Shown: positions 1-64,000 of the stretch, piece after piece
Layout: every line of letters begins with the position of its first letter
Numbering within the stretch: the stretch's first letter is position 1
Origin: Sphingomonas flavalba
GTDB taxonomy: Bacteria; Pseudomonadota; Alphaproteobacteria; Sphingomonadales; Sphingomonadaceae
NCBI RefSeq assembly: GCF_004796535.1
Contig: NZ_SPHY01000006.1
Location: 1-64,000, forward strand
Reading direction: 5' to 3'
DNA: 64,000 nucleotides
The notes under the pieces: generated by a model
What the model was told of the DNA's origin: nothing
Seen by the model: the letters and a program-made list of their open reading frames with translations, nothing else
The model's database searches: none
Made by a program: the position numbers and the translations under genes

Positions 1-1
1 C

Positions 2-247
2 GGGCAGCCGCCGCTGCTGCCGCCGGCCCTCATCCCGATGGCGCTGTTCCTGCTGATCCTCGTCGCCGCGTTCAGGCCGCAATGGGTGCGCCGGCTGTTC
101 GGCCTGGTCGAGGACACGGGGCTGACCGACCGCCTGCGCCACCGCGCGCCGCCGCCGGACACCCCGCCGCCGCCCCCGCCGGAGCGCCCCGCACCGCCGC
201 CTCCGCCGCCCCGCTCCACCGCGGGCTTCGGCCGCAAACCGGTCTGA
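2..247 (+). CDS. C-terminal end of a proline-rich membrane protein (start outside window)
   Basis: This reading frame is open from the first bases of the window and stops at a TGA. The visible 81 residues contain one hydrophobic stretch (ALIPMALFLLILVAAF, roughly residues 9-24), then a short basic segment and a low-complexity tail dominated by proline. That pattern suggests a single membrane anchor followed by a flexible proline-rich cytoplasmic or periplasmic tail. An internal ATG at 38 could give a 69-residue protein, but the frame upstream is open and has the same composition, so a longer protein beginning outside the window is more likely. It ends 57 bp before ribF on the same strand. I do not recognise a family. 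Confidence 0.5.
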   Translation, partial: GQPPLLPPALIPMALFLLILVAAFRPQWVRRLFGLVEDTGLTDRLRHRAPPPDTPPPPPPERPAPPPPPPRSTAGFGRKPV

Positions 248-304
248 TCCGCCACCGCCCGACAAATATTGCTCGATTTTCGCCATCCCCCTATAGGCTG
301 CGGC

Positions 305-1237
305 ATGGAGCGCCTGGACGGGAGCGCGACCGCCCCCTCGCATCTGCGCGGCGGCGTCGTCGCGTTAGGCAATTTCGATGGATTTCACCTCGGCCATCAG
401 GCGGTGGTCGGTCGTGCCGTCGCGCTCGCCCGGGCGCAGGGCCGCCCGGCGCTGGTCGCGACCTTCGACCCCCATCCCGTCCGCTTCTTCAAGCCTGACG
501 CCCCGCCTTTTCGCCTGACCACGCTCGATCAGCGCCAGCGGTTGTTCGCCGCCGCCGGGGCGGATGCGATGATCGTCTTTCATTTCGACGCGGAGCTGGC
601 CGCCGTCACTGCGCGCGATTTCGTGCTCGACCGGCTGGTCCGGCGCATCGGCGCCGCGGCGGTGGTGACCGGTGAGGATTTCACCTTCGGCAAGGGGCGC
701 GGCGGCAATCGCGCCGTCCTCGCCGCGCTCGGCCAGGAATTCCGGCTCGGCGTCGAATCGGTCGCGCCGGTTGCGCTCGACGGCGAAACGGTGTCGTCCA
801 GCCGCATCCGCGACGCGCTTCAGGCCGGCGACTGCGCCACCGCCAGCCGCCTGCTCACCCGTCCGTTCGCGATAGAGGGCATCGTCCAGCACGGTGACAA
901 GATGGGCCGCGCCCTTGGCTACCCCACCGCCAACCTGGCGCTCGGCAGCTATCTGCGCCCGCGCTACGGCGTCTACGCGGTGCGCGGCCGCCTGCCCGAC
1001 GGCCGGTTGCTGGACGGCGCCGCCAGCGTCGGCATCCGCCCGACCTTCGACCCGCCGAAGGAGCTGCTCGAACCGTATTTCTTCGCCTTCGACGGCGACA
1101 TCTACGGCCGGACGATCGAGGTAGCGTTCCACCGCTTTCTGCGGCCGGAGGCGAAATTCGACAGCCTCGACGCGCTGAAGGCGCAGATGGCGCGCGACTG
1201 CGCCGACGCCCGGCGCGCGCTCGCGGCGGGCGATTGA
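305..1237 (+). CDS. ribF: Bifunctional riboflavin kinase / FAD synthetase
   Basis: The enzyme phosphorylates riboflavin to FMN and then adenylylates FMN to FAD in the cytoplasm. The N-terminal nucleotidyltransferase domain carries the GNFDGFHLGH signature at residues 22-31. The C-terminal riboflavin-kinase domain carries GRALGYPTANL near residues 200-210. The length of 310 aa is normal for the family. I chose the ATG at 305 because it places the GNFDG motif at the usual distance from the N-terminus; a TTG at 269 in the same frame would add 12 unconserved residues. ileS follows 49 bp downstream on the same strand, and ribF-ileS-lspA is a common proteobacterial gene order. Confidence 0.95.
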   Translation: MERLDGSATAPSHLRGGVVALGNFDGFHLGHQAVVGRAVALARAQGRPALVATFDPHPVRFFKPDAPPFRLTTLDQRQRLFAAAGADAMIVFHFDAELAAVTARDFVLDRLVRRIGAAAVVTGEDFTFGKGRGGNRAVLAALGQEFRLGVESVAPVALDGETVSSSRIRDALQAGDCATASRLLTRPFAIEGIVQHGDKMGRALGYPTANLALGSYLRPRYGVYAVRGRLPDGRLLDGAASVGIRPTFDPPKELLEPYFFAFDGDIYGRTIEVAFHRFLRPEAKFDSLDALKAQMARDCADARRALAAGD

Positions 1238-1286
1238 CGGGAAACACTAGTGTCTCCGGCAATCCTCCGCTAATCCCCGCCCACCG

Positions 1287-4209
<2,923 letters not shown>

Positions 4210-4217
<8 letters not shown>

Positions 4218-4722
4218 TACCGCCCCGCCCCGCCGCCTCGGCCTGATCCTTGCCGTCATCGTCTATATCGTCGATCAGGCGGTCAAATACGCGGTCATCG
4301 GCCCGCTGGCCCTGCCGCATATCCGCAATATCGACATCCTGCCGTTCTTCGACCTGACCTGGGTGGAAAATTACGGCGTGTCGATGGGCTTCCTGACCGC
4401 GTCGAGCAACGGCATGCGCTGGGCGCTGGTCGGGCTGACCGCGGCGATCAGCCTCGCCGTGCTCGCCTGGATGTGGCGGGAACGCAGCCGGGCGGACGTG
4501 CTGGCGCTCGGCCTGGTGCTCGGCGGCGCGCTCGGCAACATCACCGATCGCACGCGTTTCGGCTATGTCGTCGACTATGCGGACCTGCATTTCGGCGAAT
4601 GGCGGCCGTTTTTGGTATTCAATGTCAGCGACGCCGCTATTACCATCGGCGTCGTGATCCTGCTCGCCCGCGCGCTGCTCGTGCGGGACGGCAAGAAATC
4701 CGCGGAGGATGATGATGCGTAA
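4210..4722 (+). CDS. lspA: Lipoprotein signal peptidase (signal peptidase II)
   Basis: This inner-membrane aspartyl protease removes the signal peptide of diacylglyceryl-modified prolipoproteins. The 170-residue protein has four predicted membrane segments. The family box VENYGVSMGFL is followed by the second conserved block GNITDRTRFGYVVDYADLH...FNVSDAAITIG, which supplies the two catalytic aspartates. The ATG at 4210 overlaps the ileS stop; an upstream in-frame start at 4165 would lie deep inside ileS and add residues that do not look like LspA. The next gene encodes a lipoprotein, an obvious LspA substrate, and overlaps it by 8 bp. Confidence 0.95.
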
Positions 4723-5164
4723 GGCACTGTTGGCCGGCCTGGTTCTGACAACCGCTCTTTCCGGCTGCGCCGCCGGCGGCGGCCTGTTCGGGCGCGAACG
4801 GCCGGACGAATTCGCCGTCGCCCGTCGCGCGCCGCTGGTCGTGCCGCCCGATTTCGCCCTCGCCCCGCCCGCCCCCGGCGCCCCGCGCCCGCAGGAAGCG
4901 GATTCAAGCACCCAGGCGCTCGAGGCGATGTTCGGCGGCGCGGCGCAGCGCAGCGCGACGGAAACCGCCGCGCTCGACCACGCCGGCGACGACAGCGCCG
5001 ATCCGGGCATCCGCTCCGCCGTCGCCGATCCGCAGACCAACGTCGTCGACAAGGGCCAGGTGACTCGCGACATCATCGCAGCCCCGGAAGGCGACGGCCG
5101 CGACGCCCGCGCCGCCACCGGCACCACCCCCGCCCCAACGCCCAGCCCGACCCCGCAGGACTGA
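4715..5164 (+). CDS. bamF: BamF-like (DUF3035) outer-membrane lipoprotein
   Basis: This is a small lipoprotein of the DUF3035/BamF family, described in Caulobacter as an alphaproteobacterial accessory of the beta-barrel assembly machine. The N-terminus is a lipoprotein signal ending in the lipobox LSGC. It is followed by PLVVPPDFALAPPAPGAPRPQE, typical of the family, and a low-complexity tail rich in A, P and T. Three consecutive ATG codons occur at 4709, 4712 and 4715. The GGAGG at 4704-4708 touches the first, so the third (spacing 6) is the best start, giving 149 aa. The gene follows lspA directly and its stop lies inside a 14-bp tandem duplication. Confidence 0.8.
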   Translation: MRKALLAGLVLTTALSGCAAGGGLFGRERPDEFAVARRAPLVVPPDFALAPPAPGAPRPQEADSSTQALEAMFGGAAQRSATETAALDHAGDDSADPGIRSAVADPQTNVVDKGQVTRDIIAAPEGDGRDARAATGTTPAPTPSPTPQD

Positions 5165-5176
5165 CCCCGCAGGACT
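5149..5176 (+). repeat. 14-bp tandem duplication spanning the bamF stop codon
   Basis: The unit GACCCCGCAGGACT occurs twice head to tail (5149-5162 and 5163-5176). The bamF TGA is formed at the junction of the copies. It looks like a recent slippage event that did not extend the protein. Confidence 0.85.
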
Positions 5177-5218
5177 GACCGCCTCCAACGGCCGCCGGGT
5201 GCTGCCCAGCACGTCATC

Positions 5219-5232
5219 CCGGCGAAAGCCGG
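5219..5232 (+). repeat. GNRA-loop hairpin, REP-like (short copy)
   Basis: CCGGC-GAAA-GCCGG is a 5-bp stem closed by a GAAA tetraloop. It sits between the convergent genes bamF and the DUF5694 gene, next to a longer hairpin of the same design. Confidence 0.6.
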
Positions 5233-5264
5233 AGCCTCATTCTCCTGCTCATCAAGCCGCCAGT

Positions 5265-5284
5265 GCTCCTGCGAAAGCAGGAGC
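5265..5284 (+). repeat. GNRA-loop hairpin, REP-like (full copy)
   Basis: GCTCCTGC-GAAA-GCAGGAGC is a perfect 8-bp stem with a GAAA tetraloop, placed between convergent genes. The exact reverse complement recurs at 28774-28793, also between convergent genes, and degenerate pairs occur at 56445-56511. It may be a dispersed REP-like element or act as a bidirectional transcript end. Confidence 0.75.
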
Positions 5285-5320
5285 CCGGCAACCCCGTCAA
5301 TCGCCCCCGCGCCCCTCCGT

Positions 5321-6400
5321 TCAGCGTAACACCCGTTCCGCGTCGACCAACCGCACGTCGTGCATCTGGTTCAGATAGGCTTCCAGATAGCCCTTGTGCG
5401 ATCCGCCGACGATCACCAGCGCCCGGATCCCTGGGCGCGCCGCCATCACCTCGCGAATATTCGCCGCCATGCGCAGGTTGCGCGTCTCCCAATAACCGAC
5501 ATAGCCGCGCCCGAACCGCTGCGGCGAAGGCTCCTCGAGCGCCGCGCCGAAATCGCTGTCGAACGCCAGCTTCGCCGCCCCTGGCGCGTTGTAGGCGCGG
5601 TACAGGGCCAGCACGCCGTCGGCTGAACCCAGCTTTGTCTGCAACGCCGCGTCCATCGCCCGGCGCTTCGCCGTCGCCGGGTTGTCCCACGCCTTGCCGA
5701 TCGCCGCGGCGTAGCTTTTCTCGTCCGCGATCGGCGCGTCGGCGGTATGGTCGTCGATCGCATAGACCCGCTCCTGCTCAAGGGCGGCGGCAAGCGGCGC
5801 GGCAATCAGGAAATCCTCGTTGCGGCGGTCGCGTAGCAGGTTCAGCCGCGCGACGAGCACGCCGTCCAGCCCATCCCCGGCCCGGCGTTCGCTCTCCGGC
5901 AGGCGCAACCATTGGACCAGCGCCGATGCCTGCTCTCCGCCAGCTAGGAACAGCGCGGCCAGCCGGCGCCGCTGCGCGGCCGTCGGCGCTTCGGGCCAGT
6001 CAACCAACAGACGCTCCGCCTCCGCCGTCGCTGCCGCAACATCCAGTCCGGTCGCCGCCCGCGCCGGGGCGGTATCCCAGCAATAACCGTCGATCGTCTC
6101 ACGATAACGGCCGGGGTAGCCGCGCATGAAATCGCATTGCGGCCCCGATATCGCCTCGATCGCGATCGCCTGCGGCTGCCAGCGCGCCAGCCGCCCAATC
6201 AGCGAGGACAGCGCATCTGCCTTGAACGGCTCCGACAACCCGGAAAGATGCGGCGTTCCCAGCACCAGCACCTGGTTCGGCGCCCCACCCCGTGGGCCCT
6301 TCAGGCTGCCTGGGTCGAAATCCGGCTTGTACGCCTGCCCGAACGCAATGCTCGACGCTGCCAGCGCCGCGAGCAGGACACCGATGGAATAAAGCCGCAT
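5321..6400 (-). CDS. Exported DUF5694-family protein
   Basis: This 359-residue protein carries an N-terminal signal peptide (MRLYSIGVLLAALAASSIAFGQA). I recognise the DUF5694 pattern: an early LVLGTPHLS motif, a middle block with AIAIEAISGPQCDFM, and a C-terminal NLRMAANI...ALVIVGGSHKGYLEAYL. The G-P-H, E and GGSH elements resemble the TraB/EreA-like fold, which hints at a hydrolase, but no substrate is known and none is inferred here. The start was set at 6400 because a GGAGGG ribosome-binding site lies just upstream of it; the frame extends 12 codons further, into an operator-like dyad. It is transcribed alone, convergent with bamF. Confidence 0.75.
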   Translation of the reverse strand: MRLYSIGVLLAALAASSIAFGQAYKPDFDPGSLKGPRGGAPNQVLVLGTPHLSGLSEPFKADALSSLIGRLARWQPQAIAIEAISGPQCDFMRGYPGRYRETIDGYCWDTAPARAATGLDVAAATAEAERLLVDWPEAPTAAQRRRLAALFLAGGEQASALVQWLRLPESERRAGDGLDGVLVARLNLLRDRRNEDFLIAAPLAAALEQERVYAIDDHTADAPIADEKSYAAAIGKAWDNPATAKRRAMDAALQTKLGSADGVLALYRAYNAPGAAKLAFDSDFGAALEEPSPQRFGRGYVGYWETRNLRMAANIREVMAARPGIRALVIVGGSHKGYLEAYLNQMHDVRLVDAERVLR

Positions 6401-6415
6401 ATGCCCTCCAGGTGA

Positions 6416-6445
6416 TTTACTGTATTGTAATACCAATACAGTAAA
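6416..6445. promoter_or_regulatory. 30-bp perfect dyad, probable repressor operator
   Basis: The arms TTTACTGTATTG and CAATACAGTAAA (12 bp, exact reverse complements) flank a 6-bp spacer TAATAC. The element is strikingly AT-rich against its surroundings and lies 16 bp upstream of the DUF5694 start codon, overlapping the expected promoter or leader. The size and composition fit a dimeric regulator of the GntR or MarR kind; the regulator is not identified. Confidence 0.65.
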
Positions 6446-6489
6446 GGAGTGCTGGTGTCGAACATTTCAGCGCAGGCGGATCTACGTTC

Positions 6490-7233
6490 CTAGAACCACA
6501 CTCCGACCGATCCGACGATCCCCGCCTTGGCGACATTGCGCCCGCTTGGGGCGATCGCTGCTTTGCTGGCGTCGACATAGCGGACGCCGAAGGTCAACGC
6601 CCGCCATTGGTAACTGAGGCCGAACGCCCAGTCGGTATAGCCTTTGCCGACGGTCAACGCGCTCGGCCCAAAGCTGTGGCCCAGATGCGCCGATACGCTG
6701 AACGGCGTCGTCGGGATGCCGACCGACAGGTCGCCGGCGACATACAGCCTGTCCTTCGTGCCCGCCCCGACGCCCAGCGCCGCCGCCTTGGGCGCGTAAT
6801 TGGCGGTCACCTTCGCCGTCGCCGGGCCAAGCATGTGGGCGACCGAGACATAGGGTTCGACGAAATCGGTGTTCGCCCCGCCGCCGCCCGGATAATAATA
6901 ATAAAGAACGCCGATATCGAAGGTGGTGCCGCCCCGCGTCGTCCGGTAGCCGGCGATCAGATCGATCTCCTGGTCGCTGCCGGCGGCGACATAATCGTCG
7001 ATCGACGATCCCCAGACCGACGCATACAGGCCGCTGTCATGCGCGACGGTCAGGCCGCCCTGAACGGCGAAGCGCTTGTCGGTCTGCGACACGCCGCGGA
7101 AGCGGTAATCGCTGACCACCGTCGCGCTGCCGCTGATGGTCAGCGGCGGCGGCGGCGCGGTGTCCTGCGCGGCAACCGGCATGGCGGCAAGGGCAAGGAA
7201 CGGCCCGGTCAGGGCCAAGATGGACGTGCGCAT
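6490..7233 (-). CDS. TorF-family putative outer-membrane porin
   Basis: This 247-residue protein has a signal peptide (MRTSILALTGPFLALAAMPVAAQ) followed by the characteristic TorF start: SGSATVVSDYRFRGVSQTDKRFAVQGGLTV. The rest is a series of amphipathic beta strands ending in an aromatic residue (VGSVGVWF), the outer-membrane insertion signal. The predicted role is a small beta-barrel channel; the substrate is unknown. The start at 7233 has GGAAAG upstream; the open frame continues upstream for more than 200 codons, but that part looks like non-coding composition. The gene is monocistronic, 90 bp downstream of the divergent operator region and 195 bp from metC. Confidence 0.85.
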   Translation of the reverse strand: MRTSILALTGPFLALAAMPVAAQDTAPPPPLTISGSATVVSDYRFRGVSQTDKRFAVQGGLTVAHDSGLYASVWGSSIDDYVAAGSDQEIDLIAGYRTTRGGTTFDIGVLYYYYPGGGGANTDFVEPYVSVAHMLGPATAKVTANYAPKAAALGVGAGTKDRLYVAGDLSVGIPTTPFSVSAHLGHSFGPSALTVGKGYTDWAFGLSYQWRALTFGVRYVDASKAAIAPSGRNVAKAGIVGSVGVWF

Positions 7234-7427
7234 AGGCTTTCCTTTCTGGAAATGTGCGTTCGTCCCGCCTGCATCGCGTGGCTGGCCCTCGTCGCGGGGC
7301 CGATCGGCGCGACCCCGTAAATCTGGCAAGATTCGCTGCACCGCACAACAGGCAAAATCCCGGGCGCGGCGATTCCGGCCGCCGGGCGTTGCGATGCCGC
7401 AACAGCGAAGGGCTGTCGTCGCCCCGC

Positions 7428-8615
7428 TCAGCGCAGCGCCGCGAACCGCGCCAGCCCGGCCTCCAGATCGGCGATCAGGTCGTCCGGGTCCTCCAGGCCG
7501 ATGTGCAGGCGGATCGCCGGGCCTTCCGCCTGCCACCGCGTCGCGCTGCGAAGCTTCTCGGGGTCGATCGGGATGGCGAGGCTTTCGAACCCACCCCACG
7601 AAAAGCCCATGCCGAACAGCCGCAGCCCGTCGAGCAGGGCGACGCGCCCGGCATCGTTGCCGCCGTTCAGCACGACCGAGAACAGGCCCGAAGCGCCGGA
7701 AAAATCGCGTTGCCACAGCGCATGGCCGGGGTCTCCGGGCAGGGCCGGATACAATACCCGCGCCACTTCCGGCCGGCCGGCCAGCCACTCGGCGACCTTC
7801 AGCGCATTCGCCTGGTGCTGGGCCAGCCTGACCCCCATCGTCCGCAGCCCGCGCAGGCCCAGCCAGGCGTCGTCCGGGCTGGCGCACTGGCCGAGCAGGT
7901 AGGTCATCGTCCGCAGCTTTTCCCACACCCCCGGCGCCGCCGTCACCGAACCGAGCATCACGTCGGAATGGCCGACGACATATTTGGTGCAGGCAAGGAT
8001 CGACAGGTCGATGCCATGCGCGATCGCTGGGAAATACAGCGGCGTCGCCCAGGTGTTGTCGAGCAGGGTCACCACCCCGCGCGCATTCGCGGCGGCGACG
8101 ATGGCGGGGATGTCCTGCACCTCGAAGGTCAGGCTGCCCGGGCTTTCCAGGAAGATCGCGGCGGTGTCGTCTCCGATCAGCCCGGCAATGTCGCCGCCGA
8201 TCAGCGGGTCGTAGTATCGCGTCGATATACCGTTGTTTTTCAGTATCTTATCGCAGAACGCCCGGGTAGGTTCGTAGGCGCTGTCGACCATCAGCACCTG
8301 ATCTCCGGGTGATAACACAGCTAGCAACGTCGTCGTCACCGCCGCCAGCCCGGACGGATAAAGCAGCGTCCCCGCCGCCCCCGGCTCCAGCTCGGTCAGC
8401 GCCGACGCCAGCGCCCACTGCGTCGGCGTTCCCCGCCGCCCGTAATACAGCTTCTCATGCGTATCGCGCGGCCGCTCCCGCATCTCGGCGACGCTGTCGT
8501 AAAGCACCGTCGACGCCCGCCAGACCGGCGGATTGACGACGCCTTGCGTCCACTCCTCGCGCCGCCCCGCCGCCGCCAGCCGCGTCGCCCTGCCATCGGC
8601 CTCGTTACCACTCAT
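7428..8615 (-). CDS. metC: Cystathionine beta-lyase (PLP enzyme)
   Basis: This is a fold-type I PLP enzyme of the Cys/Met metabolism family. It cleaves cystathionine to homocysteine, ammonia and pyruvate. The 395-residue protein shows the family features: YGRRGTPTQWALASAL near the N-terminus, LLYPSGLAAVTTTLLA for cofactor phosphate binding, LLDNTWATPLYF, and the Schiff-base lysine K211 in ACTKYVVGHSD. The late GFSWGGFESL block is typical of MetC rather than MetB. The start overlaps the sseA stop by 4 bp (ATGA), so the two sulfur genes form an operon. Confidence 0.92.
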   Translation of the reverse strand: MSGNEADGRATRLAAAGRREEWTQGVVNPPVWRASTVLYDSVAEMRERPRDTHEKLYYGRRGTPTQWALASALTELEPGAAGTLLYPSGLAAVTTTLLAVLSPGDQVLMVDSAYEPTRAFCDKILKNNGISTRYYDPLIGGDIAGLIGDDTAAIFLESPGSLTFEVQDIPAIVAAANARGVVTLLDNTWATPLYFPAIAHGIDLSILACTKYVVGHSDVMLGSVTAAPGVWEKLRTMTYLLGQCASPDDAWLGLRGLRTMGVRLAQHQANALKVAEWLAGRPEVARVLYPALPGDPGHALWQRDFSGASGLFSVVLNGGNDAGRVALLDGLRLFGMGFSWGGFESLAIPIDPEKLRSATRWQAEGPAIRLHIGLEDPDDLIADLEAGLARFAALR

Positions 8616-9454
8616 TGCGCCGCGCCGCGCTCCTTCGGCGTCGACGGGTCACCGCCCCACTCGGCCCAGGATCCATCGTACAGCGCGACGTCCCGCTTGC
8701 CGAGCGTGGCAAGGCCGAAGGCCAGCACCGCCGCCGTGACGCCCGACCCGCAGGTCGTCACCACGCCGCGCTCCAAATCGACGCCCGCCGCCTCGAACTC
8801 TGCCTTCAGCGCGTCGCCCTGCTTCCAGGTACCGTCGGCGTTGAACAACTGGCCGTGCGGCACGTTGCGGGCGCCGGGGATGTGCCCCGGCTCGACGCCC
8901 TTGCGCGGTTCGGGCAGGCCGCCGGCGAAACGCTCGGCGGACCGCGCGTCCACCACCTGCTCGTTGCGGCTGCCGATATTCGCCTTCATCTGCGCCAGCG
9001 TCCGCACGCCCTTGTCGTCGAACCAGACGGTATAGTGGCGGTGCCGGTTGATCGCCTTGCCGGTTTCCAATGCGCGCCCTTCCGCCTGCCACTTGGCAAG
9101 CCCGCCGTCGAGAACGGCGACGTCATGCGCGCCGAACGTCTTCAGCATCCACCAGCCGCGCGCCGCGGTATGCAGCGGCGAGTTGTCGTAGACAACGATC
9201 CGGCTACCGTCGCCCAGCCCCAGCGACTGCATGCGGCTGGCGAACTTCTCGGCTGACGGCAGCATGTTCGGCAGGTCGGTGTTGCCGTCGGCCAGATCGG
9301 CCAGATCCATGAACACCGCGCCGGGGATGTGGCCGGCCTCAAACGCGGCAGCGGGGTCGCGGTCCGGTTCCAGGAACCAGCTTGCGTCCACCACCCGCAG
9401 GTCCGACGCGCCAAGCTCCTTCTCCAGCCATTCGGTGGTCACCAGCAGGTCCAT
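8612..9454 (-). CDS. sseA: 3-mercaptopyruvate sulfurtransferase (tandem rhodanese)
   Basis: This protein transfers sulfur from 3-mercaptopyruvate to an acceptor. Its 280 residues form two rhodanese domains. The first starts with LVTTEWLEKELG and has a linker SRIVVYDN; the second carries the catalytic loop C235-GSGVTA in TTCGSGVTA. The CG[ST]GVT form of the loop, rather than the CRKGVT of thiosulfate sulfurtransferases, supports the mercaptopyruvate assignment. GGAG sits upstream of the ATG. It is first in a two-gene operon with metC, which links it to cysteine and methionine sulfur metabolism. Confidence 0.92.
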   Translation of the reverse strand: MDLLVTTEWLEKELGASDLRVVDASWFLEPDRDPAAAFEAGHIPGAVFMDLADLADGNTDLPNMLPSAEKFASRMQSLGLGDGSRIVVYDNSPLHTAARGWWMLKTFGAHDVAVLDGGLAKWQAEGRALETGKAINRHRHYTVWFDDKGVRTLAQMKANIGSRNEQVVDARSAERFAGGLPEPRKGVEPGHIPGARNVPHGQLFNADGTWKQGDALKAEFEAAGVDLERGVVTTCGSGVTAAVLAFGLATLGKRDVALYDGSWAEWGGDPSTPKERGAAQ

Positions 9455-9563
9455 GCGAGTCTCCTTTGATCCGCCCCTTTCCTAGTCACGCCCGCCGCCG
9501 CCGTCGAGACGGCGATCGGCCGGCCGCTTTGTCGGCATCGGTTTTGGCTGTAAGGGCCTGGCC

Positions 9564-10010
9564 ATGACGATCACCCATCTCGGCCGCCAGAGCAGCCTGC
9601 CGGACTCACCGGACGCCGCCGTCCTCGACTATGTGCCCAACCCGCGGCCGGGCCGCCCCTATCTGGTTCGCTTCACCGCACCGGAATTCACCTCGCTCTG
9701 TCCGGTCACCGGCCAGCCGGATTTCGCCCATCTGGTCATCGACTACGCGCCGGCGGAAACGATCGTCGAATCGAAGGCGTTGAAGCTGTTCCTCGGCAGC
9801 TTCCGCAACCATGCCGCCTTTCACGAGGACTGCACCGTCGGCATCGCCGAGCGGTTGTGCCGTGAAATGGCGCCGCTATGGTTGCGCATCGGCGGTTACT
9901 GGTACCCGCGCGGCGGCATTCCGATCGACGTATTCTGGCAATCGGGCGAGCCGCCCGCCGGCTTATGGCTGCCGCCGCAAGACGTGCCGGGCTATCGCGG
10001 CCGAGGCTGA
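9564..10010 (+). CDS. queF: NADPH-dependent preQ0 reductase (7-cyano-7-deazaguanine reductase)
   Basis: QueF reduces the nitrile of preQ0 to the amine preQ1 in queuosine biosynthesis. The 148-residue length is that of the short type I enzyme. The nucleophile C46 and proton donor D53 lie in [14 protein letters not shown], the QueF box is [15 protein letters not shown], and HEDC follows it. It is monocistronic, with only 47 bp before the next gene. No preQ1 riboswitch fold is evident upstream. Confidence 0.95.
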
Positions 10011-10057
10011 CTTGCCCCTGTTATTCCGGCGCTAATGACACTATTGTCAATTTTATC

Positions 10058-10462
10058 ATGACCAGCGCCATCGCCCACGACTATCCGATCGCCATCAGCC
10101 CGGCTGACATCGACTTCATGGGGCACGTCAACAACGCCCGCTATCTCGCCTGGGTGCAGGACGCGGTCGTCGCCCATTGGCGCAAGCTGGCCCCGCCGCA
10201 GGCGGTCGCCCGCCACCTGTGGGTCGCGCTGCGCCACGAGATCACCTACCGAAAGCCGGCATTCATCGACGATCAGGTCATCGCCACGGTGGTGCTGGAA
10301 AAGGTCCACGGCGCTCGTGCCTTCTACGCGACGCTGATCAAGCGGGGCGAAGATGTGCTGGCGGAGGTGAAGTCCAGCTGGTGCTGCCTCGACGCGACCA
10401 CCCGCCGCCCGGCCCGCATCGCTCAGGACGTCATCGCCCGTTTCCTGCCGAAGGACGCCTAG
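10058..10462 (+). CDS. Acyl-CoA thioesterase, 4HBT hot-dog fold
   Basis: This 134-residue protein belongs to the YbgC/FadM-type thioesterase group. The signature DIDFMGHVNNARYLAWVQDA (residues 17-36) includes the catalytic acidic residue and the HVNN turn. The rest follows the hot-dog pattern: an ITYRKPAFIDDQV strand and LAEVKSSWCCLD. The substrate cannot be read from the sequence. The ATG at 10058 was preferred because it gives the standard short N-terminus; the frame upstream overlaps queF in another phase. It is transcribed in the same direction as queF. Confidence 0.85.
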   Translation: MTSAIAHDYPIAISPADIDFMGHVNNARYLAWVQDAVVAHWRKLAPPQAVARHLWVALRHEITYRKPAFIDDQVIATVVLEKVHGARAFYATLIKRGEDVLAEVKSSWCCLDATTRRPARIAQDVIARFLPKDA

Positions 10463-10493
10463 AACGAGGCGGTTGCCTCGTCACATTGCCGCG

Positions 10494-11279
10494 CTAGCGT
10501 TCGCCTGACAGCCTCAGATTTTCGGTTGCGAGCCGGATCAGCTCCGGGTCGGCCGCCGGCGGGGCCATTGGCACATGCTTTTCCAGATAGTCGGCAATCG
10601 CGGTCAGCGCGGCGATCCGCGCCGCCTTCTTGTTATTGCCGTCGATCACCCGCCACGGCGCCCAGCGGGTGTCGGTTTCGGCGAACATATCCGCCATCGC
10701 CGCGAGGTAATCGGTGCGGCGGGCGCGGTTGCGATAATCCTCCGCGCCGGTCTTCCAGCGCTTCCACGGGTCCTCGAAGCGGTGGAGGAAGCGCCGATCC
10801 TGCTCATCCTGGGTGATGTGGACGAACAGCTTGACCAGCGTCGTGCCGCTTTCGATCTGCCGCGCCTCGAACTCGTTGATCTCGTCATAGCCGCGCTTCC
10901 ACTCGGCCTCGGTCGCGAAACCTTCGACTCGTTCCACCAGCACCCGCCCGTACCAGCTGCGGTCGAATACGACGATGTCGCCATTGGCCGGCAGCCGCTG
11001 CCAGAAGCGCCAGAGGAAATGCCGGTCTTTCTCGTTGGCCGTCGGCGCCCCGATCGGCCAGACCTCGAAATAGCGCGGGTCCCACTCGGCGGTCAGCCGC
11101 TGGATGATGCCGCCCTTGCCCGCGGCGTCCCACCCTTCCAGCATCACGACGGCGCGGCGCTTGTGGACGATATGCGCCACCTGGATGCGCGCCAGCCGCT
11201 TCTGCACGGCGGCCAGCGCGTCGGCATAATCGCCCTGGAATTTATCGCCCGCTTCGTAGGCGCTGAGGTCGATGGTCAT
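10494..11279 (-). CDS. ppk2: Polyphosphate kinase 2 family protein
   Basis: PPK2 enzymes transfer phosphate between inorganic polyphosphate and nucleoside phosphates. The 261-residue single-domain protein has the Walker A motif EGWDAAGKGG (residues 48-57), the lid-proximal Walker B-like DRSWYGRVLVERVEGF, and the family block WKRWKTGAEDY...RRTDYLAAMADM. Whether it prefers nucleoside mono- or diphosphates cannot be judged safely. It is convergent with the thioesterase and lies about 3 kb from ppk-ppx, giving this window three polyphosphate genes. Confidence 0.92.
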   Translation of the reverse strand: MTIDLSAYEAGDKFQGDYADALAAVQKRLARIQVAHIVHKRRAVVMLEGWDAAGKGGIIQRLTAEWDPRYFEVWPIGAPTANEKDRHFLWRFWQRLPANGDIVVFDRSWYGRVLVERVEGFATEAEWKRGYDEINEFEARQIESGTTLVKLFVHITQDEQDRRFLHRFEDPWKRWKTGAEDYRNRARRTDYLAAMADMFAETDTRWAPWRVIDGNNKKAARIAALTAIADYLEKHVPMAPPAADPELIRLATENLRLSGER

Positions 11280-11331
11280 GCGATCACTCTACGTCCCTGA
11301 CCGGCCCGGTCTAGCGGAGATGGGGTTAACG

Positions 11332-13110
11332 TCAGCCTTTCGGCTGCTCCACCACCCGGATACCCAGTTCGCGCAGTTGCTTGGGCGTCGCCGGCGCCGG
11401 CGCCTGCATCATCAGGTCCTCCGCCTTCTGGTTCATCGGGAAGACGATCACCTCGCGGATGTTCGGCTCATCGGCAAGCAGCATGACGATCCGGTCGATG
11501 CCCGGCGCCGATCCACCGTGCGGCGGTGCGCCGAACTTGAACGCGTTGATCATGCCGGCGAAATTGGTGTCGACCTGCTCGCGCGTGTAGCCGGCGATCT
11601 CGAACGCCTTGTACATGATGTCCGGGCGGTGGTTGCGGATCGCGCCCGACGACAGCTCGACGCCGTTGCAGACGATGTCGTACTGGTAGGCGAGGATATC
11701 GAGCGGATCCTTGGTTTCCAGCGCCTCAAGCTCGCCCTGCGGCATCGAGAACGGGTTATGTGAGAAGTCGATCTTCTTCGCCTCCTCGTCATATTCGTAC
11801 ATCGGAAAATCGACGATCCAGCAGAATTCGAAGCGCTTGGCGTCGATCAGGCCAAGCTGCTCGCCGACGCGGGTGCGCGCGGCGCCAGCCAGCTTCGCCG
11901 CCTGCGCTTCCTTGCCGGCGGCGAAGAAAATGCCGTCATCCGGGCCAAGGCCCAGTTCCGCGATCAGCTTGCGGGTCGCTTCCTCGCCGTGGTTCTTGGC
12001 GATCGGCCCGCCCAGTTCGCCGTTCTTCTGGGTGATGTAGCCAAGCCCGGCGTGGCCTTCGGCGCGCGCCCATTCGTTCATGTCATCGAAGAACTTGCGG
12101 CTCTTGTCGGCGGTGTTCGGCGCGGGAATGGCGCGAACGACATCGCCGCCGCCGACGATCCGCGCGAACAGGCCGAAGCCCGATCCCCCGAAATGGCGCG
12201 ACACGTCGGTGATGACGATCGGATTGCGCAGATCCGGCTTGTCCGACCCGTATTTCAGCATCGCCTCCCGGTAAGGGATACGCGGGAACGGCGCGGAGCT
12301 GACCGATCGGTCGCCGGCGAATTCCTCGAACACGCCATGGAGGACAGGCTCTATCGCATTGAAAACATCGTCCTGGGTGACGAAGCTCATCTCGAAATCG
12401 AGCTGGTAGAACTCGCCCGGTGAGCGGTCGGCGCGCGCGTCCTCATCGCGGAAGCAGGGCGCGATCTGGAAATAGCGGTCGAAGCCGGCGACCATCAGCA
12501 ACTGTTTGAACATCTGCGGCGCCTGTGGCAGCGCATAGAATTTGCCGGGGTGGACGCGGCTGGGCACCAGATAGTCGCGCGCGCCCTCCGGCGACGACGC
12601 GGTCAGGATCGGCGTCTGGAACTCGGTGAAGCCCTGGTCGATCATTCGCCGCCGGATCGACGCGATCACGTTGGAGCGCAGCACGATATTGGCGTGCAAC
12701 CGCTCGCGCCGCAGGTCGAGGTAGCGATAGCGCAGGCGGATATCCTCGGGGTAATCGGCCTCACCTGCCACCGGCATCGGCAATTCCTGCGCGGTCGAGC
12801 GCACGGCCACATCATCCGCCCGGATCTCGATCGCCCCGGTCGGCAGGTTGGGGTTGGCCGCTTCCGGCGCGCGGGCCACCACCCGCCCGGTCACCGTCAC
12901 CACCGACTCGGCGCGCAGCCGCTCCAGCAGCTTGAACGCTTCCGAATCGACGTCGGTGACGATCTGGGTCAGGCCGTAATGGTCGCGCAGGTCGACGAAC
13001 AGCAACCCGCCATGATCGCGCTTGCGGTGAACCCAGCCGGATAGGCGAACCGTCTCGCCGACATGGGTTTCGCGCAGTTCCGCGCAGGTGTGGGTGCGAT
13101 AGGCGTGCAT
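11332..13110 (-). CDS. aspS: Aspartyl-tRNA synthetase
   Basis: This class IIb synthetase charges tRNA-Asp, and possibly tRNA-Asn if no AsnRS is present. It has an N-terminal OB-fold ([29 protein letters not shown]), motif 2 around [19 protein letters not shown], a bacterial GAD insertion in the middle, and motif 3 [27 protein letters not shown]. The length of 592 aa from the ATG at 13110 is usual; another ATG two codons upstream is possible. It is divergent from rnd across about 100 bp. Confidence 0.95.
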
Positions 13111-13208
13111 CGGCATAACTCGGAAAGAGGCATGAAATATGTGTGACCCGCGCGCTTCCCCGCACGACACGTCTTTGTCAAGGCGCGGCTGGGCGCTATG
13201 GGCCTGAC

Positions 13209-14393
13209 ATGAAGATTCATCCGCTGATCACCGACAGTGCCGATCTTGCCGATCTCTGCGCCCGCTTCGCTCGATCGCCATTCGTCGCCGTCGACACGGA
13301 ATTCATGCGGGAAAACACGTACTGGCCGGACCTGTGCCTGATCCAGATCGCCGACGGCAAAGAAGCGGCGGCGATCGATCCGAAAGCGCCGGAGATCGAC
13401 CTTGCGCCGCTGCTCGCGCTGATGGTGGACAACACCGACGTGCTGAAGGTGTTTCACGCCGGCGGCCAGGATGTCGAGATCGTGTTCAACCTGACCGGCA
13501 AGACGCCCAACCCGATCTTCGACACCCAGATCGCCGCAATGGCGATCGGCCAGGGCGAGCAAATCGGCTATTCCAGCCTGATCGACAGTTGGCTGGGCAT
13601 CCAGCTCGACAAGGGCGCCCGCTTTACCGACTGGGGTCGTCGCCCGCTCGACAAGCGGCAAATCGACTATGCGATCGGCGACGTCACCCATCTGTCCCGC
13701 GTTTTTCCGATGATCCTGGAACGGCTGAAGAAGCTCGGCCGCGGCAGCTGGCTGGACGACGAGATGGAGCGGCTCGCCGACCCGGCGCATTACGTCAACG
13801 AACCCGATCAGGCGTGGCAGCGGATCAAGGCAAACGGCCGCAAGCCGGAGATGATGGGTCGGCTGAAAGCGCTCGCTGCCTGGCGTGAGCACGAGGCGCA
13901 GAACAAGGACCTGCCGCGCGGCCGGATCATGAAGGATGAGACGCTGGCCGACATCGCCGGCCAGCCGCCGCGCGCGCAGGCGGAGCTTGCCAAGGTGCGC
14001 GGCCTGTCATCCAGCTGGGCCAATAACGGCATCGGCGCGCGGATGATGGCGGCGTTGGCCGAAGCGAAGCCGATGCCGGCGGACGAGATTCCCGGCCGCG
14101 AGGATCGCCGCCCCGGCCCCGGCAAGGATGGCGCGCTGGTCGCCGACCTGCTGAAGCTGCTGCTCAAGATCCGCGCCAAGGAAATCAGCGTCGCCCCCCG
14201 CCTGCTGGCGCGCAGCGACGACCTCCAGCACCTCGCTGCCGGCCACCGCGACGGCCTGTCGATCCTGGAAGGCTGGCGGTTCGAACAGTTCGGGCGCGAT
14301 GCGCTGGCGCTGGTTGAAGGTCAGCTTGCCTTCGCGGTCAAGGGCGGCAAGCTGCGGATGACCCGCACCACAGAGCGCTCGGAAGCGGCCTGA
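13209..14393 (+). CDS. rnd: Ribonuclease D
   Basis: This 3'-5' exoribonuclease matures tRNA 3' ends. The DEDD exonuclease domain opens with VAVDTEF, giving catalytic D29 and E31. The next motif is [12 protein letters not shown], and the last is [12 protein letters not shown]. An HRDC domain follows ([31 protein letters not shown]), then a second helical region. The length of 394 aa is typical. It ends head-on against ppx, with a shared hairpin at the two stop codons. Confidence 0.93.
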
Positions 14394-14414
14394 CCCGGCA
14401 CGGTGCCGGTCAGG
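14389..14414. terminator. Hairpin shared by the convergent rnd and ppx ends
   Basis: CCTGAC and GTCAGG (14389-14394, 14409-14414) pair, and the stem continues through CGGC/GCCG with one bulged base and an ACGGT loop. It covers the rnd TGA and the last bases of ppx. No clear T tract is present, so its activity as a terminator is uncertain. Confidence 0.45.
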
Positions 14415-15894
14415 GCAGCCGCACCTCCACCCCCAGCACCGCCGCCAATTGGCGATGGCGACGCGCGACCGCCTCGCCATAGAAAATGCGGGTGTCGGCC
14501 TCCATCTCCAACGCCAGCGCGCCGTCGACAACCACCACCCGACTCGACCGCAGCGGTGCGGCGGCGGCACCGGAAAAACGCTGGCCCAACCGAATCGCCA
14601 AACCCCAGCGCAGCGCCCGGTGCAGATCGCCGGCATCGCACAGTCGCTCAAACCCCGACAGGGTGCCACTGCCGCCGAAGCTGCTGTACAATGCTTGGCC
14701 CAGCATCACGCGTTCGCGCGGCTCTATCGCGACCCAGTTGCCGTGCAGACCGATCTCCAGCGCGCGCTCGGCCTTGAACTCCGGGTTGGCGCGCCAGCCG
14801 ACATCGGCCAGCAGGCAGGCGGCATGGCGGATGCGGGCATTGGCCGGCGTCTCGTCGCCGAATAGCGGGGCGATCCACCGGTCGAGCAGGTCGCCATGCT
14901 CGGCGAAGCGCCCGTCGCGCTCGCCTTCGTCGCGGCAGGCCAGGATCAACGGGTCCTGCGCCTGCTCCGCGACCGACAGGTGCTGGTAGAGCAGCCCCTC
15001 GCGCAGCCCGAAGGCGGAAACGACAAGATCGCTTGGTGACAGATGGCGAACCAGCGCAGCCAGCATCGCCGCCGCCGTTCCCAGCGTCGCCACCCGCCCG
15101 CTCGGCAGCGCCGGCACCGACTTCAGCGTCGACCGGCCGATATGTGCGAGGACCCGCACCATCCGTGCCGCCGTTTCCGGCTGCATCCGGTATTGCTGGA
15201 GGATGCGCAGCGGATGGCCGCTCAAGTGCATGTCAAACCGGGCCAGCGCCCGCCACGACCCGCCGACCAGATAGAATGGCAGGCCGCGCGCATCGTCGAG
15301 CCATTCGGCGGTCGCCAGCTGTCGCGACACGGCGCGGGCGAAGGCGCGCTGCCCGGCCTCGCGCATCGCGCCAACGCGCAGCACCCCCAGCGGAAAGGAG
15401 GCGCGCGCATCGACGACGCCGCGTTTCAGCCGCACCAGTTCCAGACTGCCACCACCGAGGTCACCGACGATACCGTCGGCATCGGGAATACCGGAAGCAA
15501 CGCCCAGCGCCGCCGCCGTCGCCTCCTGCTCGCCCGGCAGCAGCTCGACCGTGAAACCGAGCTGCTCGACCCGGTCGATCAACGCAGCGCCGTTGTTCGC
15601 GTCGCGCACGGCCGCGGTCGCCACCGCGCGCGGGCTGGCGATGCCCATGGCGTCGCACAGTCCGCGGAATCGGGTTAGCGCCGTCAGCGCCAGGTCCATC
15701 GCCGCCGGCTCGATCGCACCTGTTTGGGCCAATGAGCGGCCCAGCCCGGCCAGAACCTTCTCGTTGAACAGCACGGCAGGAATCCGGGCATGCCCGTCGA
15801 ATACGACCAGCCGGACGGAATTCGACCCGATATCGATTATCGCCGATCGCCGACGGGCCCCCGCCCCGGCGTCGCGCGCGCCCGCGCCGCCCAT
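14410..15894 (-). CDS. ppx: Exopolyphosphatase / guanosine pentaphosphatase family (Ppx/GppA)
   Basis: Ppx releases phosphate from polyphosphate ends; some members also hydrolyse pppGpp. The 494-residue protein has an ASKHA fold with phosphate loop IIDIGSNSVRLVVFDG, a second loop GIVGDLGGGSLELV, an EATAAALG segment and a C-terminal HD-like helical domain (NARIRHAACLLADVGW). I took the ATG at 15894, one nucleotide after the ppk stop. The frame continues 22 codons further upstream inside ppk, which is unlikely to be used. Tight coupling with ppk puts synthesis and breakdown of polyphosphate in one transcript. Confidence 0.92.
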   Translation of the reverse strand: MGGAGARDAGAGARRRSAIIDIGSNSVRLVVFDGHARIPAVLFNEKVLAGLGRSLAQTGAIEPAAMDLALTALTRFRGLCDAMGIASPRAVATAAVRDANNGAALIDRVEQLGFTVELLPGEQEATAAALGVASGIPDADGIVGDLGGGSLELVRLKRGVVDARASFPLGVLRVGAMREAGQRAFARAVSRQLATAEWLDDARGLPFYLVGGSWRALARFDMHLSGHPLRILQQYRMQPETAARMVRVLAHIGRSTLKSVPALPSGRVATLGTAAAMLAALVRHLSPSDLVVSAFGLREGLLYQHLSVAEQAQDPLILACRDEGERDGRFAEHGDLLDRWIAPLFGDETPANARIRHAACLLADVGWRANPEFKAERALEIGLHGNWVAIEPRERVMLGQALYSSFGGSGTLSGFERLCDAGDLHRALRWGLAIRLGQRFSGAAAAPLRSSRVVVVDGALALEMEADTRIFYGEAVARRHRQLAAVLGVEVRLP

Positions 15895-15895
15895 C

Positions 15896-18043
15896 CTACC
15901 CACGCCGCCGGCGCAAGTGGAGCTTCGGCACCGCATCGCTGTGCGCCAGCGCCTGCCCACGCCCCGAAAGCGACGGGTTGGTCATGAAATACCGATGCAG
16001 GTTGAACGGCCGCTCGCCCGGCGTGTCACGGATGTAGCTGCCGTCGGGCTGAAGCTCCCAACTCTGCTCATTGTCGATCAAGTTGGCGACCATCACCTGG
16101 TCGAGTACCTGATCGTGCACCGTCGGGTTGAGGATCGGCATCATATACTCCACCCGCCGGTCGAAATTGCGCGGCATCCAGTCGGCCGACGAGATGAACA
16201 GCTTCGCGCCGTCGTTGGGCAGCGCGCGGCCGTTGCCGAACGCCCAGATGCGGCTATGCTCCAGAAAGCGGCCAACCACCGACTTGACCCGAATATGTTC
16301 CGACAGGCCCGGCACGCCGGGCCGCAGACAGCATATGCCGCGCACCACCAGGTCGATCTCCACGCCGACGCCGCTCGCCGCGTACAGCTTCTCGATGATC
16401 GCCGGGTCGACCAGCGAATTCATCTTCGCCCAGATCATTCCCTGCCGACCGGCGCGGACATTCTTGATCTCCGCATCGATCAGCGCCGACAACCGATCGC
16501 GCAGGCCGTGCGGCGATATGGTGACCAGCTCCAGTTCCTTCGGCTCGACATAGCCGGTGATGTAGTTGAACAGCTGGGCGGCATCGCGGCCGATCCGCGG
16601 ATCAGCGGTGAAGAAGCTGAGATCGGTGTAGATCCGCGCCGTCACCGGGTGGTAGTTGCCGGTGCCGAAATGGCAATAGGTACGGTATCCGCCCGCCTCG
16701 CGCCGGACGACCATCGACACCTTGGCATGGGTCTTCCAGTCGATGAAGCCGTAGACGACCTGCGCGCCCGCCCGCTCCAGCGCCGAAGCCCAGAGCAGGT
16801 TCTGCTCTTCATCGAACCGCGCCTTCAGTTCGATGACGGCGGTCACCGACTTGCCCGCCTCCGCCGCCGCGATCAGCGCATTGACCACCGCCGACTGTTT
16901 GCCGGCGCGATAGAGCGTCTGCTTGATCGCCACGACATCCGGATCAGCGGCCGCCTGCTTCAGAAAGGCGAGGACGACGTCGAACGTCTCATACGGGTGA
17001 TGGACGATGATGTCCTTGCTGCGGATCGCGGCGAAGCAGTCGCCGCCATGCTCGCGGATGCGCTCCGGAAAGCGGGGCGAGAAAGGCGAGAATTTCAGGT
17101 CGGGGCGATCCTCCTCGACCAGCTGCTCCAGGTCGCCGATGCCCAGGAAGCCGCCGGTTTCGGTGACAATCGCGTCCTGTCCGCCCAGTTCGGTGTTGAC
17201 CAGGGCTTCCAGATGGTCCGGCATCCCCTGTTCCAGGTCGAGTCGGATCACCCGCCCCCGCCGCCGGCGCTTGATCGCCGAACGGAAGTAGCGGACCAGG
17301 TCTTCGGCCTCTTCTTCCAGTTCGATATCGCTGTCGCGGATGATCCGGAAACAGCCGGAACCGGCCACCTCATAGCCCGGAAACAACAGGTGCTGGAAAC
17401 AGCGGATCAGCGTTTCCATCGCGACATAACGGGCGGCGCGGCCGGGCAACCGGACGAACCGCTGCAGCGTCGCTGGCAGCATCACCAGCTCGCGGATCGG
17501 CGCCCGGTCGGACAGACGGATCAGGTCGACGACGATCGATAGACCCTTGTTCGGAATGAACGGGAACGGGTGCGCCGGGTCCAGCGCCTGAGGCGTCAGG
17601 ATCGGAAAGATCTGCTCGCGGAAATGAGTTTCCAGCCAGGCCCGTTCATTGTCACCCAGTTCGTTGTTGCCCAGCACCAGCAACCGCGTTTCGCGCAGCT
17701 GCTCACGCAAGCCTCGCCACACAGCGCGCTGCTGCGACAGCAGCGCCTCCGCATTCTCGGCGATCGCGGCCAGTTGCTGGCTGACGGTCATCCCGTCGGG
17801 TGAACGTTCCTCGACCTGCTGAAGCTGCTGGCCCTTCAGTCCGGCGACCCGGACCATGAAGAATTCGTCGAGATTGTTGCCCGAAATCGACAGGAATCGC
17901 AGCCGTTCAAGCAGCGGGTGCGAGGGGTTGGACGCTTCCTCCAGCACCCGGCGGTTGAACGCCAGCCAGCTCAACTCACGGTTGAAATAGCGCTGCTCGA
18001 CATCCGGCGCGACTGCGCGCGGAGGGGGGGCTAGGGTTGGCAT
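15896..18043 (-). CDS. ppk: Polyphosphate kinase 1
   Basis: PPK1 reversibly polymerises the ATP gamma-phosphate into long-chain polyphosphate at the membrane. The 715-residue protein begins with RYFNRELSWLAFNRRVLEEA, typical of the N domain. It holds both phospholipase-D-like catalytic domains; the autophosphorylated histidine is H458 in YCHFGTGNYHPVTA. The C-terminal SSADWMPRNFDRRVE block is conserved. The start at 18043 follows the hdaA stop by one nucleotide, and ppx follows after one more, so hdaA-ppk-ppx are translationally linked. Confidence 0.96.
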   Translation of the reverse strand: MPTLAPPPRAVAPDVEQRYFNRELSWLAFNRRVLEEASNPSHPLLERLRFLSISGNNLDEFFMVRVAGLKGQQLQQVEERSPDGMTVSQQLAAIAENAEALLSQQRAVWRGLREQLRETRLLVLGNNELGDNERAWLETHFREQIFPILTPQALDPAHPFPFIPNKGLSIVVDLIRLSDRAPIRELVMLPATLQRFVRLPGRAARYVAMETLIRCFQHLLFPGYEVAGSGCFRIIRDSDIELEEEAEDLVRYFRSAIKRRRRGRVIRLDLEQGMPDHLEALVNTELGGQDAIVTETGGFLGIGDLEQLVEEDRPDLKFSPFSPRFPERIREHGGDCFAAIRSKDIIVHHPYETFDVVLAFLKQAAADPDVVAIKQTLYRAGKQSAVVNALIAAAEAGKSVTAVIELKARFDEEQNLLWASALERAGAQVVYGFIDWKTHAKVSMVVRREAGGYRTYCHFGTGNYHPVTARIYTDLSFFTADPRIGRDAAQLFNYITGYVEPKELELVTISPHGLRDRLSALIDAEIKNVRAGRQGMIWAKMNSLVDPAIIEKLYAASGVGVEIDLVVRGICCLRPGVPGLSEHIRVKSVVGRFLEHSRIWAFGNGRALPNDGAKLFISSADWMPRNFDRRVEYMMPILNPTVHDQVLDQVMVANLIDNEQSWELQPDGSYIRDTPGERPFNLHRYFMTNPSLSGRGQALAHSDAVPKLHLRRRRG

Positions 18044-18044
18044 G

Positions 18045-18659
18045 TCAGGCCCGGTTCTCGTCCGCTGATCGCATCGCGCCCAATGTGGCCCGCGCCAGCT
18101 TGAGCGACAAGCGCGAATGCTCCGACAAGGATGCCTCATCCAGTGCATCGACCACCCGGATCAACGCGACATGGCTACGTTCGATACGCGGCATCAGCCA
18201 GCCGATCAGCTCCGGCGGCGCGACAAGGTTGCGCTGGGCGAGCAGCTTTTCCACCAGCGCCCGGGCGAGCGGCTCGTCCGGATCACCAAGCGCCACCGCC
18301 GGCGTCGCCGCCAGTCGCGAGCGCAGGTCCGGCAGCTTCACCCGCCAGGCCGGCGGCGGCAGATCGGCAACCAGCAACAATGGCCGCCGCGTCTCCTGCG
18401 CGGCGTTCCACGCATGGAACAGTTCTTCTTCCGAGCGGCGGTCGGCATCGTCGATCAACTGCCCCTCGGTCCTTCCCGCGAACAGGCGGCCGAGCAGACT
18501 GCGCCCCGATTTGCGCGGGCCGGTCAGGATCGTCGCCATCACCGGCCAGGTCCCCCAGCGATCGAGATGGCGAACCGCGTCGGCGTTGCTGTCGCCGACA
18601 ATGAAATCCCGCTCTGTCTCTCCGGCCGGCCAGTCGAACGGCAGGGCGATCTGGCTCAT
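18045..18659 (-). CDS. hdaA: DnaA regulatory inactivator HdaA (Hda homologue)
   Basis: This 204-residue protein resembles the DnaA AAA+ domain without its DNA-binding domain. It opens with a sliding-clamp-binding peptide QIALPF (residues 3-8), as Hda proteins do. It then has a DnaA-like region (DFIVGDSNADAVRHLDRW), a Walker A (TGPRKSGRS) with usable lysine, and DDADRRSEEELFHAWN in place of Walker B. The known role is clamp-dependent stimulation of DnaA-ATP hydrolysis, which prevents over-initiation of replication. The gene overlaps its upstream neighbour by 4 bp and abuts ppk. Confidence 0.88.
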   Translation of the reverse strand: MSQIALPFDWPAGETERDFIVGDSNADAVRHLDRWGTWPVMATILTGPRKSGRSLLGRLFAGRTEGQLIDDADRRSEEELFHAWNAAQETRRPLLLVADLPPPAWRVKLPDLRSRLAATPAVALGDPDEPLARALVEKLLAQRNLVAPPELIGWLMPRIERSHVALIRVVDALDEASLSEHSRLSLKLARATLGAMRSADENRA

Positions 18660-19924
18660 GGCCGGGAGCTGTTGCTCGGGCTGGGCGCCGGCGCGCTCGC
18701 CGCGCGGCGGACGATCCGCAGCGTGTCGCCGCTCCCCTGCACCTGCCAGCCACGGGCGGCGAAGGCGGCCCGCAACGCCACCGAATCGCCCTGGAACACC
18801 ACCCGCATCACCGAAACGCCGCCGATCGCCAGGCTGGATGTCGCGGCGGAACGCACCCCTGGAATCCCACGGACGGCTGTTTCGGTGGCGTTGACCGCGC
18901 CGACATCGGGCGTGTCGAACTGGACGGTGACCGCGCTTGTCCCGGACGGCGTGTTGCTGGTGACCAGCACGCCCGCGTCGTCCGGCGCCAGTTCCAGGCT
19001 GTCGCCCAGCGCGTCGGCGTCGACCGGCTCCTCAACGACCAGCGACGGATCGGGCGCCAGCGCCCCCATCGCCAGCGCCTCGCTGTACAACGCGTCGATC
19101 CGCTGCACTCCGGCATCGAGCAGCTTCGGGATCGCCTCGCTATTCTCGACGCGCAATGCGAATCGGCCGATCAGCCGCCGGTCCGGGCCATGGAAGGCGC
19201 TGAACCAGCCGACCACCGGTCCACCGGGCCACAGGCGCTGCAAGCGAACCTGCGGGATCAGGACGTCGGCGGCGCCATAACCGTCAAGCAGGAACCGCCA
19301 CCAGGTCCGCCCCGGCCGCCACGCCTGCGCGTTGTTGAGCAGCAGCGGATCGACGCCGGTGCCGGTCACCCGAATATAGTCGATGCTGCTGTTGCCGGTG
19401 CGGAAGCGCGCCCACGCCTCCTGCCACGGATTGCGCAATTCGAAGCTCTGCGCGGACCCGCCGCTCCACTGGACCGGCAGCACCAGCATCGGCGCGGAGC
19501 GGGCGGCATGCCCGGCGATGCCGAGGATCTGCCCTGTCCGCGCCCGGTCGAACAACACGCCCAGCCGGGCGATGTAGCGACGCGGGCCGATCTGCTCGTC
19601 CTCGACCACGATACCGGCGACGATACCGTCCAGCGCCGAATCGGACAGCGCTGGCGCACCGGTGCCGGGATGGGTGCGCTGCCACAGCGCGCGCCAGCCC
19701 TTGCGCTGCGCCTCGCGCCAGCCGCCATAGCGCGCAGCATCGGCGTTGGCGGCATAGACGTCGACGGCGATGCCGCTGACTTCAAGGCTGGACGAGCTGT
19801 CGATCGGCGGCACGCCGCGGTCCGTTCCCTCCAACTGGGCATGCAGCACCGCGCCAGCGCCGGCGACGAGCGCCAAGGCAAGCAGCGGCCGCACGAGGCT
19901 GAGCGGACGGGAAAGCGCGATCAC
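18656..19924 (-). CDS. DUF2066-like exported or anchored protein
   Basis: This 422-residue protein has an N-terminal hydrophobic signal or anchor (LVRPLLALALVAGAGAVLHAQ). The first part of the mature protein (EVSGIAVDVYAANADAARYGGWREAQRKGWRALWQR...VVEDEQIGPRRYIARLGVLFDR) follows the DUF2066 pattern found in proteobacteria. The C-terminal half has a repeated beta-alpha plan (VRGIPGVRSAATSSLAIGGVSVMRVVFQGD). The function is unknown. In alphaproteobacteria such genes often stand in front of hda and opposite purM, as here. It heads the run to hdaA, ppk and ppx. Confidence 0.7.
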   Translation of the reverse strand: MIALSRPLSLVRPLLALALVAGAGAVLHAQLEGTDRGVPPIDSSSSLEVSGIAVDVYAANADAARYGGWREAQRKGWRALWQRTHPGTGAPALSDSALDGIVAGIVVEDEQIGPRRYIARLGVLFDRARTGQILGIAGHAARSAPMLVLPVQWSGGSAQSFELRNPWQEAWARFRTGNSSIDYIRVTGTGVDPLLLNNAQAWRPGRTWWRFLLDGYGAADVLIPQVRLQRLWPGGPVVGWFSAFHGPDRRLIGRFALRVENSEAIPKLLDAGVQRIDALYSEALAMGALAPDPSLVVEEPVDADALGDSLELAPDDAGVLVTSNTPSGTSAVTVQFDTPDVGAVNATETAVRGIPGVRSAATSSLAIGGVSVMRVVFQGDSVALRAAFAARGWQVQGSGDTLRIVRRAASAPAPSPSNSSRP

Positions 19925-19983
19925 GCCGCCCTTCTGGCGTGTTGGCGGTGGAAATCCAAGCGCGTTGTGGCTAGGCGACGGTC

Positions 19984-21078
19984 ATGAACGACAACACGTC
20001 CTACACCTATGCCGGCGCCGGCGTTTCGATCGCTGCCGGGAATGCGCTGGTGCGCGCGATCGCCCCTCTCGCCAAGGCGACGCGGCGCCCCGGTGCCGAT
20101 GCCGAACTGGGCGGCTTCGGAGGCTTCTTCGACCTGAAGGCGGCGGGCTATACCGATCCGCTGCTCGTCGCCGCCAATGACGGCGTCGGCACCAAGCTGA
20201 AACTGGCGATCGAGCATGACCGGCATGACGGCGTCGGCATCGATCTGGTCGCGATGTGCGCCAACGACCTGATCGTCCAGGGCGCGGAGCCGCTGTTTTT
20301 CCTCGACTATTACGCCAGCGGCAAGCTCGACCCCGCCGTCGCCGAGCGGGTGATCGCCGGCATCGCCGAGGGGTGCCGGATCGCCGGCTGCGCGCTGATC
20401 GGCGGCGAAACGGCGGAGATGCCGGGCATGTACGCCGACGGCGATTACGACCTCGCCGGCTTCTGTGTCGGCGCGGTGGAACGGACGCAGGCGCTGACCG
20501 GCAGCCGGGTAGCGGCCGGCGACGCCATTCTCGGCCTCGCTTCGTCCGGTGTCCATTCCAACGGCTTCTCGCTGGTCCGCCGCCTCGCCGCCGACAAGGG
20601 CTGGAAACTCAACCGCCCGGCGCAGTTCGACATGGAGCAGTTGCTGATCGACGCGCTGATGGCGCCGACCCGCATCTATGTGAAGGCACTGCTGCCGCTG
20701 GTCCGCGCCGGCCGCGTCGCCGCCCTCGCCCACATAACCGGCGGCGGGCTGCTGGAAAATATCCCGCGCGCCCTGCCCGCCGGCCTCCACGCCCATATCG
20801 ACGCGGATGGCTGGCCGCTGCCCCGGCTGATGGCCTTCCTCCAGGCGCAGGGTGCGATCGAGCCGGAGGAAATGGCACGCACGTTCAACTGCGGCATCGG
20901 CATGGCGGTGATCGTCCCGGAGGCGGAGGCGCCATCGGTCGCGGCGGCGCTGGAAAGCGCCGGGGAGACGGTATTGCGGATCGGGCGGGTCGAGGCCGGC
21001 GAACGGGGCTGCACCGTTTCCGGATCGACCGAGACGTGGAGCGCCCGCGCCGGCTGGTCCGCCACCCACAATGGCTAA
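19984..21078 (+). CDS. purM: Phosphoribosylformylglycinamidine cyclo-ligase (AIR synthetase)
   Basis: PurM closes the imidazole ring of purines, converting FGAM to AIR with ATP. The 364-residue protein starts with [15 protein letters not shown] and carries the PurM/SelD family motifs [49 protein letters not shown] and [14 protein letters not shown]. Its end overlaps purN by 8 bp, so the two purine steps are co-translated. It is divergent from the DUF2066-hdaA operon across 59 bp. Confidence 0.96.
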
Positions 21079-21670
21079 GCGCGCGCGCCTCGGCGTGCTG
21101 ATCTCCGGGCGCGGATCGAACATGCTGGCGCTGGCGGAAGCGGCTCAGGCACCGGACTGCCCCTACGTGATCGCGCTGGTCGCCTCCAATGACCCGGATG
21201 CCGCCGGGCTGGCGACGGCGCGGGCGATGGGCATCCCGACCTGGGCGCACAGCCACAAGGGGCTGAAGCGCGCCGAATTCGACGCCCTCGTCGACGCCGC
21301 GCTGCGCGACGCCGATGTCGAATATGTCGCGCTCGCCGGCTATATGCGGCTGCTGTCGGGCGGATTCGTCGGCGGATGGGCCGGGCGGATGCTGAACATC
21401 CACCCGTCGCTGCTGCCCAAATACAAGGGGCTGGACACCCACGCCCGCGCGATCGCCGCCGGCGACGCGGTCCACGGCGTCAGCATCCACATCGTCACCG
21501 CCGAATTGGACGACGGGCCGGTGCTGGCGCAGGCGGAAATTCCGATTCTGCCCGGCGACACCCCGGAAAGCCTTGCGGCACGGCTGCTGATCGAGGAACA
21601 TCGCCTCTATCCGGCGACGCTTGCGGAGTTCGTGCGCAATGCCCAGTCCCGATCCCGGCCCGGCGCTTGA
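21071..21670 (+). CDS. purN: Phosphoribosylglycinamide formyltransferase 1
   Basis: PurN adds a formyl group from 10-formyl-THF to GAR. The 199-residue protein shows the signature [40 protein letters not shown], including the catalytic Asn and His region, and the aspartate in [16 protein letters not shown]. The N-terminal [11 protein letters not shown] binds the substrate phosphate. It is second in the purM-purN operon, and the next gene starts inside its 3' end. Confidence 0.95.
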
Positions 21671-22010
21671 ACGGACGCGCGCGATCTGCCTCGCCCTGCC
21701 CGGCAGTATCGAGAAGCTGTCGCACGGCATCCCCGCCTTCGCGGCGTCGGGCCGGATGTTCGCCTATTTCCGGCATAACCACCATGGCGCCGAACGAACC
21801 GATGTCTGCGTGCGCACCAGCGGCCCTGACGAGCAGGCCATGCTGATCGACCAGGACCCCGCGCTCTACAGCTGGCCCGCCTATATCGGCCCGGCTGGCT
21901 GGATTGCGATCAATGTCGCGCCGGGCGCCGACTGGAACCATGTTGCGGATCGCATCGCCGAAAGCTGGCGCCTTGCTACCAGCCGACCGCGCCGGGCGGC
22001 ACGGCGATGA
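21639..22010 (+). CDS. MmcQ/YjbR family protein
   Basis: This 123-residue protein has the MmcQ/YjbR (CyaY-like fold) pattern: an N-terminal RTRAICLALPGSIEKLSHGIPAF, a central VRTSGPDEQAMLIDQDPALYSWPAYIGPAGWIAINV, and a closing WNHVADRIAESWRLA. The family is widespread and has been called DNA-binding, but its role is unsettled. The ATG at 21639 lies inside purN (32-bp overlap), so it probably depends on the purMN transcript. The following gene overlaps by 4 bp. Confidence 0.8.
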   Translation: MPSPDPGPALERTRAICLALPGSIEKLSHGIPAFAASGRMFAYFRHNHHGAERTDVCVRTSGPDEQAMLIDQDPALYSWPAYIGPAGWIAINVAPGADWNHVADRIAESWRLATSRPRRAARR

Positions 22011-22654
22011 GCGGCGAAGGCCGCGAGGAGCGGGCACAGGAAGCGGCCGCGATCCGCCGCCGCTGGATCACGCTGGGCGAGGGGTTGGCGGTGGTCGCCG
22101 TCATCATTTCCGCCCTGACGCTGTGGAACAACTATGCCGAGCGCACGTCCAGCGAGGCGGAACGCGCCGCCGCCGAACAGGCGGCCGATGCCCGCGCGGC
22201 GACGCTAACCTTGAAGGGTACGGCCCGGCGCGACGGCAAGCAACTCGATCTGGCGCCGACCCGCGCGGAACAGACGATCCAGAGCCAGAGCATCGCTTTT
22301 CCCACCGCCCTCGGCATCGCACCAATCGGCACCGCCGGCGAGGCGCGGATCGAGGCGCGCTGGTTCGGCGAGGCGCTGAAGAAAGCGCGCCGCGCCACCG
22401 GTCTGTCCGACCGGCCGAAGGGGGATGCCCGGCTGCCGGTCGCCATCACCACCCGCTATCTGGTCGACGGCGACAGCCATAGCGAGGTGGCGCTCTACGA
22501 CATCGGCTACGCGCTCGACGGCCAGATGTTCGGCGGCGCCGCCGTTCGCCTGCGCGGCCTGTCGCTGATCGCGCATAGCGATGAGACGCGCGCGCCGGCG
22601 CAGCTCGAGAAACTGTGGAAGGCCCGGGCGGCTAAAGCGCCCGCGCGAAAATAG
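22007..22654 (+). CDS. Hypothetical single-span membrane protein
   Basis: This 215-residue protein has one clear membrane segment near residues 22-40 (ITLGEGLAVVAVIISALTLW). A charged coiled-coil-prone stretch rich in A and E follows (RTSSEAERAAAEQAADARAA), then a soluble domain of about 150 residues that I do not recognise. It begins in an ATGA overlap with the YjbR gene and so belongs to the purMN run. Its 3' end overlaps the convergent GNAT gene by 23 bp. Confidence 0.7.
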   Translation: MSGEGREERAQEAAAIRRRWITLGEGLAVVAVIISALTLWNNYAERTSSEAERAAAEQAADARAATLTLKGTARRDGKQLDLAPTRAEQTIQSQSIAFPTALGIAPIGTAGEARIEARWFGEALKKARRATGLSDRPKGDARLPVAITTRYLVDGDSHSEVALYDIGYALDGQMFGGAAVRLRGLSLIAHSDETRAPAQLEKLWKARAAKAPARK

Positions 22655-23150
22655 CGTCCTCAAAATCCTCGCCGCCGACGCGGAAAATCCGCTCGCCGAT
22701 CGCCGCGCAGCCATGGCGGCGGTAGAATCCGATCGCGGCGGTATTGGTCTTGGCGACGCCGATCAGCAGCCGGGTCATGCCGCGCACTCGCGCTTCTGAT
22801 ACCGCGGCGGCAAACAGCGCGTTGCCCATGCCGCCGCCTTGATAGCGCGTCAGCAGGTAAATGCGGCGCAGTTCGATATCGGTCGCGCCGGTCTCGATCG
22901 GCAGGTCGGGCGGGGTCAGAAGCGCGTAGCCGACCGGCGCGCCCCGCTCCCCTTCCGCCATCCACAGCGCACAGGCAGGATCGGCGAGATGCGCCTCGTA
23001 CGCAGCTTCGCTGAGCTTGTCGCCGACATGTGCCAACAAATCCTTGCCGGCGATCATCCAGGCGTAGGTTTCGAGGAAGGTGGCGCCGCTGACCAGCGCC
23101 AGCGCCGCCGCGTCCCCGGGGCGGCAGCGACGAATGCCGCTGGCCGCCAT
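22632..23150 (-). CDS. GNAT-family N-acetyltransferase
   Basis: This 172-residue protein has GNAT motifs. The acetyl-CoA-binding loop is in RRIYLLTRYQGGGMGNALFAAAVSEARVRG (Q/R-x-x-G-x-G/A type), followed by RLLIGVAKTNTAAIGFYRRHGCAAIGERIF, the usual beta5-alpha5 block. The N-terminal region SGATFLETYAWMIAGKDLLAHV resembles acetyltransferases of small amines or amino acids; the substrate is unknown. The start at 23150 lies one nucleotide beyond the ndk stop, so it is co-transcribed with ndk. Confidence 0.85.
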   Translation of the reverse strand: MAASGIRRCRPGDAAALALVSGATFLETYAWMIAGKDLLAHVGDKLSEAAYEAHLADPACALWMAEGERGAPVGYALLTPPDLPIETGATDIELRRIYLLTRYQGGGMGNALFAAAVSEARVRGMTRLLIGVAKTNTAAIGFYRRHGCAAIGERIFRVGGEDFEDAIFARAL

Positions 23151-23151
23151 G

Positions 23152-23574
23152 TCAGCCGACGATCTCGTCCGGCTCGAAGAAATAGGCGATCTCGATCGCT
23201 GCGTTCTCGTCACTGTCCGAACCATGGACCGAATTGGCCTCGATCGATTCGGCCAGTTCCTTGCGGATCGTCCCCGGCGCCGCATTCCCCGGGTTGGTCG
23301 CGCCCATGATGTCGCGGTTGCGCTGTACGGCGTTTTCGCCCTCGAGTACCTGGACGACCACCGGACCGGAGATCATGAACGTCACCAGGTCGTTGAAGAA
23401 CGGCCGCTCGCGATGGACGGCGTAGAAGCCTTCCGCTTGCTCCCGGCTCATCCGGATGCGCTTCGACGCGACGACGCGCAGGCCGGCCTCCTCCAGCATG
23501 CGGGTGACGGCGCCGGTCAGGTTGCGGCGGGTGGCGTCGGGCTTGATGATCGAAAAGGTTCGGGTCGCGGCCAT
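23152..23574 (-). CDS. ndk: Nucleoside diphosphate kinase
   Basis: Ndk balances nucleoside triphosphate pools through a phosphohistidine intermediate. The 140-residue length is canonical. The start [17 protein letters not shown] is diagnostic, and the active-site histidine is in the [12 protein letters not shown] box close to the C-terminus. It is first in a two-gene unit with the GNAT gene. Polyphosphate kinases encoded elsewhere in the window act on the same nucleotide pools. Confidence 0.96.
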
Positions 23575-23750
23575 GGCCGTTCGGGCTCCGTGAAATAGCG
23601 TTGCGGGAAAGTGGCGTCCCCCTAGTCGCCTCGTACGAAATGCGCAAGCCGGCCGGCGGGCGGCAGCAATTACCCGTTCGGCGGGCAGCGTGCCCCCGGC
23701 CTTCTCCCATACGCTCACTGCCCTACGGTTTCGCGGGGCTATTGACGCCA

Positions 23751-23765
23751 GAACAAAACAAGAAC
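23751..23765. promoter_or_regulatory. Alphaproteobacterial LexA (SOS) box upstream of small membrane-protein gene
   Basis: GAAC-AAAACAA-GAAC matches GAAC-N7-GAAC, the reverse complement of the GTTC-N7-GTTC LexA site of alphaproteobacteria. It lies just after a TTGACG -35-like hexamer (23742-23747) and just before TGTAAT (23767-23772), a good -10, so a bound repressor would block the promoter. The ATG of the small gene is 35 bp downstream. The same motif stands upstream of recA in this window. Confidence 0.7.
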
Positions 23766-23799
23766 ATGTAATGGCGAACACCTGTTTCGGGAGGATTCG

Positions 23800-24021
23800 A
23801 TGCTCGCCTTTCTGTCCCCGCTCCTGTTTATCTTCGCCCTGCTGCTCGCGCTCACGGTGCTGGGTCAGGTGGGCCTTCGCGACGCTACCCGCATCGCTGC
23901 CGTCCTGCGCGGTCGCGGCGTCGTTCAGCCGGTCTCGCCGGCGCGCCAGGCACGAGCCGTCCGCCCCGCCCATATTATTGGCCGGCGGGCGCGCCCTGCG
24001 CTGCTGCGCGATGCCGCCTGA
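23800..24021 (+). CDS. Small single-span membrane protein, probably SOS-induced
   Basis: The predicted protein has 73 residues. The first about 25 form one strongly hydrophobic span ([21 protein letters not shown]), and the rest is a basic, arginine-rich tail (R-rich from residue 31). A GGGAGG ribosome-binding site lies 5-6 bp before the ATG. The promoter region holds a LexA box between plausible -35 and -10 elements. Small membrane proteins under LexA are known in Caulobacter (SidA), where they inhibit division; sequence identity cannot be claimed here. The last 47 bp overlap the 3' end of pssA on the opposite strand. Confidence 0.65.
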
Positions 24022-24763
24022 CCCGCGCATAGCTGCGGATGCTGAACGGCATTGCGGCCAGGTAAAGCGCGCTGATCACGCTCAGCGTCGCCCAGGGCGC
24101 GCTCAGCACCGCGGTGCCGATGATTGCCACTGCCGCCAGCGCTTCGAAGCGGATGCTCCGCCGCAACCGTAGCGACGACCAACTGAACGTCGCGATGTTG
24201 GAGATCATCAGGAAGGCGACGACCCCGGTCCACGGCGCGGTCACCCCCGGCGATCGCAGCAGATCGAACCCGGTCGCCAGCCACAGGAAGATCGGCAGCA
24301 GCGCCAACCCGGCGCCGGCCGGTGCCGGGATGCCGGTTAGGAACCCGGCCGACTTATGGGGCTGCTCGGCCGCGTCGATCTGGGCGTTGAAGCGGGCAAG
24401 GCGCAGCGCGCAGCACACCGCCAGGCTGAGCGCGAACACCCAGCCGAACTGCGGCAGATGCTGCAGCGACCACAGATAGAGGATGATCGACGGCGCCACG
24501 CCGAACGCGATCACGTCGGACAGTGAATCCAGTTCCGCGCCGAACCGGCTCTCGCCCTTCATCATCCGGGCGATCCGGCCGTCCATGCCGTCGAGGATGC
24601 CGGCGACGATCACTGCCGCCACCGCCTTTTCCCATTCGTCGCCGATCGCGAAGCGGACGCCACTGAGGCCCGTGCACAGCGCGAGCGCCGTAACCGCGTT
24701 GGGCGGTAGCGCGCGCAGCGGAATGCCCCGGCGTGGCCGCTCGATGGACGGCGGCGGCGTCAT
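23975..24763 (-). CDS. pssA: CDP-diacylglycerol-serine O-phosphatidyltransferase
   Basis: This membrane enzyme makes phosphatidylserine from CDP-diacylglycerol and serine. The CDP-alcohol phosphatidyltransferase motif DG(x2)DGR(x)AR(x8)G(x3)D(x3)D is present in [27 protein letters not shown]. The 262-residue protein has several hydrophobic spans. Its ATG overlaps the psd stop (ATGA), so both steps of phosphatidylethanolamine synthesis are encoded in one operon, psd-pssA. Confidence 0.95.
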
Positions 24764-25494
24764 TGCGACAGGCCCGCCGCCCCGTCGTTGCGCCCGATAA
24801 CGGCAAGCACCGTCTCCCCGGCCACAGTGCGCTGGCCCAGCGCGACACGCGGCGCGGTGCCCGCCGGCAGGTAGACGTCGACGCGGCTGCCGAAACGGAT
24901 CAGGCCGATCCGCTCCCCGGCCGCTACCCTGTCCTCCGGCTTGACGAAGGTGACGATCCGCCGCGCCACCAGCCCGGCGATCTGGGTGAAACCGACGCGC
25001 AGCCCGTCATCGCGCTCGACCAGGAAATGCTGGCGTTCATTGTCCTCGCTGGCCTTGTCGAGATCGGCGTTCAGGAATTTCCCGGCGATATAGGCGATCG
25101 TCCGCACCGTCCCGGCGATCGGCGAACGATTCACATGCACGTCGAACACGCTCATGAAGATCGAAACGCGGATCAGCGGCGAATCGCCTAGCCCGCATTC
25201 GCCCGCCATCTCGCGCGGCGGCGGCACCGGCTGGATCAGCGTGACCAGCCCGTCCGCGGGCGCGACGACCAGGTCTTCGCCCTGCGGCACGGTGCGGACC
25301 GGGTCGCGGAAGAAAGCGGCCACCCACAAGGTGATGCCCGCCATCGGCCAGGCCAGCGTTTCCCAGGCGCTCCAGGCCAGGAACAGGGTGATCGCGGCGG
25401 CGATAAGGATGAACTTGCGCCCCTCCGGATGCACCGGTGGCAGGCGCCATTTGACGGTCGGCGTGGTGTCCGACGGCTTGTCCGGCAATGACAT
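24760..25494 (-). CDS. psd: Phosphatidylserine decarboxylase proenzyme (short type)
   Basis: It decarboxylates phosphatidylserine to phosphatidylethanolamine using a pyruvoyl group formed by self-cleavage at a Gly-Ser bond. Here that bond is in [12 protein letters not shown], with S203 becoming the pyruvoyl residue. Other conserved parts are [11 protein letters not shown] and [21 protein letters not shown] hydrophobic hairpin near residues 27-60 anchors the enzyme. The length of 244 aa fits the short bacterial/archaeal class. It is first gene of the psd-pssA operon. Confidence 0.95.
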
Positions 25495-25605
25495 TGGCCC
25501 TTCTTAGGGCCGGATGCGGCCATAGACAACGTGCCGCAGTTGATCGCCGCCGCCACCTTGCCTAGGAGCATCGCCGACGTTCCCCTCAACGAAGGCCCCT
25601 CACAC

Positions 25606-26826
25606 ATGGCAAAGATCAAGGTGAAGAACCCGGTCGTCGAACTCGACGGCGACGAGATGACGCGGATCATCTGGCAATGGATTCGCGAGCGCCTGATCCT
25701 GCCCTATCTCGACATCGACCTGCATTATTACGATTTGGGCATCGAGGAGCGCGACCGCACCGACGACAAGGTCACCGTCGATTCGGCACGGGCGATCCGC
25801 GAGCACGGCGTCGGCGTGAAATGCGCGACGATCACCCCGGACGAGGCGCGGGTCGAGGAATTCGGCCTCAAGAAGATGTGGAAGTCGCCGAACGGCACGA
25901 TCCGCAACATCCTTGGCGGCGTCGTCTTCCGCGAACCGATCGTCATCGACAACGTACCCCGGCTGGTCCCCGGTTGGACCGATCCGATCGTCGTCGGCCG
26001 TCATGCCTTCGGCGACCAGTATCGGGCCACCGACTATCGCGTCCCCGGTGCCGGCAAGCTGCGCCTGGTGTTCGAGGGCGACGACGGCACCGTCATCGAC
26101 GAGGAGGTGTTCCGCTTCCCGTCGTCAGGCGTCGCGCTGGCGATGTACAATCTCGACGATTCGATCCGCGACTTCGCCCGCGCCTCGCTCAACTACGGAC
26201 TGATGCGCAACTGGCCGGTCTACCTGTCGACCAAAAACACCATTCTCAAGGCTTATGATGGCCGCTTCAAGGACCTGTTCGCCGAGATTTATGAGAATGA
26301 ATTCAAGGCGCAGTTCGAGAAAGCCGGTATCGTCTACGAACACCGGCTGATCGACGACATGGTCGCCTCCGCCCTCAAGTGGAGCGGCAAGTTCGTCTGG
26401 GCCTGCAAGAATTACGACGGCGACGTCCAGTCGGACCAGGTCGCACAGGGCTTCGGCTCGCTCGGCCTGATGACCTCGGTGCTGCTGTCGCCCGACGGCA
26501 AGACCGTGGAGGCGGAGGCGGCGCACGGCACCGTCACCCGCCATTATCGCATGCATCAGCAGGGCAAGGCGACGTCCACCAACCCGATCGCGTCGATCTT
26601 CGCGTGGACCGGCGGCCTCAAATATCGCGGCCGCTTCGACGACACGCCGGACGTCATCCGCTTCGCCGAAACGCTGGAGCGGGTCTGCGTCGAAACCGTC
26701 GAGCAGGGCCAGATGACCAAGGACCTGGCGATCCTGATCGGTCCGGACCAGCCGTGGATGACGACGGAACAGTTCTTCGAGGCGATCCGCGTCAACCTCG
26801 AAAAGGCGATGAACGACTGGAAATAA
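25606..26826 (+). CDS. icd: NADP-dependent isocitrate dehydrogenase (homodimeric type)
   Basis: This TCA-cycle enzyme oxidises isocitrate to 2-oxoglutarate with NADP. The 406-residue protein is of the eukaryote-like, alphaproteobacterial dimeric class, starting [23 protein letters not shown]. It shows the isocitrate-binding region [12 protein letters not shown] and the metal/substrate block [42 protein letters not shown] is also present. The start at 25606 begins directly at the conserved N-terminus; the frame upstream has no family similarity. A hairpin terminator follows the stop. Confidence 0.97.
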
Positions 26827-26832
26827 GCACCG

Positions 26833-26870
26833 GCGCGGCGTGTGGCATCATTGCCGCCGCCGCGCATTTT
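26833..26870 (+). terminator. Probable rho-independent terminator of icd
   Basis: GCGCGGCG (26833-26840) pairs with CGCCGCGC (26858-26865), and a T run (ATTTTC) follows. It begins 7 bp after the icd stop. Confidence 0.55.
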
Positions 26871-26893
26871 CTCCTGTCCTCGCGTATTTATGG

Positions 26894-26909
26894 GGTAGCC
26901 ACGGCTACC
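26894..26909. promoter_or_regulatory. 16-bp palindrome upstream of the antiporter gene
   Basis: GGTAGCC-AC-GGCTACC has perfect 7-bp arms with a 2-bp centre, 22 bp before the GTG start. The tiny centre favours a protein-binding operator over an RNA hairpin. No regulator can be named. Confidence 0.35.
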
Positions 26910-26931
26910 TCCTTCGCGTCATTATTGCTGT

Positions 26932-28704
26932 GTGGCGCTCCCGATCTATTCACCGGCATTCAGTGACGCGTTGGTTATTCTCGGCGCGGCCGGCCTCGTC
27001 ATTCCCACATTCGCTCGTTTTCGCGTCAACCCGGTTATCGGTTTCATCCTCGTCGGCATCCTTGCAGGCCCGGCCGGTCTCGGTTCGCTGACCGCGCACG
27101 CGCCCTGGCTCTATTACCTTACGATCACCAACCCGCATTCGATCGATGCCTTCGCGGAACTCGGCATCATCCTGTTGCTGTTCTCGATCGGGCTCGAACT
27201 GTCGTTCAAGCGGTTGTGGGCGATGCGGACGCAGGTGTTCGGCATCGGCGCGGCGGAGTTGCTCGGTTCCGGCATCATCATCGCGCTCGCGCTGATCGTG
27301 CTTGGCCAATACTGGACGGGGGCGATCGGCCTCGGTCTCGCCCTGTCGCTGTCGTCGACCGCGCTGGTGCTGCCGATCGTCGGCACATCCGGCCCGGTCG
27401 GCCGCCTCGCCTTCGCCATGCTGCTGTTCGAGGATCTGGCGCTGGTGCCGATCATCTTCGGTCTCGGCGCGATCGCCCCGTTCGGCGGTGGCGGGGTGGA
27501 GAACATCCTGCACAGCGTTCTCTACGGCGGCGGCGCGGTGATCGCGATGGTCATCCTCGGCCGCTTCCTGCTGCCGATCCTGTTCGCCCAGGCGGCGCGG
27601 ACCAAGAGCCCGGAAGTATTCCTGGCCGCCAGCCTGCTCGTCGTCATCGTCGCCAGCACCGCGACGACGGTCACCGGCCTGTCGCCGATCGTCGGCGCGC
27701 TGCTGGCCGGCATCCTGATCGCCGAAACCGAATATCATGGAGAGGTCGAGGGTACGACCGCTCCGTTCAAGGGCCTGGCGCTCGGCGTGTTCCTGATCAC
27801 CATCGGCATGAGCATCAACCTGCGTTCGGTCGCCGAATACTGGATGCAGTTGGCGACGGCGGTGATCGGTGTCGTCGCGGCAAAATCGGTGGTCACCGCC
27901 GCGCTGCTGCGGCTGAGCGGCGTCCGCCGCGGCATCGCGATCGAGACGTCTGCGCTGATGGCGTCGCCGTCCGAAACCACGCTGATCGTGCTTGGAGTTG
28001 CCACCCAAGGCGGGCTGATCGCCGCCCGCACCGCTGCCTTCTGGCAGACGGTGACGGCGATCGGCCTGACGATCACGCCGCTGCTCGCCCGGATCGGCAG
28101 CGACATCGCCCGGCGGATCGAGGTGGCGAGCCGCGAGGACGACCCGCTGAAGGATACCGGCGCCATTCCGGGTACCGTCGTCGTCGGCTTCGGCCGCGTC
28201 GGCCGCCTCGTCGCCGACATGCTGCGCACCCACGACAAGAGCTTCGTCGCGGTCGAGACCGACATCGACGCCGTCGCGGAGGCGCGGCGGGAAGGCTATC
28301 CGGTGATTTTCGGCGACATCGCCCGCCCGCAGCTGTTCGAGCGACTGAACCTGGGCAAGCGCGACGCGCTGGTGCTGACGATGGACCAGCCTGCCCTCTC
28401 CGTCCGCATCGTCCGTCGGGTGCGGCGGCTCTACCCCGATCTGCCGATCGTCGCGCGCGCCCGCGACACGACCCACGCCGCCGAACTTTATCGCGCCGGG
28501 GTGACCAGCGCCGCCCCGGAAGCGCTGGAGGCATCGCTGCAACTGTCCGAAGCGGTGCTAGTCGAACTCGGCGTACCGATGGGGCCGGTCATCGCCTCGA
28601 TCCACGACAAGCGCGAAAACCTGCATCGTCAGGTCCGCGACGCCGCCAACCTGGATTTCGAACCGCGCATCACCGGCAAGCGTCTGCGCGACCTCGAAGC
28701 GTAA
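26932..28704 (+). CDS. KefB/YbaL-type cation:proton antiporter with RCK (TrkA-N) domain
   Basis: This 590-residue inner-membrane CPA2 antiporter exchanges K+ or another cation for protons. The first about 390 residues are hydrophobic with the family blocks FAELGIILLLFSIGLELSFKRL, LSLSSTALVLPIV, MLLFEDLALVPII and SPIVGALLAGILIAET. A cytoplasmic Rossmann TrkA-N domain follows from about residue 415 (GTVVVGFGRVGRLVADML), which senses NAD(H) or glutathione adducts in relatives. The start is GTG at 26932. It is monocistronic; its end faces alaS across a REP-like hairpin region. Confidence 0.88.
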   Translation: MALPIYSPAFSDALVILGAAGLVIPTFARFRVNPVIGFILVGILAGPAGLGSLTAHAPWLYYLTITNPHSIDAFAELGIILLLFSIGLELSFKRLWAMRTQVFGIGAAELLGSGIIIALALIVLGQYWTGAIGLGLALSLSSTALVLPIVGTSGPVGRLAFAMLLFEDLALVPIIFGLGAIAPFGGGGVENILHSVLYGGGAVIAMVILGRFLLPILFAQAARTKSPEVFLAASLLVVIVASTATTVTGLSPIVGALLAGILIAETEYHGEVEGTTAPFKGLALGVFLITIGMSINLRSVAEYWMQLATAVIGVVAAKSVVTAALLRLSGVRRGIAIETSALMASPSETTLIVLGVATQGGLIAARTAAFWQTVTAIGLTITPLLARIGSDIARRIEVASREDDPLKDTGAIPGTVVVGFGRVGRLVADMLRTHDKSFVAVETDIDAVAEARREGYPVIFGDIARPQLFERLNLGKRDALVLTMDQPALSVRIVRRVRRLYPDLPIVARARDTTHAAELYRAGVTSAAPEALEASLQLSEAVLVELGVPMGPVIASIHDKRENLHRQVRDAANLDFEPRITGKRLRDLEA

Positions 28705-28728
28705 AACCTCTACCGCCGTCAGGTCAGT

Positions 28729-28748
28729 ACTCCTGTGAAGGAAGGAGT
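28729..28748 (+). repeat. Degenerate REP-like hairpin
   Basis: ACTCCT and AGGAGT pair around GTGAAGGA. It resembles the full element 25 bp further on, in opposite orientation, so the two form a facing pair between convergent genes. Confidence 0.45.
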
Positions 28749-28773
28749 CCACTGAGGCAAGCGCACGTCATTG

Positions 28774-28793
28774 GCTCCTGCTTTCGCAGGAGC
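28774..28793 (-). repeat. GNRA-loop hairpin, REP-like (full copy, inverted)
   Basis: The 20 bp are the exact reverse complement of the hairpin at 5265-5284: stem GCTCCTGC, loop TTTC on this strand (GAAA on the other). It lies between the convergent antiporter gene and alaS. Confidence 0.75.
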
Positions 28794-28809
28794 ACCTAAA
28801 TTGCGCGAC

Positions 28810-31476
<2,667 letters not shown>

Positions 31477-31530
31477 GCCCGCGATCTAGGCGACCGGCCG
31501 CCCATGCTCAAGCATTCCCGCGCCGGGCGG

Positions 31531-32802
31531 TCAACCGAACGGCCGGTCGATCGACGACGGAGGCTCGGAGAACCAGCGCGCTCCGCTCTCGGTGATGTGC
31601 AGGCAATCCTCCAGCCGCACGCCGAACCGGCCGGGGAAATACAGCCCTGGCTCATCGGAAAAACACATGCCGGCGGCCAGCATCGTCTTTTCGCCGTGCA
31701 CGAAATTGACCGGCTCATGCCCGTCAAGGCCGATGCCATGGCCCGTCCGGTGCGACAGGCCGGGCAGCCGATAACGCGGGCCGTAACCCAGCGTCTCGTA
31801 ATAGGCGCGCGCAGCATCGTCGACGGCGCCGGCGGGCACGCCGACCTTCGCGGTGTCGAACGCGATCTGCTGGCCCTTGCGAACATGATCCCAGATGCGG
31901 CGGACATCGTCGGGCGCGCGGCCAGGCACGAAGGTGCGCGAAATATCCGACTGATAGCCGTCGACCGAGCAGCCGCAGTCCATCAGCACCACCTCGCCCT
32001 CGCGCACCATCTGCGGCTTGCCGCTGCCGTGCGGCAGCGCGGCCGCCTCGCCGAGCAGGACCAGGGAGAATTTCGGCCCGCCGCCCAGCTTGGCGGTCGC
32101 CGCGCTCATCAGCGCGCCGATGTCGCCCGGCCCCATCCCTTCGCGCACCTTCGGCCAGGTCCAGCGATAGGCGGCGACGGTGATGTCCGACGCCTTCTGC
32201 ATCAGCGCCAGTTCCGCTGGCGTCTTGACCATCCGACAGCCCTGGACGACCGGGTCGGCGGAAACGACGCGCGCGGCGGGCAGCGCCCGCGCGACCCCGT
32301 CCGACGCGAAGAAGCGGACCGTCGATTCGATGCCGACCGCGCCGCCCGCTGCCTTGCGGTCGCGCAGGGCGCCGGCGACGACGGCTATCGGGTCCTCGTC
32401 CTCCTGCCAGACACGGACCTCCGCCGGGATGCCCAGTGTCTCGCGAACCGACGGCTCCTCGAAAAACGGCGTGACCACCACCGCCTCGCCGTCGGCCGGG
32501 ATGATCAGCGCGGTCAGCCGCTCGGTGCGGCGCCATTCGACGCCGGAGAAATAGACCATCGTCGAACCCGGCTCGACGATGATCGCCGACAGGCCGTTCG
32601 CGGTCATCAACGCCCGGGCCCGATCCAGCCGCCGGCTCCGCTCGGCCGCGCCGATCCGCACAATGTCCCCGGTCATGTTCGAAAGATCGCTCGTATCGAT
32701 CTCCGCCGCGAAGGCGGTGCGTGGCAGCAGTGCCGACGCGCCGAGCAGCACCGCGCCACCCAGCAACGCACGGCGGCGGATCGGAAAATCGATGGCGGTC
32801 AT
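31531..32802 (-). CDS. Exported M24-family metallopeptidase (Xaa-Pro aminopeptidase-like)
   Basis: This 423-residue protein has a twin-arginine-type signal (FPIRRRALLGGAVLLGASALLPRTAFAA), so it is likely exported folded with its metals. The pita-bread catalytic domain has the complete ligand set: Asp in LMDCGCSVDGYQSDISR (two aspartates), His in LSHRTGHGIGLDGHE, Glu in FSDEPGLYF, and Glu in VRLEDCLHIT. The predicted role is release of N-terminal residues from Xaa-Pro peptides in the periplasm. The start at 32802 gives the Tat motif at the right place with GGGGGA upstream. It is divergent from a dicarboxylate/amino-acid symporter, which could import the products. Confidence 0.85.
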   Translation of the reverse strand: MTAIDFPIRRRALLGGAVLLGASALLPRTAFAAEIDTSDLSNMTGDIVRIGAAERSRRLDRARALMTANGLSAIIVEPGSTMVYFSGVEWRRTERLTALIIPADGEAVVVTPFFEEPSVRETLGIPAEVRVWQEDEDPIAVVAGALRDRKAAGGAVGIESTVRFFASDGVARALPAARVVSADPVVQGCRMVKTPAELALMQKASDITVAAYRWTWPKVREGMGPGDIGALMSAATAKLGGGPKFSLVLLGEAAALPHGSGKPQMVREGEVVLMDCGCSVDGYQSDISRTFVPGRAPDDVRRIWDHVRKGQQIAFDTAKVGVPAGAVDDAARAYYETLGYGPRYRLPGLSHRTGHGIGLDGHEPVNFVHGEKTMLAAGMCFSDEPGLYFPGRFGVRLEDCLHITESGARWFSEPPSSIDRPFG

Positions 32803-32813
32803 TGCAGTCCCCC

Positions 32814-32838
32814 GGCGGTTCGGTACGTTCGAACCGCC
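32814..32838. promoter_or_regulatory. 25-bp perfect dyad between peptidase and symporter genes
   Basis: GGCGGTTCG and CGAACCGCC are exact reverse complements separated by GTACGTT. The element is 11 bp upstream of the peptidase ATG and 92 bp from the symporter GTG. It could be a shared operator, or a leader hairpin near the peptidase ribosome-binding site. Confidence 0.5.
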
Positions 32839-32930
32839 CCGCCAAGCGCCTGTCAAGGCCAACGCGTGCTTGACCGCGCGAACGCGATACCTCCAAAGGG
32901 GGAAAAAACCGCACCGGGGGAGACCGTCGC

Positions 32931-34235
32931 GTGGCGAAACGCCTGACCTATTACATCCTGCTTGGCTTGGTCCTGGGCATTATCGTCGGCTGGACCCTCA
33001 ACGTCTCCATCGGTGACAACACGCCGGAAGGCAAAGCGCTGCTGGTCCAGATCGCCGGCTATTTCAGCATCGCTACGGACATATTCCTGCGGCTTATCAA
33101 GATGATTATCGCGCCGCTGGTCTTCTCCACATTGGTCGCGGGCATCTATCACATGGGCGATACCGCCGCACTCGGCCGGGTCGGCATGCGTGCGCTCGGC
33201 TGGTTCATCGGCGCCAGCCTGATCTCGCTGACCGTCGGCCTGCTGCTGGTCAACGCGCTGCAGCCGGGGGTGGGACTTGACCTGCCGCTGCCCGCGGTCA
33301 CCGCCGCCAGCGGCGTCGACCGGGCGGCGTTCGAGCTGAGAACCTTCATCACCCACATCTTTCCAGCCTCGATGATCGAGGCGATGGCCGATAACGAAAT
33401 CCTCCAGATCGTCATCTTCTCGCTGTTCGTCGGTGTCGCAATGACCGCGGTCGGCGAAAAGGCGGCGCCGCTCGCCAAGGCGATCGAGGCGCTGGTGGCG
33501 GTGATGCTGCAGATCACCGATTATGTGATGCGCCTCGCCCCGATCGCGGTGTTCGCGGCGGTGACCAGCACGCTGGCCGAACAGGGGCCGGCGATCCTCG
33601 GCGATCTCGCCTATTTCATGGGCACCTTCTACATCGGCATCATCGTGTTGTGGCTGGTGCTGATCGGCATCTGCTTCCTGATCGTCGGCGGCCGCACCCG
33701 GCTGCTGGTCCGCTACATTCGCGAACCGTTGCTGCTCGCCTTCTCGACCGCGTCGTCGGAGGCCGCCTACCCCCGTACGCTAGAGGCGCTCGACCGGTTC
33801 GGCGTGCCGCCGAAGATCGCCAGCTTCGTGCTGCCGCTCGGCTATTCGTTCAACCTCGACGGGTCGATGATGTACATGACCTTCGCGACGATCTTCATCG
33901 CGCAGGCCTATGGTATCGATCTTAATCTGGGGCAGGAAATCACCCTGCTGCTGGTGCTGATGATCACCTCCAAGGGCATTGCCGGCGTGCCGCGCGCCAG
34001 CCTGGTCGTCATCGCCGCGACGCTGGCGCTGTTCGACATTCCGGAGGCCGGGCTGTTGTTGATCCTCGCCGTCGACCATTTCCTCGACATGGCCCGCTCG
34101 GCGACCAACGTCGTCGGCAACGCGGTGGCGAGCGTCGTCATCGCCCGCTGGGAGGGTGACCTCGATCCAGTCGAACCGGCGGAGATCGAGCCGCCAAAGG
34201 CGCCATCAAGCCGTCGCGACAAGGATCAGGCGTAG
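32931..34235 (+). CDS. Dicarboxylate/amino acid:cation symporter (DAACS family)
   Basis: This 434-residue inner-membrane protein is of the GltP/DctA family, importing dicarboxylates or amino acids with Na+ or H+. Diagnostic parts are the serine-rich re-entrant hairpin FSTASSEAAYPRTLEALDRFGVP, the cation motif GYSFNLDGSMMYMTFATIFIAQA (NMDGT-like), and the second hairpin region ITSKGIAGVPRASLVVIAATL followed by DHFLDMARSATNVVGNAVAS. The GTG start at 32931 follows GGGGGAGA. It is divergent from the exported M24 peptidase, and its end overlaps the convergent GST gene by 10 bp. Confidence 0.9.
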   Translation: MAKRLTYYILLGLVLGIIVGWTLNVSIGDNTPEGKALLVQIAGYFSIATDIFLRLIKMIIAPLVFSTLVAGIYHMGDTAALGRVGMRALGWFIGASLISLTVGLLLVNALQPGVGLDLPLPAVTAASGVDRAAFELRTFITHIFPASMIEAMADNEILQIVIFSLFVGVAMTAVGEKAAPLAKAIEALVAVMLQITDYVMRLAPIAVFAAVTSTLAEQGPAILGDLAYFMGTFYIGIIVLWLVLIGICFLIVGGRTRLLVRYIREPLLLAFSTASSEAAYPRTLEALDRFGVPPKIASFVLPLGYSFNLDGSMMYMTFATIFIAQAYGIDLNLGQEITLLLVLMITSKGIAGVPRASLVVIAATLALFDIPEAGLLLILAVDHFLDMARSATNVVGNAVASVVIARWEGDLDPVEPAEIEPPKAPSSRRDKDQA

Positions 34236-34852
34236 GCATACGGCCCGCCGGCCTCCAGCGCGCGCCGGTAAGCCGGCCGCGCGTGGATGCGCTCCAGCCA
34301 GCCGATCAGGCGGGGGCGGGACGCGTCTAGGCCGGCGCGCTGCCGGGCCGCCTCCAACGGAAAGCTCAGCATGATGTCGGCGGCGGTCAGCCCGTCACCG
34401 ACGAACCAGTCGCTGCCCGCCAACTCACCCTCCAGATAGTCCAGATGACCATCGATCATCCGCTGGATCATCGCCCGTGCCGGGCGGCCGAGCAAGCCGA
34501 GCCGCCTGATGACCAGCATGACCAGCAGCGGCGGCATCAGCGATCCTTCGGCATAGTGGAGCAGGTGGCGGTAACGCAGCACCAGTTGGCGATGGGCCGG
34601 CGGGCCGAGCCGGCCGTTTGCCTTCTGGACCAGATACTCGACGATCGCGCCGGTCTCGGCGACGACACAGTCGCCGTCCTCGATGACCGGCGATTTGCCG
34701 AGCGGGTGCACCTTCGCCAGTTCCGGCGGCGCCAGCATCGTCTTCGGATCGCGGGCATAACGCCGCACCTCATAGGACAACTCCAGCTCCTCGAGCATCC
34801 ACAGGATGCGCTGCGACCGGCTGCTTTCCAGATGGTGGACGATAATGGTCAT
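34226..34852 (-). CDS. Glutathione S-transferase family protein
   Basis: This 208-residue cytosolic protein has a thioredoxin-like N-domain (TIIVHHLESSRSQRILWMLEELELSYEVRRYAR) with the glutathione-binding KSPVIEDGDCVVAETGAIVEYL (cis-Pro and ES/ET region). The helical C-domain contains DWFVGDGLTAADIMLSFPLEA. The SRSQR N-terminal motif suggests a serine as catalytic residue. The substrate is unknown. I used the ATG at 34852; 57 upstream in-frame codons look non-coding. A 590-bp gene-free stretch separates it from recA. Confidence 0.88.
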   Translation of the reverse strand: MTIIVHHLESSRSQRILWMLEELELSYEVRRYARDPKTMLAPPELAKVHPLGKSPVIEDGDCVVAETGAIVEYLVQKANGRLGPPAHRQLVLRYRHLLHYAEGSLMPPLLVMLVIRRLGLLGRPARAMIQRMIDGHLDYLEGELAGSDWFVGDGLTAADIMLSFPLEAARQRAGLDASRPRLIGWLERIHARPAYRRALEAGGPYAYA

Positions 34853-34957
34853 GCGGCTCTCCCGCTCCCCGGCATCGGGCCAAACGCCCTGCGCCGGGGG
34901 ATCAGGCCATGCCGCACCCATCCGTGTCAATCGCCGGCGCCCGTCCCACGCACTATC

Positions 34958-34979
34958 CATCCTGCCGCAAGGCAGGATG
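34958..34979 (+). repeat. GNRA-loop hairpin in the GST leader region
   Basis: CATCCTGCC-GCAA-GGCAGGATG is a perfect 9-bp stem with a GCAA tetraloop. The CCTGC/GCAGG core matches the REP-like hairpins at 5265 and 28774. It lies 105 bp before the GST start codon. Confidence 0.6.
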
Positions 34980-35338
34980 CCCACGCCAGCGGTGCCGGCG
35001 GCTCCGGAGTGGGCAGCCACCACCGTCCGCCCCCTCGCGGATCCCTCACTCGTTTGCCGCCGCTATGCCGCGCGCCTCACTGTGCCGTGGATCGGATATG
35101 CTGCGCCCCTCCCCATTGGCCGAGCGCGCAGGCTGACGCACCGCGCAGATACGCCATGCCGTCCATCATTACCGGCGAGCATCACCGCAAACGGCATCGC
35201 CGACCGGCAAGCGATCACGAAAGACGGCCAACCACCCACCCTGGATCATCGGTTGGTTGCGCTGTCAGCGCCATCGGCGCACCGTCAGCCCCAATGATCG
35301 GCGTACACCCGTGCAACGGGGCGGGTACAGCGACACGA

Positions 35339-35367
35339 AAGGCCCGCCGGGGCGTCCGGCGGGCCTT
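35339..35367 (-). terminator. Rho-independent terminator of recA
   Basis: AAGGCCCGCCGG (35339-35350) pairs fully with CCGGCGGGCCTT (35356-35367), a 12-bp perfect stem with a GGCGT loop. On the minus strand the stem ends in CCTTTCGT. It lies about 70 bp beyond the recA stop. Confidence 0.8.
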
Positions 35368-35439
35368 GGGTGCTTGGCACGAACAGCGCCGCAACGCATC
35401 CGGTCGGCTGGGGCACGGCCGTCACCGTGCCCGGCCGGA

Positions 35440-36516
35440 TCACAGATCGTCGGCGTCGTCCGCACCGGGTCCGGTCATCATTTCCTCGGCCACCCGATCG
35501 GTGTGGTTGCGGATCGCCTTTTCCAGCTTCGCCGCCAGCTCCGGGTTTTCCTTGAGATAGGTCTTGGCGTTCTCCCGCCCCTGGCCGATGCGGATCGAGT
35601 CGTAGGAGAACCAGGCGCCGGATTTCTCGACCAGCCCTGCCTTAACGCCAAGGTCGAGGATCTCGCCGATCTTTGAAATGCCCTCGCCGTACATGATGTC
35701 GAATTCGACCTGCTTGAACGGCGGCGCGACCTTGTTCTTCACCACCTTCACCCGCGTGCTGTTGCCGACGATGTCGTCGCGGTCCTTGATCTGGCCGGTG
35801 CGACGGATGTCGAGACGGACGGACGCGTAGAATTTCAGCGCGTTGCCGCCGGTCGTCGTCTCCGGATTGCCGTACATCACGCCGATCTTCATGCGGATCT
35901 GGTTGATGAAGATGACCATGCAGCGCGAACGGCTGATCGAGCCGGTGATCTTGCGTAGCGCCTGGCTCATCAGCCGGGCCTGGAGGCCGACATGGCTGTC
36001 GCCCATCTCGCCCTCGATCTCGGCGCGGGGGACAAGGGCGGCGACCGAGTCGATGACCAGCACGTCAATCGCGTTCGAGCGGACCAGCGTATCGGCGATC
36101 TCCAACGCCTGCTCGCCGGTATCGGGCTGCGACACGATCAGTTCGTCGATGTCGACACCAAGCTTCTTCGCGTAAACCGGGTCAAGCGCGTGCTCGGCGT
36201 CGATGAAGGCAGCGGTACCGCCGCCCCGCTGCGCCTCGGCGATCGCGTGCAGTGCGAGTGTAGTCTTGCCGGAGCTTTCCGGCCCATAAATCTCGACGAC
36301 GCGGCCGCGCGGCAAGCCGCCGATACCAAGCGCAATGTCCAGCCCGAGCGAACCTGTGGAGATCGCCTCCACCTGCATCGCTTCCTTGCTGCCCAGCTTC
36401 ATCGCCGAGCCCTTGCCGAACGCGCGATCGATCTGCGCGAGCGCCGCTTCCAATGCCTTTTGCCTGTCCATATTCCCCGCAGTTCCGCTGTCGATGACTC
36501 TAAGCTGTGCCGACAT
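35440..36516 (-). CDS. recA: Recombinase RecA
   Basis: RecA forms filaments on single-stranded DNA, catalyses strand exchange and triggers LexA self-cleavage. The 358-residue protein has the Walker A GPESSGKT at 78-85, the MAW motif region, the L2 loop [27 protein letters not shown], and an acidic C-terminus (DDADDL). The start at 36516 has GAGGGAG upstream; 20 further in-frame codons would run towards the promoter and are unlikely. Upstream lies a LexA box, as expected for autoregulated SOS control. Confidence 0.98.
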
Positions 36517-36590
36517 GGCAGGCTCCCTCGTAGATCGCCCATGCGCCGGGTTCAACGCACTCCGGCTTATGTACATAGTTTGTTCTACTA

Positions 36591-36605
36591 GAACAAGAGA
36601 GGAAC
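36591..36605. promoter_or_regulatory. LexA (SOS) box of recA
   Basis: On the recA coding strand this reads GTTC-CTCTCTT-GTTC, the alphaproteobacterial LexA site. An overlapping inverted repeat, TTGTTC-TACTA-GAACAA (36580-36596), shares the upstream GAAC. The box centre is about 80 bp upstream of the recA ATG. Confidence 0.85.
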
Positions 36606-36674
36606 GAGATTTTTATCCAGCGCGCGGGATTGGCGCCGAAGCCTACGGAATTACTGTTCTTTTTGCTGCAGTGG

Positions 36675-36706
36675 TGGGGAGCAGCCGGCTCCGCTCCCCA
36701 GTTTTT
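36675..36706 (+). terminator. Plus-strand intrinsic terminator with no gene in front of it
   Basis: TGGGGAGC (36675-36682) pairs with GCTCCCCA (36693-36700) and is followed by GTTTTTC. The T run is on the plus strand, so it would stop transcripts moving rightward from the recA promoter region. In the minus direction no T run follows the stem. Confidence 0.55.
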
Positions 36707-36762
36707 CATGTCGGCGGTTTGGCGCCTGCGCCCAGCCTTGCCTGCCCGCGCCGAATCTGGCG

Positions 36763-38316
36763 CTACAGCCGCCCCGCCTTCAGCGCCTGGTCGATATGCT
36801 CCGCCTGGCGCAGCACCAGCGCGACGATGGTCAGCGTCGGATTGCATCCGCCGGACGTGGGAAACAGGCTGCCGTCCGAAACGAACAGGTTGGGCACATC
36901 ATGCGTCTGGCCATAGGGGGTGCAGACGCTGGCCTTGGGGTCCGTGCCCATCCGCGCCGTGCCCATATTGTGCGTGGCAGGGATATAATCGCCCATCTCG
37001 ACAATCTGTTCAGCGCCCAGCGCCTCGTAGATCCGCCGCCCCGCCTTCCACGCGTAATTCTTCATCGCGATGGTGTTCGGATGGTCCTCGTAATGGACCA
37101 CCGGCACCGGCAGGCCGTAGCCGTCGCGCTCGGTCGCGTGGAGGGTGATGGCGTTGGACAGTTGCGGCGGATCCTCCCCAGTCAGCAGCATCCCGGCCAG
37201 ATAGTCATACTTCGCCAGAATGTCGGTCAGCTCGTGGCCCCAGCCACCGATCAGCATGTTCTTCGCCAGAATTTCCGGCGTGAACGGCACGGTATTAATC
37301 AGGAAGCCGCCGGCAAAGCCGCGCTCCGGCCTGTGCCCGCGCTCGTCGCGGACCACCCCGGCCAGGTGGGTCTGACGGTAGAAATGCACCTTGCCCGGCA
37401 TCACCCCCATCACCTGGATGGTGAAGTGGCGCATGTAATTGCGCCCGACCAGGCCGCTACTGTTCGCCAGGCCATTGGGGAAGCGCGCGCTTTTCGTGTT
37501 GAGCAGCAGCCGCGTCGTCTCGACGACGTTGCCCGCCACCGCCACCGCCCGCGCCTTCTGCGTCACGCTCTTGCCGTTATGCAGATAGGTGACGCTTTCA
37601 ACCCGACCGGCATCGTTCAGCGCAATGCCGGTCGCCATGCATTCCGGCCGCAGCTCGAACCGGCCGGTCTCCTCCGCCTTCGGGATCTCTGTATAGAGGG
37701 TCGACCATTTCGCGCCGATCGCGCAGCCGGACGTGCAGAAGCCCAACTGGTGGCAGGCCGGCCGGTTGTCGCGATCGATCGAGTTGATCGCCATGTGATG
37801 AGTGTCGATGTCGGTATAGCCGCACTTACGCGCTCCGGCTTCCAGCACCTTGAAATTGTTGCCCGGCGGCAGGAACGGAAGGCCGTTCTTGCCGGTCACG
37901 CCCAGCCGCAGCTCCGCCTTCTGGTACCACGGCTCCAATTCCTCCGGCGTCACCGGCCAGTCGACCAGCGTCGTGTCCGGCATCACGCCATAGGTCGTCA
38001 GCGCGCGCATCTCGTGCGGCTCCAGCCGAGGGCAGGCGGCGGTCCAGTGCATCGTCGTGCCGCCGACGGTCTTGCAGTTCCATACCGGAAAATTGGGGTC
38101 GGGCTTGCCGGTCGCCATCCGCCGGTCGAGCCAGGTCAGCTTGCCGAACATCTCCGCTTCGTCGTTGACGATATCGGCCATCTGTAGGCGCGGCCCGGCT
38201 TCCAGACAGACGACTTTGTGGCCACGCTGTGCCAGTTCGTTGGCCAGCGTACCGCCGGCGGCACCGGAGCCGATGACGACGAAGACCGAGCTGTCGTTCA
38301 ATGCGAAGCTGGTCAT
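36763..38316 (-). CDS. GMC-family FAD dehydrogenase, large subunit (gluconate 2-dehydrogenase type)
   Basis: This 517-residue flavoprotein has an N-terminal dinucleotide fold VFVVIGSGAAGGTLANELAQRG, GMC block WNCKTVGGTTMHWTAACPRL and C-terminal domain ending NPTLTIVALVLRQAEHI. A cysteine set, CHQLGFCTSGCAIGAKW, matches the iron-sulfur ligand region of membrane-bound gluconate/sorbitol dehydrogenases. The predicted role is oxidation of an alcohol, polyol or sugar acid, feeding electrons to the respiratory chain. No cytochrome c subunit is encoded beside it. It overlaps the subunit-3 gene by 4 bp. Confidence 0.85.
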   Translation of the reverse strand: MTSFALNDSSVFVVIGSGAAGGTLANELAQRGHKVVCLEAGPRLQMADIVNDEAEMFGKLTWLDRRMATGKPDPNFPVWNCKTVGGTTMHWTAACPRLEPHEMRALTTYGVMPDTTLVDWPVTPEELEPWYQKAELRLGVTGKNGLPFLPPGNNFKVLEAGARKCGYTDIDTHHMAINSIDRDNRPACHQLGFCTSGCAIGAKWSTLYTEIPKAEETGRFELRPECMATGIALNDAGRVESVTYLHNGKSVTQKARAVAVAGNVVETTRLLLNTKSARFPNGLANSSGLVGRNYMRHFTIQVMGVMPGKVHFYRQTHLAGVVRDERGHRPERGFAGGFLINTVPFTPEILAKNMLIGGWGHELTDILAKYDYLAGMLLTGEDPPQLSNAITLHATERDGYGLPVPVVHYEDHPNTIAMKNYAWKAGRRIYEALGAEQIVEMGDYIPATHNMGTARMGTDPKASVCTPYGQTHDVPNLFVSDGSLFPTSGGCNPTLTIVALVLRQAEHIDQALKAGRL

Positions 38317-38822
38317 CCCTGCCCCCCTGCCGCCGCCTTCGGCAACCAGTCTATGTCGTTGAATCCACGCTCCAGATAGCCGCCATACTCGACGGATGAC
38401 CCTTCATAACCGACGAGCTTCCACACCGCCGGGTCGCGGTAGATCATTTCCGCCCCACGCCATTGCAGCGCCTTGAAGAACGGCAACTGGTCGACCTTCT
38501 CGACCAGGCTGCGCCGGATGACCGCCGGCAGCTCGGCAAACGGCGCGATATGCGATCCGTCCAGTTCGGCGAGGCCCAAGTCATGCGCTTTCATCGCCGC
38601 CGGGTCGGCCGCAACCTCTTTCAGATAGCGGTCGGCGACACTCCGATAGAAATCGTCGGTCAGCGCGCGGTGCGGGAAGGTCGTGCGCAGCAGCGCGGCG
38701 GTGGTCGCGCTCCGCCGGTCCGGCGCCGCAACGGCGGCCAGCGCCCCGGGCGCCAGAATCAGTGCCCCGCCCAAGGCAAGGCCGCGCATCGTGGCGCGCC
38801 GGGTCATTCCAAGCTCGGTCAT
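38313..38822 (-). CDS. Gluconate 2-dehydrogenase subunit 3 family protein (Tat substrate)
   Basis: This 169-residue partner carries the twin-arginine signal (TRRATMRGLALGGALILAPGALAA) used to export GMC large subunits, which lack their own signal. The mature part follows the gluconate_2-dh3 pattern: ALLRTTFPHRALTDDFYRSVADRYL, and later GYEGSSVEYGGYLERGFNDIDWLP. The ATG at 38822 is preferred to a TTG one codon upstream. The ATGA overlap with the large-subunit gene supports one exported complex. Confidence 0.85.
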   Translation of the reverse strand: MTELGMTRRATMRGLALGGALILAPGALAAVAAPDRRSATTAALLRTTFPHRALTDDFYRSVADRYLKEVAADPAAMKAHDLGLAELDGSHIAPFAELPAVIRRSLVEKVDQLPFFKALQWRGAEMIYRDPAVWKLVGYEGSSVEYGGYLERGFNDIDWLPKAAAGGQG

Positions 38823-38843
38823 CAACTGGCCCTCACTCGTGCA

Positions 38844-41132
38844 TCAGAAGGAAACACCGGCCTTGGCGTAATATTGCCGGCCACGATCGAATGCCTGCAT
38901 GTAGAAGCCGAAGCTCGGCTGATAGTCGCCGAACACCCGGAACTTCTTGTTGCCGATATTGTCGACGCCGAAAGTCAGCGAATAGACCCGGCTCGGGTCC
39001 TGCCAGCGGATGCTGGCGTTCACCACGCTGTAGCCCGGCTGGTAGAGCAGCGGATCGTTGATGCCGTTGGCGTTGGTGAAGAAGCCGGAACGGTAGGACC
39101 AATCGACATGCGGCGTCAGCAAGCCCACGCTGCCTAGTTCGTTCTCCTTCTCCGCCGAGGCGCTCAGCGTCCATTTCGATACGAGCACGAACCTGGAATC
39201 CAGTGTCAGCCCCTGCACGCCGGCGTCCAGCCGCTTGAACTTCGCATCGGTCAGGCCGACCGCAGCATTAAGCCGCCAGCCGTCGCCGGGGGCGAAGTTG
39301 CCCTCCATCTCCAGCCCCTGGATGCGCGCCTTGCCGGCGTTGGTGATGAATGGGCCGACCCGGCTGGCGTCCGCGACCAGCAACTGCATGTCCTGATAGT
39401 CGGTGTAGAAGGCGGCGGCGTTCAGACGCAGTCGGTTGTCGAGCGCCATCAGCTTGAAACCGGCTTCATAGGAGTCGACGGTTTCCGGCCTGAAGCTCGG
39501 CAGGCTGGCTTCCGGCGGGAAGATGCGCTGGGTGTAGCCGCCGCCCTTGAAGCCCTGCGAATAGGTCGCATAGAGCATCAGGTCGGGCTGGACCTGATAG
39601 GACAGGCTGACCATCGGCGTCCATTTGTTCACGTTCGCTTCAACCGTCTGGTAGGGGACGGTCCGCGTGCCGGTCGGAATGTCGAGGAACGGCAGCAGCG
39701 TCGAGACGACATACTGGTCCGGCAGGTAATCCTTGCGATCCTCGGTATAGCGGATGCCGCCGGTCAGGGTCAGCGCATCAGTGACCTTGAAGCCTAGCTG
39801 GGCGAAAGCCGCCCAGTTCTTGTAATCGTAATAGCCGCCGGACTGGGCCGACACGACCAGGAAGTCGATCGGATTGATGTCCTGGCCTTTCTCCTTGAAG
39901 AAATAGAGGCCGGTCACCCAGTTCAGCCGCCCGTCCATCGTCTTGCCGACGAACTGGAATTCCTGGCTGAACTGCTTCTGGGTGAACGCGTCGTAGACGT
40001 GGTTGATACCCAGGTTCGATCCGTCGCGATCCTGCGCGAAGCTGCCGTTGATCCGGCGGACAGCGGTGATCGACTTCAACTGTATGTCGTCGGCGATCTC
40101 GTAGGACGCGGTCAGCGACGCCGACCACAGCTTCAGGTCCGAAAAGGTCGGCCCGGTCGAATAGTTGGTGTCGTGGCTGTAAAGGCGCTGGTTATAGCAA
40201 CTGGTGTTGGTCACCGCCGCCGCGGTCAGGCAGTCGGCCGGGTTGCCGAAGCCGGTCGCGATGAAATTCTGCAGCGTGACGAAGCTGCCGGCCTCGTTCG
40301 GGTCGATACCGGTGATGACCACCGGCGCGCCATGGCTCTTATCGCGGGTGTAGTCGCCGGACAGGGTGATCTCCAGCCCGCTGTCCACCGGGGCAAGGCG
40401 CAGCGTGCCGCGAATCGTGCTGCTATCCTTGTTGCCCAGCTTCTTGCCCAGCGCCGGCGCGTTCACATAGCCGTCCTGGCGGAATATGCCGCCGGCCACC
40501 TTGGCATACAGGCCGTCGGCCAGCGGCCCGCTGACCATGGCGCGCAGGTTCACCAGGTCGTCGGTGCCATATTTGAAATCGCCCTTCACCCGAACGTCGC
40601 CGTCGGGCTGGATCGTGGTGACGTTGATCGCGCCGCCGATCGTGTTGCGGCCGAACAGCGTGCCCTGCGGCCCGCGCAGAACCTCGACCGAGTTGACGTC
40701 GATCAGGTCGAACACCCCGCCGACGGTGCGGCCCAGATAAACACCGTCGACATAGATGCCGACGCCCGGCTCCACTGTCGGCGCAAAGTCGCTCTGGCCG
40801 ATGCCGCGGATATAGACCGCCGCGTTCGACGCGACACCGCTGTTCGACGGGATGTTGGCGAAGGTCAGGTTAGGGGTGAAGTCCTGGATGCGGTTGACCT
40901 GGGCGATGCCCTGCGCCTCCAGCCGCTGGGCGCTGAACGCGGTGATCGAAATCGGCGTGTCCTGCAGGTTCTCGGTCTGCTTGCGCGCGGTGACGGTGAT
41001 CGTCTCCAGCGCATCGGCGCCCGGCGCGCCACCCTGCTCCTGCGCCAGCGCGGCACCACTCGTCGTGGCGAGCAGCCCCGCCAGCAGCACCGATGACAGC
41101 GCGCGATTCCCGTTCGAACTGCCTTTGGCCAT
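38844..41132 (-). CDS. TonB-dependent outer-membrane receptor
   Basis: This 762-residue protein has a signal peptide (SSVLLAGLLATTSGAALAQ) followed by a TonB-box-like stretch (LETITVTARKQTENLQDTPISITAFS). The plug carries VYIRGIGQSDFAPTVEPGVGIYVDGVYLGRTVGG and VEVLRGPQGTLFGRNTIGGAINV. The barrel has the sphingomonad motif LMLYATYSQGFKGGGYTQ and ends YAKAGVSF, with a terminal aromatic. The predicted role is energy-dependent import of an organic substrate; the neighbouring oxidative enzymes suggest an alcohol, amide or polyether rather than iron. It is 18 bp upstream of the subunit-3 gene, so co-transcribed. Confidence 0.93.
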   Translation of the reverse strand: MAKGSSNGNRALSSVLLAGLLATTSGAALAQEQGGAPGADALETITVTARKQTENLQDTPISITAFSAQRLEAQGIAQVNRIQDFTPNLTFANIPSNSGVASNAAVYIRGIGQSDFAPTVEPGVGIYVDGVYLGRTVGGVFDLIDVNSVEVLRGPQGTLFGRNTIGGAINVTTIQPDGDVRVKGDFKYGTDDLVNLRAMVSGPLADGLYAKVAGGIFRQDGYVNAPALGKKLGNKDSSTIRGTLRLAPVDSGLEITLSGDYTRDKSHGAPVVITGIDPNEAGSFVTLQNFIATGFGNPADCLTAAAVTNTSCYNQRLYSHDTNYSTGPTFSDLKLWSASLTASYEIADDIQLKSITAVRRINGSFAQDRDGSNLGINHVYDAFTQKQFSQEFQFVGKTMDGRLNWVTGLYFFKEKGQDINPIDFLVVSAQSGGYYDYKNWAAFAQLGFKVTDALTLTGGIRYTEDRKDYLPDQYVVSTLLPFLDIPTGTRTVPYQTVEANVNKWTPMVSLSYQVQPDLMLYATYSQGFKGGGYTQRIFPPEASLPSFRPETVDSYEAGFKLMALDNRLRLNAAAFYTDYQDMQLLVADASRVGPFITNAGKARIQGLEMEGNFAPGDGWRLNAAVGLTDAKFKRLDAGVQGLTLDSRFVLVSKWTLSASAEKENELGSVGLLTPHVDWSYRSGFFTNANGINDPLLYQPGYSVVNASIRWQDPSRVYSLTFGVDNIGNKKFRVFGDYQPSFGFYMQAFDRGRQYYAKAGVSF

Positions 41133-41300
41133 ACTTCATCCCCCCTTATGCCTCATCGCCTGTCAGCCGGCGGGAACCGCCGGCTGCGGCCGGATTAGTG
41201 GGGGCAGTCTCTCAATTCGCGAATATGCCTGCTATCCGCATTCTGAAGGCATTGTGCGTTTTTGGGCGTCAAAAAGACGCCAGGCGCATCGCGATACCAT

Positions 41301-42605
41301 TCAGCCGGCGGCCGGAAATCCGTCCAACGCCATCAGGTCGCCGGCCAGCGCAAGCAGCATTGCGTCGGCATGGCGTGCGGCGCTCAGCATCATGCCGATC
41401 GGTAGGCCTCGGTCGTCGCGGCCGAACGGCAGGCTGATCGACGGCAGACCCGCCATGCTGTCGGCACGGGTGAAGCGGGTCAGCGTCGGGAACGTCGGCG
41501 CCTGCTCCCCGTTCAGCGCGATGCTGTCACCGCCGCCGATCAGTGGCGCGGTCACCGGCGTCGTCGGCAGCAGCAGCGCGTCGATCTCGTCGGCGAACAG
41601 CGCGGCATAGGCGCGGCGCAACCCCGGCCATTCGCGACCGATCGCGTCGGCATAGCGTGCGGCGGTTACCGCCTCGCCGCCCGCCGCCAGCGCCAGCAGA
41701 TGGGCAACGTCCGGGGTGGCGACGGCAGCGAGCAGGTCCTCGAACGGCCGCCCGGTCAGCGCCGGAGTAGACGCGCGCAGTGACGCCTGCGTCTCGTGCA
41801 ACGCGATCGCGAAACCACAGGATTCGTCGATCGCCAGGATCGGCGCCAGATCGACAGGGACGACAGAATGCCCCGCTGCCACGACCAGAGCGACACAGCG
41901 CCGATAAGCGTCGGTAACATCCGGTTCCATTGGCCCCAGCACGGCTTCCGTAGCGATGCCGATCCGCACCGGTCGGTCACGCGGCTCCAGCGCCGCGGTC
42001 TCGCCCGCCAGAATCGCGTCTGCCCGCACGATCCGGCGCAGATCGTGCGCCATCAGCCCGATCGTGTCGCGGCTCGGGGTCAGCGCGATCATACCGTCTG
42101 CCGGATAACGTCCGGTCGACGGGCGAAAACCGATCACCCCGCAGAACGCCGCCGGAATCCGCGCCGATCCGCCGGTATCGGTCACCAGCGCCAGATCGCC
42201 AAGGCCGACCGCCAGCGCCGCCGCGCCGCCGCCGCTCGATCCGCCCGCCACCCGGCCGGGCGCGTGCGGGTTGGCGATCGCGCCGGTCCAGCCGTTGGCA
42301 CCGGTCACGCCGAACGCCAGTTCATGCAATGTCGTCTTCAGCGGAAAGCTGGCGCCGGCCTCGCGCAGCAGGCGCACCGCCGCCGCATCGCGCCGCGCCC
42401 GCACCCCGGCGAACAGCGGCGTGCCCGCCGTCCATTGCAGGCCGCGCACGGCGATATTGTCCTTCACATGGACGAAGGGCGCGCCGTCGGCGGACGGCGC
42501 GCCTTCCCGTACCAGCGCGGCGGTATCGACCTCTGCGATCGCGTTCAGCGCGGCGGCACGCTCGATCCTTGCGCCAAGCGCCGCCGCAGCGCCGCCCGCC
42601 GTCAT
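41301..42605 (-). CDS. Amidase (amidase-signature family)
   Basis: This 434-residue cytosolic hydrolase has the Ser-cisSer-Lys triad: lysine in FVHVKDNIAVRGLQWTAGTP, the cis-serine in GRVAGGSSGGGAAALAVGL, and the nucleophile in LVTDTGGSARIPAAFCGVIGF. The last part, SMAGLPSISLPFGRDDRGLPIGMMLSA, is typical of the family. The substrate cannot be deduced; amides of aliphatic or aryl acids are usual. The ATG at 42605 overlaps the aldehyde dehydrogenase stop (ATGA), so the two are co-translated. Confidence 0.9.
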   Translation of the reverse strand: MTAGGAAAALGARIERAAALNAIAEVDTAALVREGAPSADGAPFVHVKDNIAVRGLQWTAGTPLFAGVRARRDAAAVRLLREAGASFPLKTTLHELAFGVTGANGWTGAIANPHAPGRVAGGSSGGGAAALAVGLGDLALVTDTGGSARIPAAFCGVIGFRPSTGRYPADGMIALTPSRDTIGLMAHDLRRIVRADAILAGETAALEPRDRPVRIGIATEAVLGPMEPDVTDAYRRCVALVVAAGHSVVPVDLAPILAIDESCGFAIALHETQASLRASTPALTGRPFEDLLAAVATPDVAHLLALAAGGEAVTAARYADAIGREWPGLRRAYAALFADEIDALLLPTTPVTAPLIGGGDSIALNGEQAPTFPTLTRFTRADSMAGLPSISLPFGRDDRGLPIGMMLSAARHADAMLLALAGDLMALDGFPAAG

Positions 42606-44107
42606 CCGAGCGCCATGGTGACGGACTTGGCCTCGGTATAAAGGTCGCGCGCGGCATGGCCCAGTTCGCGGCCGTAACCGGACATCTTGACTCCACCGAA
42701 CGGCACCGCCGGGTCGAGCAGATTGTGGCAGTTCACCCACACCGACCCTGCCTTCAGCTTGCGCACCACCTGGTTGGCAAGACCCAGGTTGTTGGTCCAC
42801 ACGCTGGCGCCCAGCCCATAGATGCTGTCATTGGCCAGCCGCACTGCGGCGTCGACATCGTCGAACGGCGTCGCCGCCAGCACCGGGCCGAAAATCTCCT
42901 CGCGGTAGATCGTCATGTCCGGCCGCACGTCGGCGAACACCGCCGGCTTGAAGAAGAAGCCCGGCCGGTCGACCGCGTCGCCGCCGGCGACCAGCCGCCC
43001 GCCCTGCTTCCGGCCGGATTCCAGATAGGCCTGCACCCGCTCGCGCTGCTTGGCGGAAACGAGCGGCCCCATCTGCGCGTTCTGGTCGAAGCCGGAACCG
43101 AGCACGAAGCTCTGCGCGACGTTCGCCAACCCCTCCATTACCGCGTGGTAGATCGGCCGTTCGACGAACAGCCGCGATCCGGCGGTACACACCTGGCCGT
43201 GGTTGAAGAACACCGCCTGCGCCGCGCCCTGCACCGCCATGCCGATGTCGGCGTCCTTCAGGATGACGACCGGCGACTTGCCGCCCAGTTCCAGCGACAC
43301 GCGCTTCATCGTGTCGGCGGTCCGCCGCTGGATGATCTGGCCGACCTCGGTCGACCCGGTGAAGGCGATCTTGTCGACGTCCGGATGGTCGACCAGTGCC
43401 GCGCCCGGCTCGGCATCGCCGGTGACGATGTTGACCACGCCATCGGGAATGCCGGCCTCGCAGATCAGCTCGCCCAGCCGAAGCGCGGTCAGCGGCGTAT
43501 CTTCCGCCGGCTTCAGCACCACGGCGCAGCCGGCCGCCAGCGCCGGTGCGATCTTCCACACCGCCATGACCAGCGGGAAATTCCACGGAATGATCTGGCC
43601 GACGACGCCAACCGGCTCGCGCAGCGTGTGCGAGGTGAAGCTGACGTCCGGTACATAGGCAAAGGAAGGCGAAATCGTCGTCCCCTCGATCTTGGTCGCC
43701 CAGCCGGCCATGTAGCGTAGCGAATCGATCGCGATATTCAGGTCGCCGTAGCGCGCCATCGGCAGCAGCTTGCCGTTGTCCAGCGTCTCCAGCTCGGCCA
43801 ATTCGTCGGCATGCGCCTCGACAAGGTCGGCCAGCTTCAGCAACAATCGTTCGCGGTGGACCGGGCGCAGAGCGGACCACGCCCCTTCGAACGCCCGCCG
43901 CGCCGCCTTGACCGCGCGGTCGACATCGCCGGCGGTGCCGGCCGGCACGGTGGTGATCGCCAGCCCGGTCGCCGGGTCGGTCACGGTCAGCGTCCGGCCC
44001 GATTCGGAATCGACCCACTGACCGTCGATCAGCATTTGAACAGGGCCCGAAACGAACGCGCGCGCCGCGTCCCCAAGCCGATTCTTCTGGTCAACGACGT
44101 CCGCCAT
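42602..44107 (-). CDS. NAD(P)-dependent aldehyde dehydrogenase
   Basis: This 501-residue ALDH-superfamily enzyme oxidises an aldehyde to the acid. Motifs are IIPWNFPLVMAVWKIAPALAAGC, the cofactor turn FTGSTEVGQII, the general base in LELGGKSPV and the catalytic cysteine in FFNHGQVCTAGSRLF. The C-terminal block WVNCHNLLDPAVPFGGVKMSGYGRELG is closest to phenylacetaldehyde/betaine-aldehyde type enzymes. It heads the ALDH-amidase unit and is divergent from an AraC regulator, a placement that suggests control by it. Confidence 0.92.
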   Translation of the reverse strand: MADVVDQKNRLGDAARAFVSGPVQMLIDGQWVDSESGRTLTVTDPATGLAITTVPAGTAGDVDRAVKAARRAFEGAWSALRPVHRERLLLKLADLVEAHADELAELETLDNGKLLPMARYGDLNIAIDSLRYMAGWATKIEGTTISPSFAYVPDVSFTSHTLREPVGVVGQIIPWNFPLVMAVWKIAPALAAGCAVVLKPAEDTPLTALRLGELICEAGIPDGVVNIVTGDAEPGAALVDHPDVDKIAFTGSTEVGQIIQRRTADTMKRVSLELGGKSPVVILKDADIGMAVQGAAQAVFFNHGQVCTAGSRLFVERPIYHAVMEGLANVAQSFVLGSGFDQNAQMGPLVSAKQRERVQAYLESGRKQGGRLVAGGDAVDRPGFFFKPAVFADVRPDMTIYREEIFGPVLAATPFDDVDAAVRLANDSIYGLGASVWTNNLGLANQVVRKLKAGSVWVNCHNLLDPAVPFGGVKMSGYGRELGHAARDLYTEAKSVTMALG

Positions 44108-44345
44108 AACCGCTCCTTGCCGTGATGAATGAATAGGATGTGCTAAGCGGAGCGCGAAATCCACTGCTATCCGAAACGCGCATGAGCAAGCCGCAAGCCG
44201 CACGATAAGGCTGATCGCACAGACCCGTTTTTGCTTGACATTTCGACTAATTTGCCCGCCCTTTGCAGGCAACAGAGAACTGCGACGCTGGTGTCGACCG
44301 CATAGAGGCCACCGCCCGCGGTCGAGCGGCCGGCAAGGAGGGGTT

Positions 44346-45338
44346 ATGCTTTCCTGCGCCGATGGGAGTGCCCGCGTTCAAAAGCCGGTATTCCAGTCCC
44401 GGAACCCGGACGAGGTCGTCGACTACGTCGCGCGTGCATTGGCGCCGCACCGCATGGACGCGCATAACCCGTCGCAAATGGCGGCGAAGCTCAGCTGCTT
44501 CGAAATCGCGTCGGCGCGGATCGTCAACATCTGCTACGGCACCGACGTGTGGATCGACCCCGGCGAACTGGAATCGCATTTCCTCGTCCATGCCGCGATG
44601 CAGGGCACGACCTCGATCTGGTCGGGCGGGGTGCGCGGCGAAATGCGGCCGGACAACCTCTACGTCAGCTCGCCCGGCATGCCGATCAAGATCCACATGA
44701 CGCCGGAATGCAGCCACCTGACGGTGCGCATCGCCTGGTCGGCGATCGAGGATTACCTTGCCCGGGTGATGCACATATCGACCTCGCGGCCGCTGGTCTT
44801 CTATCCAGCGCGCGAGCGTGGGCAGGACCTGCCGGTCGCCTGGCGCAGCACGCTTGGCTACATCATCGACCAGACCCACGCGACCCCGGCGCTGATGGCG
44901 AACGACCGCACCCAGAAGCAATGCCTGACGCTGCTGATCGAAATGCTGCTCAGCCATTATTCCAACAGCTATTCCGACCGGATCGCGCTCAGCGGCAACG
45001 ACGTCGCGCCCTGGCATGTCCGGCGCGGCCGCGACATCATCCACGAATCGCTCGACCGGGCGATCTCGGTCAGCGAGCTGGCCGAGCAGGTCGGCGTCAG
45101 CGTGCGCAGCCTCGAAAACGGCTTCCGCCAGTTCGTCGGCATGACGCCGACCGAATATATCCGCCGTCACCGGCTGGAAAAGCTGCACCAGGCGCTGATC
45201 GACGAGGACGAGGACCGCAGCGTCACCGAGATGATGCTGGAATGCGGCATCGTCAACTTCGGCCGCTACGCCCAATACTACCGCCGTCAGTACGGCTGCC
45301 GCCCGTCCGAGACCCTGCGCAACCGCCGCCTCGTTTGA
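44346..45338 (+). CDS. AraC-family transcriptional regulator
   Basis: This 330-residue protein has an N-terminal AraC-binding-like sensory domain (about residues 15-200, with SPGMPIKIHMTPECSHLTVRI). The C-terminal double helix-turn-helix spans the last about 100 residues (ISVSELAEQVGVSVRSLENGFRQFVGMTPTEYIRRHRLEKLHQAL, then GIVNFGRYAQYYRRQYGCRPSETLR). The ATG at 44346 has an AGGAGG just upstream. It stands between the ALDH-amidase genes (divergent, 238 bp apart) and the opine-type operon (convergent), so it is the likely regulator of the former. Confidence 0.88.
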   Translation: MLSCADGSARVQKPVFQSRNPDEVVDYVARALAPHRMDAHNPSQMAAKLSCFEIASARIVNICYGTDVWIDPGELESHFLVHAAMQGTTSIWSGGVRGEMRPDNLYVSSPGMPIKIHMTPECSHLTVRIAWSAIEDYLARVMHISTSRPLVFYPARERGQDLPVAWRSTLGYIIDQTHATPALMANDRTQKQCLTLLIEMLLSHYSNSYSDRIALSGNDVAPWHVRRGRDIIHESLDRAISVSELAEQVGVSVRSLENGFRQFVGMTPTEYIRRHRLEKLHQALIDEDEDRSVTEMMLECGIVNFGRYAQYYRRQYGCRPSETLRNRRLV

Positions 45339-45355
45339 TCCGCCTGTCCGGGCGC

Positions 45356-46732
45356 TCACTCCGCGCCAAGCAAATCCTCGAAAATCCGTCCCGGATTCAG
45401 GATCCCCTTCGGATCGAGCGCGGCACGCAACCGGCGCATCAGCGCAATTTCCTCGGCCGAGCAACTGTGGCCCAGCCAGGCGCGCTTCAGCATGCCGATG
45501 CCATGCTCGGCGGAAACCGAGCCGTCCATCGCGCCGACCGCGTCGTAGACGATCCGCTCCGCTAGTGCCCGCTGCGCCTCGTCGGCCAGCGCCAGCGCCA
45601 CATGCAGGTTGCCATCGGCGATATGGCCGAAGAACAGCGGCCGGCTGCCCGGAAGTTCGGCGCTCAACGCTGCGCGCAACTGGTCGACCAGCGGCCCGAT
45701 CGCCTGCAACGCGACGCTGACGTCGAACGGCTCGACCAGCGGCATCGTCTCGACCAGCGGCCCGATCGCGTCGCGCACCGCCCACAGCCGCTGACGGTCG
45801 CGCTCCGACTGGGCGACGACCGCATCGGAAATTATCCCGTCCGCCAGGCAGGATTCCAGCGCCGCCGCCAGCGCTCCGTCCGCCTGCCCCTCGACCTCGA
45901 CCAGCGCGGCCAGCGGCGGCGGCGTGGCGAACGGGCTGCTTGCCCCCGGCAAGGCCGCAGCCGCCGCCAGAAACTCCCCCCACATCAGCTCGAATGCGCC
46001 CAGCTGTCCCGGCAGCGCCCGATCCAACCGGCCGAGCAGAGCGACCGCCTCCGCATAATCGCCAAGCGCGCACAGCACCGTCTCGCGGCGGATCGCTGGC
46101 GGCCGCAGGCGCAGCACCGCGCGGGTGACCACGCCCAACGTCCCCTCCGCACCGACGAAAAGCTGCTTCAGATCGTAGCCGCTGTTGTTCTTCAGCAGCC
46201 GGTTCATCGCCGAAATCACCGTGCCGTCGGCCAGCACCGCTTCCAGTCCCAATACCTGGTCGCGCATCATGCCATGACGCAGCACTTGATGGCCGCCGGC
46301 ATTGGTCGCGATCATCCCGCCGATCGTGCAGCTGCCGCGCGCACCGATGTCGACCGCCAGCCGCCAGCCCGCCTCGGCCGCCGCCGCCTGCGCCGTCGCC
46401 AGCACGCAGCCGGCGCCGACGGTCATCGTGCCGGCGACCGCGTCGACCGCCTCGACCGCCGCGATCCGCTCCAGCGACAGGATCAGTTCGCCGTCGCGGG
46501 GCAGCGCGGCGCGCGTCATCCCGGTCCGGCCGCCCTGCACCACCACCGGCTGCCTAGCGGCGTGGCAGGTCGCCAGCACGAAGGCGACCTCCGCCGTATC
46601 CCCGGGCCGCACCACCCCCACCGGCCGGCCGGCCACCCCGCCGCTCTCGTCGTCAAGATAGCGCGGCTCGACCGCATCCGGCCCGTGGACATGGCGGGCG
46701 CCGATCCGCGCCGCGAGGACGGCAAGGACCAT
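45356..46732 (-). CDS. FAD-linked 2-hydroxy-acid oxidase/dehydrogenase (GlcD/D2HGDH-like)
   Basis: This 458-residue PCMH-type flavoprotein has the FAD-binding part VVVQGGRTGMTRAALP and GARGSCTIGGMIATNAGGHQVLRHGMMRDQVLGLEAVLADGT. The C-terminal cap carries the metal/substrate histidines FFGHIADGNLHVALAL and VSAEHGIGMLKR. Relatives oxidise D-lactate, glycolate or D-2-hydroxyglutarate. The ATG overlaps the stop of the preceding dehydrogenase by one base (TGATG); a TTG one codon upstream is possible. It is last gene of a three-gene operon. Confidence 0.88.
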   Translation of the reverse strand: MVLAVLAARIGARHVHGPDAVEPRYLDDESGGVAGRPVGVVRPGDTAEVAFVLATCHAARQPVVVQGGRTGMTRAALPRDGELILSLERIAAVEAVDAVAGTMTVGAGCVLATAQAAAAEAGWRLAVDIGARGSCTIGGMIATNAGGHQVLRHGMMRDQVLGLEAVLADGTVISAMNRLLKNNSGYDLKQLFVGAEGTLGVVTRAVLRLRPPAIRRETVLCALGDYAEAVALLGRLDRALPGQLGAFELMWGEFLAAAAALPGASSPFATPPPLAALVEVEGQADGALAAALESCLADGIISDAVVAQSERDRQRLWAVRDAIGPLVETMPLVEPFDVSVALQAIGPLVDQLRAALSAELPGSRPLFFGHIADGNLHVALALADEAQRALAERIVYDAVGAMDGSVSAEHGIGMLKRAWLGHSCSAEEIALMRRLRAALDPKGILNPGRIFEDLLGAE

Positions 46733-47724
46733 CAATCGCCGCCGGACCGGAATTTCGGCATCAGCTCCCGCTGGCGCAGCAGCGCGATGAAGTCGTTCAG
46801 CCGCCGGTCGCGATAGGCGCCGACATCGACGCCGGCATAATCGTAGAACCCGGCGCCGTCGCGCAGCCCGCGTCGCTCCTCCGCCATATTGCGGCCAATG
46901 ACCGGCGGCGCGGTGAAACGGTGCGCATCAACATGCTCGGACAGGAAGGCGCTGGCATGGTGCAGGATGTCGCCGCCGCCCCAGTCTATGAACTCGAGCA
47001 GGCCGAGCACGGCAAAACGCAGGCCGAAGCCGACGCGGATCGCGGTATCGATGTCCTCGGCGGAGGCAACGCCCTCCTCCCACATCCGCGCCGCCTCGTT
47101 CATCGCCAGCGCCTGGATGCGCGGCACGATATAGCCGGCGCCCTTGCACACCACCGGGATCTTGCCGATCGCGGTCAGCACCGCGCGCAGCCGCGCCACC
47201 GTCTCCTCCGCCGTCGCGGCGGCGGGTGAAAGCTCGACCAGCGGCATCAGATAGGCCGGGTTCAGCCAGTGGGCATTGAGGAAGCGCTCGGGCCGCGCCA
47301 CCATCGGCGCCAGCAGGTCTGGCGCGATCGTCGACGTGGTCGAGGCGATGATCGCGTCGGTGGCGGCGTGCGCGGACAGCACGGTATAGCAGTCCCGCTT
47401 GGCGTCCAGCACCTCCGGCACCCCTTCGAACAGGATGGCGGCGGCGGGCAGCGCCGCCGGCGCCGCGTCGCACCCGAAGAAGCCGATCCGCGCCATCGCC
47501 GCGTCGGCGCCGGCGCGGTCGATCGCGCCGATACCCGCCAGGAAATCCAGGTCGCGGCCGATCTCGGCGCGCGCATCCGCTTCCAGCGCGGCCAGCGCCT
47601 CCGCCGCCCGCGGCTTCAGGTCGAACAGCATGACCGGGTGCCCGGCGGCGGCGAAGGCGATCGCGATGCCCCGCCCCATCCGCCCGGCCCCGACCGCGCC
47701 GATCGGTTCCCGCTCAATAGCCAT
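46732..47724 (-). CDS. 3-hydroxyacyl-CoA dehydrogenase-like NAD-binding protein
   Basis: This 330-residue protein has the HAD fold: Rossmann IGAVGAGRMGRGIAIAFAAAGHPVMLFDLK, then ILFEGVPEVLDAKRDCYTVLSAHAATDAIIASTTSTI. The catalytic H-E region (RFLNAHWLNPAYLMPLVELS) and a C-terminal helical domain (GYIVPRIQALAMNEAARMWEEGVASAEDIDTAIRVGFGLR) follow. Stand-alone members often act on hydroxy acids or L-carnitine/gulonate rather than acyl-CoA, and the neighbours suggest that here. It overlaps the octopine-dehydrogenase-like gene by 11 bp. Confidence 0.85.
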   Translation of the reverse strand: MAIEREPIGAVGAGRMGRGIAIAFAAAGHPVMLFDLKPRAAEALAALEADARAEIGRDLDFLAGIGAIDRAGADAAMARIGFFGCDAAPAALPAAAILFEGVPEVLDAKRDCYTVLSAHAATDAIIASTTSTIAPDLLAPMVARPERFLNAHWLNPAYLMPLVELSPAAATAEETVARLRAVLTAIGKIPVVCKGAGYIVPRIQALAMNEAARMWEEGVASAEDIDTAIRVGFGLRFAVLGLLEFIDWGGGDILHHASAFLSEHVDAHRFTAPPVIGRNMAEERRGLRDGAGFYDYAGVDVGAYRDRRLNDFIALLRQRELMPKFRSGGD

Positions 47725-48796
47725 CGTGTAGGAATTCCTTCATCGCCGCGCGGTCCATCCCGGCCAGCCCCAGCGCCTCCAGCGTCCGGCCCTTCGCATA
47801 CAGGTCCTCGCCGACGATCGCAGAGCCGATCGCCAGCAGTCCGGCCGCGATCGGCGTCGGCGCCCCGGCCCAACGCCCGATCGACACGATCATGCTCAGG
47901 CCCAGCGCGGTGTCCTCGCGCATGTAACGATGGCTTTTCAGCTCGATCTTTTCGCGCCAGTCGCCGCTGTCGGTCAGCTTCTCGTGCGCCGCCTTGCCGT
48001 ACATCCACTCGTCGCCGTCGGTCGCGTAATGGTCGGCCAGCGGGAAGTGCGGCGCGCCGTATGACAGCGCCTCGCGCACCGCGATCCGCTCATTGTCCAG
48101 CGCGGTGGTGACAGCCCGGATCGACGGCTGCGTCCCTTCGTTGTGGATGTCCCAGGCGGGAAAATGCTCCAGCGGCCCGGCGTTCATGATGATCAGCGGC
48201 GGGTGGATGATCGGCCCGGCGTTCATCAAGCCGCCGGACAGTGCGTCCTCGATCCGCTCGACCGCCGGATAGACCTGCTCCAGCACGGCGAAGGCGTGGT
48301 CCGCGTTGCGGGCCGGAAACACGCCGGTCGGCAGGCGGGTCGCATACACGCTGATCACAATCTCGGCCGGGCCGTGCTTGCGGACCAGATAGGGCAAAGT
48401 GCCGGTTTCGGCAAAGCTGGCGTCGGCGTCGTTGCCGGCATCCCTCGCCGCCTTGGCGAACAGGATCGAACCCAGCGTGCCCGGCGGCAGGAACACCACC
48501 TGCCCATCGCGCCAATAGGGCGCCGCCGCCGCCGCCAGCCCCGGCTGGGCCACCGCCGGCAGTGGGATAACCACCGCCTCGGCAGCGCCAATCGCCTCTT
48601 CCAGCGACGTCGTCGGGTGGACAATGGCAACATCGCGCTCGCCCTTGAAATCGCGCACGCGGATCGTGCCGCTGGCCAGCACCGGCGCCAGTGCCTCGGC
48701 ATCGCGCCGCCAGAACCAGACCTCATGCCCGTTTTCGCTCAGTTCGGCCGCCGCCGCATAGCAGCCGTTGCCGCCGCCCAATACCGCCACCCGCAT
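47714..48796 (-). CDS. Octopine/nopaline dehydrogenase family protein
   Basis: This 360-residue protein has an N-terminal Rossmann fold (VAVLGGGNGCYAAAAELSENGHEVWFWRR). The opine-dehydrogenase domain carries a long conserved helical part: LMNAGPIIHPPLIIMNAGPLEHFPAWDIHNEGTQPSIRAV, with the His-Asp pair typical of the family. Opine dehydrogenases link an amino acid to a 2-oxo acid reductively, or run in reverse in catabolism. An AGGAGG precedes the ATG. It heads the three-gene operon; the substrate is unknown. Confidence 0.82.
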   Translation of the reverse strand: MRVAVLGGGNGCYAAAAELSENGHEVWFWRRDAEALAPVLASGTIRVRDFKGERDVAIVHPTTSLEEAIGAAEAVVIPLPAVAQPGLAAAAAPYWRDGQVVFLPPGTLGSILFAKAARDAGNDADASFAETGTLPYLVRKHGPAEIVISVYATRLPTGVFPARNADHAFAVLEQVYPAVERIEDALSGGLMNAGPIIHPPLIIMNAGPLEHFPAWDIHNEGTQPSIRAVTTALDNERIAVREALSYGAPHFPLADHYATDGDEWMYGKAAHEKLTDSGDWREKIELKSHRYMREDTALGLSMIVSIGRWAGAPTPIAAGLLAIGSAIVGEDLYAKGRTLEALGLAGMDRAAMKEFLHDGY

Positions 48797-48977
48797 CCGC
48801 CGTGCCTCCTATTTCTACATGTCACACTCTTGCCAAACCTGTCTGGCCCGGCCCGATGGCGCCAGCTATGCACTATCGGAAAGGACCGTGCGTTATCCGC
48901 AGAAAAGCGCCGGGCGACACTCGACAAAAGGATGAATAGTGAACGAATGAGCACCCACCGACATTACGGTGTCCATG

Positions 48978-49352
48978 TCAGTCGCCAGCGGTGAGCAAGC
49001 GGCTGAATACCGTCTTCATCTCGTCGAGCGTGTAGGGCTTGGCCAGCACCGGGGCGGCGGCGTGGCGCGCCGGAACATTATGTCCGTCGCCACCCGTCGC
49101 CAGCACGAACGGCACCCCCCGCTCCGCCAGCCGGTCGGCGAGGGGCCACACCACTTCGCCTTCGCGCAGGTTGACGTCGAGCAGCGCCGCGTCGAACCCG
49201 CCCGCCTCGGCCAGCGGAGCGGCATCGGCTAGGCAATCGGCCTGCGCGGCAACGCGATAGCCGAGCGCGTCGAAATAATCTTCGACCAGCATCGCGATCA
49301 GCGGCTCGTCCTCGACGAGGAGGATCGCCGGGGGTGCGGGGTCACGGGTCAT
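48978..49352 (-). CDS. Single-domain response regulator (CheY-like)
   Basis: This 124-residue protein consists only of a receiver domain. The acidic pocket is VEDEP near the N-terminus, the phospho-acceptor is D59 in DAALLDVNLREGE, and the conserved lysine is in VLAKPYTLDEM. It has no output domain, so it would act by protein-protein contact or as a phosphate sink. It lies 101 bp downstream of cckA on the same strand; a functional link with CckA is possible but not shown. Confidence 0.88.
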   Translation of the reverse strand: MTRDPAPPAILLVEDEPLIAMLVEDYFDALGYRVAAQADCLADAAPLAEAGGFDAALLDVNLREGEVVWPLADRLAERGVPFVLATGGDGHNVPARHAAAPVLAKPYTLDEMKTVFSRLLTAGD

Positions 49353-49453
49353 CGCGCTGATGGATAGGCAGGAAATGCCCGGCCGGCCAGCCCCCATCAG
49401 GCGCCATGTCCTGCGTTCGGAACGGAACGACGTCGTAGCGAACGGCGATCGCG

Positions 49454-51865
49454 CTATTTCGGCTCGATCAACTTGCGCGCCGCCTCAGCAAGTTGCTGAA
49501 CCGAAAAGGGTTTGGGAAGGAACTCCATCCGATCCAGGTCGATCGACTTGCGCAGTTGCTCCTCGGCATAGCCGGACATGAACAGCAGCGGCAGGTCGGG
49601 GTGCCGGGCGCGGGCCTCGCGCGCCATCGTCGGGCCGTCCATCGTCGGCATCACCACGTCGGAAATCAGCAGATCGACCGCGATTCCTTCGGCCAGCCGT
49701 TCCAGTGCCTCCTCGCCGTTGGTGGCAGTGACCACCTTATAGCCGTGGCGGGTCAGCGCCCGTTCGGCGACGGCGCGGACCATGTCCTCGTCCTCGACCA
49801 GCAGGATGGTGCCGCTGCCCCACAGTTCCCCGGTCCGCGCCTTCTCGCGCACCGGCGCCTCCGCTTCGGTCGGGTCGGCGCGATGGACAGGCAGGTAGAG
49901 GACGAAGCTGGTGCCCTTGCCCTCCTCCGATTCCGCGAAAATGAACCCGCCCGATTGCTTGACGATGCCGTAGACCGTCGACAGGCCGAGGCCGGTGCCC
50001 TTGCCGACTTCCTTGGTGGTGAAGAACGGCTCGAAGATCTTGACCAGATGCTCTGCCGGAATGCCAACGCCGGTGTCGGTGACGCGCAGCGCGGTGTACT
50101 CGCCGACTGGCATGATCTCGTTGTTCAGTTGGCGCGAATCCTGCGCGGAAACCGGGTAGGTCTGCAGGGTCAGCGTGCCGCCGCCTTCGCTTCCAGCCTG
50201 CATCGCGTCGCGCGCGTTGACCGCTAGATTGACGATCACCTGCTCCAACTGGCCTGGATCGGCGCGAACCGGCGCCAGGTTGCGGCCGTGGTTGATGGTC
50301 AGCATGATCGTCTCGCCCAGCAGGCGCTTGAGCAGGCTCGACACGTCGGACACGACATCGGGCAATTGCAGCACCTGCGGGCGCAGCGTCTGCTGGCGTG
50401 AAAAGGCGAGCAATTGGCGGGTCAGGCTGGCGGCGCGGTTGGAATTGGCCTTGACCTGCTGGATGTCGTCATAATCGCTGTCGCCGGGCGTATGACGCAT
50501 CAGCATCAGGTCGCAATGGCCGATGATCGCGGTCAGGATATTGTTGAAATCATGGGCGACGCCGCCGGCCAGCTGGCCGACCGCCTGCATCTTGGTCGCC
50601 TGCGCGACCTGCCGCTTCAGTTTCGATTCCTCGCTGTTGTCCTTCAGGCTGAGCAGCACCGCCGCCTCGCCCAGCCCGCGCGCGCCGGCGATCGACAGCG
50701 CCACCGTCTCCTCCGGCCGCGCCCGCAGCCTGACCGCGATATCGCCGGAATAATGCTGGCCGGCGGCAAAGCGGCGGACCGCATCGGCCACCGCCGCCTT
50801 GTCCTCGCGCACCACAAGGTCGCCGGGGTAGACCGGCGGCGGCGCGTCGCCGACACCGGCCGCCTTCAGGAACGCGCTGTTCAGGAACAGGAAGCGGCCA
50901 TCACGGTCGGCCAGCGCCAGTGCAAAGGGCAGCATCGAGAGCAGCGCTTCCAGATGCGGGGCGGCACCGCCGTCAGCGTCGATCCGCGGCGCGGTGTCGT
51001 CGTCGATCAGGAAAATCAGCGTCGGACTGTCCGCCGCGTCGCGCTCCAGCGGCACCTGGATCAGCCGCAACGGAACGCTGCCCGCTCCCTGGCGCGCCAG
51101 ACGGACGATGCCGCCGGCATCGGTCTGCAGCAGATTGACGAAGCTACGCCCCTCGATCGCCGCTTCGGCGCGGCCGGTGGCGCGCTGGGCGAATACGCGA
51201 TTGGCAGCGCGGATTCGCCCTTCCTGCCCGACCAGCACCGCCATCACCCCGGATTCGCCCAGCCGGTCGCCGCCGCCACCGGACACCAACCGTCGCGCTT
51301 CGGCCACGATGTCGAACCCTACGGCGGGCCGGAACCGCCAGATCAGATGGTCGTCGCTGCGACCGCTGCGCACCACCTCGACCTGCAACTGGATCGTGTC
51401 GCGGGCCAGCCGGTCGACATAGCCGGCGCCATCGCGCCAGGCGGCCCGCGCCGCCTCTGTCAGCCGGGCGATCGCGGCCTCACCGACAGGCAGCGCCGGC
51501 GGCGTCGGAAAGCCGGAAAACCAGACGCCGAACAGGTCGTTGGCACAGACCAGTTGCCCCGCGCGGTCGGTGATCGCAATGGCGGTCGCATCGCTTTCCG
51601 CGGCCTCGCGCATCAGCGACCAGTCGGTTGCCCCGCCGGCTGCCAGCGTCGCCGGATACAGTTGGCGATAGATGTAGAGAAGCCCAGCGATCGCGATCAC
51701 CGCGGCCAGCCAGCCGGCAGCAGCAGCGAAGCTGCCCAGCGCCCAGAGCACCAGCAAGGCGGACAGCAGCCCGGCACCGACCGCGATCAGCGCCAGCGCC
51801 CGGCCGCGCCCATCGACGCCGCCTGAAGCGGATGCGATCAGCGGGGGGCGGAACGGGGCGTTCAT
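49454..51865 (-). CDS. cckA: Cell-cycle hybrid histidine kinase CckA
   Basis: CckA is the membrane kinase/phosphatase that feeds phosphate through ChpT to CtrA and CpdR in alphaproteobacteria. The 803-residue protein has two membrane spans in the first about 75 residues, then PAS-like regions. The HisKA domain has phosphorylated H438 in [22 protein letters not shown]. The ATPase domain has N-box [20 protein letters not shown] and [22 protein letters not shown]-terminal receiver domain has D736 in [14 protein letters not shown]. The HDFNNI box and hybrid layout are diagnostic. It follows dapA-smpB-DUF2062 with short gaps. Confidence 0.93.
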
Positions 51866-51896
51866 GCCGCCACCCTAGCCCAGCCTGCCGCCGGTT

Positions 51897-52463
51897 TCAC
51901 CCCCGCCGCCGGCCGTGGCCGCGCGCGCGCCACTTGCGGCCGATCCACACCCGCCAGGCCAGCGCCGCCGCCACATAGCCGACAATCCCGGCAATGACCG
52001 ATATCGTCGTCAGGCCCAGCAGAAAGGCCGGCGCCGCATCGGACAGCAGCCAGCGAGACCACTCGGACAGCGGCAGCCCTTCGCGCACCATCATCAGCAA
52101 TTCGCCGGGTTGGGCATGCATGCCGAACACCGCGCTACCGACCCACAGCGCAGCGATCACCAGTAGCGGCGTCGTCACGGGGTTGCTGGCCAGCGTTGCC
52201 CCGGCGCAGAGCGGAACGTTCGCGCGGAACGGGATCGCGATCAACGCCGCCGACACCGGCTGGACGACCGGTATCATCACCAGAATGCCGACGAACAGCC
52301 CCAGGCCGATCGCGCGCGGCACCGATCGGCGGGTGAACCGCCACAGCGCCGGGCGCAGCAGCAGGTGCGCCACCGGCCGCAGCCAGCGGTTGCCCTCCAG
52401 CTCCTCGCGGCTGGGCATCAACCGGCGGATCGTGTCGACCGCCCACGTCTTGCTTCTAGCCAC
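51897..52463 (-). CDS. DUF2062 membrane protein
   Basis: This 188-residue inner-membrane protein has the DUF2062 pattern: [63 protein letters not shown], then two further hydrophobic spans near the C-terminus. The N- and C-termini are basic and probably cytoplasmic. The function is unknown. The GTG start at 52463 overlaps smpB by 8 bp, and cckA begins 31 bp after its stop. Confidence 0.85.
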
Positions 52464-52938
52464 GGTCCCTCAACAGCCGCGATTGCTCGCGTTTCCAGTC
52501 GCGTTCCTTCTCGGTGGAGCGCTTGTCATGCAGTTTCTTGCCCTTCGCCAGCGCCAGCTCCACCTTCGCCCGCCCGCGCGGGTTGAAATAGATCGACAGC
52601 GGAATCAGCGTCATGCCCTCGCGCTGCACGGCATTGCGCAGCTTGTTGATCTCGCGTTCGTGCAGCAGCAGCTTGCGGGGGCGCTTCGGCTCGTGATTGA
52701 AACGGTTGCCGTGGCTGAACTCCGGTACATTGGCATTGATCAGCCAGACTTGATCGTCCTTCACCTCGGCGTAGCTTTCAGCGATCGAACCTTCGCCGAA
52801 ACGCAGTGACTTCACCTCCGTTCCAGTCAGGGCAATACCAGCCTCGAAGAACTCCTCCAGAAAATACTCGTAGCGCGCGCGCCGGTTCTCGGCGACGGTT
52901 TTGATCTTCTCGAATGCCGCGGGCTTCGGCCGGGCCAT
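52456..52938 (-). CDS. smpB: SsrA-binding protein SmpB
   Basis: SmpB brings tmRNA to stalled ribosomes for trans-translation. The 160-residue protein has the OB-fold core [35 protein letters not shown] and the block [18 protein letters not shown]. The basic C-terminal tail ([22 protein letters not shown]) inserts into the mRNA channel. Its ATG overlaps the dapA stop by one base (TGATG). The tmRNA gene is not in this window. Confidence 0.96.
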
Positions 52939-53813
52939 CAGACCAGCTCGGCAATCTCGAGCGCGGCATCCACCTTGGCGCGGGCCGCCGCAGACGGCGG
53001 CGTCATCGGCAGGCGCAGCTCCGCGCCGATATCGGGCCGAACCCGGTTCAGCGCATATTTGACCGGGCCGGGAGACGCGTCGGCGAACAACGCGGCGTGC
53101 AGCGGGAACAGCCGATCCTGCAGCTCCAGCGCCTCCGCCCAGTCGCCGGCCAGGCACGCCGCCTGGAACTCGGCGCACAACCGCGGCGCGACATTAGCGG
53201 TGACGGAGATACAACCGCGCCCACCCATCACCATCAGCGCCAGCGCCATGTCGTCATTGCCGGACAGCTGGCAGAAATCCGTCCCGCAGGCCAGCCGCTG
53301 GGCGGTCACCCTGCCGGCGACGCCAGACGCATCCTTGATGCCGACGACACCGGGCAGCGCCGCCAGCCGGCCGACGGTTTCGACCGAAATATCGGTCACC
53401 GTCCGCGTCGGCACATTGTAGAGGATGATCGGCAGGTCGCAACGCTCGGCCAGATAGGCGAAATGGGCGTAGACCCCATCCTGGTTCGGCCGGTTGTAAT
53501 AGGGCGCGACGACCAGCGCCGCCGCCGCCCCCTCGGCCTGCGCGAACTTCATATGTTCAAGCGCGGTCATCGTGTCGTTCGATCCGCAGCCGGCGATCAC
53601 CGGCACCCGCCCCGCCGCCTGGGCGACGGTCAGCGCGATGACGCGGTGGTGCTCGTCGATGTCCATCGTCGCCGATTCGCCGGTGGTGCCGCAGGGGACC
53701 AGCGCGCTGCTGCCGCTCTCGATCTGCCAGTCGATCAGCGCGCGCAGCGCCGTCTCGTCGATCGCGCCGTCGCGAAACGGCGTCACCAGGGCCGGAATGG
53801 ATCCGGAAAACAT
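52938..53813 (-). CDS. dapA: 4-Hydroxy-tetrahydrodipicolinate synthase
   Basis: DapA condenses pyruvate with aspartate semialdehyde in lysine and diaminopimelate synthesis. The 291-residue TIM barrel has the entry motif [13 protein letters not shown], the catalytic tyrosine in [16 protein letters not shown] and the Schiff-base lysine in [14 protein letters not shown]. The N-terminus [30 protein letters not shown] is typical of true DapA. The first gene of the dapA-smpB-DUF2062-cckA run, it is divergent from the lytic transglycosylase gene. A second DapA-family gene at 58.2 kb is a catabolic paralogue. Confidence 0.95.
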
Positions 53814-53916
53814 GGCGTGAATCCTTCACTTCTGCTTCGTCACGCCGCATAGTACCGGCATGCGTAGAGGGCCTCGTTCATCGTCAGATAAGGAGCGTGG
53901 GGGCAACCTGTCCAGC

Positions 53917-55863
53917 ATGGTTGTTCGTGTTTCCCTGATGGCGCTGCTTCTCGCTGCGCCCGCGCCGCTCGCGCTCCAGCCGATCCAGGCGCAACCGACG
54001 GCAGCGTCGCTTGCCGCGGTCGGCCCGGCGATCATCGAATGGAACCGCTTGCGCCAGAGCGATTCCCTGTCCTTTTCGGCCTATGCCAGCTTCCTGGCCG
54101 CCCATCCCGGCTGGCCGGGCGAGGCCGCGATGCGCCGCACCGCCGAGCGCGTCCTGACGCCCGAAATGATGGAGCCGCGCCAGGCGGTCGCTTTCTTCGA
54201 CCGCTTCGCGCCGCTGACCAACACCGGCCAGGCCCGCTATGCGGAGGCACTGGCCACGATCGGCCGGCAGGACGAAGCCCGCGCCGCCGCGCGCAAGGCA
54301 TGGACCTCCGGCTCGCTGTCCACGGCCGACGAGGCGCGGATGCTGACCGCTTTCGGCGGCAGCTTCACCCCGGCCGATCAGGATGAGCGCATGGACCGGC
54401 TGCTGTGGGCCGGGGCAACCAGCGCCGCCGCCCGCCAGCTGCCACTGGTCACTATTGCCCGCCGCCCGCTGTTCGAGGCGCGCCTGGCCATGCGGACCCG
54501 CGCCGCCGATGCCGCGACGAAGGCCAACGCCGTGCTGCCCGCCGCCCTCGGCGACGCCGGCTATCTCGCCGACCGGGCATTGTGGCTGCGCGCGACCGGC
54601 CAGGCCGGCGCCGCCCGCCAGCTGCTCGCCCAGCGCCGGCCGCTGACCGCCCGCCCGTCCGAACCGGTCAAATGGTACGAAATGCTGCTCGCGGTGGCGG
54701 AAGACGCGCGGGCCAGCGGCCAGCCGCAATTGGCATGGGACATCGCCCGCCAGATCGACGACGCCTTCCCGCCCGGCACGGACCTCCGCAACCAGCCACT
54801 GCCGGTGCGCGATCGCTACACCAGCCTTGCCTGGTTGGCCGGGATGACGGCGCTGAACGATCTGCACCGCCCGGCCGATGCCGTTGGCCTGTTCCAGCGT
54901 TACGCCGGGGCGGCAAAGACCCCGCAGACCCAGACCAAGGGCTATTACTGGGCGGGGCGTGCCGCGAAGGCCGCCGGCCGCAACCCAAGCGCCCATTTCG
55001 AACAGGCCGGCGCCTTTGCCGATCAGTTCTACGGCCAGCTCGCGCTGGAGGCGCTTGGTCGGCCGCTGCGCCCGCCACCCGACATGCCCGCCGACCGCCC
55101 GTCGCCGGGGGAACGCCAGGCGTTCATGAACCGCGAAGTGGTGCGCGCCGCCCGTTATCTCGGCCAGACCGGCAACTGGCGGGACCAGACACTGTTCGTC
55201 CGGGCGATCGCCGAAAGCGTCGACAGCGGCGTCGATCATGCGCTGGCGGACGAACTGTCGCGAACGCTCGGCCGCCCCGATCTCGCGGTCATGGTCGGCC
55301 GCGCCGCGCGCAGCGACGGGCGCAGCGATTATGCGCGGATCAGCTATCCGCAGGTGCCGGTGCCGTCCGACAGCACGCACGCATGGACGATGGTCCACGC
55401 GATCGCCCGGCAGGAAAGCCAGTTCGACCGCGACATCGTCAGCCGCGCCGGCGCGCGCGGCCTGATGCAGCTTATGCCCGCCACCGCCGCCGAGACGGCG
55501 CGCAAGCTCGGCATCGCCCATGATCCGTCGGCGCTGTCGGACAGCGGCTACAATATCCGGCTGGGCGCCGCCTATTTCCAGCGGATGCTCGACTATTACG
55601 GCGGCAGCCATGTGCTCGCCGTCGCCGCCTATAACGCCGGGCCGGGCAATGTGAACCGCTGGCTGAAGGCGAATGGCGATCCGCGTACCGCCGGCGTCGA
55701 CACGATCCAGTGGGTCGAGAGCATCCCGTTCAGCGAGACACGCAACTATGTCCAGCGGGTACTGGAAAACGCGGTCGTCTACGATCTGCTGAACCCGCAG
55801 CGGACGCGCACCGCGTCGGCGGCGTCGCTGTCTGCCTATCTCGGCGCCCGCCCGGCTGGCTGA
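53917..55863 (+). CDS. slt: Soluble lytic murein transglycosylase
   Basis: This periplasmic enzyme cleaves the MurNAc-GlcNAc bond with 1,6-anhydro product. The mature 648-residue protein has a signal peptide (VVRVSLMALLLAAPAPLALQPIQA), a long alpha-superhelical domain of repeats (about 30-460) and a C-terminal SLT domain. The catalytic glutamate is E500 in IARQESQFD, followed by SRAGARGLMQLMPATAAETA and VAAYNAGPGNVNRWL. An in-frame ATG at 53860 would put 19 polar residues ahead of the signal, so 53917 was chosen. greB starts 5 bp after the stop. Confidence 0.92.
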   Translation: MVVRVSLMALLLAAPAPLALQPIQAQPTAASLAAVGPAIIEWNRLRQSDSLSFSAYASFLAAHPGWPGEAAMRRTAERVLTPEMMEPRQAVAFFDRFAPLTNTGQARYAEALATIGRQDEARAAARKAWTSGSLSTADEARMLTAFGGSFTPADQDERMDRLLWAGATSAAARQLPLVTIARRPLFEARLAMRTRAADAATKANAVLPAALGDAGYLADRALWLRATGQAGAARQLLAQRRPLTARPSEPVKWYEMLLAVAEDARASGQPQLAWDIARQIDDAFPPGTDLRNQPLPVRDRYTSLAWLAGMTALNDLHRPADAVGLFQRYAGAAKTPQTQTKGYYWAGRAAKAAGRNPSAHFEQAGAFADQFYGQLALEALGRPLRPPPDMPADRPSPGERQAFMNREVVRAARYLGQTGNWRDQTLFVRAIAESVDSGVDHALADELSRTLGRPDLAVMVGRAARSDGRSDYARISYPQVPVPSDSTHAWTMVHAIARQESQFDRDIVSRAGARGLMQLMPATAAETARKLGIAHDPSALSDSGYNIRLGAAYFQRMLDYYGGSHVLAVAAYNAGPGNVNRWLKANGDPRTAGVDTIQWVESIPFSETRNYVQRVLENAVVYDLLNPQRTRTASAASLSAYLGARPAG

Positions 55864-55867
55864 CCCG

Positions 55868-56356
55868 GTGGACCGGCCCAATTACATCACCCTGGCCGGC
55901 TATGCCGCGCTGCGCGCCGAATATGAGACGCTATTCGCCGTCGAACGTCCGAAACTGGTCGAAACCATCAGTTGGGCGGCCGGGAACGGCGACCGGTCGG
56001 AAAACGGCGACTATATCTACGGCCGCAAACGGTTGCGCGAGATCGACCGCGCGATCAACCGGCTGTCGCGCAAGATGAAGGCGGCAAGGGTCGTTGACCC
56101 CACCGCCCAGCAGGATCGCGGCCGCGTGTTCTTCGGCGCGACGGTGACCGTCGCCGACGAGGACGACCGCGAACGCACAGTGACGATCGTCGGCAATGAT
56201 GAGGCGGACGCCGCCGCCGGCCGCGTCGGCTGGGATTCGCCGATCGCCCGCGCCCTGCGCGGCTCCGCCGTCGGCGACCTCCGCCGCCTCCGCCTCCCCG
56301 CCGGCGAGCGCGAATACGAAGTGATCGCGATCAGCTACCCGGCCGCTAAGCCCTAG
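55868..56356 (+). CDS. greB: Transcription elongation factor GreB
   Basis: GreB rescues backtracked RNA polymerase by stimulating transcript cleavage. The 162-residue protein has the N-terminal coiled coil (residues about 10-75) with the tip motif ENGDYIYGRKRLREIDRAI; the YIYG form marks GreB rather than GreA. The C-terminal FKBP-like domain has VGWDSPIARALRGSAVGD. The start is GTG at 55868, close behind the transglycosylase gene, so they are co-transcribed. Confidence 0.93.
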   Translation: MDRPNYITLAGYAALRAEYETLFAVERPKLVETISWAAGNGDRSENGDYIYGRKRLREIDRAINRLSRKMKAARVVDPTAQQDRGRVFFGATVTVADEDDRERTVTIVGNDEADAAAGRVGWDSPIARALRGSAVGDLRRLRLPAGEREYEVIAISYPAAKP

Positions 56357-56444
56357 TAGCGATCCAATCACCGCGATCCCGACACGTGCGATGCAGAGCC
56401 GGAAGTCGGTCGCCGGATCGACGTTGGGCACCTATCAAAACGCA

Positions 56445-56511
56445 CTCCCGCGGAAGCAGGGGGGCATCGGCGACGTGTGGGGTGCGGACCTTGGAACTGC
56501 TTTCGCGGGCG
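56445..56511. repeat. Facing pair of degenerate REP-like hairpins
   Basis: CTCCCGC-GGAA-GCAGGGG (56445-56462) and the reverse-oriented ACTGC-TTTC-GCGGG (56496-56509) carry the core of the GNRA-loop hairpins seen at 5265 and 28774. They lie between the convergent greB and M24-like genes. Confidence 0.45.
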
Positions 56512-56552
56512 CGCCGGCGGCGGCGGTACCGCTCGCATCCCAGCGACACCCC

Positions 56553-56606
56553 AAAAAAACAGGGGCCGAACCGACGCGCATGGCATTGACGTCGGTTCGG
56601 CCCCTG
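56553..56606 (-). terminator. Rho-independent terminator of the M24-like gene
   Basis: A 17-bp perfect stem (56560-56576 with 56590-56606; arm starts CAGGGGCCGAACCGAC) has a 13-nt loop. On the minus strand it is followed by TTTTTTTGGGG. It begins about 20 bp after the stop of the M24-like gene and is the clearest terminator in the window. Confidence 0.92.
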
Positions 56607-56626
56607 CCCTTGCGTCCACCGTCTTG

Positions 56627-58021
56627 TCAGATTTCGATGAACGCCCACTCCTCGGACCAGGGCAGCCGCGACATCTGCCGCGACGGCCCGTCATCCTTGA
56701 CGATGAATCCGTCGGAGAAGTTCGCGCCGGTGCCGGTTTCGGGGTCGAACATCCCCGGCTCGACCGAGAACATCATGCCGGTGTCGAGGATGGTGTGATC
56801 GCCCAGCGACAGATAGGGCGGCTGGTGCCCTTCCATTCCCTCGCCATGGGCCGGGCGGTGATAGATGTATTTCTGCATCCCCCGGTCGATCTGCATCTTG
56901 TGAATCGCATAGGCGACATCGGAGCAGGGCGTGCCCTTGCGCGACAGGTCGAGCTGCATCAGGCAGCCGTCGCGTGCGGTCTTCCACACCTTGTCCATAT
57001 GGTCGGTCCGCGGCGCGATCATATAGGGCCGGTACAATTCACCACCACAGCCGCCGATACGGACGACGCCCGCCACCTGCAGCGCCTTGCCCCGTTCGAT
57101 CTTGTTGTAGAAGAACTGGTTGGGGTGTGGATAGCCCGTCGCCTGCCCGATGCGGCAACCGATGTTCACCTGGATGCCGACCGCGTTATGCGGCTTCCCG
57201 TCCCGCTTGATGTCGGCAAGGATCAGCTCGGTGCCGAATTTCCGAGCGGCATGCGAAATCTCGAAATCGGTCAGGTCGGTGCCGTGGGTCAGGACCAGGT
57301 CGCGCGCGAAGGCGTGGATGCGGTCGAAATAGCTGTAGGCGCGGCGCGTCAGCGCGATCTCCAGCGGCGTCTTGCGCTGGCGCAGGTACATGCAGTCGCC
57401 CGCCGCCGACGCCATCGGCGCACCCAGCACGTCCGCCACCGTCTTCTGTTCGGACGCCAGCAGCTCGCGATCGGCGGCCAGCTTCTTGCCGGCGAATCCG
57501 CGCTTCTTCAGCCCTTCCAGCATCCAGCGCCACAGGTCGTTCTGCGGCCCTTTCTTCAATATGCCTTCGTTCGGCATCGTCCCGGCAACGTCGAGCCAGT
57601 CGAAATACATATCGCCGTCTTCATACCACCACTCCTGGATCAGATCGCGGTCCAGCGCAGGGTAGAACCAGATCGGGTGGTCGCCCTTGGTCGGGATGAA
57701 GCAGTGGATCATCCGTTCCGTCGTGGTGTGGAACAGGCCGGTGAAATAGATGACGTTCCACTGGTTGGTCAGCAGGATGCCGTCGAGCCCGGCCGCCGCC
57801 AGACGCTGCTGCAGCACCTGCGTCCGTTCCTTGCTCCAACTGAGCGGAAGCCGGTCGATCGTGGTCGGCTCCAGGTCGTCGGGGGGAAGAAACAGCTTGG
57901 CGGACTCGCTTCCGGTCGGAAGGTCGCCCTTGTCCGCAAGCCTGTTCGCGACGACCGCTCCCGCCGCACCGCCGGCGACGACGCCAAGCCCGAGTCCTCC
58001 GATGAATTGACGACGCTGCAT
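56627..58021 (-). CDS. Exported M24-fold protein with degenerate metal site
   Basis: This 464-residue protein has a twin-arginine signal (MQRRQFIGGLGLGVVAGGAAGAVVA). The M24 (creatinase/prolidase) plan is clear: LDGILLTNQWNVIYFTGLFHTTTERMIHCFIP in the N-domain and the pita-bread C-domain. Of the five metal ligands only the histidine (YHRPAHGEGMEGHQPPY) and one glutamate (MFSVEPGMF) are evident. The two aspartates are replaced (VAGVVRIGGCGGELYRPY) and the last glutamate box reads NFSDGFIV. Creatinase in this family also works without metal, so a non-peptidase hydrolase is possible. GGGGAGA precedes the ATG. It is transcribed separately from the lyase gene upstream. Confidence 0.75.
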   Translation of the reverse strand: MQRRQFIGGLGLGVVAGGAAGAVVANRLADKGDLPTGSESAKLFLPPDDLEPTTIDRLPLSWSKERTQVLQQRLAAAGLDGILLTNQWNVIYFTGLFHTTTERMIHCFIPTKGDHPIWFYPALDRDLIQEWWYEDGDMYFDWLDVAGTMPNEGILKKGPQNDLWRWMLEGLKKRGFAGKKLAADRELLASEQKTVADVLGAPMASAAGDCMYLRQRKTPLEIALTRRAYSYFDRIHAFARDLVLTHGTDLTDFEISHAARKFGTELILADIKRDGKPHNAVGIQVNIGCRIGQATGYPHPNQFFYNKIERGKALQVAGVVRIGGCGGELYRPYMIAPRTDHMDKVWKTARDGCLMQLDLSRKGTPCSDVAYAIHKMQIDRGMQKYIYHRPAHGEGMEGHQPPYLSLGDHTILDTGMMFSVEPGMFDPETGTGANFSDGFIVKDDGPSRQMSRLPWSEEWAFIEI

Positions 58022-58179
58022 AGCATTCTCCCCGTTTCAGTTGGTTGATCGATTTACTTCCGCATTACTGGAACTTGCCTTTCATATTTCACGCTCGCAG
58101 GGAGCGGGCAGGACGGCGCGACAAAGCAAGCAAGACCTCAGCCGACATGGCTTTGCACATTCCTTGCGGCCGGCCGAAG

Positions 58180-58214
58180 CTTTCCGCCCCGGCGATCGAT
58201 GCCGGGGCGGAAAG
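58180..58214 (-). terminator. Hairpin after the DapA-like lyase gene
   Basis: CTTTCCGCCCCGGC (58180-58193) pairs fully with GCCGGGGCGGAAAG (58201-58214) around GATCGAT. It starts 4 bp after the stop codon of the lyase. No T run follows the stem on the minus strand, so termination may be partial. Confidence 0.65.
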
Positions 58215-58218
58215 GCTG

Positions 58219-59133
58219 TCAGAAGCCGTACTTCGTCAGGTCCGGGCGGTTCTCCAGGCCGCGCTTGATGATGGCGAGCGCCTGCGCTTCCTCGTCGCCG
58301 ACCAGCGGATAACGGGGCGCGCGAACGACCGGGGACGTACCCCGCACGACATGCTCGGCAAGCTTGATTTTCTGCACGAACTTCGGCCCGATATCGAGGC
58401 TGAGCAGCGGCAGGAACCAGCGATAGATTTCCATCGCCTCTGTGATGCGGCCTTCGCGCACCAGGCGATAAATCGCCACCGTCTCGCGCGGGAAGGCCAC
58501 GACCAGCCCGGCGATCCAGCCGACGCAGCCGAGCACCATGCTCTCCAGCGCCAGGTCGTCGACACCAATCAGCAGCTTGTAGCGATCACCGACCAGGTCG
58601 ATGATCTTGTTGATCCGCCGCGTATCGGCCGACGATTCCTTCACCGCGACGAACTTCTTCTCGTCGGCGAGCATCTGGAAATGCTCGGGCAACAGGTCGA
58701 CGGTATACGCGACCGGGTTGTTATAGAGGATGATCGGCAGCTCGGTATTCGCCGCGATCGTGCGGAAATAGCCCATCGTCTCGCGCGGATCGGACAGATA
58801 GCGCATCGCGGGCAGGACCATCAGGCCCTCGACGCCAGCCTTTTCGACCCGGCGGACGAGGTCGATCGCCGCCCGCGTCGAATCCTCGGCGATCGTCATG
58901 ATGATCGGCTTGCTGCCCGCGGCTTCGGCGACGGCGGCTTCGGCGATCGCCACCTTCTCGTCGGCGGTCAGGCTGCTAGCCTCGCCCAGCGATCCGCAAA
59001 CGATCACGCCATCGACACCGGCGTCGATCTGAAAGCGGACATCGTCCCGCACAGCCTGGATATCGACGTCCTCCGCGGCGTCCATTTTGGTGGTGATGGC
59101 CGGGAATACGCCTTCAAAATCACTCGCGTTCAT
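58219..59133 (-). CDS. DapA-family (dihydrodipicolinate synthase-like) lyase or deaminase
   Basis: This 304-residue TIM barrel has VIVCGSLGEASSLTADEK at the carboxylate-binding turn, tyrosine in PIILYNNPVAYTVDL and the Schiff-base lysine in KFVAVKESSADTRRI. The motifs fit the catabolic branch of the family (aldolases, and the deaminase of hydroxyproline breakdown) rather than true DapA, which is encoded at 52.9 kb. The substrate is unknown. It lies between the exported amidohydrolases and the M24-like protein on the same strand, with a palindrome upstream and a hairpin after the stop. A ribosome-binding AAGGA precedes the ATG. Confidence 0.82.
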   Translation of the reverse strand: MNASDFEGVFPAITTKMDAAEDVDIQAVRDDVRFQIDAGVDGVIVCGSLGEASSLTADEKVAIAEAAVAEAAGSKPIIMTIAEDSTRAAIDLVRRVEKAGVEGLMVLPAMRYLSDPRETMGYFRTIAANTELPIILYNNPVAYTVDLLPEHFQMLADEKKFVAVKESSADTRRINKIIDLVGDRYKLLIGVDDLALESMVLGCVGWIAGLVVAFPRETVAIYRLVREGRITEAMEIYRWFLPLLSLDIGPKFVQKIKLAEHVVRGTSPVVRAPRYPLVGDEEAQALAIIKRGLENRPDLTKYGF

Positions 59134-59191
59134 TTCATGTCCTTGTTCAAGAGCCGTACCGGCCGTCCATAGCTGGTCTCCGTTACAGAAT

Positions 59192-59203
59192 ATAGTATAC
59201 GAT
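59192..59203. promoter_or_regulatory. GntR-like palindrome upstream of the DapA-like gene
   Basis: ATAGTATACGAT has the form ATnGTATACnAT, close to the TnGTATACnA sites of FadR-subfamily GntR regulators. It lies 59 bp upstream of the ATG in the only AT-rich part of the 150-bp gap. No GntR gene is in the window. Confidence 0.4.
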
Positions 59204-59283
59204 TTTATCGATCGCGATACAACCGCTATTTCGCGGCCGTTCCGCGCGGGGGCGCTTCACCGAAAAAGCAGACTGTGAGCGGG

Positions 59284-60897
59284 TCAATCGCTGGCGCCAG
59301 CGGCGGCCTTCTCCTGCGCGACATACCACTTCGCTTCGCGCAGCAGGGCTTGCGCGTCGTAGGCCTCCCCCTCCTTGATCGTCCAGATGACGCCGCCGCC
59401 ACTCCGGTCGGTGCCGTAATGGGCAAAGCCGGCCCCGTAGAGCAGCTTGAAGTTGTCGAGCGGATTGCCGTCGACGACAACGAGGTCGGCGATGCAGCCC
59501 TGGCGGATGCCGCACAGCCCTTTGTCCAGCCCGGCAACCGCCGCCGAATTGGTCGTCGCGATCTTGACCACGTCGAGCGGATGAATCCCGGCCTGCTGCA
59601 TCAGTTCGAACTCGCGGACCGCGCCGAAACCATAGAGCGACTGCTGCGACCCGCTGTCGCTGCCCAGCCCGACCAGTCCGCCCTTCGCCCAGAAACGGTG
59701 CAGCCAGCGCATCCAGCGTTGGTAATTGTCCTTCCAGGCGATCTCGTCCGACGTCTTCCAGTCGGTGTGGAAAGATGCGTGGACGTCCGCACGCGGGCGC
59801 CACTGGTCGAGCATCGTCGGATGGACCAGCGTTTCCCGCCAGGGTAGCGTTACCACCCGCATGAAATCGGTCGACGCCTCGTAAATCGCGAAGGTCGGCA
59901 CCCATGCCGTCTTGTTCGCGATCAACTCGTCGATGACCGCTTCCAGCGCGTCGGGGTCGGCGTCCGCCTGTTTCCACAGGTAGCCGGCCTGACGGAACCG
60001 CTGCAATTCGTCGAGATAGTTATAGTCGTAAGGAAAATTCTGCGTTCCCGACAGCGCCGCATCGGGCACGCCGTACCAGTGCTCTATGCTGGTCACCCCC
60101 GCCTGCGACGCGACGCGCGCGTCGGCTTCCGACACTTTCAGGTCGACCATCACGCCGCCCATGCCCAGCTTCGCCGCCTCGTCGGTGATCGCGGCGATCA
60201 CGTCGGGATAGGTGCCGGGCCCATGGCTGATCTTGATGCCGTCGGCGCCCTGCGACCGGTATTGGCGGACCAGGGCGCGCGCTTCGTCCGGCGTATGGCC
60301 TTTGTCGCGGGTCCGCGCCGTGTTGGGCCAGCGTTTGTAGATCTGGACGCGCGGCGCGATGATGCTGTGCGCGTCCGACAGCCGCTTCTGCTCGACCAGT
60401 GCGGGAAAGTCGCTGGCGCCCGCGTCGCGCAGGGTCGTAAAGCCGTGCCCCAGCCACAGGCGGAACGCATAGGCGTAGGAATGCGCCCCCGCCTGCCGCG
60501 CATCGGGAATGTGCGCGTGCAGGTCGAACAGGCCGGGCAGCACATATTTGCCGCTGGCGTCGATGACGACGTCGCCGGTCGGCCGCGTCGCCAGCCCCGA
60601 TCGGGCGGACACCGCGTCGAACGGCACGATGTCGACGATCCGACCCTGCTCGATGATGATATCGACCGGGCCTTCCGGCGGCACGGCACGGCCGCTCGCC
60701 GGGGTGCCGCGCCCGGTGACCATGATGCCGCCGCGCACGATCATGCGCTTGCCGGTCACCGCCTTGGTCGTGCCCAGCGGGATCGGTTCGGCGCCGGCGG
60801 CCGGCTCGACCACCGTCTCGGCGGCGGCGGGATGCCCCACGACCATGCCGCAAAGGGCAATAGCGAGCAGAGAGGGGGATAGACGAAATGTCGTCAT
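59284..60897 (-). CDS. Exported amidohydrolase (paralogue 1)
   Basis: This 537-residue metal-dependent hydrolase has a signal peptide (MTTFRLSPSLLAIALCGMVVGHPAAAE). The two-part beta-sandwich/TIM barrel carries HxH in LPGLFDLHAHIP, the bridging lysine in DGIKISHG, histidine in SIEHWYG and the catalytic aspartate in GLGSDSG. Where strand 5 should give a second-metal histidine, the sequence reads VMVDLKV, so one ligand may be missing. The C-terminal part (LCGIRQGCIADLVVVDGNPL) is typical of imidazolonepropionase/prolidase-like members. It is 53 bp downstream of its paralogue. Confidence 0.85.
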   Translation of the reverse strand: MTTFRLSPSLLAIALCGMVVGHPAAAETVVEPAAGAEPIPLGTTKAVTGKRMIVRGGIMVTGRGTPASGRAVPPEGPVDIIIEQGRIVDIVPFDAVSARSGLATRPTGDVVIDASGKYVLPGLFDLHAHIPDARQAGAHSYAYAFRLWLGHGFTTLRDAGASDFPALVEQKRLSDAHSIIAPRVQIYKRWPNTARTRDKGHTPDEARALVRQYRSQGADGIKISHGPGTYPDVIAAITDEAAKLGMGGVMVDLKVSEADARVASQAGVTSIEHWYGVPDAALSGTQNFPYDYNYLDELQRFRQAGYLWKQADADPDALEAVIDELIANKTAWVPTFAIYEASTDFMRVVTLPWRETLVHPTMLDQWRPRADVHASFHTDWKTSDEIAWKDNYQRWMRWLHRFWAKGGLVGLGSDSGSQQSLYGFGAVREFELMQQAGIHPLDVVKIATTNSAAVAGLDKGLCGIRQGCIADLVVVDGNPLDNFKLLYGAGFAHYGTDRSGGGVIWTIKEGEAYDAQALLREAKWYVAQEKAAAGASD

Positions 60898-60950
60898 CGC
60901 TATTGGTCCTTTCCGGCTGGGTCGTGGGGCAAGTGCGCGCGAACGGCGCC

Positions 60951-62609
60951 CTAGGGCAGTTGCTCGCCGTTATGGATGGCCATTTCGCCCTGCGGCATGC
61001 CGCGTTCGGTCTTCTGCCGGGCGACCATTTCGCGAACGTCGGCGCGCAGCTTGGCGGCGTCGTAGATGATGCCGTCCTTAATGGTCAGGGAGATGCCGCC
61101 GATCTTGTCGACCTTGCCGGTGTCGTCGTTCAGCTTGATCGTGCCGGTGCCGAACAGCAGTTTCAGGTTGGCGAGCGGATTGCCCTTCACCACCACCAGG
61201 TCCGCCTTGCGGCCGACGCGGATCGTGCCGACCTGGTCCTCGACGCCGAGCACCTGCGCGCCGACCTGGGTCGCCGCGTGGATCACCTCCAGCGGGCTGA
61301 AACCGGCCTCGCGCAGCAGCTGCATCTCCTGGATGTAGCCAAAGCCGTAGAGATTGTAGATGTAGCCGCTGTCGCTGCCGACCGCGACCTTTCCGCCCTT
61401 GTTTTTGTATTCGTTCAGGAATTTCATCCAGTACTGGTAATTTTCTTTCCACGCCATTTCATGTTCGGTCGTCCAATCGAACCAGTAGGCGCCGTGGTTG
61501 ACGCGGCTCGGGCGGTAGAAATCCCACAGCGCCGGCATCGTGTATTCGGCATGCCATTCGGCGCGGCTCATCCGCATGAAATCGCGGCCGGTCAGATAGG
61601 CCGTCATCGTCGGAACCAAGGCAAAGTCACGCTCGAGCAGCTTGCCCATCACCTCGTTCCACTTGTCCGACCCCGGCTGGGCCGCTTGCGCCCACAGCCG
61701 CCCGGCTTCGCCGAAGCGCATCATCTCGTCATTGTTGATGAAATCGCCGGGGAAGGCCTGCAGGCGCTTGTCGGTGAACATCGCCTCGGGAAGCCCGTAC
61801 CAGTGCTCCATCGACTCCAGCCCTTGCGCGGACGTGTCGAGCACATTGGCATAGGCGACGACCGGCTGCGCGTGGTGCATCGTCGTCCGCAGGTCGATCT
61901 TGTTCGCCTCGTCGATCGCGGCGAACAGCACGTCCTTCGCACCGCCGATGAACTTGATGCCGTCGGCACCGCGCCGCTTCGCTTCCTGGATGGTGGCACG
62001 CGCGGTTGTCGCGTCGTTGATCAACTGACCGCGGCGGATGTCGTGGAAGAACGGATAGATATGCAGGCGCGGCGCGACGATTTCGTTGCGGGCGCTGCGC
62101 TCCTTGATTGCTTTCAGCCACTCGATCGGGCCGCCGCTGCCCAGGTCGCGCGCGGTGGTGATGCCATGCCCCATCCACAGTTTCAGGATATATTCGGACG
62201 GGACGTTCTGGCCCTGGCTCAGCGTGTGCAGGTGGACGTGGGCGTCGACGAAGCCGGGCATCACGTAATGTCCGGTCAGGTCGACCTCATAGTCGCCTTT
62301 GGCGGCACGTGCATTGGGGTCGATCGCCCCCGGCGCGCCGATCGTCTTGATCTCGGCGATCTTGTCGCCCGACAGGACGATGTCAGCCGGCCCCTGCGCC
62401 GGCGCGCCCGTCCCGTCGATATAATAGACATTGCGCAGGATGATCCGGTTGTAGGGGCCGACACCTTCGGTGCGGTTAGGGATCGGATCGGCCTGCAGGG
62501 CGCCCGGCGGGTCAGCCGCGATGGCCGACCCTCCGCCGAAGGCGACCGATGCCATCATGGACAGCAGGACGAGCTTAACCCCCCGTATGCGCCTTTTTTC
62601 GCTACGCAT
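60951..62609 (-). CDS. Exported amidohydrolase (paralogue 2)
   Basis: This 552-residue protein has a signal peptide (VKLVLLSMMASVAFGGGSAIAA) and a complete amidohydrolase site: HxH in MPGFVDAHVHLH, lysine in DGIKFIGG, histidine in TTMHHAQPVV, histidine in SMEHWYG and aspartate in AVGSDSG. It shares many blocks with the downstream paralogue (LWMGHGITT, EHWYG, WKENYQYWMKFL, ADLVVVKGNPL). The likely location is the periplasm, with a hydrolytic role on amides, peptides or lactam-like rings. AGGAGA precedes the ATG. It is 54 bp downstream of the TonB receptor gene. Confidence 0.87.
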   Translation of the reverse strand: MRSEKRRIRGVKLVLLSMMASVAFGGGSAIAADPPGALQADPIPNRTEGVGPYNRIILRNVYYIDGTGAPAQGPADIVLSGDKIAEIKTIGAPGAIDPNARAAKGDYEVDLTGHYVMPGFVDAHVHLHTLSQGQNVPSEYILKLWMGHGITTARDLGSGGPIEWLKAIKERSARNEIVAPRLHIYPFFHDIRRGQLINDATTARATIQEAKRRGADGIKFIGGAKDVLFAAIDEANKIDLRTTMHHAQPVVAYANVLDTSAQGLESMEHWYGLPEAMFTDKRLQAFPGDFINNDEMMRFGEAGRLWAQAAQPGSDKWNEVMGKLLERDFALVPTMTAYLTGRDFMRMSRAEWHAEYTMPALWDFYRPSRVNHGAYWFDWTTEHEMAWKENYQYWMKFLNEYKNKGGKVAVGSDSGYIYNLYGFGYIQEMQLLREAGFSPLEVIHAATQVGAQVLGVEDQVGTIRVGRKADLVVVKGNPLANLKLLFGTGTIKLNDDTGKVDKIGGISLTIKDGIIYDAAKLRADVREMVARQKTERGMPQGEMAIHNGEQLP

Positions 62610-62625
62610 TTTCGTCTCTCCTAGA

Positions 62626-62646
62626 TCGAATATTCCGATATTTCGA
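62626..62646. promoter_or_regulatory. Imperfect AT-rich dyad between receptor and amidohydrolase genes
   Basis: TCGAATAT and ATATTTCGA face each other around TCCG, and TCGAAT recurs as a direct repeat at 62643-62648. It may be a regulatory site or an internal promoter; the 54-bp gap makes read-through from the receptor gene likely too. Confidence 0.3.
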
Positions 62647-62662
62647 ATGTGTGTCGGCCAAC

Positions 62663-64000
62663 TTAGAACTTGAAACGAACGCCAAGGAAGTAACGGCTAC
62701 CGATGACGTCATAGAGAGACGGGTCCGTATTGGCGTCGCCGGCAAGGACGGTGCCCATGATCGGCGGCTTTTTGTTGAAGATATTGTCGATGCCGGCGAC
62801 GATCTCAGCAAAGCTGGTGATCCGGAACTGCGACGACAGGTCGAAGTAGTATTGCGGGCTGGTCCGCTGCACCGCCGCCGTGATCCCCGGATAGAGCTTC
62901 AGCACGCCGACCCGCCGCATGCTGCCGCGCAGGGTCAGCGGGCCGCTGTTGTAGGTCAGGTTGGTCTTGAGGCTCAGCTTCGGCGTGCCGTAGATGCCGT
63001 AGCCGGTACAGCCGCCGCCCATCCGGCCCGCGCAATCGCGCTTCGGCTGGCCGGCAAGCACCTGGGTCGACCGCTCGAGCATCCAGCTGGCAACGACCTG
63101 GAAGTCGAGCCGCGCCAGATCCCCGCCGATTGCCAGCGCATCCGGCAGGTCGACACGATAGTCGATCTGCGCGTCGATGCCGCGCACCGCCAACGTACCG
63201 ATGTTCTGCAGGTTGGTCGCCACATAATCGACCTGGCCGTTGGGCAGCCGGACGATGGCGCGGCAGGTCGTCGAATTCGGGTCCAAGTTGATGAAGCAGT
63301 CGGTCAGCGTCTGATCGGTGTTAACGCTGGCGATCGCCCCGGTGACGTCGATGTTGTAATAGTCGACGGTCAGGTTCAGCCGGTCCAGGAAGGGCGGGGA
63401 AATCACCGCGCCCACCGTCCAGGTCTTGGACTTTTCTTCCTGCAGCGCGGGGTTGCCGCCGGTCAGGGCCGTCATGCCGACCGTTCCCTGCTGCCAGTTG
63501 GGCAGGTCCACCGCCGGGACGCCCTGCGAAATGCATAGCTGCTGCTGGGCGGATGTCGGCTGGCGGGTGGCGACGCACGGGTCCTCGCCCGATCCGTAGG
63601 AACGGCCCATCGGGCGATAAAGCTCGTTCAGGGTCGGCGCCCGGATGGCGCTGTTATACGCGCCGCGGAAGCGGAGCCAGCGCACCGGCGCCCACTCGCC
63701 GCCCAGTTTCCAGGCGAACACGCTGCCGATCGTCGAATAATCGGCGTAGCGTGCCGCACCCTCGATCGCCAGCGAGTCCGCGAACGGCACGTCGGCCAGG
63801 ATCGGCACGCGGGTTTCGCCGAAAAACTCCTTCAGGTTGTAGGACCCGCTCGCCGCCGCCAGCGACGACGGACCGTATTCGCCGGCCAGGTCCTGCGGGC
63901 TGGGCAGGAAGCTGTAGCTGTCCTTGCGATATTCGACGCCGATCGCGATCGGCACCGGCCCCGCCGGCATCTCGAACAGGTTGCCGCTCAGCGAGGCGCC
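62663..64000 (-). CDS. TonB-dependent receptor, C-terminal part (runs off the window)
   Basis: The frame is open to the right edge and gives the last 445 residues of an outer-membrane receptor barrel. Typical parts are LRFRGAYNSAIRAPTLNELYRP, the NPALQEEKSKTWTVGAVISP segment, LNLTVDYYNIDVTGAI and the C-terminal YFLGVRFKF ending in phenylalanine. The FMNP-like start of this part (LFEMPAGPVPIAIGVEYRKDSYSF) is the pattern of sphingomonad receptors for organic compounds. The plug and TonB box lie outside the window. It is followed by the amidohydrolase, lyase and M24-like genes, so it probably imports their substrate or peptides that yield it. Confidence 0.9.
   Translation of the reverse strand, partial: GASLSGNLFEMPAGPVPIAIGVEYRKDSYSFLPSPQDLAGEYGPSSLAAASGSYNLKEFFGETRVPILADVPFADSLAIEGAARYADYSTIGSVFAWKLGGEWAPVRWLRFRGAYNSAIRAPTLNELYRPMGRSYGSGEDPCVATRQPTSAQQQLCISQGVPAVDLPNWQQGTVGMTALTGGNPALQEEKSKTWTVGAVISPPFLDRLNLTVDYYNIDVTGAIASVNTDQTLTDCFINLDPNSTTCRAIVRLPNGQVDYVATNLQNIGTLAVRGIDAQIDYRVDLPDALAIGGDLARLDFQVVASWMLERSTQVLAGQPKRDCAGRMGGGCTGYGIYGTPKLSLKTNLTYNSGPLTLRGSMRRVGVLKLYPGITAAVQRTSPQYYFDLSSQFRITSFAEIVAGIDNIFNKKPPIMGTVLAGDANTDPSLYDVIGSRYFLGVRFKF

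Follow-up and report, generated by a model that had tools for sequence, protein, structure and literature searches.

The 64-kb window, by which we mean the whole stretch of 64,000 nucleotides of Sphingomonas flavalba DNA that was analysed, carries next to pssA a small open reading frame that, judged from its sequence context, is almost certainly a real gene under LexA control. We propose that it encodes an SOS checkpoint protein found throughout its bacterial family, a brake on cell division with a single membrane span that would be cleared from the cell by the ClpXP protease; as a whole, we hold this reading to be true with a probability of about one half. The more restricted proposal that the small protein acts as a division brake while DNA is being repaired appears probable by analogy with known inhibitors of this kind. 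The parts of the locus are collected in Table 1.

Table 1. Features of the small LexA-controlled gene and of its neighbours in the 64-kb window.
Feature	Position	Strand	Basis
-35-like element TTGACG	23742..23747	+	read directly
LexA box GAACAAAACAAGAAC (GAACN7GAAC)	23751..23765	+	read directly; exact in 102/110 pssA loci
-10-like element TGTAAT	23767..23772	+	read directly; 19 nt from the -35-like element, weak
Ribosome-binding site GGGAGG	23789..23794	+	read directly
Small membrane-protein gene, 73 aa, ATG start, TGA stop	23800..24021	+	ORF, synteny, purifying selection in relatives
Codons for residues 2-38, long predicted helix (membrane span plus cytoplasmic extension)	23803..23913	+	AlphaFold2
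Codons for the basic Arg/Pro tail	23914..24009	+	low-confidence part of the model
Codons for C-terminal -DAA and stop TGA, candidate ClpXP degron	24010..24021	+	
pssA, conserved convergent neighbor	23975..24763	-	Pfam PF01066, PF08009; synteny
ndk, divergent neighbor here, outside the conserved unit	23152..23574	-	Pfam NDK

An earlier, sequence-only reading of this DNA had described the box, the two promoter-like elements, the ribosome-binding site and the 73-residue open reading frame, and direct inspection located each of them exactly where it had been placed. The overlap with the 3' end of pssA, also part of that reading, amounts to 47 bases shared by the two convergent genes. A scan for sigma-70 promoters with a spacing of 16-18 nt returned no promoter at the small gene, where the two elements lie 19 nt apart. 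The PssA protein of the window, assigned through its Pfam domains, matches NCBIfam TIGR00473 just below the cut-off.

The direct repeat GTTCN7GTTC is, in the available parts of the respective papers, the published LexA motif of the Alphaproteobacteria (PMC8565304) and of Caulobacter (PMC12700426), and this operator (GTTCN7GTTC/GAACN7GAAC) is present in the promoter of the small gene. The window contains three GAACN7GAAC boxes, while shuffling leads one to expect 1.47; the count by itself is therefore not above chance, and it is conservation that lifts the box of the small gene above it. As had been stated earlier, a box of the same type (36591-36605) stands before recA (ORF 35440-36576, minus strand, Pfam RecA). 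Across the genome 75 boxes were matched, many of them probably due to chance. Of 19 stretches taken around chosen boxes, ten had their adjoining open reading frames read, as did lexA; the genome has a single lexA match, whose start is preceded by this motif at a distance of about 30 bp. The box also precedes uvrA, a gene for a UvrD/PcrA-type helicase, two SRAP genes, a ribonucleotide reductase gene, a PA0069-type radical SAM gene, and two ORFs with ImuA matches below the family cut-off. Together, these genes make up an ordinary SOS set.

Some of these boxes have neighbors or arrangements worth recording in their own right. One box is common to two divergent SRAP-domain ORFs (G000:C7:17900-20700; L107), and some 1.1 kb from this pair there is an ImuA-like ORF whose box is identical; the other ImuA-like ORF that has a box is found on another contig (L109). 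Boxes also precede genes that one would not expect in an SOS set, namely a Cas5d gene, an amidohydrolase gene and an unassigned ORF (L110). The box of the Cas5d gene (PF09704; L108) is positioned 40 bp before the start (G000:C7:37229-37243), and a CRISPR system with Cas5d is possibly under SOS control, or the match arose by chance. The LexA-type box at 62666-62680 of the window lies upstream of a divergent, minus-strand amidohydrolase-like gene and may likewise be fortuitous.

Conservation was assessed at 110 pssA loci of the same GTDB family, drawn from the first 113 listed, with G204 (contig end), G216 and G222 left out; a pssA match was present in 192 of 199 genomes. When a box was counted if it fell within 450 bp before the pssA stop, exact GAACN7GAAC boxes were found at 102 of the 110 loci, as compared with a mean of 0.86 and a maximum of 4 in 50 rounds of shuffling. 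With one mismatch allowed, the count rises to 108 of 110 against 18.35 in the shuffles, so boxes of this kind are weak evidence. A convergent small ORF with an N-terminal membrane segment accompanies pssA at 108 of the 110 loci, 105 of them recognized by an automatic rule and three (L145, L147, L157) added by eye; the remaining two loci (L154 and L155), both from genus g108, have no small ORF beside pssA. Counted by genus, the exact box is present in 60 and the ORF in 61 of 62, with g108 lacking both. Among 30 genomes taken as named loci, which include Sphingomonas, Novosphingobium, Sphingobium, Sphingopyxis, Stakelama, Croceibacterium and Tsuneonella and of which four duplicate members of the set of 110, the exact box was counted in 27 and the ORF, by rule, in 28. 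Reading these loci by eye left the number of genomes in which an exact box accompanies the small gene at 27 of 30: Sphingobium sp. DEHP117 has both box and ORF, positioned beyond the 450-bp limit, and the box counted in Sphingorhabdus contaminans (L284; 2275-2289) lies 18 bp before the RmuC gene that follows pssA, the small gene being absent beside pssA in this species. Since the gene is missing from the site in g108 and in S. contaminans, it is either dispensable or able to move.

Outside the family, seven other families of the order supplied 24 pssA loci, of which 22 were readable (one of them with just 60 bp of flank); an exact box was absent from all 22, and three had a box with one mismatch. 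A looser ORF rule reported hydrophobic ORFs at 11 of these 22 loci, which we read as the tails of RND transporters; the small-ORF rule alone is hence unspecific. Three genomes of the window's own family, nearly complete and all from genus g7 (G006, G123, G185), gave no pssA match at E <= 1e-10; these bacteria have either a very divergent PssA or another route to phosphatidylserine.

The sequence-only reading had set the gene in an ndk-pssA gap, an arrangement that turned out to be local to this genome, because the flank fetched from 98 of the 110 relatives' pssA loci contains the start of rpsB at the place that ndk occupies here. For the same reason the occurrence of box and ORF in relatives, which that reading had pointed to as its test, failed on the ndk side and held on the pssA side. 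At 80 NDK loci of relatives no such small gene was found before ndk. Only two of these loci (L060, L095) have an exact box in the 1 kb ahead of ndk, in both cases in the opposite orientation and unaccompanied by such an ORF. Taken alone, the ndk side would have spoken for a gene that is not conserved, a conclusion overturned by the counts of box and ORF beside pssA. That the gene stands beside pssA and psd, convergent with the former and with overlapping ORFs at 100 of 105 loci, could also mean that its product is an SOS-induced regulator of phospholipid synthesis, binding to PssA or to the membrane and adjusting the supply of phosphatidylserine and phosphatidylethanolamine during filamentation. 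We regard this as quite improbable: with an rpsB start as the opposite neighbor in 98 of the 110 relatives, the site is simply a stable one, convergent genes do not form an operon, and the protein gives no hint of an enzyme as its partner.

LexA box and gene are conserved as a unit, with the box placed within the promoter spacer or directly behind it. Of 100 leaders of relatives, 92 have a TTGAC sequence no more than 32 bp ahead of the box, and in 77 of these it starts 9-12 bp before the box; in most relatives the box is therefore located inside the promoter spacer. From the box to the start codon the distance has a median of 100 nt (100 loci), while the leader in the window is short. The leaders of the family are often long, as they are in genes controlled at translation, and this would suit an SOS-induced membrane toxin resembling TisB, which would damage the membrane potential and put damaged cells to rest instead of stopping division specifically; the LexA box, the single span and the basic tail all fit such a toxin as well. 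We nevertheless consider it unlikely. Unlike a toxin module, the gene keeps its place next to pssA in 61 of 62 genera; a search of plasmids with the window protein gave no match, and the tail of TisB is much shorter than the tail seen here. Moreover, no common RNA fold was predicted in 27 aligned Erythrobacter-like leaders, and the window's own leader, being short, does not conform to the long-leader pattern.

Purifying selection on the small ORF was apparent in 24 of 26 pairs of relatives, for which dN/dS ranged from 0.09 to 0.64 (saturated in the other two) when pairs with at least 50% local identity were compared outside the overlap with pssA; by this measure, the ORF codes for a real protein. 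These data bear on a further possibility, namely that the transcript and not the protein matters, an SOS-driven antisense RNA to the 3' end of pssA lowering pssA expression. The overlap of the ORFs at 100 of 105 loci is in keeping with it, as is the finding that no terminator-like site is present around the junction of the small gene and pssA in the window. With dN/dS below 1 in the non-overlapping part, and with box and ORF present but not overlapping pssA at L152, L156 (where the boxes have one mismatch), L165, L185, L211, L274, L287 and L276, such an antisense function is very improbable.

The 105 ORFs scored by rule encode proteins of 52-111 amino acids (median 79) that are small and have, by prediction, one N-terminal span. 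Lys and Arg are missing from residues 1-19 in all 105, a feature that is partly built in because the ORF rule demands a hydrophobic start, and the net charge of the tail is above zero in 102 of 105, with a median of +7. Basic segments of membrane proteins lie on the cytoplasmic side (the positive-inside rule), and the uncharged N-terminus together with the basic tail make it very probable that the N-terminus is outside and the C-terminus inside. AlphaFold2, run on the single sequence from the window, modelled one helix followed by short pieces of low confidence (mean pLDDT 73.5), with blockwise values of 84-96 for residues 11-40 and of 52-63 for the Arg/Pro tail. Ile-x-x-Ala-Leu (I32 61%, A35 59%, L36 72%) comes after the membrane helix, at about residues 32-36, in 64 members, while A-D-S and R-G recur near residues 22-28 in the 41 others, which we call Erythrobacter-like. 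An Arg/Pro tail predicted to be disordered and cytoplasmic could bind DNA or acidic partners, so that the protein might have another SOS-related task at the membrane, in which the tail anchors or inhibits a protein of repair, replication or segregation. This alternative is rather unlikely, as the tail has no conserved motif beyond two Arg residues and the Ala-Ala end.

The last residue is Ala in 101 of 105 proteins and the last two are Ala-Ala in 94 (69 AAA, 12 VAA, 4 LAA and others), whereas the PssA proteins themselves end in -AA in 13 of 110 cases. The window protein ends in -DAA; other ends found are -VA, -TA, -GA, -AL, -AV and -AI, and the protein from L134 ends in -VRR. At the 100 of 105 loci at which the ORFs overlap, the -AA end is antisense to Val/Ile-Arg/Lys-Arg of PssA. 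Among 98 overlapping loci, the PssA codon that makes the antisense stop is AGG in 59 of 60 cases in which it encodes Arg, although AGG accounts for 5.3% of the 656 Arg codons in the background, and it encodes Lys in 36 of the 98. The next PssA codon is CGG in 83 of 89 Arg cases against a background of 33.5%. The most frequent Arg codon, CGC, was seen once at that position, where it would replace the second-last Ala by Gly. The species are related, and binomial p-values for this codon bias are thus not to be taken literally. Five loci from four genera in which the ORFs do not overlap all keep the -AA end (L152 TRLAA, L156 FRLAA, L165 DCIAA, L185 HAMAA, L211 LALAA); further -AA ends without overlap are RLAA in L147 and AAA in the named genomes L274 and L287, and L276, which also has box and ORF without overlap, ends in LVA. 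Both the codon bias in PssA and the persistence of -AA at loci free of overlap argue that it is the small protein, and not PssA, that drives this end.

The tmRNA tag encoded by this genome, ANDNEALAIAA, ends in the same two residues, and a clpX gene is present. A degron of the tmRNA-tag type would have Ala-Ala behind a small or hydrophobic residue; the -AA ends of 94 of 105 proteins agree with this, while the window protein itself has -DAA. Collectively, the -AA ends, the codon bias in PssA and the AIAA end of the tag lead us to favor, if only slightly, a ClpXP degron resembling the tmRNA tag at the C-terminus of the small protein. Against it count the tie of the -AA end to PssA codons at the overlapping loci, the -DAA of the window protein and the other ends named above. 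Such a degron requires a cytoplasmic C-terminus, which matches the predicted topology.

The reading of the protein as a division brake draws on its small size and single span, its SOS promoter, its fixed site in 61 of 62 genera, and the failure to find SulA: no member of the SulA family (PF03846) was detected in this genome, and the window protein has no Pfam match. LexA would block the promoter of the small gene until DNA damage removes it; the protein would then enter the inner membrane, N-terminus outside and basic tail inside, and its membrane helix would arrest division at a late stage, in the way that YneA works on FtsW and SidA is believed to act. The C-terminal -AA would be recognized by ClpXP in the manner of a tmRNA tag, and this turnover would lift the brake soon after LexA returns. 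The genome has two FtsW-type proteins, both matching below the family cut-off, and nothing in the sequence of the small protein points to FtsW or any other divisome protein; naming FtsW as the target is a guess by analogy.

The following comparisons rest on the available parts of the respective papers. SidA and DidA of Caulobacter, to which the sequence-only reading had likened the protein, act on FtsW/FtsN (PMC4211646), and the likeness holds for the probable role only, since size and control differ. SidA shares LexA control through a GTTCN7GTTC motif, an inner-membrane location, a single span and an alphaproteobacterial host; by its description, however, it has 29 residues, as compared with 73 here and 52-111 in the 105 proteins scored, and it binds FtsW. 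Removal of sidA is reported to relieve the filamentation of a Caulobacter lexA deletion (PMC12700426). DidA is SOS-independent and induced by DriD, in contrast to a gene with a conserved LexA box, and is described as binding the periplasmic domain of FtsN, while the tail here is predicted to be inside. SosA of Staphylococcus, which acts at septum formation and whose extreme C-terminus sets its turnover (PMC6851548), is closest to our protein in its anatomy and in diverging while it stays at one site: it has 77 residues, an N-terminal span and a turnover governed by its C-terminus, and it is retained at a single chromosomal location with 25-60% identity. The side of the tail differs, as the C-terminus of SosA is outside and the membrane protease CtpA has been proposed to act on SosA as its substrate, whereas here the tail is predicted to be inside and its end resembles the tmRNA tag. 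YneA, which acts on FtsW via its membrane helix (PMC13396833), and ChiZ are likewise SOS-induced and have one span, and YneA is degraded by membrane proteases; both, however, have an extracellular LysM domain, and no Pfam LysM match was found in the window protein or in 26 members. SulA of Escherichia coli would share the role and disrupts FtsZ. Because the tail is predicted inside and the C-terminal parts of SosA and YneA are outside, the mechanism must differ in part. If the division brake is confirmed, the protein would be an independent addition to the convergent set of SidA, YneA, ChiZ and SosA, set apart from them by its predicted topology and a built-in off-switch.

Searches with the protein sequence recovered next to nothing, and this is because it changes so fast that Pfam, NCBIfam and tblastn miss the gene. 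Neither Pfam nor NCBIfam matched the window protein, and for 26 members Pfam and PHROGs gave single chance-level matches at most. By tblastn, the window protein had no relative in 595 pattern stretches, and 21 of 59 genomes gave a match at E <= 0.1, its own included, the best of the others (0.005) being read, like the rest, as noise. A hidden Markov model built from 58 members matched twice in 289 genomes of the class, in the own genome and in one of the same family; it missed G014, which bears the gene by synteny (L200), and its silence elsewhere is therefore no proof of absence. Were the role confirmed, operator plus synteny would be a better guide to such genes than sequence.

In the literature, searched with most subscription journals outside the search, we found no description of such a gene in sphingomonads and nothing on how these bacteria stop division after DNA damage; the gene offers one concrete object on which division arrest in sphingomonads can be tested. 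The role as such is already known; the protein family, its predicted topology, the degron and a link to DnaA were not found described. The last of these comes from the leaders of relatives. The sequence TTATCCACA, which we take to be the DnaA-box consensus, occurs on either strand in 22 of 100 leaders, where shuffles give 0.03. For TTWTCCACA the figures are 32 of 100 and 0.15, with 1 in 100 upstream stretches and none in 100 coding stretches; these latter sites are spread over 23 genera. The core TCCACA is found upstream of the box in 62 of 100 cases and is unspecific, and the claim is therefore limited to the full nine bases. The short leader in the window has no DnaA-box-like site. These counts suggest joint control by LexA and DnaA in part of the family. 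It is a tentative and somewhat doubtful extension that the gene represents an undescribed, family-wide checkpoint with a cytoplasmic basic tail, a degron of its own, a stop and -AA end held in place by antisense codons of pssA, and wiring to DnaA boxes in many relatives; if true, a single gene would read both DNA damage and the level of the initiator. Sites of the form TTATCCACA or TTTTCCACA lie downstream of the LexA-controlled promoter and ahead of the start codon in, for instance, L190, L143, L205 and L226, and the consensus of 27 hand-picked Erythrobacter-like leaders contains two tandem copies of TCCACA.
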